Source of the DNA: a virus
Direction: 5' to 3' (one strand)
Length of the DNA stretch: 30,692 nucleotides
Virus record (IMG/VR): IMGVR_UViG_3300032293_001336
Coordinates: 1-30,692 of that record
Within the stretch, counting starts at the first letter, position 1. Every line of letters begins with the position of its first letter. The notes beneath the pieces were generated by a model that worked only from the letters and a program-made list of their open reading frames with translations, did not search any database and was not told where the DNA came from. Shown piece by piece: positions 1 to 30,692 of this stretch. The position numbers were made by a program, and so were the translations under genes.

Positions 1-1563
1 CTTGATCTTCCCAGGTTTCTCCTCGAAGTAGCCTTCCTCATCCGGCTTGATGTCGGCTCCGGTATCGACGAAGACCGTTGTGCCATCTTCGAGAGGCATC
101 TCCTTGATCCTCTCGGACGGGATCTGCCACGCTCCTCCTGCCTCGACCGTATCTCGGACACTCGCCAGTGCCTGCTTCTTCACCTCCTCTCCCGGAGTGA
201 GACGCTCACCGGAGCGGAGCCGGTCGAGCATGGTAATAATCTTGTCTCGTCGCGGATCAGTGCCAAGCAGTGGAGGTCGAGCCTCTCCCCCGAGGACGAT
301 CTCGACCTGCCTTCGGATCGATTGGTATGCGACCCCATCTGGGTCGTTTGCTGGGTTGTAGTTGGAGACCTTGAGTTGTAGAGAGACGATCTCCTCCTCG
401 GTGTTGACCCGCTCCTTATTCAGTTTCTTTCGGAGGAGCGCGACGGTGGTCTCATCTGCGCCGGTCCCTTCGAGTTGCGCCATGAGTTGCTCCTCATTCT
501 TGATCGTGTTTGCCGCAATCCCTTCATCAGCACCCGCCACTCGGGCGTCACGTTCGGTGAGCACCTGTTTGTAGAGGTCTCCGATGAGTTCGCTTCTCGC
601 ACTTGGTGGCAAGTTCTGGTGGTGGAGGAAGTTCCCATCGGCATCCTTCGCCTGCATCTCGGCGAGAACTGCGGTCGGATCCTCTCCATCTTGGAGTCTG
701 GTGTTGATCGAGTTGCCGAGACTTATCGCCCCTTCTCTCGCATCATACTTCGCGAGTTCGTTGTCTCGCTCCTCAGGGGTCTCCCATTGTGTCTGCTCTA
801 TGATCGAGCGACCCAAAGCATAGTCGCCCCGGATCGCAGCAGTCTCTGCCTGCATTCGAGCAGATTCGATGTTGTCGCCTCGGACCTTGTCCTCGATGTC
901 CCACATCGTCCGCACTGCCCAGTCCTCACCTTCCCATCCCTCCGCGACAACCGTGTCTACGATTGCCTGCGCCCCTACCAGGTCGCCTGCCTTCGCCGCT
1001 CGCCAGAGTTCCGCGACTGATGCGTCCCGTGCTCGACCGATGATCTCCTTCTGTGCGTCGAGATCGACGTTGAGTCCAAACCGGGTGCCGAAGGTGACGA
1101 CCCTCTGGTTGATTTCCTCCTTTGCGGCAGGCGAAAGATCGCCGGAGAGCAATTGCCCGCGCACTTTCTCGAATCGGTTCGACCACTCGGTCCCCCACTT
1201 GGTGGGATCAGGCTCCGACAGTTTGAACTTCTGGAAGTCGGCGACGGCAGCATCCATGACATCCTGCGCCTCGGACAGTTTCGTAAAGTTCCACGCCCTC
1301 GCGATCCGCTCCTGCACATCGAACACTGCCTTCCCCACATCCTTCACTCCTGCGCCGACCGCAGAGAGTCCTCTCATGGTCGCCTGTCCCAGATCCTGGG
1401 GAGCATTCGGGATAGGTGCCGCCGCATCGTCTACGGCACTGGAGAGATTGGCAAGACCCCGGAGCGCAGTTGATGCGTCCACTCGCTCCCGTTGCACCGA
1501 CTCAAGTGCGGGGGAGACCGGGTTCGCCGGTCCTTCTGCGCGATACTGTGGGACGATGGGCAT
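1..1563 (-). CDS. Large internal virion protein, N-terminal part (runs off the left edge)
   Basis: An open frame of 521 codons begins at ATG 1563-1561 (MPIVPQYRAEG) and reads to base 1 without a stop. It starts 3 bases after the stop of the upstream gene. The product is almost entirely predicted helix, rich in Ala, Glu, Arg and Gln, with no signal peptide or clear catalytic motif in the part seen. Its place directly after a gp14-like protein and a small membrane protein is that of the T7 gp15/gp16 ejection proteins, which leave the capsid to form a conduit across the cell envelope. The frame ends exactly on a codon boundary at base 1 and continues in phase with the frame entering at base 30692, giving 1401 residues if joined. 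T7 gp16 is of similar size. The role is inferred from position and size, not from a recognised domain. Confidence 0.72.
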   Translation of the reverse strand, partial: MPIVPQYRAEGPANPVSPALESVQRERVDASTALRGLANLSSAVDDAAAPIPNAPQDLGQATMRGLSAVGAGVKDVGKAVFDVQERIARAWNFTKLSEAQDVMDAAVADFQKFKLSEPDPTKWGTEWSNRFEKVRGQLLSGDLSPAAKEEINQRVVTFGTRFGLNVDLDAQKEIIGRARDASVAELWRAAKAGDLVGAQAIVDTVVAEGWEGEDWAVRTMWDIEDKVRGDNIESARMQAETAAIRGDYALGRSIIEQTQWETPEERDNELAKYDAREGAISLGNSINTRLQDGEDPTAVLAEMQAKDADGNFLHHQNLPPSARSELIGDLYKQVLTERDARVAGADEGIAANTIKNEEQLMAQLEGTGADETTVALLRKKLNKERVNTEEEIVSLQLKVSNYNPANDPDGVAYQSIRRQVEIVLGGEARPPLLGTDPRRDKIITMLDRLRSGERLTPGEEVKKQALASVRDTVEAGGAWQIPSERIKEMPLEDGTTVFVDTGADIKPDEEGYFEEKPGKIK

Positions 1564-1566
1564 GGG

Positions 1567-1953
1567 TCAGGGCTTTCCTTGCAGGTTTCGGAGTTCTTGG
1601 AGGATTATCGAGTTCTGCTCCTTGAGCGTTATCGCCCCCTGCTCCATGCGGTCGAGCCTCTTGTCGAGTTCGTAGAATTGCTCTCGCGAGACCGGTGGTG
1701 AAGCGTCGGTTCTGATCGCTCTCGCCTCCATCGCAGTCACCCTGGGCTTGATGTCTTGGATCTCGACCTCATGGGTTTTCTGGACGTCGTTCACCGTCCA
1801 CACCCAGCCAAAGACAGAGACCCCGGCAACTGCCATCAGTCCGAGTGCCCATGCAATCACCCGCAGTGCGGACCCGGCTTTATTGATCCGGTCCATCGCG
1901 TCCATGAAGGAGTTCTCTTCGATTTCGTTCATCGTGTAGTTTGCTATCGTCAT
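1567..1953 (-). CDS. Small membrane-anchored coiled-coil protein (128 aa)
   Basis: The 128-residue product has a short charged N-terminus, one strong transmembrane segment at about residues 31-53 (Ala/Val/Leu/Trp rich) and a charged C-terminal half with heptad-like spacing (about 88-124) that looks like a coiled coil. The start overlaps the stop of the gp14-like gene by ATGA, so translation is probably coupled. The topology (one membrane helix followed by a coiled coil) resembles XhlA-type haemolysin/holin-associated proteins and also i-spanins. It sits among the ejection proteins rather than in the lysis cluster, so a role in the core or in envelope passage is equally possible. I do not recognise a named family with confidence. 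Confidence 0.8.
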   Translation of the reverse strand: MTIANYTMNEIEENSFMDAMDRINKAGSALRVIAWALGLMAVAGVSVFGWVWTVNDVQKTHEVEIQDIKPRVTAMEARAIRTDASPPVSREQFYELDKRLDRMEQGAITLKEQNSIILQELRNLQGKP

Positions 1954-2774
1954 GGTCTGAAGATTCCCCCCCCGACTTGCTTCGCGTAGGCAGAAGGCAC
2001 CTTGCCCATGCCCAGGTAGTTCGAGGTGAATTTGTTGTCGATAAACCCTCCGACCCCGGAGAGGGCAGTGCTGACTGCGCCGAGGCGTTGCCCCTGTGCT
2101 TGGTCTGCCCCTGACATGCGGCGAATCTCAGCCTGCATGCGGGCGGATTGGAATGCGGTCTGCGCTCCCAGTCGTCCCAGTCGAATTGCTGCCGAGGAGA
2201 GTCTCGCCCCCCTTTGGGAAATCCCGAAGTCTGCCCGTGCCCGAACTGCTCCACGGTTCGAGTCGAGTTCCATCATCGTCGCCTGATCGAGGGTCGCGTT
2301 TCGGTCGAAGTTCGCCTGATCGTGCTCGTCCTGCACTGCGAGTCGGAACTGTGCCGCCGACTCTGCCATCACTTCGAGGGCGGATCCTGACGCAGTCACG
2401 CCTGATGCCGCAACTGCTGCCCTCTGGCTCGACCGGAACTCATCGAACGTCCGCATCTTCCGGCGGATCGATTCTCGACTCGTCGATGTCTTCGCCTCCG
2501 CAAAGGATCGGAGCCTCTCCGCATTCCTCCTCTGTGCTTCGGTCTCGGCAAGGGCAAGGCGCAGGTTCGTTTGCGCCGCAGTTTTCTGTATGCCGATCCC
2601 GATCCGGTCGAGGCGCAGTCCCGTCAGGGTTGAACTGCGTTGCGCATTTGCGTTGGACAGATCGGCCTGGTAGTTGAGTTCAGAGATCTGATCGTAGAGG
2701 TTCGCGGACCCGAGTTGACCGAGGATCCCCAGGCTTGATCCGACTGCACTGATGAGTGTTGAAAGAATACGCAT
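1950..2774 (-). CDS. Internal virion protein, T7 gp14-like
   Basis: This 274-residue protein has a hydrophobic N-terminus (about residues 1-27, with Gly/Leu/Ile) followed by a long Ala-, Arg- and Gln-rich helical body, and a Gly-containing C-terminus. Proteins of this build directly after the tail nozzle gene are the gp14-type internal core proteins of short-tailed phages, which are ejected first and sit in the outer membrane. The start codon shares a base with the stop of the upstream nozzle gene (TGATG), and the end overlaps the next gene by ATGA. No enzymatic motif is visible. The assignment rests on position, length, composition and the typical N-terminus. Confidence 0.75.
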   Translation of the reverse strand: MRILSTLISAVGSSLGILGQLGSANLYDQISELNYQADLSNANAQRSSTLTGLRLDRIGIGIQKTAAQTNLRLALAETEAQRRNAERLRSFAEAKTSTSRESIRRKMRTFDEFRSSQRAAVAASGVTASGSALEVMAESAAQFRLAVQDEHDQANFDRNATLDQATMMELDSNRGAVRARADFGISQRGARLSSAAIRLGRLGAQTAFQSARMQAEIRRMSGADQAQGQRLGAVSTALSGVGGFIDNKFTSNYLGMGKVPSAYAKQVGGGIFRP

Positions 2775-5700
2775 CAGGTGCCGGTGATCTCGATTTTAGG
2801 GATGATCGCGAGGATGTTGCACGGGAGCGGCAGGGTTTGCCGAATCGTGAAATCGACAGAGGTCTTGTGTGCGCCAAGGTTGCTGATGTCAACCATCCCA
2901 GTGAAAAGATCCTCCGGTGATCCGTTGAGCGTTTCGGTGGATCGACCGAGGATGTAGAACCACTTGTCGCCGGTCTCGTCAGGGTCATCGGCATACTGCG
3001 CACCGTAGGTCTTCCAGAGGTTGATCGTCGCCCTCTTGGCAACGTGCTTCCGCCCCTGTGCCGTGCCGATGTCACTGCTGGAAATCTCGATCTTCGAGGG
3101 TTGCAGCTTCGAGACGTAGGGAAGTCCCGCGATGATGACATCTGCTGCGTCAACGATTGTGACGTCGCCTGACGTCACTGCGGCGGATGGTTCGACTCCA
3201 CCGTCTGCGAGGATGTCCACCGTCCTGCCTTCGAGGTGGTCGAGTCCCGTAGCGGTGGTGATGTTGGTGCCCTCGGTGATGACCGCAGAGTCAACGAAGA
3301 CGAGCCGGGTGACGTCGTCGTTGTCGAGCTTGGCGAAGTGGTCGGGGTCGAAACGCTCGATGAAACGGGTGCCGCCACGATTGACCACAAACCAGACCTG
3401 GTCGGAGTCTCCCTCGTCTCCGTAGATGACTGCGACCGACTCAAAGAGACCGGTGCCCGAGGTGTGCCTCGCCCAGGCAATGACGTTCTGGTCAGGTTCG
3501 TAGGTGAGGCTGAGCAGGGTTCCGTCCGTCCTGACGCACCACATAATCGGGTCGGGTTGCTGCTGGAATGCCATCTGCTTGATTCCAGACTTCGTAACGT
3601 GCTCGGCGAGCACCGTCAGGTCCGAGGCTTGACCTTCGCCTCCTCCACCTCCGTAGGTGAACTGCCGAACCTTTCTTGCGCCCCTCTGGATGAAAAGCAA
3701 GTTGTTCGCCGCGACGAATGCCTGCTTGTGGGTCGATCCGAATCGGGACTGGCGACGGACGAAGATATTCGACGGGGTAATCGCAGTCTGCTGGGAGGTC
3801 GATGCGGTCCACTCCTCTGACTGCGTGAAGATGATGAGGGAGTCGTGCGAGACCATGCTCTGGATCGCGCTCCCCTCCTGCGCGGCGAGAGTGAACGAGA
3901 GAGCATCCGAGTCGAACGCTCCCCGGCGAAAGTTCTCGTAGTCGCCGGTCGCCGATGCCCAGATCGTGTTGGGCTGGAGTTCGGTTCCACCGAACCAGAG
4001 TCTCTGCTCATGGAAGCAGACCGCCCGAGGATAACCGGCATACTCGGCCCATGCCTCGATTGCCCACTCAGTCGTTGCGTTGGTCGAGTCAAACGGCAAT
4101 TCAATTTGGCAATCCACCAAAGGAGTCCCATCAAAGGTGATGCCATTGAGGATGCGGGCGTAGCCGACCCGGCGAGAGTCGCCTGCTTCGAGGTAGGCAA
4201 TGCCAGCACTTGTGGTCCCATCCTCGATGAACTCAAGTCGCAGATCTGTCGCCTTTTCGGTCGATGAGGTGTAAACGATCTGCCTCCCGTTTGCCTCGCC
4301 TGAGAACTGAAACGTCTTGAGCGGCACCCATGCTCCAGCGTTGTCCTTGGCTTTTAGGATCAGAGTTCCTACTGCCACACCATAGGTGTAGACCGTGTAG
4401 TCCCCGAGGACCGAGAGCGCGGAGGAAATCGTTGAATCTGCGAGGCTACATGGAACCTGAGACGCAGACCTTCGTTGTGAAAGAAGAATTCTCGCACCCG
4501 TGTATTCTGATGTATCAAGCGTTTCAGTAAAAGGACTGGCAGTAAAACGAATCTGCGTCAATCCCGTGGACGCAACTGACGGTGCGGCAGTTACCACTGA
4601 GTTGTTGATATCGCGAAATGCTGGGAAGGACCAGTTTACCTTCGACCAGGTAAAAGATTCCGAAAAGTAGGATACGACAAACGTCCTTTCAAGCTTTTGC
4701 GGCGGATGTTGCGGATGGCAAAAATACGCGAGGTTGCCGATCTGTGCGATCTGGACGTCAAAGATTTGAGAGGCTGAGTAGGGCGTCACCAGCACCAACG
4801 GGTTACCAGGGTTGTTGCTCACGTCCTCCACCAACGCACCATTGTCATTCCAGATTCGGATGAACCCGTCCCGCATCTCGATGACACGCCTTTCCGTTGC
4901 GCTTAGGTTGAAGTCAACAAATCGCGCAGGGGTGTTGACGTTCGCGGAAGTAAGTTCGTAGGCTTTATACCTTTGGGTATCCACCCAGAACGAGCCTACG
5001 GCATACCCAGCATTTGTCCCGTCAGATCCAATGGGATATCTCGTCGATGTCAGGTTGTGCTTTCCAGTAACGATTGCCCATATAGCTGCATTAGTAGCTG
5101 CACTTGTGCATTTATAGAGCGTTCGGGTGCGCCACACCCAAACCGAATTGTCAACAAATCCGTCTCCACCATTGTCAAACGAATCGGGTTTTCGAGTTTC
5201 CTCCATTGAATGCTTTACGTTCAATGGAATCCATTTTGCGGCATTTGCAGTGTCGTCAGTGCATTTCCACGCAAACCCTTTGTAATACGCAATGGATGAA
5301 TCTTCAATATACCCTTTGGTTCTGTCGTCGTATTGGTTCGGAATAAACTTCCCAACTGCATTGACGACCCTGCTCCAAGTTCCTGCGGAGGCGTTTGTGC
5401 AGACATACAATGCCCCGCTTTCCGGTATGAACCATAGAGAATTATTCACATATCCTTGGCTGGAGTTGTTGCTCGTAGTTGGAATAGTTGTGGCGTTGAG
5501 GACGGAAAGTTGCGTTACCTGCACCCATGTTGCGGTCGATGGGCCGATGACAGTGCATTTGTAGAGCGTTCCTGCTGGCATGATTCTCCAGAGGGAGTTG
5601 AGTCCGTATCCAACGCTTGAGTTTTGCGCGTTGCCTGGAATTCCAACTGCCTGCATGTCATGCCGCAGTCCCTGCTGTGACCATGTCGCAGAACTTGCGG

Positions 5701-6040
5701 TTACGGAACTAGCAAGATATGGAATTGCAACATCCCGCACCAAAAGACTTCCGATCTCGTAATTAAACCGGTTGTCATAACTCGTATTCGGGACTGTGTT
5801 ATCACCACCATAGAGCAGGTTGCTTGCATGACGCTGCGTTCGCTCAGTCCAAGATGCAACGGTTGGAAGCGTCCCCAGATACATCGTGCCAGGTCGCCGG
5901 AACGCTCCCCCATAGACCCGAGGGATGAAGTTTTCAAGCTTACGGCAGGAGAACGGGTGCTTCGCGTCATCGACACGGGCATCCATGAGAGGTGAGATCT
6001 CGCCTGCGTTGAACGAATTTCGGTGAACGTGTATGCTCAT
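2774..6040 (-). CDS. Tail tubular protein B (nozzle), gp12-like, with six inserted repeats
   Basis: The 1088-residue protein opens with the signature of gp12-type nozzle proteins: SFNAGEISPLMDARVD, then CRKLENFIPRVYGGAFRRPG (residues about 9-51). The nozzle fold resumes from about residue 380 (RVIEMRDGFIRIWND) and runs to the C-terminus, including a typical stretch of the form AVCFHEQRLWFGG and further on KQAFVAANNLLFIQRG. Between about residues 80 and 375 there are about six copies of a 45-55-residue unit of pattern G-x(4)-SLW-x(7)-Y-x-CT-x(6)-A-x-W-x(2)-V, which is absent from ordinary gp12 proteins. This lengthens the protein well beyond the usual 750-850 residues. The DNA for residues roughly 60-540 is visibly more AT-rich than the flanks, a sign of separate acquisition. 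The inserted units could bind cell-surface glycans (inference). Confidence 0.9.
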   Translation of the reverse strand: MSIHVHRNSFNAGEISPLMDARVDDAKHPFSCRKLENFIPRVYGGAFRRPGTMYLGTLPTVASWTERTQRHASNLLYGGDNTVPNTSYDNRFNYEIGSLLVRDVAIPYLASSVTASSATWSQQGLRHDMQAVGIPGNAQNSSVGYGLNSLWRIMPAGTLYKCTVIGPSTATWVQVTQLSVLNATTIPTTSNNSSQGYVNNSLWFIPESGALYVCTNASAGTWSRVVNAVGKFIPNQYDDRTKGYIEDSSIAYYKGFAWKCTDDTANAAKWIPLNVKHSMEETRKPDSFDNGGDGFVDNSVWVWRTRTLYKCTSAATNAAIWAIVTGKHNLTSTRYPIGSDGTNAGYAVGSFWVDTQRYKAYELTSANVNTPARFVDFNLSATERRVIEMRDGFIRIWNDNGALVEDVSNNPGNPLVLVTPYSASQIFDVQIAQIGNLAYFCHPQHPPQKLERTFVVSYFSESFTWSKVNWSFPAFRDINNSVVTAAPSVASTGLTQIRFTASPFTETLDTSEYTGARILLSQRRSASQVPCSLADSTISSALSVLGDYTVYTYGVAVGTLILKAKDNAGAWVPLKTFQFSGEANGRQIVYTSSTEKATDLRLEFIEDGTTSAGIAYLEAGDSRRVGYARILNGITFDGTPLVDCQIELPFDSTNATTEWAIEAWAEYAGYPRAVCFHEQRLWFGGTELQPNTIWASATGDYENFRRGAFDSDALSFTLAAQEGSAIQSMVSHDSLIIFTQSEEWTASTSQQTAITPSNIFVRRQSRFGSTHKQAFVAANNLLFIQRGARKVRQFTYGGGGGEGQASDLTVLAEHVTKSGIKQMAFQQQPDPIMWCVRTDGTLLSLTYEPDQNVIAWARHTSGTGLFESVAVIYGDEGDSDQVWFVVNRGGTRFIERFDPDHFAKLDNDDVTRLVFVDSAVITEGTNITTATGLDHLEGRTVDILADGGVEPSAAVTSGDVTIVDAADVIIAGLPYVSKLQPSKIEISSSDIGTAQGRKHVAKRATINLWKTYGAQYADDPDETGDKWFYILGRSTETLNGSPEDLFTGMVDISNLGAHKTSVDFTIRQTLPLPCNILAIIPKIEITGT

Positions 6041-6042
6041 AA

Positions 6043-6477
6043 TTATTCGTAGGTCATCGCCTCCTCGAACCAGGTGTCTACGTCTCCTTCATCGATCAGC
6101 AACTGCTGCCGGATTGCCTCGACCTTCGGGGAAGTCCTGCGCACGGTGGGCGCATATTCAAACCATTCGGTCATGATCTCCCGCTCGGTCTGGTCCGGGA
6201 TCGCAGCAATGGCAGCAAGGACGGTGGCTTTGATGCCGCGGCGAATGAGCATCTCCCCGAACTGGGCGCGGGTGAGGATCATCGCCGCTCTGGCGGCCTG
6301 GGTCGCGGCGAGCGCAGAGGCTACGGCATGCGCCGCTTCTGCCGCTTCCCGATGGGTCTCGATTTCCTCCAACGTCGGGACGGTGCCATCATCACCGGCG
6401 ATAATTGTGTTGCCGTAGACGGTCCATCCGCCCCTGTCGGGGAAGGCATAGGAAAGGATGTCGTGGATTGAAATCAT
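6043..6477 (-). CDS. Fibre-associated phage protein of unknown function (144 aa)
   Basis: The N-terminal third (MISIHDILSYAFPDRGG...) reads as a small beta-rich part. Residues about 40-75 are an Ala/Glu helix (HREAAEAAHAVASALAAT), and the C-terminal part contains RAQFGEMLIRRG, AAIAAIPDQTEREIMTEWFEYA and VRR. Small proteins with this AAIAAIPD...RE...WEYA...V-R pattern are common just after tail-fibre genes in many phages, where they may be fibre-assembly factors or fibre-linked structural proteins. The gene lies 5 bases after the collagen-like fibre gene and 2 bases before the nozzle gene. The function is not established. Confidence 0.8.
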   Translation of the reverse strand: MISIHDILSYAFPDRGGWTVYGNTIIAGDDGTVPTLEEIETHREAAEAAHAVASALAATQAARAAMILTRAQFGEMLIRRGIKATVLAAIAAIPDQTEREIMTEWFEYAPTVRRTSPKVEAIRQQLLIDEGDVDTWFEEAMTYE

Positions 6478-6482
6478 ATCCG

Positions 6483-9131
6483 TTATGGGATTCTCGTAAG
6501 TCGCACCACCGCCCCTTTAAGCACTGTTAAACTTCCACCGCTTTCTGATCCTAATCGCACGTTAATTTGCCCAATGGATGATCCATTTATAACTGTTGCA
6601 TACGCTCTAAAGGGAAGCACCTCAGTAGAACCCGCTCCTTCTAAAGCCTGTGAAAAAAATGAGCTTGCTGTAAGTGATGTTCTTGAAACGCTTGTTGCCG
6701 TCCAATGCTCAATTCCATATTGCACGTACGGCGATCCAGTTGTTGGCCCGTCAAAACGCACAAACATCCCAGAAGTTGTTGAAGTAGTGCTGCGATAGCC
6801 AATCACCTCAACAAGCATTTTTTCATTTGGCTGGATTATAATGATAGGGAGAAGTCCCACACCGTTTACGGAGCTGGTTACTATATTATCGGTGAGCATA
6901 TAAACGATTGATGGTGGTATGCCATCAAGCTTTGCAGCATATGCCGCAGTCATCAGACCGTCTTGGCTTGCCGTAGCGTCTCTGATCTTGTCGTTGCCTC
7001 CGGTGACATGAGTTGAAGCATGCGGAGCAGGAACTATATTACTAAGGAGCGGAGTGCGGAAAAAGTTGTTTTCAAGCGTTGCATAAAATTGCGCGGAGGA
7101 CGCAACTGGGACGGTTCCTTGGATTTCACACCAATAAAAGACCCCGCTACCAACAGTTCCATTCGCCGCGGAATCTGTTCCCGATCCTGCTGTAAAGGTG
7201 ATAGAGGCAAGGTAGCATCCGAAAAGTTTATACGTTGGAGTGGATCCTCCATCGTTATTGCCCCCAGTCGCAGAAGTGCCGATGAGATTCAATGTAATCG
7301 CCACTGATCTATCACTTATGAGCACCGGTTTCTTCGGGGTATAGCCCGGTTCAAAAGGACCGGGGGTTAAGCCTGACCAATTTATCGTGAGGGTTGTTTG
7401 AAGTCTGCTCAGTCCTCTGATGCGAACGATTTCTTCGGAGTCTCCTATCGAGTAGTAGGTGATCGTGTAGTTGCCAGCACCCAGCTCGATGTTCCTCGCC
7501 CCCGCATTCCACGCCGCTTGTGCCGTTAGGAATGGGTAGGAGGGATTCCCAACGACTCCGGTCGAATCGAGTCCCGATGAATTGACCCAGGTGATGAGGG
7601 GTGTCAAGATGGTAGCCCCTGGGGGACCGGGAGGACCGGCAGGACCGGCAGGACCAGGAGGTCCACCTTCCGGGCCTTGAGGTCCAGTCGGTCCCTGTGG
7701 TCCCTCCGGTCCCTGTGGACCGGTAAGTCCCCGCAGTCCCTGTGGTCCTGTGAGTCCCTGTGGACCCTGCGGTCCCGCCACGTTCGATGCTGGTCCCTCT
7801 GGACCCTGCGGTCCCGTGAGTCCCGTTGGTCCTGTGAGTCCCTGTGGACCCTGCGGTCCTGTGAGTCCTTGAATTCCCTGCGGTCCTGTTGGTCCAGTCG
7901 GTCCCGGAACGGTCGATACTGGTCCCTGTGGACCCGTTTGTCCTTGGATTCCCTGTGGACCCGTGAGTCCTTGGATTCCCTGCGGTCCCTGCGGTCCACC
8001 TGTTCCCGCGATGATCCCGTGGAGCGGAGGCGTGGTGAAATCCTCATCGAGGGCACCTGATCCAACGACGGTGAAATCGACATACGTCGATTGCGTCGTT
8101 TTCGCAGTGATTTTGAATTGTGCGGCTTTGTCGAATGCGGAGATGTAGATCGAATGTCCGACAACGATGTCGTTGAACCATGTCGTGTGGTTCTGACTGT
8201 ATTGGTCACTTTTCGCGATTCTTAGCAAGGTGACGCTACTGACCACATTATTGTTTACCGTAAAGAATCCCGCCGTAGGAATCGCTCCGTTTGTCCCGCG
8301 ACGATAGGCGAGTCCAGCCACCCCGCCGTTCTGTCCATCAAGACCAGTCGGTCCAAGTGGTCCTTGCATGCCAGTCGCACCTTCTGGTCCCTGCGGTCCT
8401 GTTGGTCCCTGTGCACCAGTCGCGCCGGTCAGTCCCTGTGGTCCTGCTGGACCCTGCGGTCCTGTAGGTCCAGTTGGTCCAGGCACAGTGGATGCTGCTC
8501 CCGGTGGACCGGTCGGGCCGATCACCGTCCGAACGTGATCGAAGTCTCCGTTCATCGGTCTCTGGTGCCGACCAAACCCGCCGGTCGAGAGAGGGTCCGC
8601 ACTCCTCGCTCCGGTTCCGGCATCAACGAATCGCGCCGCCTTGGCGATCTTCTGTCCCTGCTCGATGAGGTCTTTCCTGCGGGAGTCACTGCCGGTGACG
8701 TCCATGCAGATGGCAGCAGCAAGGTGGTGCGCGAAGGCATCGGCGAAGAGCGAGTCGAACTGTGAGCAGTCGGTCACCTGCCGCACATAGGTGATATGTG
8801 CTGAGCTTGAGTTGGTGAGAAGCATCCCGCCCTCGATGGCGAAGGAGGTCTGGCACCGTGCGGTCTCGACCCGGTTGAAGGTCACTACCCGCAAGCAATC
8901 AGACGGGAGGGGGAACTGATACTGCCACTCGAAGGCAGGGGACTCGGGAGACTTGGAGAGTTCGACTCTCTCTGTCGCGAAGTCCCATGGGTGCCCCCGG
9001 AGGAGCGAGTCTCGGACAGGCTCGAAGTGGATGCCGATGGAGCGTGCCGGTGCGGTGCCGTCATCGAGGTAGCTGAGCGCAGGTTGCCCGAGGAGTGAGA
9101 GTGCCCTATTCGCAAGATCGGTCTTGGTCAT
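6483..9131 (-). CDS. gp11-like tail tube domain fused to a collagen-like tail fibre
   Basis: Residues 1-about 185 are a second gp11-type tail tube domain, clearly paralogous to the gene just upstream (shared MT-TDLAN-ALS-LG, VRDSLLR-H-W-FAT, PSD-LR and FVDAG...ADPL). From about residue 205 come Gly-Pro-rich triplets of collagen type (about 205-269 and 378-505), separated by a roughly 105-residue beta-type domain. Residues 510-about 740 look like a beta-rich body with an [13 protein letters not shown] motif seen in phage fibres. The last 130 or so residues form a Ser/Thr/Val-rich beta C-terminus, probably the receptor-binding tip. The 3' quarter of the gene is AT-richer than the rest. The fusion would anchor trimeric collagen-like fibres directly in the tail adaptor ring. 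The start overlaps the upstream gene by ATGA. Confidence 0.9.
7611..8010 (-). repeat. Collagen-like tandem triplet repeats (second, longer block)
   Basis: On the minus strand this stretch is a run of GGN-CCN-CAG/ACN-type 9-base units encoding Gly-X-Y triplets ([18 protein letters not shown]). A shorter block lies at about 8325-8518. The near-identical 9-base units are prone to in-frame gain or loss of repeats, which would alter fibre length. Confidence 0.85.
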
Positions 9132-9745
9132 GCCTCAAATGGAGGGAAGGGCGGGTTGATCGACCAGTCGGCGAGACCTCTGGTGCGGGCGGCAAATCCT
9201 TCGAGCGGGTCGGCAGTGGTGTGCTTTCTCTCACCGGCATCGACGAAGGTCGCAGTGCGGAGCCTCGCCTCGGCGAGCATCTCCATCGTGTCCCGCTTGC
9301 CCATGTCGGCGGTGAGGGGCATCGCAATGCTTGAAGCGAGTCGGTAGACCATGACCTCGACGAAGATCGGGTCGAACAGACCTGGGTCAGTGATCCGCTT
9401 CACATAGGTGATCTTCGCCTCCTGCGCGTCCGTCAGGATCGAGCGTCCCTCGAAGGTGTATTCATCGGCGATCTTGCTCGCCTGCGATCCGTTGAGCGTA
9501 GAGAGCCGCAGGAAGTCACTGGGGACCGGGTAGGCATATGCCCATCGAAAGGCTGGGGTCGTCCCTGCCGTAAGCACTGCGCGGCCCGTGGCGAAGTTCC
9601 AGGCATGCTGCCGCAGGAGCGAGTCGCGCACCATCTCAAGGTTCTCCCGGCATGCGATGGCAGCAGGTGAGTTCTCGGCGATATCCGAGATTCGCGGCTC
9701 CCCCAGGCGGGAGAGTGCCATGTTCGCGAGATCGGTGTTGGTCAT
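9128..9745 (-). CDS. Tail tubular protein A (gp11-like adaptor)
   Basis: The 205-residue product matches gp11-type tail tube proteins in length and in the hallmarks [37 protein letters not shown], the PVPSDFLRL segment and the C-terminal TFVDAGERK. These proteins form the ring between portal and nozzle. The gene is the first after the tRNA, so it would be translated from its own start. The end overlaps the fibre-fused paralogue by ATGA. The two tandem copies could assemble together in one dodecameric ring, or occupy two stacked rings (inference). Confidence 0.92.
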
Positions 9746-9758
9746 CGTCGGGCAGGAG

Positions 9759-9830
9759 TTGCGGGAAGGGGAATCGAACCCCTCCTTGAGGGATATGAAC
9801 CCTCCGTCCTAACCGATAGACGATCCCGCG
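9759..9830 (-). tRNA. tRNA with CAU anticodon, initiator-like (C1 opposite A72)
   Basis: Read on the minus strand, the 72-base sequence folds as a full cloverleaf. The acceptor is CGCGGGA/TCCCGCA, with the first position C opposite A72 unpaired and the other six paired. The D arm is GTCT/GGAC with GG in the loop, the anticodon stem is GAGGG/CCCTC with loop TTCATAT (anticodon CAU), the variable region has four bases, and the T arm is AGGGG/CCCCT with loop TTCGATT. The discriminator is A and no CCA is encoded. The C1-A72 mismatch plus three G:C pairs at 29-31:39-41 are the known identity features of bacterial initiator tRNA. The D arm instead has U11:A24, which is elongator-like and resembles tRNA-Glu. 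It lies between a terminator and the tail tube gene. Confidence 0.88.
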
Positions 9831-9880
9831 TTTTGAAAAGAGACCTCCCCCACCCAGGATAAACCGAAGGTGAGGGAGGT
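9831..9880 (-). terminator. Rho-independent terminator after the capsid operon
   Basis: On the minus strand a 12-bp stem, ACCTCCCTCACC with GGTGGGGGAGGT (one G-T wobble), encloses a 14-base loop and is followed by CTCTTTTC. It ends the transcript of the capsid and 158-residue genes, and lies directly before the 5' end of the tRNA. Confidence 0.82.
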
Positions 9881-9895
9881 GAACCGGTGCGCAGG

Positions 9896-10372
9896 TTAGC
9901 CCACCGAGTCAGTCGAGTAGAAGGCGAGGTAGATCTCGATGACGTCGGTCGCCGCAAGGTCGGTTGCTGCTGCCTCGGTGATCGTTACCTGGAGGTAGTC
10001 ATCCGCATCGAACGACTGGAGGACGTCGGCGGAAGTTCGAGCGAACCCAACAGGAGTCCCGTCCGTAGCGCAGGTTCCTGCCCCCGAAATAGCGGTGACG
10101 GTACCGTCAGCACTCACCTTCTCAATCGTGAATCCTGCGAGGACCGATCCGGTCACGCCGACCACCTTGGAGAGTTCGGGGATGAGAACCCCAGAGCAAC
10201 CGACCTTGCCGAGGATGATGTCGTCATTAGACGCGACGGCAAGTCCAATCGTGATTGGGGCGAAGTGAGCGATCTTCAAGTTGGCTTGAAGGCGGCGCAT
10301 GTTCGCCACCACGTCCCGCTTGTAGGCAGATTCGAGTTGTGCTGTTCGTTCCGTAGAGTTTTGAGATGCCAT
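9896..10372 (-). CDS. Probable head or head-tail structural protein (158 aa)
   Basis: The product has a charged helical N-terminus (about residues 1-35) and then an Ala/Val/Thr/Asp-rich body typical of small beta-sandwich virion proteins. It follows the capsid gene by 40 bases and precedes a strong terminator, so it shares the capsid transcription unit. An AAAGGA about ten bases before the ATG is one of the few SD-like sites in the window. A decoration or head-completion role is likely from position and co-expression, but I do not recognise a named family. Confidence 0.78.
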   Translation of the reverse strand: MASQNSTERTAQLESAYKRDVVANMRRLQANLKIAHFAPITIGLAVASNDDIILGKVGCSGVLIPELSKVVGVTGSVLAGFTIEKVSADGTVTAISGAGTCATDGTPVGFARTSADVLQSFDADDYLQVTITEAAATDLAATDVIEIYLAFYSTDSVG

Positions 10373-10412
10373 GAGATTGGTTTCCTTTCAGTGTTGAAGT
10401 TCAGATGTCCGA

Positions 10413-11330
10413 TCAGGGAGTGGTGTAGTCTCGGTCGCAAGCGATGGTGACGACTCCCTTCTCGAACCGGCGCATGAACCCGAGGGTCGCGTAGGCAGAG
10501 ATCTGGAGCGCATGCTGCTGGGTCGGGAGGACATCCATGTGAACTTCCAGTTTCTCAGGTGCCATGTAGATGCCTCGCTTCGCCGAGTAGGCAAAGAGGG
10601 TATCGATGTTGCCGGTCAGTTTCTCGATCCGGTTGGTCATCACGGTGGTGAACCCGAAAAGCTTCGAGTCCTTGCCTTCGAGCCAACGACCGATCAAGTT
10701 CGACCAGACGTCATTGGTGCCGCTTTCAAGTTCGGCAATGAGTTCGTCTTTGGCCTTGGGGTTCATCGCGAGGATGATGTCCTCCTCTTCGGGGTAGATG
10801 TCGTTCTCCTCGAAGATCTTCATCGCGGCGCGAAGCTTTGCGGTGTTGAGGTGCGAGTTCGCAGTTCCGGTGCTGACAGAGACCTTCTGCTCTTCGGGGA
10901 GGTCGATGGCGGTGATGTAGGGTTCCTGACCACCGTAAACCGTCGCGCCCGCAGCAAGGCAGACTTGGGTATCGATCAGTCGGGCATATGCCGCTTTCAT
11001 GGCCTGGATGGTCTCGGAGTCGGGCAAGGCCAACTTCCCAAGAAACTCCTTGTCCCACTTGTCGAAGATCGCCTGATCGTAGAACGGCACCTTCGTCAGT
11101 TTGCGGGCGTGAAGCTCAGCCTCGGTCGGAGCGGACTGCTGGAGACGACCGGATCGAGTCTTGAACTCGCGAGGCTCAAGAGAGTTGTAGATGTTCTCTT
11201 TGCCGTCGAAACCTTCGACCTTGATGCGGGAAGCGAACTTCGAGTGAAGTTGCTGGATCTCGTGTTCGAGATTGTTCGTGAATTCGCGACGGAATTCTTC
11301 GGGAATGGTATGTGCGACAGATGTAGCCAT
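10413..11330 (-). CDS. Major capsid protein
   Basis: I start the gene at ATG 11330 (MATSVAHTIPEEFRREF), giving 305 residues. The frame is open further upstream, but that part crosses a terminator and has an unlikely composition. The sequence fits the capsid family common in T7-like and related podoviruses that follow a scaffold gene: an N-terminal EFRREFTNNLEHEIQQLHSK helix, a central ATVYGGQEPYITAIDLPEEQ, then ANSHLNTAKLRAAMKIFEE, and a C-terminal part containing GFTTVMTNR. The family adopts the HK97 fold. The gene is flanked by terminators at 11501-11544 and downstream at 9831-9880, so it should have its own promoter in the 170-base leader and be expressed at a separate, high level. Confidence 0.9.
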   Translation of the reverse strand: MATSVAHTIPEEFRREFTNNLEHEIQQLHSKFASRIKVEGFDGKENIYNSLEPREFKTRSGRLQQSAPTEAELHARKLTKVPFYDQAIFDKWDKEFLGKLALPDSETIQAMKAAYARLIDTQVCLAAGATVYGGQEPYITAIDLPEEQKVSVSTGTANSHLNTAKLRAAMKIFEENDIYPEEEDIILAMNPKAKDELIAELESGTNDVWSNLIGRWLEGKDSKLFGFTTVMTNRIEKLTGNIDTLFAYSAKRGIYMAPEKLEVHMDVLPTQQHALQISAYATLGFMRRFEKGVVTIACDRDYTTP

Positions 11331-11500
11331 AATTGTGGAATGGGTAAGAGTTGGGAGATGCTCCGAACTGCTTGGTAGTCCCGGTGGGGGCCTCGCGTTG
11401 GTATGCGTGCCTTCGTCCGGTAGTCCCCATTCCTGAGGGCCATTTGAAGAACTGATGTCAGGGTTTTGCGCCAAGGTTGTGAAGCGCAAGCGGAATATGC
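11331..11500 (-). promoter_or_regulatory. Leader between terminator and capsid gene; promoter expected but not identified
   Basis: This 170-base stretch holds no separate gene. Because it lies after a strong terminator, a promoter for the capsid unit is expected here. I see no convincing -35/-10 pair. A short inverted repeat, TTGCGC...GCGCAA on the minus strand, lies near its upstream end. Confidence 0.35.
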
Positions 11501-11544
11501 AAAAAAAATCCCCGCCCTGGTAGAACCACCAAACCAGGACGGGG
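11501..11544 (-). terminator. Strong rho-independent terminator between scaffold and capsid genes
   Basis: On the minus strand CCCCGTCCTGGT pairs with ACCAGGGCGGGG (one mismatch) around an 11-base loop and is followed, after one A, by eight T residues. It separates the scaffold gene (stop at 11568) from the capsid gene (start at 11330). Confidence 0.93.
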
Positions 11545-11567
11545 AACAAGCACCGAGATGCTTAGAA

Positions 11568-12398
11568 TTATCTGCGGGTCGCCGCTTCTCTTGCTGCCTC
11601 TTCGCGATAGAGAGAGTGAAGCTTTTCGCGAATGGCAGAGTCGCCTGACCGATACTTCGGATCCGCCAGGATCGTCTGGATCTGCTCTTGTAGACTCACT
11701 GAAGCAGAGGACTTGCCCCCAACGGTGGTCGAGTCGGGGCGATAGTCTGCCGTGAGCAGGTCGAGGGCGCGGAGCACATCGACACGGGGGAGCATCGTAT
11801 GGCTCAGGTCGAGCACATCACTGACCCTCGACTCGATGTCGCCGACTCGGAACTCGAAGTCGTCTCCCCACTCATTTGCGAGGGCGCGCTCTGCCTGCTC
11901 AGTCTGCGCGACCACCTGCGCATCAAGCTTCGCCTGTGTGGCGACGAGACCGTTGAACTGGTCCTTGGAAAGGCCGAGTGAGTGAGCAGTCTCCTTCCAC
12001 GGTTTGAGGGACTCAGGGTCGAACCCTGGCAACGCGTTGACCTCCTCGGCAGTGACCTCGTATTGGTCTGCGGTCTCCGGGACTCCGAGTGCCTTGCGGA
12101 AGGCATCATGGTCCTCCGGGGACGCTGAGTCGCCGGGAAGCTTGATGTATCCTTCAAGCTTTTTCGAAAGTGCTGCCTTTGTCTCCTTGAACGCGTCCTC
12201 GAATGCCTCTCGGCTTTTGAATTGCGAAAGGAACGGTTGCCTGTCTGCTCTTTCCGGCGGCAGGACTCCATACCATGGTTCGTTGCCGGGTTGGGAGACG
12301 GTAGACTCGATGATGCCGGGAGATCCGAACGAGCCTGGATCGCCGGTCGATCCTGTTGGTTCCGGTGCCGATGCCGGTGCGGAAAGAAGGTCACTCAT
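11568..12398 (-). CDS. Capsid assembly scaffolding protein
   Basis: This 276-residue acidic protein has a Pro/Gly/Ser-rich disordered N-terminus (about 1-50), a helical, charged body including FKSREAFEDAFKETKAALSKK and repeated GLSKDQFNGLVATQAKLD, and a basic helical C-terminus (LHSLYREEAAREAATRR). Scaffolds of this type bind the capsid shell with a basic C-terminal helix and leave during maturation. Position between portal and capsid genes is diagnostic in podoviruses. The gene overlaps the upstream gene by ATGA and ends just before a strong terminator. Confidence 0.87.
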   Translation of the reverse strand: MSDLLSAPASAPEPTGSTGDPGSFGSPGIIESTVSQPGNEPWYGVLPPERADRQPFLSQFKSREAFEDAFKETKAALSKKLEGYIKLPGDSASPEDHDAFRKALGVPETADQYEVTAEEVNALPGFDPESLKPWKETAHSLGLSKDQFNGLVATQAKLDAQVVAQTEQAERALANEWGDDFEFRVGDIESRVSDVLDLSHTMLPRVDVLRALDLLTADYRPDSTTVGGKSSASVSLQEQIQTILADPKYRSGDSAIREKLHSLYREEAAREAATRR

Positions 12399-12742
12399 AC
12401 CGGAAGAGTCCTCCCTTCGTAGCGGGCCTTGAACTCATCGGGTGAAAGGTTTGCCCTTGCCCACTCGACGACGACTGGGGTCTTGTCACCCAGCATCTTG
12501 TCTTGGTGTGCTTCGAGGAATGCCTCGAAATCAATCTGCCGGTTTGACAGTTGCTGCGTCCCTTTGACCGGCGCAGAGGATGCGGCAGGCTGGGGCGCGA
12601 CGACCGGCACAGGCGACTCTGCCTTGTCAGTGTCTGAGCGGAAGGTCGCGGCGTAGAGTTTGTCGAGGTTCTCGTTGGAGATGTTCCCCTTGAACTGGAT
12701 CCCCTCGTTGGTGAGGGCATCTTTCTTTTCGTCTCTGGTCAT
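12395..12742 (-). CDS. Small conserved-looking head-region protein (115 aa)
   Basis: I place the start at ATG 12742, which overlaps the stop of the upstream gene (ATGA), giving MTRDEKKDALTNEG. The N-terminal 35 residues resemble a small helical peptide-binding fold (HeH/LEM-like pattern: alternating charged helix, GI-F-G, then SNENLDKLYAATF). The middle is a Pro/Ala/Val linker (about 45-70), and the C-terminal part is helical (FEAFLEAHQDKML). The overlap at both ends places it firmly in the head operon. A scaffold cofactor or head protein is possible. No firm family call. Confidence 0.75.
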   Translation of the reverse strand: MTRDEKKDALTNEGIQFKGNISNENLDKLYAATFRSDTDKAESPVPVVAPQPAASSAPVKGTQQLSNRQIDFEAFLEAHQDKMLGDKTPVVVEWARANLSPDEFKARYEGRTLPV

Positions 12743-13032
12743 GTGGTTGGTTCTGGTTTGGTTGCTGTCACCCCGAGGTTTGTGCCACGGGTCAAAAGGG
12801 TGAAGATGACGTCGCACTGACCGTCTCGGAATGCTGCCATCTCAGGAGACACTCCAATCCCGAACCTGGGGCGGGTCGGGTTGATCGCATGCACCAGCAT
12901 GTTGATGAGTTTGTGCCCGTGCTGGTTGGCAAAGACATTGCGGAAGAGTCTCTTCGTATCGTCCATCCTGACCGAGAATGCCTCAGATGTCTCCCCAGGT
13001 AGCGGGGTGAAGAGGATGTCGTCGATGCTCAT
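12739..13032 (-). CDS. Bbp19-like small phage protein
   Basis: The 97-residue product contains FRNVFANQHGHKLINMLVH followed by FGIGVSPEMAAFRDGQCDVIFTLL. This fits the small Bbp19-type family found beside portal genes in many short-tailed phages (pattern: F--VF----G--VL--L, then A-R-GQ---V--I). The function in the family is unknown. It overlaps the portal stop by ATGA and the next gene by ATGA, so all are probably translated together. Confidence 0.75.
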   Translation of the reverse strand: MSIDDILFTPLPGETSEAFSVRMDDTKRLFRNVFANQHGHKLINMLVHAINPTRPRFGIGVSPEMAAFRDGQCDVIFTLLTRGTNLGVTATKPEPTT

Positions 13033-14660
13033 CGGGTTGCACTTGCCAGCTTCGCGACCGTGTCACCCTCTTCGAGCATTGCCGCCTCCTGCTCAGCCTG
13101 TGCTTGCGCCTCTGCACGTTGCATCCGCATCTGGTCGCGGAACTCCTCCGAGACGAGGGACGATTCGAGCAAGCCGGTGTTGCGAGCGTAGGTGCGGAAC
13201 CCATCGTCGAGGTCGAGGTTGTCGAGCACCTCGGGGCGGAACTGCGCGATCTGACCGGCCAGGTTGAGAGTGTCGAGGAAAGCGTCGTTGTGGATCGTCT
13301 GGAGAGCGAGTGCCATCCGGCTGGAGTAGACGATGTTCGGGGGAGGGATGAAGACGTTCCCGTCGCCGAGATCCTGCACCAGTTGCTTCGGAGCCGGGGG
13401 GAATGCGCCCAGCCCGAGGAGGATCGAGAAGATCTGGCGACAGATCGGATCGTTCAGTTCTCTGGTCTTGCGGGCGAAGGTCGGCGAGAAGTTCGGGAGC
13501 CGGTCGTTGCGACGTTGCCGCACCTCCTCTGCCGTCATTTCTTTGCCGATGGGCACCGAGGCTAAAGCCTGGAAGAGTTCAACGTGGAAAGCGTTGTTGA
13601 TCTGTCGCTTTCTGAACTCGGTGCGGTCCTCACCCACCATGTAGTTGCCGGGATCCCCGAAGTAGCGGGGGGCATTGCTCATGTCCGGGGCGTAGGTGAT
13701 GCCTCGCGCCCTGAGATCGATCTGCTCCTCGAAGTCTGCCGGGGCGATGACCGGCGGGGTGACCTGCTTCTCGACGAGGGTGTCGAGTTGTTGTTGCATG
13801 TAGTTGAGTTGCCGCGCATCGAACAGTGCCTCCATGCCGGGACTGCGACCATAGGGGCATCGTCCCCACTTGAGGTGCCGGTGGACTGCGAACGGTGACT
13901 CGTTGAACCCTGACTCCTTGAGGATGGTCTTGGATTGCTTGTGGATCCAGATGGACGCAATGGGGGCATGCGCCATGATCTTCTTGAACCGGTCCCGCTC
14001 AGTGCGGGGGCCGATGAAGTGGATGATCTCGAAGTCCTTTCTGTCGGCTTTCTTGACGTCGCCGAGGCACTTGTAGATCTGTTCGGGCAGGTTCTTCTCA
14101 CCGAACTTGTCAGCGCAGTCCCTTGCCGAGAGTTTATGAACTGCGAAGAGCGTGTCCACCTCGCGAAGGTGGTTCTCAAGGATCGAATACTCGCCGACTT
14201 GGAATGCCTCAAAGTGCAGACCATGCTTGCTGTTCTCGCGAATGTGCAGTCCCGAGGTGCCATATCGACCGTCCTGCCCGTAGACGTCATGGATCTCGGC
14301 GTAGAAGTTGGTGTTCGCGAGCACCTCGGCAGTGATGTCGGTGCATTCCGAATACCATGACTTGATCTTGTCATCACCTCGAAACATGCGAGGAGCGTTG
14401 AACGCAAACCACTTGGTCTCGCTCGGCGTCAACCAGGACATGCACCCTGCGGCGAACGTCTCGGCAGCAGTCTTGATCGTTGAGTCGAAGATTGCCGCTT
14501 GTCCCGAGATGCTAGGTGTCCATCCCGTCGCCTCGTCGAGACCGATCTCCCGGTTGAGCGGGTCGGCGTGAGTGGCTACGTCGCGCCAGATCGAGCACAT
14601 TGCGAGACGGATCTGATCCGCCTGCGCCTGCCGCTCCAATATGGTCACTGCGTTGGTCAT
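13029..14660 (-). CDS. Portal (head-tail connector) protein, T7 gp8-like
   Basis: At 543 residues the protein matches the gp8-type head-to-tail connector family in length and order of motifs: an N-terminal helical part (RLAMCSIWRDVATHADP), the SWLTPSETKWFAF segment, a central KWGRCPYGRSPGMEALFDAR with LNYMQQQLDTLVEKQVTPP, then the characteristic EMTAEEVRQRRNDRLPNFSP and a Gln/Glu/Ala-rich C-terminus. Twelve copies form the ring through which DNA passes and on which terminase docks. It overlaps its upstream neighbour by ATGA. Confidence 0.95.
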   Translation of the reverse strand: MTNAVTILERQAQADQIRLAMCSIWRDVATHADPLNREIGLDEATGWTPSISGQAAIFDSTIKTAAETFAAGCMSWLTPSETKWFAFNAPRMFRGDDKIKSWYSECTDITAEVLANTNFYAEIHDVYGQDGRYGTSGLHIRENSKHGLHFEAFQVGEYSILENHLREVDTLFAVHKLSARDCADKFGEKNLPEQIYKCLGDVKKADRKDFEIIHFIGPRTERDRFKKIMAHAPIASIWIHKQSKTILKESGFNESPFAVHRHLKWGRCPYGRSPGMEALFDARQLNYMQQQLDTLVEKQVTPPVIAPADFEEQIDLRARGITYAPDMSNAPRYFGDPGNYMVGEDRTEFRKRQINNAFHVELFQALASVPIGKEMTAEEVRQRRNDRLPNFSPTFARKTRELNDPICRQIFSILLGLGAFPPAPKQLVQDLGDGNVFIPPPNIVYSSRMALALQTIHNDAFLDTLNLAGQIAQFRPEVLDNLDLDDGFRTYARNTGLLESSLVSEEFRDQMRMQRAEAQAQAEQEAAMLEEGDTVAKLASATR

Positions 14661-15004
14661 CCCAGCATGGACTTCCCTCCACCCAGCAGGCTGGAAAGGG
14701 GTCGTCCGAAGTTGTAGGAAGATCTCCCCGCGCCTCCCATCTTGCGGCGCATCGCATCCTCGTCCTCGATGTATTGCGTCTCGACGTTCTGGTTCTGGTC
14801 GAGGGCGGCGAGTGCGGCGGCAGACTCTTTCTCTGCGGCAATGAGGGCGGCAGACTGAGCAGCAGACGCTCGACGATCTTGTTGCGCACTGCGAACCGCA
14901 ACACGGTTAGCTTGACGAGACGCTCTTGCCTGTTGTCGAGCAGTCTGCGCGGCGATTGCGTTAGCCTGAGACTGAGCCTTTGCGAGTTTCTGTTTTCCAC
15001 CCAT
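14657..15004 (-). CDS. Ala/Gln-rich helical phage protein (115 aa)
   Basis: Start chosen at ATG 15004 (MGGKQKLAKAQSQANAI), since the longer frame upstream lies inside the neighbour's coding region. Residues about 5-75 form one long Ala-, Gln- and Arg-rich helix or coiled coil. The C-terminus is Gly/Ser-rich (GGAGRSSYNFGRPLSSLLGG). The composition is like that of small internal or tape-like virion proteins encoded between terminase and portal in podoviruses. It overlaps the upstream gene by 44 bases in another frame and the portal start by ATGA. Function unknown. Confidence 0.72.
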   Translation of the reverse strand: MGGKQKLAKAQSQANAIAAQTARQQARASRQANRVAVRSAQQDRRASAAQSAALIAAEKESAAALAALDQNQNVETQYIEDEDAMRRKMGGAGRSSYNFGRPLSSLLGGGKSMLG

Positions 15005-15335
15005 GCCCAAAGGGAGTTTGCGCCAAGGGGTGGATCCGCAAGCTGTTTTTTCGGACGTAGGAAACGAGTGGCAGAGGGGAGGGGATGTATCGACCGAACT
15101 GGGACGGGTCTCCTGCGGCAAGGTAGCAATGCCAGCAGTCGGGATCTTGGAACGTCACCCAGGGATCGTCGAAGAGGAGGTGGTTCGAGCGAGTGTCCAC
15201 CGGTCGGATCAGGAGGAAGACAGTCGGAGTCGAGATGACAACCCCGGAGAACAGGTGTGCGGCGATTGCCTCATGTAGCCCTATGTTGTCTGGGTCTGCT
15301 GCTTGGAATTGAGCCGCGAGATCGAATGGGGTCAT
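14961..15335 (-). CDS. Conserved podovirus protein downstream of terminase (124 aa)
   Basis: The ATG at 15335 overlaps the terminase stop (ATGA), giving MTPFDLAAQFQAADPDN. The protein has a helical N-terminus, a hydrophobic strand block (SGVVISTPTVFLLIRPVD), then PWVTFQDPDCWHCYLAAGD and SPLPLVSYVRKNSLRIHPL. Proteins with a W--YLAAGD and L--V-W-R-N--L---P pattern are often found between terminase and portal genes in T7-like phages, with no agreed function. Its 3' end overlaps the next gene by 44 bases. Confidence 0.7.
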   Translation of the reverse strand: MTPFDLAAQFQAADPDNIGLHEAIAAHLFSGVVISTPTVFLLIRPVDTRSNHLLFDDPWVTFQDPDCWHCYLAAGDPSQFGRYIPSPLPLVSYVRKNSLRIHPLAQTPFGHGWKTETRKGSVSG

Positions 15336-16948
15336 GTCAGGACGGTGCCTCTCTTTCGGGTTGGTTGATCCTCTCCTCGGAACCCGGCGATGACAGTCGA
15401 GGATCTCCTGCCGGTCGAGACGCTCGCCTTGACCAGTCCCCTCGACAATGCCTCGGCATAGGTGCGGACAGAGTCGGCGAAGTGGGAGCACAGGTCGTGG
15501 ACGGGGACGGAGCGAACGATGCCGGTCGATGCCTCGATCTTCTTTCGGTATCCTTCAAGGCGACCTATCAGCGACGGCAGTTTCGCCCCCATCTCTGAGA
15601 AGATCGGCTCATCCATTCTCACATGGAACCAGCAATGAGGGAGGATGCGCCTCACCTCATCGATACCGACCCAGGTGTCAGGGATCCTGGGGACGACGCT
15701 GATCTGCTTCCTCGGGATGCCGCACTCGACCAACTGCTGCAAGTATGTCTTGCCGGATCCCTTGTCAGTGATCTCGCAATCGTGTGGAAGGAAGTGTGTC
15801 TGGATCGGGCCGAACTCCATCTCCCATGCCCTGATGACGTCGGCGACCCCGGCAGCACCGGCACCCTCTCCAACGCACCCGGTGTGGAAGTTGTGTGCCT
15901 TGCCTGCGGGCTGGATCAATGCTCCTGCCATGTTGTCCGATGAGCCGAGATCCCATGCGGTGAAGAGCGGATAGCCTTTCTCCAGTGGGAATGCGACGAC
16001 CCTCTTCTCTGCGCGGACAGACTTGAGTTCCGGGTAGATCTGCCCAGGGACGATCTGCCGGTCAACCTCATCGATCACGGTCGGGAACTGCTGCCACATC
16101 TCCTCGCCCTGCTCGGCCTTGCGCTTCTCATAAAATGCCTGCCGGTCGAGCGGGATCTTGATGCCGTGCTTCTTCTCGATGGCGGCGAAATATTCCGTCG
16201 TCTCGGCTCGACTCGGCTTGAGACCCGGCAAGGTGTAGCTTGGGTGACCCCACCATGGGAAGAAGTGGAGTTGCCAGTCGAGGGCGGTGAGTTGCTCCAC
16301 CTTCGCCGCTTCGAGGGCAAGCTGGAACACGTTGTAGCACTCACCCCACTGACCTCCCTCCATGGTCGTCTCGATGTCGATGATGCCACCGGGCGGGAGT
16401 GAGTTGAATGCCCCCCTCTTGATGCCGGTCGCCTTGGCGGGGAACTTCGCGGAGATGGGTCCGTATTCCGATATGTGGAGGCGTTGCGGAGTCCTCCCGG
16501 TAAACGCGACCCCTGCGGTGATCTTGCTGCCGTTTGCCCATTGCATCTCTCCACCGGCATCCTTGCTGAGCGGGTTGCCTTGCTTGATCAGCGTCCACAG
16601 TTGCGCGATGGCGAAGTTCGGGTGGAGGTGACCGTTGGCCCATGCGAACCTCGCGAACCCCAGCTTGGCGAAGGCGTCATCCTTGGTGAGGTCGATGATC
16701 CCCGCACTCATGTGCGCGTTGAAGATGCAGTCGTCGAGGTTCGAGATCACGATCCAAGTGCTCATGCCAAGCTTCCGCGCCTTCGGGATGAAGTTCCGGT
16801 TGTGTCTGGCGAGCATGAATTGCCTCTGCTCGGACCTCATTACGAACGGGATCATCCGCCCCTCCTCGTCGAGGATGAGGTAGAGGTTCTCCATGCGCCA
16901 CTGCTTCGAGGAGAGTTGCGCTTGGAGGGCTTTGAGTTCGGACTCCAT
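15332..16948 (-). CDS. Terminase large subunit
   Basis: I start at ATG 16948 (MESELKALQAQLSSKQW), giving 538 residues. The open frame upstream lies inside ssb and reads as out-of-frame sequence. The ATPase domain shows a Walker-A-like KARKLGMST at about residues 56-64 and a LHISEYG motif (157-163) in the Walker B position with Glu161. The nuclease domain starts at FTAWDLGSSDN (Asp333, Asp338), continues through LPHDCE (388-392) and ends with VHDLCSHFADSVRTY (about 473-487), the usual spacing of the RNase-H-like acidic residues. It cuts and pumps DNA through the portal. The gene lies 16 bases after ssb, with the small subunit just beyond. Confidence 0.93.
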   Translation of the reverse strand: MESELKALQAQLSSKQWRMENLYLILDEEGRMIPFVMRSEQRQFMLARHNRNFIPKARKLGMSTWIVISNLDDCIFNAHMSAGIIDLTKDDAFAKLGFARFAWANGHLHPNFAIAQLWTLIKQGNPLSKDAGGEMQWANGSKITAGVAFTGRTPQRLHISEYGPISAKFPAKATGIKRGAFNSLPPGGIIDIETTMEGGQWGECYNVFQLALEAAKVEQLTALDWQLHFFPWWGHPSYTLPGLKPSRAETTEYFAAIEKKHGIKIPLDRQAFYEKRKAEQGEEMWQQFPTVIDEVDRQIVPGQIYPELKSVRAEKRVVAFPLEKGYPLFTAWDLGSSDNMAGALIQPAGKAHNFHTGCVGEGAGAAGVADVIRAWEMEFGPIQTHFLPHDCEITDKGSGKTYLQQLVECGIPRKQISVVPRIPDTWVGIDEVRRILPHCWFHVRMDEPIFSEMGAKLPSLIGRLEGYRKKIEASTGIVRSVPVHDLCSHFADSVRTYAEALSRGLVKASVSTGRRSSTVIAGFRGEDQPTRKRGTVLT

Positions 16949-16964
16949 CACCGTTGATCTGCCT

Positions 16965-17423
16965 TCAGAACGGGATGTCGTCGTGATCTGGGGACTGCTC
17001 ACCTCGGTGGAGTGCCGCGGCATTCTCGTAGCGACCTGCCTCGGCCTGGGCGGGACGCTCCTGCTTGGGTGGCGCATCGGCCCGGTCCTTCCCAGAGGAG
17101 AGGAACTGGAAAGACTCGCCGATGACGCGCATCTTCGAGCGGGATTGCCCGGTCTGCTTGTCCTCCCACTGGTCGAGCTTGAGGCGACCCTCGACGTAGA
17201 GCGGGTTGCCCTTGTGGACGTATTTGTCGATGGTCTCAGCCTGCCGCCCGAAGAAGGTGACATCGACGAAGGTGGTCTCCTCCTGCTTCTGCCCGTCGTC
17301 GTTGCTCCAGGTGCGGTTGATCGCGAGACCGATGTCGCAGATCGAGGATCCCATCTGGGTGGTCTTGAGTTCGGGGTCTCGGGTGAGATTCCCCATGAGT
17401 TGCACTTTATTCAGATTCGGCAT
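16965..17423 (-). CDS. ssb: Single-stranded DNA-binding protein
   Basis: The 152-residue protein begins MPNLNKVQLMGNLTRDPELK and carries the standard OB fold of bacterial-type SSB over about residues 1-110 (TTFVDVTFFGRQAE, KGNPLYVEGRLKLDQWEDK). A Gln/Ala/Glu-rich linker follows, then the acidic tail ending in DDIPF, which docks host repair and replication proteins. Its leader reads AAACACCACC directly before ATG, with no SD site. It is placed between the terminase small and large subunit genes rather than with the replication genes, which is unusual. Confidence 0.95.
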   Translation of the reverse strand: MPNLNKVQLMGNLTRDPELKTTQMGSSICDIGLAINRTWSNDDGQKQEETTFVDVTFFGRQAETIDKYVHKGNPLYVEGRLKLDQWEDKQTGQSRSKMRVIGESFQFLSSGKDRADAPPKQERPAQAEAGRYENAAALHRGEQSPDHDDIPF

Positions 17424-17432
17424 GGTGGTGTT

Positions 17433-17933
17433 TTACTTCGTTGGTTTCGCCCCTGTGAGCGTTTGAATCATTTCGAGGATGCTGGACTCGGCAGAGATCT
17501 CGACCTTCTGCGGAGCGTCCATGCCGGTCAGGCGCATCAGTTCTCGGACTGCGGCGATCTTCGAGACGCTCTTGCACTTGACCCTGTCGAGGGGACCGAC
17601 CGTCTCGACGACGTATTCCTCGCAGAGGGGCGAATCCGGCCCGATCTGTGAAACCGGGGTGGTGATAGCGGCGACAAGCCAGTCGAGCACCTCGGAGGAC
17701 GAGAGGGTGGATAGTGCGGCATTGGTGCCGGTGATGCGGTCGATCTCAGCCCGAACCTTAGGCATTCTGAGGGTGCGATGCCCTTCGACCGAGACCCAGT
17801 TCGGGTAGACTCCATCATCGGTCTTCTGGGAGTTGTGTGCCTCCCCATAGGCGCGAGTCGCGTTCCCGTATTTAACGTAGAGCGCGGCGAACTTTGCCAG
17901 AGTCGGGTTTAGCATGTCCTGCGTTGCCTTCAT
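17433..17933 (-). CDS. Terminase small subunit
   Basis: Start at ATG 17933 (MKATQDMLNPTLAKFA), giving 166 residues. A GTG at 17990 would add 19 residues and overlap the upstream gene by 17 bases, so the start is uncertain. The N-terminal part is the DNA-binding helix-turn-helix of small terminases (LAKFAALYVKYGNATRAYGEAH, then EGHRTLRMPKVRAEIDRI). A central region (SSSEVLDWLVAAI) and a C-terminal oligomerisation part follow. It recognises phage DNA and loads the large subunit encoded two genes downstream. Confidence 0.87.
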   Translation of the reverse strand: MKATQDMLNPTLAKFAALYVKYGNATRAYGEAHNSQKTDDGVYPNWVSVEGHRTLRMPKVRAEIDRITGTNAALSTLSSSEVLDWLVAAITTPVSQIGPDSPLCEEYVVETVGPLDRVKCKSVSKIAAVRELMRLTGMDAPQKVEISAESSILEMIQTLTGAKPTK

Positions 17934-17973
17934 TCCTCGGGGAGAGGGTGCGACAAGTTGCCGGATTGCAAGG

Positions 17974-18303
17974 TCATCTTCGCCTTGCACTCACCAGTTC
18001 CCTGTTTCGGAAGAACCCGGCGAGGTTTGGGTGATGCTGGTGAAAAAGTCGTGCGTAGTATGCCCGGTAGTTGTTGCAGAGTTTGAACTCTCCGGTGGTC
18101 TCGATCTCAACATGCCATCGGATCCGCTCGAAGATCGCACTCGCCGAGTAGTGCTTCCGCCCTGACTCGACGACCTCAAGCGAGAACCTCTGGAAGAGAT
18201 CCCAGACCATGGGGTTGTCGGCGTGGAACCTCTCGAACTCCTCGCGAATCTTGTCTGCGCGAGTCCGAGGTCTCCAAGAAAAGAGGTCAGGGTCTTCGGT
18301 CAT
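17974..18303 (-). CDS. Conserved phage protein of unknown function (109 aa)
   Basis: The protein contains WDLFQRFSLEVVESGRKHYS and SAIFERIRWHVEIET, followed by FKLCNNYRAYYARLF. This is a widespread phage and prophage family with the pattern F-RF-LE---SGR-HYSA-AI-ERIRW--E--T. It has no established activity and often lies among replication or recombination genes. Here it sits between the helicase loader (2 bases away) and terminase small subunit, and is probably cotranscribed with both. Confidence 0.82.
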   Translation of the reverse strand: MTEDPDLFSWRPRTRADKIREEFERFHADNPMVWDLFQRFSLEVVESGRKHYSASAIFERIRWHVEIETTGEFKLCNNYRAYYARLFHQHHPNLAGFFRNRELVSARRR

Positions 18304-18305
18304 GG

Positions 18306-19007
18306 TCAGATCGCGATAAATTCACAGACATCGTGTCTGAGCCGGTTGACGATGGGCACCGCACTGTGCTCAGAGAGAGTCGCGGCGAGGTCTGCCCCTT
18401 TCCCGTTCACCGTGCAGAAGACGGGCAGGAGGTTCCGCTTCCGGGTCTCCAGGACATGGAAGAGATCCTTCTCGACCCGGTCGGTGTATCTCGCGTTGCC
18501 GATGTCATCGAGCAGCAGGAGATCGACCCGAAGGCATTTCGCGATCATCTCACGCCGGTCACCGTCATGGCCGGACCCCACCGAATACGAAAATTCCGAT
18601 GCGGTCGGCATGTGGACGGAGTCTCCCAGTTCGTATCTGCGGCGCATGAGTTCGGTCAAAATGAACGTCTTCCCGCTCCTCGATGCGCCAGAGAGTCCGT
18701 AGCCCCTTGGTGAAGGTGACCACCGCAAGACGGCATCACAAGCGTGCAGAGACGATTCTGGGAGCATCGATGGCAGGAACCCCTGATATGCTTTTGGGGC
18801 AATAGTCTCCCACTTCGCACGGTCGGATGCCGGTCGCGGGCCGGATGCCTTGGCGAGGAGAGCGTCGTAGTCGGCGCAGCACTGGTCGCAGTGGAGTTGC
18901 GGCGGCAGTGGGAAAGTTTTTCCGGCGACCTGGAAGGATGCGGCGAATGCCTCGAAGGAGGTGCCGCAGGACGCGCAGAGTCGGTAGGTGATGGGCAGAA
19001 TGGTCAT
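18306..19007 (-). CDS. DnaC-like helicase loader ATPase
   Basis: This 233-residue protein has an N-terminal zinc-ribbon-like part with Cys11, Cys14, Cys40 and Cys43, followed by an AAA+ core: Walker A GASRSGKT at 107-114, Walker B LLLLDD at 163-168 and a sensor-1-like PVFCTVNG near 195-202. This fits the DnaC/IstB/DnaI group, which loads host DnaB helicase at phage origins. It follows the initiator gene by 3 bases, the usual initiator-loader pairing of lambda-like replication modules. The zinc ribbon at the N-terminus is more DnaI-like than DnaC-like. Confidence 0.87.
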   Translation of the reverse strand: MTILPITYRLCASCGTSFEAFAASFQVAGKTFPLPPQLHCDQCCADYDALLAKASGPRPASDRAKWETIAPKAYQGFLPSMLPESSLHACDAVLRWSPSPRGYGLSGASRSGKTFILTELMRRRYELGDSVHMPTASEFSYSVGSGHDGDRREMIAKCLRVDLLLLDDIGNARYTDRVEKDLFHVLETRKRNLLPVFCTVNGKGADLAATLSEHSAVPIVNRLRHDVCEFIAI

Positions 19008-19010
19008 CGG

Positions 19011-19694
19011 TCAGAAGGCGAGGTGTTTGTCGGTGCGGATGGGTGCGGTCGGCTCATCGAGCCAACGCTTCTGGTTGAGCCAGGTCGAGGGCATTGGGAT
19101 GAACTGTCCCTTGTCCTTGACCCAGGACTGCTGCTGGCGTTGCCATTCGAGGGCGGTGAGGACGGCACTGAGGTCGGGGCGCATCTTTGCCCAGATCTTC
19201 TCGGCGTCACCCCTGCCGGTCTTCTTCGGGTAGGCAGACCAGAACTCGTCGAACCCCTCGGTCGAGGTGCTCACCTTCCCTGTTCCTTTCCCTTCCCTGT
19301 TCCCTTCCCTTCCCTTCCCTTCCAGCAGTGATTCATCGTCGATCATTCGTCGATTGATCGTCGAATCGTATAAGTCTTTGATGGAGGACGGTTTAGGACG
19401 GTCTACACGCTGGTGATCGGCGAACGAAACGACGAATCCCACAGGACCGTGACTGTCGTGTTCGCGAACCCCGATGTAGCCCGCTTTTGCGAGTTTCTCG
19501 ATGGATCGACGAACAATCGAGGAATCATCGTCGAAAGGTCGTAGAGCGGATCGGATCAGTCTCTCGTCAGCAAAGAAGAACCCCTCATCGTCGGCGAGGT
19601 TGAGCAGACCGATGGCGAGCAACCGGGTCGCATCGTCGAGCCGGGACATCACGGGATGAGTCCAAAACTCAGGCTTGATCGTTCGGATCCTCAT
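19011..19694 (-). CDS. Phage replication initiator (O/DnaD-like)
   Basis: The N-terminal 110 residues form a winged-helix DNA-binding domain typical of phage replisome organisers (MRIRTIKPEFWTHPVMSRLD, then LADDEGFFFADERLIRSALR). A low-complexity linker of Gly, Lys, Arg and Glu comes from a purine-rich tract. The C-terminal part (about 145-215) has FDEFWSAYPKKTGRGDAEKIW and the FIPMPSTWLNQKRWLDE motif of phage O-like proteins that contact the helicase loader. The gene carries three 11-bp iterons just 5' of the linker-coding tract, as lambda O carries its origin. It overlaps the upstream gene by ATGA and lies next to the loader gene. Confidence 0.85.
   Translation of the reverse strand: MRIRTIKPEFWTHPVMSRLDDATRLLAIGLLNLADDEGFFFADERLIRSALRPFDDDSSIVRRSIEKLAKAGYIGVREHDSHGPVGFVVSFADHQRVDRPKPSSIKDLYDSTINRRMIDDESLLEGKGREGNREGKGTGKVSTSTEGFDEFWSAYPKKTGRGDAEKIWAKMRPDLSAVLTALEWQRQQQSWVKDKGQFIPMPSTWLNQKRWLDEPTAPIRTDKHLAF
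19274..19323 (-). repeat. Polypurine-polypyrimidine tract in the initiator gene
   Basis: About 50 bases on the plus strand are almost pure pyrimidine, built of TTCCC/CTTCC units with only two G. It encodes the Gly/Lys/Arg/Glu linker of the initiator. It lies 13 bases from the iterons, so it may be part of the origin (easily melted or triplex-prone) as well as a flexible linker. Confidence 0.7.
19336..19368. repeat. Three 11-bp direct iterons inside the initiator gene (candidate replication origin)
   Basis: TCGTCGA occurs at 19336, 19347 and 19358, exactly 11 bases apart, as units TCGTCGATCAT, TCGTCGATTGA and TCGTCGAATCG. A further direct copy is at 19528-19534 and an inverted copy (TCGACGA) at 19506-19512. 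A period of 11 is not a multiple of three, so a protein repeat cannot explain it. In-phase binding sites for the initiator are the simplest reading. Confidence 0.6.
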
Positions 19695-19933
19695 TCCCCC
19701 CCTTTCTGACCGGCGCGGCGAACGCAGTAGTAAAGCTTCCCGGTAATGCGCCGCGACCGAAGTCGGAACGTGTCACGGTTGATCGTGAGAGTCGTCTGGA
19801 GTCGAGCCAGCACCTTGTGGATGCGTGCCTGCGGGGTTGCGCCGATTGCGGTGCGGATCTCCTCGACGGTGCGTTCGTTGCCGTCAGACAGGAGGTCGAG
19901 GATTTGGTCGGCGTAGGGTGATTCCATGGTCAT
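19691..19933 (-). CDS. Small winged-helix protein (80 aa)
   Basis: The product (MTMESPYADQILDLLSDGNE...) reads as a compact winged helix-turn-helix: helix YADQILDLLS, then RTVEEIRTAIG, recognition helix RIHKVLARLQ, and a wing with TINRDTFRL and TGKLYYCVR. It probably binds DNA as a regulator or origin accessory protein. Both ends overlap neighbours by ATGA, so it is coupled to the VRR-NUC gene and to the initiator. I cannot assign it to a named family. Confidence 0.75.
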   Translation of the reverse strand: MTMESPYADQILDLLSDGNERTVEEIRTAIGATPQARIHKVLARLQTTLTINRDTFRLRSRRITGKLYYCVRRAGQKGGE

Positions 19934-20319
19934 GCCTTGAGATAGGTGGTGATTTCAGTAACTGCCTCGTCGCGTCCATAGGCGACGACGACCTTGTAGT
20001 TCCGGTCCCGCAGGGCGGTGACCCATTCGCGTTGCAGGTCGGAGAGACCCCCCTTGGACTTCTGTGTCTTCGGACGGTTGTCCTGGGTCTTCATCTCGAT
20101 GAAGAGACCGTGATACCCATGCCGAGGGACCGGCAGGAAGATGTCGGGCACTCCAGGCTTGACCCCTTCTGCCTTCATCTTCTTGGCGACGAGCATGTTT
20201 CGGTGCCCACCGTTGGGGATGGCGAACATCCACCGGAGGTCGGGGAAGTCGCGGAGCATCCATCCTGCCCAGAGGAAGACCCCTGACTGCTCATCGTGTT
20301 CTAGAGGGTAGGGTCTCAT
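19930..20319 (-). CDS. VRR-NUC domain nuclease
   Basis: The 129-residue protein is a stand-alone VRR-NUC domain of the PD-(D/E)XK fold. It has FAIPNGGHRN (about 32-41), GVKPGVPDIFLP with Asp59, FIEMKTQ with Glu75 and Lys77, and the LSDLQREWVTAL helix followed by KVVVAYGRDEAV. Phage members act as Holliday-junction or flap nucleases (Hjc-like) in recombination and packaging, but this one could also be a general repair nuclease. It overlaps the methyltransferase gene by 4 bases and the winged-helix gene by ATGA. Confidence 0.92.
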   Translation of the reverse strand: MRPYPLEHDEQSGVFLWAGWMLRDFPDLRWMFAIPNGGHRNMLVAKKMKAEGVKPGVPDIFLPVPRHGYHGLFIEMKTQDNRPKTQKSKGGLSDLQREWVTALRDRNYKVVVAYGRDEAVTEITTYLKA

Positions 20320-21608
20320 GTCAATCTTTTAAGCAAGGTTCGGAATGCATGCTCTGCTGTTGCCGGCACCACTCCGTTTCCAAGGAGGCGTAGTTCGTCG
20401 GTGCGATTGTCACAGGAGACATACAACTGGGCATGACCCATCCAATCGGCAGACCCATCAACGTCTCTACCCAACGAGGGTTGAGCTTCCCGTTCTGCTG
20501 CCTTTCCCTCAAATACACTGGCGAATGCACTGCCTCGCGCAAATTGCTCAACGCTTTTCGATTCTTTCTGCCGCCACGGGTCCGATTGCTTTCCGCAAAC
20601 TCGGCCACCGGACGAACCGGCAACACGTCCATTGTCTGCGGAGTTGGCCATGACTGCTGCGCTTGAGCCAGTAGACTGTGTTGCTGCCCTTTCGGCTGCC
20701 TCCCCTCCCTGACTGCTCTCCTGGAGTTCGTGTTTGGGGCCTCCGGTGCCTGTGTCGGAGTGTGCCACAACCCTAGGTGGTTCCCACTCATGCTGGGGTT
20801 CTCCTGGGCGGGATGGCCATTCTTGCGTTTCTCGTATTTGTCTCTCGTCACCTCCCCTTGAATCGCTGGGTGATTGCTCAATCCGACTTGTCCATAGTTG
20901 GGTTGGTTGCTGATTTTCCCCGCTTCTGCCACAGTCGGAGTCGGCCATGACGCAACCGTGACCACTGCCTGATCCAGTGTGTCCATTGCTCGACTCTTCC
21001 CATCGGACCTGATCATTGATTCGGGTCGATATGCGCCCTTGTAGTCCCTCGTCGTTGCGGTTGGCCATGATGAAGACGCGCTTCCGTTGGTGTGGTGCTC
21101 CGACTTCAGACGCAGAGAATACTCCTGCCGTTGCTCGGTAACCCACCCTTTCCAACTCTCGGAGGACATGGAGCAAAACTGGGGTGCCGGCAGGATCCCG
21201 CCATCCATCTCCTGCGAGTCTGGAGGACAAGATTCCTTCAACGTTCTCAAGGAAAACAATGGCAGGTCCGCACTTTCTAACTCCGTCCAGAATGTAGGGG
21301 AAGAGATGCCGAGGGTCTTCGTCTCCTTCGCGTTTTCCTGCTGCGGAGAATGGTTGACAAGGAAAGCCTCCAGAGAGGAGGTCCACCTTCCCGCGAAACT
21401 CTTCCCAAGGGAAGGTTTTAAGATCCGACCAGACAGGTGCTGAGTCCAGGAGTCGCGACTCCATTTTTGAGACCAAGTTTGCGCAGGCGAAACCCTCGAT
21501 CTCAGCATAAGCAACCGTGCGCAGACCTCGGACTGCTCGGTGAAGTCCGAGATCAATTCCTCCGTATCCGGCGCAGAGGGAGATGTGAGTGATTTGGGAA
21601 TTATCCAT
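20316..21608 (-). CDS. DNA cytosine-C5 methyltransferase
   Basis: Starting at ATG 21608 (MDNSQITHISLCAGYGG), the 430-residue product has the ordered motifs of C5 methyltransferases: motif I LCAGYGGIDLGL (11-22) for AdoMet, motif IV PCQPFSAAG (83-91) with catalytic Cys84, motif VI ENVEG (121-125), motif VIII QRKRVFI (174-180) and motif X LRLLGNGVVPATAEHAF (406-422). Between VIII and X lies a long polar region with four spaced MA-N/D/H-S-type units (about 181, 220, 281, 319), where the target-recognition domain should be. It may protect phage DNA from host restriction. The whole gene is also open in a second frame on the same strand. The start lies just after the upstream stop. Confidence 0.93.
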   Translation of the reverse strand: MDNSQITHISLCAGYGGIDLGLHRAVRGLRTVAYAEIEGFACANLVSKMESRLLDSAPVWSDLKTFPWEEFRGKVDLLSGGFPCQPFSAAGKREGDEDPRHLFPYILDGVRKCGPAIVFLENVEGILSSRLAGDGWRDPAGTPVLLHVLRELERVGYRATAGVFSASEVGAPHQRKRVFIMANRNDEGLQGRISTRINDQVRWEESSNGHTGSGSGHGCVMADSDCGRSGENQQPTQLWTSRIEQSPSDSRGGDERQIRETQEWPSRPGEPQHEWEPPRVVAHSDTGTGGPKHELQESSQGGEAAERAATQSTGSSAAVMANSADNGRVAGSSGGRVCGKQSDPWRQKESKSVEQFARGSAFASVFEGKAAEREAQPSLGRDVDGSADWMGHAQLYVSCDNRTDELRLLGNGVVPATAEHAFRTLLKRLT

Positions 21609-21613
21609 GTCAT
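20321..21613 (-). CDS. Overlapping second-frame reading of the methyltransferase gene (430 aa)
   Basis: A second ATG at 21613 overlaps the upstream stop (ATGA, as for most genes here) and opens a frame of exactly 430 codons that ends 5 bases from the methyltransferase stop. Its N-terminal 170 residues have no recognisable fold. The rest holds four spaced W-x-T-P-like units (SWPTATTRDYKG at 182, SWPTPTVAEAG at 222, LWHTPTQAPEAP at 282, SWPTPQT at 321) and LNPRWVETLMGLPIGW at 377-392. I recall this last motif, with its WPTPT repeats, from the C-terminal parts of some phage methyltransferase-type proteins. It could be a true overlapping gene, a product of ribosomal frameshifting from the methyltransferase frame, or an open frame preserved by the repeats. 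Not proven. Confidence 0.4.
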   Translation of the reverse strand: MTWIIPKSLTSPSAPDTEELISDFTEQSEVCARLLMLRSRVSPAQTWSQKWSRDSWTQHLSGRILKPSLGKSFAGRWTSSLEAFLVNHSPQQENAKETKTLGISSPTFWTELESADLPLFSLRTLKESCPPDSQEMDGGILPAPQFCSMSSESWKGWVTEQRQEYSLRLKSEHHTNGSASSSWPTATTRDYKGAYRPESMIRSDGKSRAMDTLDQAVVTVASWPTPTVAEAGKISNQPNYGQVGLSNHPAIQGEVTRDKYEKRKNGHPAQENPSMSGNHLGLWHTPTQAPEAPNTNSRRAVREGRQPKGQQHSLLAQAQQSWPTPQTMDVLPVRPVAEFAESNRTRGGRKNRKALSNLREAVHSPVYLRERQQNGKLNPRWVETLMGLPIGWVMPSCMSPVTIAPTNYASLETEWCRQQQSMHSEPCLKD

Positions 21614-21930
21614 CGGAAAAGACGCGCCTCCCTCGCAGCATCATGGGCAAGGTCACCTAGGTGGTCGCAGGTATCGCAGATTCCCCAGTCCCGACCGTGC
21701 GGGCAGTGTGGCTCATTATCGAGCGGAGGTTCCTCGACTGTGTTCTGCTCCCATGCCGGATCGATGTCGTGCTGTGCGCTCTGCTCTTGGTTCCATGCGT
21801 CTATCGCTTTGCGGATAGCGTCGGCGACAGATTTTGGCGGATCCTCCTGATCGATAAGGGTTTCGAGCATGACATACCAGTCCGGTGGCTCCGGGTGGTC
21901 CGGTGGGTCGAGGTAGGAATCGAAGTTCAT
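21610..21930 (-). CDS. Small acidic protein with a Cys/His knuckle (106 aa)
   Basis: The product is acidic (MNFDSYLDPPDHPEPPDWYVML...), with a helical middle (VADAIRKAIDAWNQEQ) and a C-terminal HCPHGRDWGICDTCDHLGDLAHDAAREARLF. The spacing C-x-H-x(6)-C-x(2)-C-x-H suggests a zinc knuckle. Small proteins ending in this CPHG---GxC--C motif occur in many phages, with no known role. ATGA overlap with the upstream gene, and its stop overlaps a start in the next, indicate coupled translation in the early operon. Confidence 0.75.
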   Translation of the reverse strand: MNFDSYLDPPDHPEPPDWYVMLETLIDQEDPPKSVADAIRKAIDAWNQEQSAQHDIDPAWEQNTVEEPPLDNEPHCPHGRDWGICDTCDHLGDLAHDAAREARLFR

Positions 21931-22334
21931 CGCCCCCCCTTTCCGAACATCCGGTCTAGGACATCATGCGACGGGAGATGGTCGATGCTAGGAGGGTTGC
22001 CCGGTTTGGCGGGGATCAGTTTCGCGGGGATCACTCGCCGGGGTTCTGCGGGTCGCATCACCCCACCCACCATACGGGCAGGTCTCGCCCCCCTGATGGT
22101 CGCGGGCCGGATATGTTCCGGCTTTTCGTCCATGCCTCCCGAGGTATCGACCTTCCCCCCGAGGGAGGTGTATTTATCGAGCCTGCGTTGAAGGATATCG
22201 CGCAGTTTCTGAGATAGCTCGAAGTCCTTGATCTTGTGCTCCGGTAGGAGAGATCGAACTGCTCGCAGGTTGAGGCGGATGACCCGCGCCTGCCCGAGGA
22301 GTTCGGGATGGTAGATGGAGATGTGCTTACTCAT
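21927..22334 (-). CDS. Hypothetical early protein (135 aa)
   Basis: Start at ATG 22334, overlapping the nuclease stop by ATGA (MSKHISIYHPELLGQARVI). The N-terminal 65 residues form helices (VIRLNLRAVRSLLPEHK, LSQKLRDILQRRLDKYTSL). The C-terminal half is Pro/Arg/Ala-rich and probably disordered (GARPARMVGGVMRPAEPRRV). I do not recognise a family. Position between the nuclease and the zinc-knuckle protein suggests an accessory role in early DNA metabolism. Confidence 0.68.
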   Translation of the reverse strand: MSKHISIYHPELLGQARVIRLNLRAVRSLLPEHKIKDFELSQKLRDILQRRLDKYTSLGGKVDTSGGMDEKPEHIRPATIRGARPARMVGGVMRPAEPRRVIPAKLIPAKPGNPPSIDHLPSHDVLDRMFGKGGR

Positions 22335-23212
22335 GCCACCCCTCCGTCGATGCCTGGTGCCGAGACGAGACCGTCGAGATCCTCTTCGTCCTGGATCGCG
22401 GCATAAGCGGGACGTCCGATCATGGTCACCTTGTCGTTCCCGAATCCCGGCCATTTATTCGCCTTGGTTGCGGCGATGAGCCGGTCGAGTTGGTAGCCCG
22501 CCCACTCCTTGCCAGAGTCGATGTCGTGAGCGGGGAGTTCGGTCACTGCGACCTCGAAGGGTGCGGTGTTCGATTGCCAGATGAACCTCCAACGGTCCTT
22601 GGGTTGGTCAGGGAAGCAGAGGTTCCATAGCCGGAGATACCATGCCGCTTGAATGTGATATGCGAAGGAGTGGATCGCCTTCGAGATCCCCCGAGGGGTG
22701 AGGTCGCGGGTGGTCTTGAGGTCGTAGAGACAAGGACCGTCCGGGACAAGGTCGAGTAGTGCCTTGCACTGCACATCTTTGATCTTCCCGAGGAGGACGA
22801 CCTGCTTCTTTGCGTTCCGCACCACAGGACCGGCGACCGGATGACCAAGCACTGCCGCAACCGCAGTCTCAGCGAGGCGCATGTCCTCGACGGAGACGAC
22901 GATCTGTCCTTTCGCCGTCGCGGACTTCTTGAGGTCTTGTGCTGCCTTCGACCGGAAGTCGGCGAACGGATTGATGATCACCGAGGATGCGGTCAGTTCC
23001 GGGGTGAGGAGCATGCAATCGACAAGCGATCCCCAGGTCATCGATGTAGTGGTCTCCTTCTCTTCGGGAGCGTTTCTCCACCTCCAGAGGGTGGACTCGT
23101 TGAGTTCCCACAGGCGACTCTTCGACATGTAGGAGTCAGGGGAGAAGATGTTGGACCGGTCGAGCTTGAGCCGGGAGTGGTATTCGAGAGGGGAGACTTC
23201 GAGAGGAATCAT
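22331..23212 (-). CDS. RecE/Cas4-like PD-(D/E)XK exonuclease
   Basis: Start at ATG 23212 (MIPLEVSPLEYHSRLKLDRS), giving 293 residues. Sequence further upstream in frame belongs to the previous gene. The N-terminal part has SKSRLWELNESTLWRWR and MTWGSLVDCMLLTPE, typical of the exonuclease VIII-like phage family. Catalytic residues are Asp154 (LLDLVPD), Asp164 and Lys166 (YDLKTT), and the QxxxY motif at Gln188-Tyr192 (YHIQAAWYL). Such enzymes resect double-stranded DNA ends to give single strands for annealing. No clear RecT or Erf annealase accompanies it, although the 109-residue gene just upstream is in the usual partner position. Confidence 0.87.
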   Translation of the reverse strand: MIPLEVSPLEYHSRLKLDRSNIFSPDSYMSKSRLWELNESTLWRWRNAPEEKETTTSMTWGSLVDCMLLTPELTASSVIINPFADFRSKAAQDLKKSATAKGQIVVSVEDMRLAETAVAAVLGHPVAGPVVRNAKKQVVLLGKIKDVQCKALLDLVPDGPCLYDLKTTRDLTPRGISKAIHSFAYHIQAAWYLRLWNLCFPDQPKDRWRFIWQSNTAPFEVAVTELPAHDIDSGKEWAGYQLDRLIAATKANKWPGFGNDKVTMIGRPAYAAIQDEEDLDGLVSAPGIDGGVA

Positions 23213-23222
23213 AGGTGGGAGT

Positions 23223-23552
23223 TCAGAGGGTTGCAGTGCGAACGCGAATACATGGGGTGTTCGGGTCTCCGAACGCGTCACAGGTGGTGCGATAGACGGT
23301 GATCTTCTGACCGATCCAGTGGTCAGTCTCATTGCCAAAGAACCGGCGGATGGCGCGAGCGTTGGTCTTGTTCAAGACCCATTCTTTCTGGACCTTGCCA
23401 AGCTTGACGATGGGCTTGTCGATGATGCGACCATCGCGCCCTTTGTCCTTCGGTCCTGCGACCCGGATAGACTCGATGGTGAGGGTGATGTCCTTGTCGG
23501 CAGGGAGGTCTTCCGCTTCGAGGAACCCGGAGAATAATTCTGAGACTTTCAT
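23223..23552 (-). CDS. Conserved phage early protein next to nuclease (109 aa)
   Basis: The product (MKVSELFSGFLEAEDLPADK...) has a beta-rich pattern: DITLTIESIRVAG, KPIVKLGKVQKEWVLNKTNARAI, then GNETDHWIGQKITVYRTTC and CIRVR. This is a common phage protein type (pattern: DV-V-I--V, K-VL-F-G--K-LVLNKTNA--I---YG-ET--WIGK-ITLY) found beside recombination genes. The fold looks OB-like, so ssDNA binding is possible. It has the leader CAACCAACCACC before ATG and lies 10 bases before the exonuclease gene. Confidence 0.82.
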   Translation of the reverse strand: MKVSELFSGFLEAEDLPADKDITLTIESIRVAGPKDKGRDGRIIDKPIVKLGKVQKEWVLNKTNARAIRRFFGNETDHWIGQKITVYRTTCDAFGDPNTPCIRVRTATL

Positions 23553-23579
23553 GGTGGTTGGTTGAGCGTTGGTCGGATG

Positions 23580-23603
23580 CGCTCCCCCCGTTTGTGCGGA
23601 GCG
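23580..23603 (-). other. Short hairpin in an intergenic leader
   Basis: CGCTCC and GGAGCG form a perfect 6-bp inverted repeat between the stop of the 119-residue gene and the start of the 109-residue gene. No T-run follows, so it is not a normal terminator. It may be an mRNA processing or stabilising structure, or chance. Confidence 0.3.
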
Positions 23604-23605
23604 GG

Positions 23606-23965
23606 TTAGAACGACGGAGTGTTGAGGGCGGCAATCGCGTTCCGCAGCAGGTCGGTCGCCGTCGAGAGTCGGATCTCCAGGTCGGAGATCGTCGGCTGGA
23701 CTTGGTCTGCCTTGACTCCCATGCCGTCCCGAAAGCCTTTGGAGTAGATGGACTGCTCCCGAGGGGTGGAGACCGCATCCTCGGTGAACTTCACGATCCG
23801 ATTGAATGCCGATACCGTGAACTCCTTAGCCACTTCGCGACCGGCGACTTCTGCCTCTTCGGGCGTTTCAAAGTGAGCGACGGAAAGCCAAGCTTTCCCC
23901 GTGACGGTGGAGAGGTATTCCACCTTGTAGATGACCCTTTCGGGCAATGTTTCGATGATTATCAT
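23606..23965 (-). CDS. Hypothetical early protein (119 aa)
   Basis: Start at ATG 23965, overlapping the upstream stop by ATGA (MIIIETLPERVIYKVEYLS). The first 60 residues read as a small alpha-beta domain with TGKAWLSVAHFETPEEAEVAGREVAKEF. The C-terminal 50 residues form a helical region with spaced Leu and Ile (ISDLEIRLSTATDLLRNAIAAL), a likely coiled coil. I do not recognise a family. It belongs to the leftward early operon. Confidence 0.7.
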   Translation of the reverse strand: MIIIETLPERVIYKVEYLSTVTGKAWLSVAHFETPEEAEVAGREVAKEFTVSAFNRIVKFTEDAVSTPREQSIYSKGFRDGMGVKADQVQPTISDLEIRLSTATDLLRNAIAALNTPSF

Positions 23966-24186
23966 TTGTGGTTCTTTTTGGGTTCGGGGTATTCCCCATT
24001 CAAAATTCTTGCCTCCGCTCGACGGAGGTCTTCGATGGCGTAAATGCACAGAGACCGACCTGCGGCTCCCTTGCGCTCAACGCGTGGCTGGATCCAGCCT
24101 GCCGCGATGACGTCGTCGGTGATCTTGCGACCGAGTGTGCGATACAGGTCTGCCTGTGAGCAGATGCGGGACTCGATGCTCTTCAT
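23962..24186 (-). CDS. Small DNA-binding-like protein, excisionase-type candidate (74 aa)
   Basis: The 74-residue basic protein (MKSIESRICSQADLYRTLGR...) begins with a helix-turn-helix-like segment (QADLYRTLGRKITDDVIAAGWIQP), followed by a possible wing (RKGAAGRSLCIYAIEDLRRAEARI). The pattern resembles MerR-like/excisionase small proteins, in which a wing ends with Y---D---AE-R. Its place early in the lytic operon, near attP and the integrase, would suit an excisionase, but the fold call is tentative. Both ends overlap neighbours by ATGA. Confidence 0.68.
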   Translation of the reverse strand: MKSIESRICSQADLYRTLGRKITDDVIAAGWIQPRVERKGAAGRSLCIYAIEDLRRAEARILNGEYPEPKKNHK

Positions 24187-24425
24187 GCTGCCGCTCCTTT
24201 AAGCCAAAGGTCTCCGTCGAAGTCCTCGAAGAGGAGCGTCTCGACATCGTCCGCATCGGGGTCGTTGAGAAACTTGGAGACCAGCAGGGAAGTCGAGACA
24301 TGGACGACGACGGGTTTATCGCCATCGACCAACTTGACCCAGGCGAAGACCTCGGCTCCGTCGAGAATCTTGGCGGCAGCATCCCTCATCGTGAGAAGGT
24401 GATGATCGCGAGGATTGAAGGTCAT
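24183..24425 (-). CDS. Hypothetical early protein (80 aa)
   Basis: Start at ATG 24425, overlapping the stop of the RHH regulator (ATGA), giving MTFNPRDHHLLTMRDAAAKI. The sequence suggests one helix followed by beta strands (AEVFAWVKLVDGDKPVVVHVSTSLL) and an acidic C-terminus (DPDADDVETLLFEDFDGD). The acidic, compact build is typical of early phage proteins that inhibit or redirect host enzymes, but nothing in it identifies a target. It is cotranscribed from the leftward promoter. Confidence 0.65.
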   Translation of the reverse strand: MTFNPRDHHLLTMRDAAAKILDGAEVFAWVKLVDGDKPVVVHVSTSLLVSKFLNDPDADDVETLLFEDFDGDLWLKGAAA

Positions 24426-24586
24426 GCTGCCACCTCCTCGGGTTCGGAGTGCTCGTCCTGACTCTGGAGTTTCTCGGCGATCCAAACCTCAAGCAGGTTT
24501 GAGAACGACCGCTTCTCAGCGGCGGCGAATGCCTTCGCTCTTTCGAGCGTTGCTTCGTCAAGTGATACGGTTGTGGTTACTTTCAT
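24422..24586 (-). CDS. Ribbon-helix-helix regulator, first gene of the leftward operon (54 aa)
   Basis: A 54-residue frame from ATG 24586 reads MKVTTTVSLDEATLERAKAF and ends at 24422, overlapping the next start by ATGA. It is a complete ribbon-helix-helix domain: strand TTTVSLD (4-10), helix A 12-24, turn, and helix B from SFSNLLEVWIAEKLQ. It shares about 17 of 38 aligned core residues with the facing rightward gene (RS-SN-LE and LQS at the ends), so the two are paralogues. As the first lytic-direction gene it occupies the place of Cro and probably binds the same operators. An acidic tail follows the domain. Confidence 0.8.
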   Translation of the reverse strand: MKVTTTVSLDEATLERAKAFAAAEKRSFSNLLEVWIAEKLQSQDEHSEPEEVAA

Positions 24587-24612
24587 TATTCGTTGATATA
24601 AACAGATTGGAA

Positions 24613-24641
24613 GGAATATGCCGTATCACGGCAAGGGTCAA
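24613..24641 (-). promoter_or_regulatory. Leftward early promoter (sigma70-like)
   Basis: On the minus strand TTGACC (-35, 24636-24641) and TATTCC (-10, 24613-24618) are separated by exactly 17 bases. It lies 27 bases before the ATG of the 54-residue RHH gene and would drive the whole leftward operon. The spacer contains the palindromic operator at 24619-24633. Confidence 0.68.
24619..24633. promoter_or_regulatory. Operator O1: perfect 6-3-6 palindrome in the leftward promoter spacer
   Basis: TGCCGTATCACGGCA is a perfect inverted repeat of 6-bp arms around ATC. It fills the promoter spacer directly upstream of the -10. Bound protein would block RNA polymerase. The likely binders are the two RHH proteins encoded on either side. 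Confidence 0.75.
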
Positions 24642-24649
24642 GAAAAAAG

Positions 24650-24677
24650 TTGAACATTTTGTATTTTGCCGTATTAC
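24650..24677 (+). promoter_or_regulatory. Rightward promoter for the lysogeny-side RHH gene
   Basis: TTGAAC (24650-24655) and TATTAC (24672-24677) are 16 bases apart and lead toward the RHH gene starting at 24702. A second operator-like copy overlaps the -10. Confidence 0.55.
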
Positions 24678-24678
24678 G
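24667..24678. promoter_or_regulatory. Operator-like site O2 overlapping the rightward -10
   Basis: TGCCGTATTACG matches 11 of the first 12 bases of O1 (TGCCGTATCACG). The second arm is not conserved, so it is a half-site or weaker site. It covers the -10 of the rightward promoter, which would allow autoregulation. Confidence 0.6.
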
Positions 24679-24697
24679 TTGTAATCAAAAATTACAA
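24679..24697. promoter_or_regulatory. Inverted repeat before the rightward RHH start codon
   Basis: TTGTAAT and ATTACAA form a perfect 7-bp inverted repeat with a 5-base spacer, four bases before the ATG at 24702. It may be an RNA hairpin limiting ribosome access or a third protein-binding site. Confidence 0.45.
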
Positions 24698-24701
24698 TCT
24701 G

Positions 24702-24902
24702 ATGAAAAAAGCACGGAGTCACGCACGCTCGGAGGGCAAGACCCAGACGAGCATTTCCCTGAGAAAAGAAGTCTTGGACGCAGCAAAGGAGGCTGCCGCG
24801 AAGGACAATCGGAGTCTGTCCAACTGGTTGGAGATTCTTCTCAAGGAGCGACTGCAATCGGAATCGTCCAAGTCAGGGAGCACTGAGGAAGGTGGCGTGT
24901 GA
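24702..24902 (+). CDS. Ribbon-helix-helix regulator, lysogeny side (66 aa)
   Basis: I start at ATG 24702 (MKKARSHARSEGKTQTSISL). A TTG further upstream would put the start inside the promoter. The 66-residue protein has a basic N-terminal arm (1-12), the RHH strand KTQTSISLR (13-21), helix A (about 22-35), a turn at DNRS and helix B (LSNWLEILLKERLQ), then a short polar tail. It is paralogous to the facing leftward RHH gene and is the best candidate for the prophage repressor, since no larger CI-like repressor is present. RHH dimers insert the strand pair into the major groove, as in Arc, Mnt and CopG. It is transcribed toward attP and integrase. Confidence 0.83.
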   Translation: MKKARSHARSEGKTQTSISLRKEVLDAAKEAAAKDNRSLSNWLEILLKERLQSESSKSGSTEEGGV

Positions 24903-25001
24903 TTTGTGTGTTCATGCGACGGGAACATCCTACAGCAAGGGGTGGGACATTCGCGGCGCAGTAGGTGGTTTTTTGAACACTTTTTAAACTTGGCCCCCAG
25001 T

Positions 25002-25304
25002 CGTGCCTTTGTCCTTGAATCGTGCTATTTCTGCGCTACCCTCCCGCGGATGACGCTGAAAAAGACAGGCAAAAAAGACAGTTTGGCTAAGACAGTCGAA
25101 CGGCCCGAAAGCCTCAAACCCTTACAGCAGTAAGGCAAAGCTCGGTTAGCTCAGGGGTAGAGCACCTGCTTCACACAAGCGCAAAGCGTGCCTTTTTTCC
25201 CGTCTTTTCAAGGAATTCCCCGTCGTTAGTGCGTGCAATTTGTGCTATTTTCGCGCCAATTAAGACAGTCCACTAAGACAGTCGGACCCAATAGTCTAAG
25301 ACAT
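25002..25304 (+). other. attP: attP-like region with arm-type repeats around a tRNA core
   Basis: The 408-base stretch between the RHH and integrase genes holds no gene. It contains TAAGACAGTC-type repeats on both sides of a tRNA fragment. Left side: AAGACAG at 25062-25068, 25075-25081 and 25089-25095. Right side: 25262-25268, 25275-25281 and a partial copy at 25298-25304 (AAGACAT). Further pairs are CGTGCCTTT at 25002 and 25187, and GTGCTATTT at 25022 and 25242, one member on each side. A perfect inverted repeat CCTTAC...GTAAGG is at 25120-25135. This is the layout of an attP with arm-type integrase sites on both sides of a core. Confidence 0.75.
25140..25176 (+). other. 5' half of a tRNA-Val(CAC)-like gene, probable attP core
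   Basis: GCTCGGT-TA-GCTC-AGGGGTA-GAGC-A-CCTGC-TTCACAC is a perfect tRNA 5' half from acceptor strand to the end of the anticodon loop (anticodon CAC, valine). The expected GCAGG that would close the anticodon stem is missing: the next bases are AAGCGC. It cannot be a working tRNA. It is best read as identity with a host tRNA gene, with strand exchange in or near the anticodon stem-loop. Confidence 0.75.
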
Positions 25305-25310
25305 GATCAT

Positions 25311-26306
25311 ATGAACGGTGTTTTCAAACGAGGAAAAAGGTTCTGGTTCCGATTCACCTGGGAGGGTCGGCAACGGTTTGTGAACCTTGGGACCGACCAT
25401 GAACCAGACGCGATCAACGCCGCGATGAAGGTTCTCGCGAACCCTTCCGAATGGATGACCGGCACCGACCATATCGTCGCCCTCCTCGACCAGTTCCTCT
25501 CTCTGAAGACTCTCAGGGGAGTGTCACCGGCATGGACGACTGAAGAGCGGACCCGGCTCGGAGCGTTCTTCCGCGACTACAAGATCAAGCATGCAAGCGA
25601 CATCACACGGTCGAAGGTGACGCAGTGGATGGATGTCCACTGGGCGAGGAACCAGGACACAGGGAACTCCTACCTCGCGAGTCTCGCCCGGTTCACCCGG
25701 TGGCTCCGAGAACACGGGCACCTCTCGACGGACCCGTGCGAGGGGATCCCGAGGAGGAAAGCCAAGATGCGCGTTCGGAAAAGGTTCCTCTCTCGGGAGG
25801 AGTGCCGTCACCTCTTGGATTTCTGCACCGATCCTGATCTGAAGATGTGCTTGTATTTCGGGATCCATTGCGGTCTCCGCAAGGGAGAGGTCTTGCAGGT
25901 CGCGCCTCACTGGCTCGACGTTGAGAACGGTCTGTTGCATGTGCAAGCCTCAAAGGACTGGCAACCGAAGGACAGGGACAACAGAACCATCCCCCTGACG
26001 AAGGAGTTCCTCGCATTCCTTCTCCCCTACGCAGACCGGGAACCCTACATCGTGCGTCCTGATGTGGTTGCTGGCGCAGGTCGATACCGGTGGGATTTCC
26101 GCAGACCCTTCACCGATCTGCTCGAAGAGGTCGGGGTGAAATGCACGTTCCACGATTTACGCCGCACCTTCGCGTCCCAACTGGTCTCCTCTGGCGTGTC
26201 AGCCTACAAGGTCGCCCGGTGGCTCGGAGACGGCATGGCAGTGGTGGAGCGTCACTACGGGCACCTTATTCCGAACGACGAGGACATCAACAAGGCATGG
26301 GGATAA
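25311..26306 (+). CDS. int: Tyrosine recombinase (phage integrase)
   Basis: Start chosen at ATG 25311 (MNGVFKRGKRFWFRFTW). An in-frame GTG at 25233 would read through the repeat sites. The 331-residue protein has an arm-binding-type N-terminus (1-40), a SAM-like core-binding domain (about 50-140) and a catalytic domain from about 160. Catalytic residues are Arg190 in HCGLRKGE, Lys215 in ASKDW, His281 and Arg284 in FHDLRRTF, and nucleophile Tyr316 in RHYGH. The usual LGH before the tyrosine is LGD (Asp307). The adjacent attP-like region with a tRNA half is its expected target. Its 3' end overlaps the convergent last lysis-cluster gene by 20 bases. Confidence 0.95.
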   Translation: MNGVFKRGKRFWFRFTWEGRQRFVNLGTDHEPDAINAAMKVLANPSEWMTGTDHIVALLDQFLSLKTLRGVSPAWTTEERTRLGAFFRDYKIKHASDITRSKVTQWMDVHWARNQDTGNSYLASLARFTRWLREHGHLSTDPCEGIPRRKAKMRVRKRFLSREECRHLLDFCTDPDLKMCLYFGIHCGLRKGEVLQVAPHWLDVENGLLHVQASKDWQPKDRDNRTIPLTKEFLAFLLPYADREPYIVRPDVVAGAGRYRWDFRRPFTDLLEEVGVKCTFHDLRRTFASQLVSSGVSAYKVARWLGDGMAVVERHYGHLIPNDEDINKAWG

Positions 26307-26592
26307 CCTCCGCATCGAGCAGCACCCGCGCCGCTTCGATCATTTGCGCTTCCAGGTCTTGCTGCGGAGGGATCCACTCGGACCCGTCGTATCCGTCCTG
26401 GTCCGCGCCTCGGTGCCCGTAGCCTCGCAGACGCTCCGGGAGCGCATCGGGATCCCATGGACAGTCGTCGAGACCTTCAGCTTCCACGATGCTCTGCGCC
26501 TTTGGTCCCCGGTGCAGGGAGCAGACGAAGGGGATGGTAGGGACGCAGCAGCAGGCTGGGAGGGAGCGGGCGAATGTGCGCGGACCCCTCAT
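26287..26592 (-). CDS. Small Cys-rich N-terminus protein, end of lysis cluster (101 aa)
   Basis: The start overlaps the stop of the 36-residue gene by ATGA. The N-terminus has Arg, Leu and Cys residues (FARSLPACCCVPTIPFVC), which could be a weak membrane anchor. The rest is acidic with CSLHRGPKAQSIVEAEGLDD, PDALPERLRGYGHRG and a C-terminal helix EAQMIEAARVLLDAEV. I do not recognise a family. Position at the end of the lysis cluster would fit an accessory lysis or superinfection factor, but no motif proves it. The 3' end overlaps the convergent integrase by 20 bases. Confidence 0.62.
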   Translation of the reverse strand: MRGPRTFARSLPACCCVPTIPFVCSLHRGPKAQSIVEAEGLDDCPWDPDALPERLRGYGHRGADQDGYDGSEWIPPQQDLEAQMIEAARVLLDAEVIPMPC

Positions 26593-26699
26593 CGATACCC
26601 GTAAGGGAAGTCCGAGTTGTCGTCGTCATCGTCCGGGAAAACTCCCCAGAGTAGCGTGAACACGCAACAGGTGAGCAGGACGAGGAGGGGTGCGGTCAT
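26589..26699 (-). CDS. 36-residue membrane peptide between endolysin and the last gene
   Basis: A 36-codon frame starts at ATG 26699, overlapping the endolysin stop (ATGA), and stops at 26589, overlapping the next start (ATGA). It encodes one hydrophobic segment (about residues 3-22: PLLVLLTCCVFTLLWGVF) followed by five Asp in a row and a polar tail ending YGYR. The two coupled overlaps make it likely to be real despite its size. The LLTCC stretch is close to, but not a standard, lipobox. It could be a second holin-like peptide or a spanin-type partner. No family recognised. Confidence 0.62.
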   Translation of the reverse strand: MTAPLLVLLTCCVFTLLWGVFPDDDDDNSDFPYGYR

Positions 26700-27373
26700 T
26701 CCGTGACGATGTTGGTCGGCAGACCGTGATTCGCGTAGTAGCTACCGGCAGAGATCGACGGGACTGCGGCTTGAAAATGCATCCAGTCCTTGCCCCAGGC
26801 TCGACCACCGGAGAGGAATCCCCACCGCTCCATGATGTCGATGGCGCGATCCGAGAAGGTCGTCGTCCGTTGGTTGAACGTGTTCTCGTTCGGGTTCATG
26901 TCCACTGCTGCGGCCCATGCATGCGTCGAGAGTCTTCCGCCCGAGGTCGTCGGACGGTAGTTGTGCGATCCCCCGTAAACGTGCCACCCCTCCTTCTCGA
27001 ACTCAGCCTCCCCGAGGACGAGGTAGATCTCAGCGAGCGCATTGGTGAGACGGTCGGCGAGCAGTTGGTGTGTCCGGTGATCGAGGCGCGAGTCGCCGAT
27101 GTAGCTTTTCAGCAGGGATCCTGTGCGTGAGTAGAGACGCGTCTCCGGGTGCGGGAACGAGAACCATGCCAACCATGAAGGGCTTGCGCTAGGGGCACCA
27201 TAGAACGCAGACAGGCTCGACGCATTGTCGCGGGGGAGGGTGATCTTGGAAGGGGGGAAGATCCCGCCCTTGACCGGCTCCGCGTACGCCGGTCGAACTG
27301 GGGTCGAGAGCAGTGACCTCGCTTCTTGAAGCTTCGAGATCGCCTCATCAATTGCAACGACAACAGCACTCAT
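26696..27373 (-). CDS. Endolysin, M15 (VanY/D-Ala-D-Ala peptidase-like)
   Basis: In this 225-residue protein the M15-type zinc site is visible: STHAWAAAVDMNP (His151, Asp158) and KDWMHFQ (His199), with GSHNYRP (His137) before it and Glu182 in DIMERWGF. The spacing fits the peptidase M15 group that cuts D-Ala-D-Ala or similar peptide links in peptidoglycan. The N-terminal 115 residues are helical and may help positioning. No signal peptide is seen, so release depends on the holin. The start shares a base with the holin stop (TGATG). Confidence 0.92.
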   Translation of the reverse strand: MSAVVVAIDEAISKLQEARSLLSTPVRPAYAEPVKGGIFPPSKITLPRDNASSLSAFYGAPSASPSWLAWFSFPHPETRLYSRTGSLLKSYIGDSRLDHRTHQLLADRLTNALAEIYLVLGEAEFEKEGWHVYGGSHNYRPTTSGGRLSTHAWAAAVDMNPNENTFNQRTTTFSDRAIDIMERWGFLSGGRAWGKDWMHFQAAVPSISAGSYYANHGLPTNIVTE

Positions 27374-27564
27374 CAGTGGAGTGCATCTTCGAGCTTTTTC
27401 GCGGCCCGCTTTTTGTCGATGACCGACCAGATCACTCCAACGATTCCGATGGCGGATCCAACGACGATCTCGGTCTGGTTGGATGAGATGACGCCATTCG
27501 ATGCGAGTGCTCCAGCCCCCATGGTGAGGAGGTGACGAATCAAGCCGAGGTAGATGGGATTCAT
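27373..27564 (-). CDS. Holin-like protein with two membrane segments (63 aa)
   Basis: This 63-residue protein has two hydrophobic segments (about 5-25 and 33-48) around a short polar turn (NGVISSNQTE), and a basic, charged C-terminus (DKKRAAKKLEDALH). This is a class II holin topology and resembles the Pam3-gp28-type small phage holins. It is immediately before and coupled to the endolysin, as usual. The leader is CCCACCACT directly before ATG, without SD. Confidence 0.85.
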   Translation of the reverse strand: MNPIYLGLIRHLLTMGAGALASNGVISSNQTEIVVGSAIGIVGVIWSVIDKKRAAKKLEDALH

Positions 27565-27628
27565 AGTGGTGGGGTGGTCAGACGGTGAACTTCATGGTTC
27601 ATGGGAGGGAGACAAAGATCCGAACGTC

Positions 27629-27659
27629 AAGCGTAACTTTTCGCGGGAAATTTACGCTT
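27629..27659 (-). other. Hairpin at the end of the tail-fibre adaptor gene
   Basis: AAGCGTAA and TTACGCTT form a perfect 8-bp inverted repeat with a 15-base loop. It includes the stop codon of the adaptor gene. No T-run follows, so it may be a processing or attenuating element that lowers transcription into the lysis genes. Confidence 0.5.
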
Positions 27660-28047
27660 CGAGGGCATCGAGCCGCGCATCGAAGTCTCGCTCGATCTCT
27701 TGGAGGATCATCATCTGCCGGTCGAGAGCAGACTCCAGTGCCTCGGCACCAAGTCTGGAACCCTGGGTGATGTTGGTGGTCTGCTCCCGAGGAGTCACCC
27801 GCTTGATCAGGACAGTGGATGTGATTGGGATCGCGTTCACCGTAGTTCTCACATTCCCTCCGGTGATGCGACCATTCCCGTCGAGGAAGGGCGTGAGGGT
27901 GCAAGACCTAGTGGTCTTGGTCCCTGCTGAGTTTGTCTCAATGCAGACGATATCTGCTGCTGCTGCGAGCGGAAAAGAGATCTCGTAGGGGTTGGAGGTC
28001 GAGTTGTTACCGTCGAAGGATTGCTGGGTTGTGGTCGATGCGAGCAT
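27652..28047 (-). CDS. Stand-alone T7-type tail fibre N-terminal adaptor (131 aa)
   Basis: The sequence fits the N-terminal capsid-proximal domain of T7-like tail fibres: NPYEISFPLAAAADIVCIET, then the VNAIPITSTVLIKRVTPREQT pattern and the closing GSRLGAEALESALDRQMMILQEI that precedes the fibre shaft in gp17-type proteins. It stops at 131 residues in a coiled-coil segment (ERDFDARLDALEA), with no shaft or tip. It lies 2 bases after the large internal virion gene, where gene 17 is expected. It could connect separately made fibres or tailspikes to the tail (inference), for instance those fused to the gp11-like protein. Confidence 0.82.
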   Translation of the reverse strand: MLASTTTQQSFDGNNSTSNPYEISFPLAAAADIVCIETNSAGTKTTRSCTLTPFLDGNGRITGGNVRTTVNAIPITSTVLIKRVTPREQTTNITQGSRLGAEALESALDRQMMILQEIERDFDARLDALEA

Positions 28048-28049
28048 GG

Positions 28050-30692
28050 TCAGTCGGGGATGAGGTTGGATCCGAGGTCAAAGACGTCTCGGATGACATG
28101 GAGAACGGAGACTCCTGCGGCGGCAGAGTCGTTGAAAAGGCCGATGGCAGAGGCGATCTTCTCGACATCCCGCAGGACGTCGGTCGAATCGAAGTCGATG
28201 AAGAGGTTCTTGAAGGCACCCGGTGCTGCTGCGATGGAGGAGAACAGACCGGAGTCGGGTCGGTATTCCCCTGCGGCAGCAAAGATCGCTCCCTGGATCT
28301 CCTCGCCGATTACAGGGAACCCGAAAAGCCAGTCGGTCGAGGCACTGAGCGCAATGCGTCGAACCGACCAATACTTCTCGTCGAAGACCTCTTCATCCTC
28401 GTCATCTCGCAGGTCTCGCCATGCGTTGCGGACCACCCCGGCGAGCACTCCATTGAGGAGGACGACAAAGAGGAAAGCTCGGGCCTTTTCCGCGTTGGTG
28501 CCTTTCGCCAGTGTGTAGCCGAGGAGCGCGAAGTTTTTTCTCGCATCCGACCCGAATGCCCAGGAAAGCTTCGCAATTGGGGATGTCGCGGAAATTTCGT
28601 AGAAAGAGCGGGTGCCCATGCGTGTGGGCTGGGCAAGGTTCTCGACGATGCGCTCAGTCTCCGCATGAGCCTCGGCGACGGGATCTGATGCTTTTCGTTT
28701 CTTCGCCTGCTTCAGTTGGTAGTCGTAAACGATGGCGTAGGTTCCTGATGTGAACCTTGCGTCTGTCGCTGAGAGGAGTTGCCCTGTCTTCCTCACGGCA
28801 TGCTTCAGACGGGTCGGCTCGGACGCTCGCAGTCCTTCCATCGCGAGTTGAACGTGGACCGGCGCGGCCTTGAGCCTGCGTTGCATGTAGGCCGAGTCGA
28901 GAGCATCCCTCCACTGGAGGTTGCCGGTGAGCAATTTCGACAAGCGCAGGACGAACGCTCCCGTTGGCATTGCTGCGCTTGCGGCCATGAGTTGAGTCGA
29001 TTGAATCAGTAGGGTGCCGACTCGACCGACCAGTGCCATTGATGCTGACCTGCCCACCATGCGGTCGTAGAGGTCTACCAGGGCAGTGCCTGCCGCCGCA
29101 TCCCGGTTCCCTCCCTGTGCGATCATGTCGATCCACTTTCGCAGGATCTTCACTGCCTCCTTGCCACTCGCTGCCGAGACGGAGTCGCCGAGATCACGGT
29201 TGCCGATCACTCCGCTCGCCTCGCGCATCAGCACTGCGTTCGCTTTCCAGTGAGCGATCTGCTTCTTATGGCTCAAGTAGGTCGCGATGGAGTCGCGGAA
29301 GTCAGGCTGAGCCGAGACCTGTGCGCGAGTGCGAAGGGATCCTGGTGTGAACGATCCAGCAGACACGGTGTTGCCGGTAGTGGGGTCAACGGTCTGCCCA
29401 TTGCCTGCCTGCTGGGGCTTGACCAGGAGCGGTGAGTAGTTCGCGTTCCTCGGCATGTTGATGCCGTAGATCTCCTTGTAGACCGCATTGAGGGGTTCAT
29501 ACTCCTGTGAGTATTGGTTGATCAGGAAGGTCAGCACCTTGTATCCGTTTTTTGAAAGCTTCGAGTAGATCTCGTCGATGAAGTCCTGCCCGTATGCCCA
29601 CTTCGAGACGATCTTACCGTTCTCGTCTCGCTTGCCTTTGAGATGCCTCTTGCCGTCCTCCTGCATCCACATGAGGAGCGCAGAGATCGCTTCAAGTTCG
29701 GAAAGGGGGACGACGTCGCCGGTCTCAGAGGTTGCGGTGAGGCTCCGTTGGGTCATCTCGTAGTGGAGTTTCTCCCCGGCGAACCGATTGCCTCCTGCGA
29801 GGGATGTGAAGAGATCCTCGATGCCGTCCGCGACCTGTTGAACCTCGTCGATCTTTTGGTTCTCGGCGCGGCGTTGCTCGTTGATGAACCACCGTCCCAC
29901 CTCATTGTCACCGAAGACCCAGGTGACCAACTGTTCAAAGTTGAGAAGGGAGAAGAACTTCTCCTTCATTCCTCCCGCCCAGGTCAACCCGATAGCCTCG
30001 GCCTTTCGAGTCTCAGACTCTAGTCCCGCCTTGCCGGTCGCCACTCGAAGGGAGGTGCGTTGCTGCTCTCGCCGATCTGCCTCTGCCTTCTTCTTGGTCT
30101 GGTAATCGAGGTAGCCCGCCTTCCAGACATCGGTGGCGAGGTCGAGGGCGGCATTCCTGCGCTCCGCTCCTGCGCCGTCGCGAACCTTGACCTTGATGGG
30201 ACGACCGTTTTTATCAACCTTGCCCGAGTCTGCGTAGACGTCGTTCCATCCGCCGAACATCCGCACCAGTTCCGCCTCAAGGAGTTTGTGCGCTTCTTCC
30301 TCCGGGGTGAGGTTGCCTGCGGCGACGATAGCTTCAAGTCCGAGGGCATGTGCCTCTGCGTCGTCTACGCTCCAGAGTTTCTTCGCCCTCTTGACGGTCT
30401 CGAAGAGGTCGTGGATGTCGGCACCCGCCTTGCCCTTTCGGGCCTTGCCAGACTCGTCCTTGGCGGGTTTGGCGATCTCGAAGAGTTTCTTGACTCCGTC
30501 GTTCGCTTCCTTCTTGAGGTGCGCTTCGAGGACGTCGTCGAGCCTCTTGAGCCGGGTCTCCAGTTCGTTGACCATGGCACCCGGTTCGGTGAGCGTGGCG
30601 ATCTTCACCATGCCGCCGATCTTGCCTCTCAGTTCCACCGGCAGAGCGGAGATCATGGCATCGAGGGTGCGGAGTGCGGCGACCATCGTCTC
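28050..30692 (-). CDS. Large internal virion protein, C-terminal part (runs off the right edge)
   Basis: The frame is open from base 30692 (first codons GAG, ACG, then ATG at 30686) to a stop at 28050, giving 880 residues in the window. The product is a very long helical protein with Ala, Lys, Glu and Arg. It has NEVGRWFINEQRRAENQKID in its first half, further on MLMWM/KGKRDENGKI, and near the C-terminus a hydrophobic segment (ARAFLFVVLLNGVLAGVV) followed by DDEDEEVFDEKYWSVRRIAL and WLFGFPVIGEEIQGA. This is typical of gp16-type ejection proteins and related large polyvalent phage proteins. No transglycosylase motif is seen in either half. If the ends join, the full protein has 1401 residues. 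Confidence 0.85.
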   Translation of the reverse strand, partial: ETMVAALRTLDAMISALPVELRGKIGGMVKIATLTEPGAMVNELETRLKRLDDVLEAHLKKEANDGVKKLFEIAKPAKDESGKARKGKAGADIHDLFETVKRAKKLWSVDDAEAHALGLEAIVAAGNLTPEEEAHKLLEAELVRMFGGWNDVYADSGKVDKNGRPIKVKVRDGAGAERRNAALDLATDVWKAGYLDYQTKKKAEADRREQQRTSLRVATGKAGLESETRKAEAIGLTWAGGMKEKFFSLLNFEQLVTWVFGDNEVGRWFINEQRRAENQKIDEVQQVADGIEDLFTSLAGGNRFAGEKLHYEMTQRSLTATSETGDVVPLSELEAISALLMWMQEDGKRHLKGKRDENGKIVSKWAYGQDFIDEIYSKLSKNGYKVLTFLINQYSQEYEPLNAVYKEIYGINMPRNANYSPLLVKPQQAGNGQTVDPTTGNTVSAGSFTPGSLRTRAQVSAQPDFRDSIATYLSHKKQIAHWKANAVLMREASGVIGNRDLGDSVSAASGKEAVKILRKWIDMIAQGGNRDAAAGTALVDLYDRMVGRSASMALVGRVGTLLIQSTQLMAASAAMPTGAFVLRLSKLLTGNLQWRDALDSAYMQRRLKAAPVHVQLAMEGLRASEPTRLKHAVRKTGQLLSATDARFTSGTYAIVYDYQLKQAKKRKASDPVAEAHAETERIVENLAQPTRMGTRSFYEISATSPIAKLSWAFGSDARKNFALLGYTLAKGTNAEKARAFLFVVLLNGVLAGVVRNAWRDLRDDEDEEVFDEKYWSVRRIALSASTDWLFGFPVIGEEIQGAIFAAAGEYRPDSGLFSSIAAAPGAFKNLFIDFDSTDVLRDVEKIASAIGLFNDSAAAGVSVLHVIRDVFDLGSNLIPD

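Follow-up and report, generated by a model that had tools for sequence, protein, structure and literature searches.

A phage locus that probably encodes both subunits of a C5-cytosine methyltransferase in overlapping frames

Sequence comparison makes it probable that a single locus in a viral contig encodes both subunits of one C5-cytosine methyltransferase of the M.EcoHK31I type in overlapping frames with adjacent starts. The window analysed, the complete stretch of 30,692 nucleotides of IMG/VR record IMGVR_UViG_3300032293_001336, looks like a temperate phage by its gene content, with an integrase gene (PHROG 1) at 25233-26306 on the plus strand and tail, portal-type, terminase and replication genes elsewhere. 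The two genes, here termed alpha and beta, comprise 430 codons plus a stop codon each (Table 1). Beta occupies the +1 frame of alpha and is displaced from it by 5 nt at the starts and by 5 nt at the stops, in agreement with a first-pass annotation that had noted two 430-codon frames with starts and ends 5 bases apart. A true overlapping gene, a programmed frameshift and a constraint imposed by the repeats had been put forward as explanations; the overlapping gene is now strongly supported by stop counts in homologues and by constraint on both frames.

Table 1. Features of the overlapping locus in the window
Feature	Position	Strand	Remarks
Alpha, C5 cytosine methyltransferase	20316..21608	-	430 aa; motifs I-VIII and X; without recognisable motif IX
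Beta, frame +1 ORF	20321..21613	-	430 aa; N-terminal conserved region, WPTP units, motif IX
Double start ATGACATG	21606..21613	-	beta ATG 21613-21611; alpha ATG 21608-21606
GGGAGG, possible Shine-Dalgarno sequence	21627..21632	-	~13 nt upstream of beta ATG; long spacing
Alpha motif I region HISLCAGYGGIDLG	21546..21587	-	sequence
Alpha motif IV GGFPCQPFS, catalytic Cys	21345..21371	-	sequence
Alpha motif VI FLENVEG	21234..21254	-	sequence
Alpha motif VIII GAPHQRKRVF	21072..21101	-	change at positions 1/2/3 0.040/0.015/0.320, 40 pairs
Alpha WPSRPGEPQHEWEPPR element (WEPPR motif) within linker	20772..20819	-	alpha-type substitution, pos3/pos1 3.49
Alpha motif X LLGNGVVPATAEHAF	20343..20387	-	PHROG match and sequence
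Beta N-terminal conserved W/K/R-rich segment, residues 38-73, RSRVSPAQTWSQKWSRDSWTQHLSGRILKPSLGKSF	21395..21502	-	pos3/pos1 1.29 at alpha codons 25-72; codon identity ~2x shuffles; predicted helices within 15-82
Beta helix, residues 151-177, before first WPTP unit	21083..21163	-	pLDDT ~95 for most; codon constraint ratio 1.8-2.1 at alpha codons 145-168
Beta unit 1 (WPTATTRDYKG...DQAVV), candidate TRD cassette	20960..21070	-	sequence, unit comparison
Beta unit 2 (WPTPTVAEAG...), candidate TRD cassette	20768..20950	-	overlaps MADS stretch of alpha
Beta unit 3 (WHTPTQAPEAP...), candidate TRD cassette	20654..20767	-	sequence, unit comparison
Beta unit 4 (WPTPQTMD...NLREAV), candidate cassette	20522..20653	-	common to many betas; resembles unit of Rothia phage Spartoi single-chain enzyme
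Beta motif IX KLNPRWVETLMGLPIGW	20438..20488	-	same DNA reads PSLGRDVDGSADWM in alpha; change at positions 1/2/3 0.265/0.041/0.016, beta constraint

Results

The two chains

Alpha matches Pfam DNA_methylase (4.7e-37) over residues 7-199 only, that is over motifs I-VIII, and PHROG 363 over residues 2-425 with motif X included; M.HhaI was reached by phmmer at 3.7e-11. Motifs I, IV (PCQ), VI (ENV), VIII (QxRxR) and X are present in this order. No motif IX is recognisable in the alpha chain: the Pfam match ends at residue 199, and the motif IX segment lies in frame +1 and is constrained in that frame. The earlier description of alpha as a standard C5 methyltransferase therefore holds for motifs I-VIII and X but not for motif IX, which is not recognisable in it. 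In two related loci (L111 and L166) alpha contains an in-frame stop, at codons 147 and 187, respectively, and beta is intact; these stops reflect either sequencing error or decay of alpha.

Beta is matched by PHROG 1008, 'DNA methyltransferase', at 4.3e-17. Positions 143-279 of this profile correspond to beta and positions 293-320 to motif X of alpha, which gave a first hint that the parts of a single-chain enzyme are divided here over two frames. No sequence match to beta was found in Pfam, NCBIfam or PDB. The AlphaFold model of beta is poor (pLDDT 53, pTM 0.29) with the exception of helices at residues ~15-82 and ~151-178, and an uninformative fold search of PDB with this model gave no match. 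Four WPTP-like units (WPTA, WPTP, WHTP and WPTP) were confirmed in frame +1, as was the C-terminal segment that the first-pass annotation had placed in the same frame, namely KLNPRWVETLMGLPIGW. What had there been likened to a phage methyltransferase-type C-terminus is this motif IX segment, which is in frame in single-chain relatives. The repeats also coincide across the frames as described before, the MADS codons of alpha (20922-20951) being read as WPTP in beta.

The beta ATG shares bases with the stop codon of the upstream gene (ATGA) and the alpha ATG follows at +5, just beyond the overlap, as had been pointed out earlier; initiation is likely coupled to the upstream gene. Most relatives start with ATGTG, in which the beta ATG is followed by an alpha GTG at +2, and the window has ATGACATG instead. 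A beta ATG at -2, -5 or -8 relative to the alpha start is conserved in nearly all loci. A frameshift product would be read from a downstream frame without a start of its own, whereas the start of beta is conserved.

Openness of the second frame

The openness of the second frame was assessed by shuffles in which the alpha protein and its codon set were fixed and synonymous codons were permuted. In the window, an open +1 run of at least 428 codons had P = 0.001 (shuffle mean 196), so that the window by itself is suggestive only and the homologues decide. This figure of about 1 in 1000 replaces the earlier estimate of a chance well below 1 in 100,000. The +2 frame of the window contains 19 stops, against 19.3 expected from the shuffles. 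Stops in the second frame of homologues had been named as the finding that would speak against an overlapping gene; instead, all 68 related loci were open in +1 beyond the shuffles (P<0.05), as opposed to 1/68 in +2. Summed over these 68 loci, 218 stops were observed in the +1 frame and 543 expected, and within alpha codons 1-250 of the full-length group there was none against ~198 expected.

Single-chain controls (four NgoMIV-type enzymes and one Vibrio dcm) gave no +1 excess. The +1 run of the single-chain Rothia enzyme was marginal (88 codons, P 0.03). A further control, dcm of Listeria seeligeri (L187:1150-2520), has a motif-IX-like segment in frame 0 and yet contains an open +1 run of 174 codons (P 0.001).

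Selection on the two frames

The ratio of change at third and first positions of alpha codons (pos3/pos1) shows which frame is dominant, since in the +1 frame position 1 of frame 0 becomes the wobble position and position 3 the second position. In 40 disjoint pairs this ratio was 1.29 at alpha codons 25-72, 4.10 at codons 73-106, 1.33 from codon 107 to motif VIII, 7.9 in motif VIII, 3.5 in the WEPPR element, 0.55 in the TRD, 0.06 in motif IX and ~2 beyond motif IX; an earlier run with 17 pairs gave the same flip. Change at frame-0 positions 1, 2 and 3 of the TRD amounted to 0.234, 0.134 and 0.129, respectively, in the 40 pairs. This profile assigns motif VIII and the WEPPR element chiefly to constraint on alpha and the TRD and motif IX chiefly to constraint on beta; both frames act on codons 25-72 and on the stretch from codon 107 to motif VIII. 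Constraint limited to the methyltransferase frame, the other pattern that had been named as evidence against an overlapping gene, is thus not what we found, because TRD and motif IX show beta-type change.

When beta codons were permuted in 112 loci, 625 alpha-frame stops were expected between motifs VIII and IX and none was observed, so that alpha is kept open across a poorly conserved linker and reaches motif X; the 112 loci include some duplicate contigs and homologues share ancestry, and summed counts of this kind therefore overstate independence. Among 34 loci with less than 75% identity, the frequency of identical codons at conserved residues reached up to twice the shuffled value in codons 25-36, 49-72 and 145-168; it was ~1.35-1.45 times that value in codons 73-132 and 0.83 times past the beta stop. 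Both frames are under selection on protein sequence in alternating blocks, as is characteristic of a functional overlap. The sequences give strong evidence that both frames are selected, and the substitution and codon patterns indicate selection on the N-terminal third of beta as well.

Arrangement in relatives

A scan with the beta alignment alone yielded no fewer than 562 related stretches from viral contigs, of which 80 were kept, some of them already part of the earlier set. All 80 loci found in this way carry alpha, overlapping in the expected frame and with beta starting at -2, -5 or -8. Motif X resides in alpha in most loci and in beta in four (L050, L057, L062 and L170). The alphas of L050 and L057 end in a cysteine-rich tail (e.g. 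CSECEECGEPVCPRCNIHYADCGCPG) in place of the motif X that sits in beta.

Single chains that combine the parts of alpha and beta also exist. The enzyme of Rothia phage Spartoi carries motifs I-VIII, a PTP cassette, IX and X in one chain; Pfam DNA_methylase covers its residues 3-321/324, and the full-length support rests on Pfam, since phmmer aligned this enzyme with HhaI over motifs I-VIII only. Two contigs, one from Myxococcales and one from Paenibacillus (L180 and L181), have motifs I-VIII, WPTP units and motif IX in one frame, although the gene of L181 may be frameshifted. Fusions of second-frame motifs to the methyltransferase N-terminus, for which the first-pass annotation had proposed a search, are thereby at hand in L082, L180 and L181. 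Actinophage methyltransferases that are annotated as two overlapping genes match PHROG 1008.

Related arrangements were also seen on plasmids. On a Streptomyces platensis plasmid (L190:1156-2127), motifs I-VIII, IX and X are found in frame 0 and PTP-type units in +1 (224-codon run, P 0.05), possibly an intermediate arrangement. Plasmid pAP1 of Paenibacillus polymyxa (L185:1216-2706) contains an unannotated +1 beta with two copies of the motif-IX segment inside an annotated methyltransferase. In a Sphingomonas paeninsulae plasmid (L087:1481-2572) an annotated 'hypothetical protein' is apparently the beta frame, as far as coordinates alone indicate, and alpha is unannotated.

Cassette exchange

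Order and number of related WPTP units vary between phages. Unit 4 of the window has a near-identical partner in L001, L002 and L003, the third unit counted in the first two and the fourth in the last. L042 and L044 share an identical 421-nt stretch of the TRD region and have diverged N-terminal halves, a pattern pointing to cassette recombination. By analogy, the distribution of units fits exchange of recognition cassettes as in multispecific phage methyltransferases. Single-linkage clustering placed 439 of 564 WPTP units in one cluster, and cassette classes are therefore illustrated by smaller clusters and direct neighbours only.

Discussion

In the arrangement that we propose, alpha would provide the catalytic large domain with motifs I-VIII and X, its region from VIII to X being largely reduced to a tolerant linker, and beta would provide the small domain, that is motif IX together with the four WPTP units read as target-recognition cassettes. 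The conserved helical region at the N-terminus of beta may dock beta on alpha. Ribosomes would initiate at both start codons, which lie 5 nt apart in the window (ATGACATG; ATGTG in most relatives), so that both subunits would arise from a single initiation region. Methylation of the phage's own DNA by the complex would guard it against host restriction, and cassettes swapped by recombination would change the specificity of the complex. Translation of beta from its first ATG, formation of a heterodimer, specificity residing in the cassettes and the anti-restriction role are what we infer from sequence.

Several other readings of the locus deserve consideration. That base composition, codon use or repeats hold the +1 frame open without any product is extremely improbable: the P value of the single window, at only 0.001, leaves some room for such a coding artefact, but chance and composition are ruled out by shuffles that hold codon use fixed and by the flat +2 frame and single-chain controls, and change in motif IX is almost limited to the wobble position of beta. 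A constraint by the repeats alone is likewise ruled out, and this suggestion of the first-pass annotation is contradicted, because openness and codon constraint span the repeat-free N-terminal half, with codons 25-72 and 107-168 lying outside the repeats. Programmed frameshifting, in which a +1 shift after motif VIII would generate a second isoform with I-VIII, the WPTP region and IX, can draw on the single-frame I-VIII/WPTP/IX proteins of L082, L180 and L181, and where motif X sits in beta one shift would even yield a complete enzyme. We nevertheless regard it as highly unlikely and, contrary to what had been considered earlier, as not needed, since a single shift drops motif X in the window and leaves both the selected N-terminal third of beta and the conservation of its ATG at -2/-5/-8 unexplained.

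Beta could also be an overprinted, translated protein with a function of its own unrelated to alpha activity, for example a regulator or an anti-restriction factor, and its N-terminal region indeed has no counterpart in single-chain methyltransferases and belongs to no known family. This has little probability given that segments lying in frame in single-chain methyltransferases align with motif IX and the WPTP units, that beta without alpha occurs in 0/80 loci and that motif X moves between the two chains. A variant of the two-subunit model itself, in which translation of the TRD/IX part begins internally, around codon 107 or further on, and the N-terminal part forms a small protein of its own, appears unlikely, though it finds a basis in nine loci where a TAA interrupts the beta frame after 107 codons and an ATG 3 nt on restarts it (TAA-AAA-ATG). 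The split adjoins the stretch of weakest beta constraint, and the betas of Kagunavirus and Paenibacillus phages have later starts; the other loci of the subfamily, however, are open through codon 107 without a stop. The nine split loci imply in any case that a covalent link between the N-terminal region and the rest of beta is not required.

The proposed two-subunit enzyme resembles known split C5 methyltransferases in part. The gene for the small subunit of M.EcoHK31I (YGGCCR) is said to lie inside that for the large one in another frame, reportedly described by Lee et al. in 1995. The large subunit of this enzyme carries motifs I-VIII and X and, as assigned, the predicted TRD, and only motif IX is on the small one (PMC3404938). 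The locus studied here shares the distribution of I-VIII and X on one polypeptide and IX on another, as far as sequence tells, but its beta is as long as alpha, has a common start region and possesses a conserved N-terminal region. Moreover, the TRD-like units reside in beta, evolve under beta constraint and have in-frame counterparts in single-chain enzymes, a difference that refers to the published description of M.EcoHK31I. M.AquI (CYCGRG), another split C5 enzyme, has motifs IX-X on its small subunit (PMC3404938), as do the betas of L050, L057, L062 and L170. In contrast, motif X of the window is in alpha and the overlap is full-length.

The multispecific C5 methyltransferases of Bacillus phages are orphan, single-frame enzymes with several recognition units in series between motifs VIII and IX. 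The window likewise has four candidate units in series at this place but, in a likeness of arrangement, they are encoded in a second frame over the alpha linker. Works on these Bacillus phage enzymes are cited in the reference lists of PMC4190342 and PMC8936443. In Paenibacillus phage Shelly, gp56 is annotated as 'g55 internal gene' and lies inside the methyltransferase gene in the +1 frame, as beta does; neither this record nor that of PHROG 1008, the family matched by beta, speaks of the overlap with alpha or the supply of motif IX, and the Shelly beta is without the N-terminal part. The literature searched, from which most subscription papers are absent, contained no account of this overlap in phages. 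The full-length overlap and the N-terminal region of beta are apparently new, as are the AUGUG double start and the use of cassettes in two frames.

Long overlaps on the same strand of double-stranded DNA phages are frequently written off as annotation errors. In the 1.3 kb overlap described here, selection alternates so sharply that substitution patterns reveal the coding frame of each segment. On the evidence of the sequences we consider it rather likely that co-extensive same-strand genes split one enzyme over two frames throughout a widespread phage family, with the functional elements of each subunit mostly placed over tolerant linkers of its partner, one AUGUG/AUGACAUG double start and cassettes that are exchanged although they have to stay open in both frames. 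The family has at least several hundred viral members. Many 'C5 methyltransferase' entries in databases may represent only half of an enzyme, with the recognition subunit left unannotated, so that attempts to clone them or to predict their specificity from the annotated gene by itself could fail. The locus offers a tractable case of specificity-cassette recombination under two-frame constraint, and for the temperate phage itself the enzyme would probably mean protection from host restriction.

Follow-up and report, generated by a model that had tools for sequence, protein, structure and literature searches.

The lysis-lysogeny switch of the phage studied here is rather probably formed by two mutually repressing dimers of ribbon-helix-helix (RHH) proteins, a device resembling mnt/arc of P22 that would act in this phage as the main switch. 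The two genes lie side by side in a stretch of 30,692 bases deposited as an IMG/VR record, the whole of which is called the window below, and they separate the integration functions from the lytic operon.

The facing RHH genes and their genomic setting

RHH1 (24422-24586, minus strand, 54 aa) leads the leftward, lytic operon and has the position of Arc or Cro, and RHH2 (24702-24902, plus strand, 66 aa) has that of Mnt or CI, with attP and int downstream. Both ORFs are transcribed divergently from a shared gap of 115 bp (24587-24701); the sizes, the facing orientation and the distance are those reported in a preliminary description of the sequence. The same description put the similarity of the two proteins at about 45%, and BLASTP aligned them with 21 of 50 residues identical (42%, E = 7e-8), which bears out their paralogy. 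RHH2 begins with a short N-terminal arm, RSHAR, absent from RHH1.

By sequence similarity the two proteins belong to the RHH (MetJ/Arc) superfamily. RHH1 matched DUF6364 of Pfam over the cut-off (3.8e-6) and RHH2 matched it under the cut-off, and in PHROG both matched Arc-like repressors (1.5e-4 for RHH1 and 7.6e-4 for RHH2; PHROG 3180 and others for the pair). The predicted model of RHH1 gave PutA, CopG, CopASO, ParG and Arc as top fold matches in the PDB (best E 0.065), no RHH structure was present among the PDB fold matches of the RHH2 monomer model, and the PDB sequence search returned nothing for RHH1 and one irrelevant match for RHH2.

The leftward order behind RHH1 comprises two small unknowns, of 79 aa (24183-24422, minus strand) and 74 aa (23962-24186, minus strand), which are 85% and 73% identical, respectively, to their counterparts in L034/G001 and have no Pfam match, then unknowns of 119 and 109 aa and an exonuclease VIII-like gene (22331-23338, minus strand; PHROG 412, 5.8e-52). 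Beyond the latter the early operon continues with a C-5 cytosine DNA methylase gene (20316-21656, minus strand), the adjoining VRR-NUC nuclease gene and a DnaC/IstB-like ATPase gene, followed by the terminase, portal and capsid genes. A tRNA-Met (CAT) gene (9758-9830, minus strand) is located inside the phage between the tail and head genes, and in an 882-aa protein (6483-9131, minus strand) long collagen-like GPx repeats appeared by eye to be joined to an N-terminus of the tail-tube type.

The rightward order is RHH2, the 5' half of a tRNA-Val gene and, on the same strand as RHH2, a tyrosine integrase gene (25311-26306, plus strand; Pfam Phage_integrase 5.3e-12, PHROG integrase 1e-44), which places the pair at the boundary of lysogenic and lytic genes. 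The probable attP core (25137-25176, plus strand) is the tRNA-Val(CAC) half itself, identical up to CTTCACAC to the intact gene that adjoins the L005/G001 pair in an Akkermansiaceae genome. This shared half indicates that the phage type integrates there, which leaves RHH2 as the phage gene nearest the junction; the contig of G001 stops about 3.9 kb into the prophage, short of any integrase. An integrase was found on the RHH2 side in the window, L003, L044 and L046, and the 392-aa ORF behind RHH2 in G536, which had a weak Pfam match (0.054), was excluded from this count. We infer that the window phage has its host among the Verrucomicrobiales/Akkermansiaceae, and it probably infects Verrucomicrobiota.

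The phage bears the 5' half and not the 3' half of the tRNA-Val gene, extending to the anticodon loop (25137-25176; L005:4025-4064), and the tRNA in the prophage state would therefore depend on upstream phage DNA. The block TCCTTGAATCGTGCTATTTCTGCG, conserved upstream of the half in L005 as well as in the window, is a possible promoter.

Candidate operators, their recurrence and the RHH2 arm

Two putative promoters, both weak, were read from the sequence of the gap; a consensus promoter scan of 23800-25600 reported neither of them. The proposed leftward promoter (24613-24641, minus strand) consists of TTGACC, 17 bases and TATTCC, and its TTGAC-17-TA geometry is common to the window, L005, L003 and L044. 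Its spacer contains the candidate operator O1, TGCCGTATCACGGCA (24619-24633), with arms TGCCGT and ACGGCA around the centre ATC. The preliminary description spoke of a perfect palindrome filling the 17-base spacer; the 6-base arms are indeed perfect, but the 3-base centre breaks the perfection. Of the 17 spacer bases, which are bounded by GGTCAA (24636-24641; TTGACC on the minus strand) and GGAATA (24613-24618; TATTCC on the minus strand), O1 covers 15. The near copy that had been placed over the rightward -10 was found as the second candidate operator, O2, TGCCGTATTAC (24667-24677, plus strand), whose half-site TGCCG abuts and overlaps TATTAC (24672-24677); with TTGAAC (24650-24655) and 16 bases between them, this hexamer makes up the proposed rightward promoter (24650-24677, plus strand). 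A possible third site is the inverted repeat TTGTAAT-N5-ATTACAA (24679-24697) between O2 and the RHH2 start, which is present in shortened form in L005. In L003, L004, L014, L044, L055 and L057 the RHH2 start codon follows a -10-like TATTA by a few bases, which suggests that the RHH2 mRNA is leaderless in these loci.

Exact matches to TGCCGTATYAC occur in the window only twice, both inside the gap. When the window gap was shuffled 2000 times with its dinucleotides preserved, a perfect 6-3-6 palindrome arose 109 times and a palindrome with 6-base arms and any spacer of 0-6 arose 536 times; two matches at ≤3 mismatches were reached in 16 of 100 shuffles. On these counts the window by itself does not establish significance, and its palindrome taken singly is weak evidence. 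The case for an operator is instead carried by the recurrence of such sequences in related loci.

The facing pair was found in 10 loci, namely the window and nine others in related phages and prophages, the latter being where the preliminary description had suggested looking: L003, L004, L005, L014/G009, L044, L046, L055/G598, L057/G612 and L059/G536. Scans of viral contigs yielded L003 and L004, then L044 and L046, and a scan of genome contigs yielded L005 from the Akkermansiaceae genome and a Gammaproteobacterial RHH, which was left out as a pair. In the family search 3 of 74 genomes matched, two of them with the pair, and this was the source of G009. The order search (10 of 386 genomes at 1e-7) was the source of G598, G612 and G536; among its matches the pair was present in five (G001, G009, G598, G612, G536) and absent from G487, G491, G054, G538 and G620. 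The phylum search (7 of 387 genomes at 1e-5) gave a pair, under the profile used, in G001 only, and the single match of the class search (1 of 384 at 1e-10) was G001 itself; the phylum, class, order and family samples overlap. No match was obtained by tblastn of P0001, P0002 and P0005 against 50,697 phage records or of P0014 against plasmids, and a DNA pattern search with O1 and O2 matched the L003 contig only. The operator survey was made without L052, L060, L061 and L062.

A perfect 6-3-6 palindrome is present in 7 of the 10 pair gaps; the gaps of L014 and L044 have a 5-3-5 palindrome, and that of L046 has neither form. The palindromes have three different sequences whose arms stay complementary (TGCCGT/ACGGCA, TGGTGT/ACACCA and CACTGT/ACAGTG). 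Against shuffles, seven of ten corresponds to a Poisson-binomial P of 3e-9 on the assumption of independent gaps, which these are not: one sequence class is common to three of them and a second class to three more. The 3-base spacer of the test was taken from the window, and other spacers were rarer in the 10 gaps (spacer 5 in 4 of 10, the rest in ≤2 of 10). By eye, the half-site next to the -10 of RHH2 agreed in class with O1 in 8 of 10 gaps (window, L005, L003, L044, L004, L014, L055 and L057).

The RHH2 arm tracked the class of the operator in 10 of 10 loci. The GCCGT class (four loci) is accompanied by the arm RSHAR or RNHDR, the GGTGT/GGTAT class (five loci) by RHGVR, RHGKR or RHGTR, and the CACTGT class, which is based on the single locus L059, by KMTQR. 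When the first seven loci were divided 4/3 in every possible way, the division by operator gave the highest number of arm columns in which the two groups had no residue in common (3). The GCCGT class forms one RHH2 clade (support 91/86), hence arm and operator probably changed once together and the 10 of 10 is not ten events. RHH1 has no arm, and its ribbon does not follow the operator class. Knight and Sauer reportedly showed in 1989 that arm residues set the specificity of Arc and Mnt.

Relatives of RHH2 without a facing RHH1 occur in G491, G487, G054 and G538. Two of these solitary genes, L056/G491 and L058/G487, combine the arm RHGMR with ATGGTGTGATATGG just 5' of the start codon and are possibly domesticated autorepressors. 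L066/G598 is a facing pair that has a perfect TTGGTGTGATACACCAA; the ORFs around it are chromosomal in appearance, as judged by eye, no phage gene having been noticed within 17 kb, and it may be a remnant or domesticated switch. Such loci count against the proposed switch and are relevant to the view, which we hold to be quite unlikely, that RHH1 and RHH2 are ordinary autorepressing regulators (antitoxin-like or operon autoregulators) that do not decide the lifestyle and share an operator by common descent. The weak Pfam scores, which put both proteins near the DUF6364, RHH and CcdA-type families, and the non-phage-looking region of the G598 pair speak for it, and the GGTGTGATA site at the start codon of the solitary relatives in G491 and G487 is what autorepressors would lead one to expect. 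However, divergent paralogs that are co-inherited with a shared operator over both promoters point to more than autoregulation, as do the antirepressor neighbours in L003 and L044 and the integrases on the RHH2 side in four loci. A toxin-antitoxin reading was rejected, since Pfam detected no toxin family in the next two window genes.

Relation to P22 immI and to other known switches

In P22 (AF217253) mnt (37994-38245, minus strand) faces arc (38336-38497, plus strand) across a gap of 90 bp, arc is followed by ant (38566-39468), and Mnt and Arc are 48% identical over 40 aa. In the preliminary description Arc and Mnt were cited only as RHH proteins that can regulate phage immunity; since their genes are facing paralogs 90 bp apart, the layout of the window has a precedent. 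The promoter heading arc-ant consists of TTGACA, 17 bases and TATATT, and its spacer is filled by a sequence which we take to be the Arc operator. immI has been regarded as an accessory circuit confined to P22-like phages. Mnt represses arc and ant, and Arc inhibits mnt (PMC11016777, PMC7549136); Arc also moderates ant (PMC11016777).

RHH1 and RHH2 are like immI in being paralogous RHH repressors that diverge over a short gap, and in the occupied spacer, that of the leftward promoter by O1 corresponding to that of the arc-ant promoter. In L003 (Bro-N+ANT) and L044 (AntA+ANT) the likeness extends to an antirepressor gene directly behind RHH1. The window differs in having the 79-aa unknown, and not an antirepressor, in this place, and in both the window and L005 other early genes follow RHH1 directly; in L004 an HTH_17 gene lies near the pair. 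Furthermore, immI is secondary to immC (c2/cro) and far from int, whereas the window pair stands at the head of the lytic operon, with attP and int close by. For the c2/cro region no counterpart was found (HTH_3 and S24, 0 of 3 records each; window probably incomplete).

A common descent with the P22 genes is not indicated. No window protein matched the Pfam family Arc (PF03869) at E up to 1, and neither RHH1 nor RHH2 matched the Mnt C-terminal family (PF11423), although Arc and Mnt of P22 do match PF03869/PF11423. Alignment of Arc with RHH1 gave no result, and that of Mnt with RHH2 no meaningful one. In the tree a single branch (99/97) separates all RHH1 proteins from all RHH2 proteins, so that the duplication predates these loci and the pair was inherited together. 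Arc and Mnt cluster together (100/100 and 99/97) apart from RHH1/RHH2, which, with very long branches and about 50 columns, favours a separate, independent duplication in P22.

The comparison with immI raises the question of the rank of the pair, and here the completeness of the records is of importance. The ends of the window (1-1563 and 28050-30692) lie in virion-protein ORFs, where record G003 is longer by about 5 kb; over matching genes from the terminase to the virion proteins G003 is 24-61% identical to the window. G003 contains two separate ORFs of 630 and 2469 aa there, and one window end corresponds to the N-part of one of these ORFs, the other end to the C-part of the remaining ORF. 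Between base 1 and base 30692 of the window about 5 kb is thus probably absent from within these ORFs, and the deposited contig is probably circularly permuted and gapped. A complete circular genome, considered because of a 1402-codon frame over the contig ends, was rejected, as G003 shows two ORFs at that place. G003 is itself probably complete, because it has an exact terminal repeat of 69 bases.

HTH_3 had no match in the window, G003 and G004, with 14 of 14 control genomes matched, and Peptidase_S24 none in the window, G003 and G464, with 13 of 14 controls matched. A CI/Cro-type HTH repressor pair was not found in the window, in agreement with the earlier statement that no such pair is present; this absence is not absolute, because the window probably misses the 5 kb.

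An alternative is that the pair has a secondary role, like its counterpart in P22, and controls an early operon (antirepressor or early proteins), the primary immunity repressor being an unrecognised protein elsewhere, perhaps a small unknown gene or one in the missing stretch. We regard this as unlikely. The antirepressor behind RHH1 in L003 and L044 reproduces the order of P22 mnt and arc-ant, small proteins without Pfam match follow RHH1 in the window, and the 5 kb that is probably missing would leave space for such a gene; yet the missing stretch falls inside the giant virion-protein ORFs of G003, the HTH_3 and S24 searches were negative in a record that is probably complete, and in the window and L005, which lack the antirepressor, RHH1 leads into replication and recombination genes.

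As to other systems, lambda CI and Cro are two divergent repressors with operators shared over both promoters, one of which heads the lytic operon. The RHH pair resembles them in having divergent repressors over shared, here predicted, operators and one repressor at the head of the lytic operon, and differs in the fold, RHH instead of HTH, and in that no RecA-cleavable S24 domain was found. A further small RHH protein that keeps lysogeny is the 55-aa F55 of the archaeal fusellovirus SSV1, the main viral player in this function; in the available part of the source it acts as a single protein on several copies of an 11-nt site, with no facing paralog described (PMC9608457). A facing RHH pair as primary switch was not found in the literature on RHH, lysogeny, immunity and P22 immI as far as it is openly accessible, with subscription journals represented to a small extent. 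The switch had been called unusual beforehand; the layout is classical, being that of immI, and the unusual features are the rank and the place of the pair, which stands alone, heads the lytic operon and lies by attP and int.

Proposed mode of action and its implications

RHH2 would be the lysogenic repressor, its dimers binding O1 through the ribbon and the N-terminal arm. In this position RHH2 would block the leftward promoter and keep RHH1 and the lytic operon silent. RHH1 would be an Arc/Cro-like early protein made once the leftward promoter fires; it would repress RHH2 by way of O2 over the rightward -10 and later limit its own promoter through O1. Such a switch would be bistable, with lysogeny and lysis as its two states, and would provide the primary immunity of the phage. 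In the circular phage RHH2, attP and int lie on one strand, and the rightward transcript would thus yield repressor and integrase together, until integration would cut int off from the RHH2 transcript.

As regards induction, no S24 domain was found in the window, G003 and G464, and antirepressors are present in two relatives only. The antirepressors of L003 and L044 suggest as their target either another repressor or RHH2 itself.

It is tempting to combine these elements into a self-sufficient RHH-only switch whose duplication was independent of P22, whose specificity resides in a five-residue RHH2 arm that changes with the operators, and in which integration uncouples int; we put this combination forward tentatively, as a possibility that falls short of being probable. 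In its arm code RxHxR would read GCCGT, RHGxR would read GGTGT and KMTQR would read CACTGT.

Although a layout of this kind was known before, the pair is set apart from P22 immI by its rank, its place and its apparently independent origin. If such a pair governs immunity unaided in phages of Verrucomicrobiota, evolution has arrived repeatedly at a two-repressor switch from unrelated DNA-binding folds, and two proteins of fewer than 70 residues each suffice to rebuild it. The classes of arm and operator constitute a directly testable specificity code and predict homoimmune members among these phages, and the facing RHH pair offers a way to spot temperate phages without CI/Cro genes.
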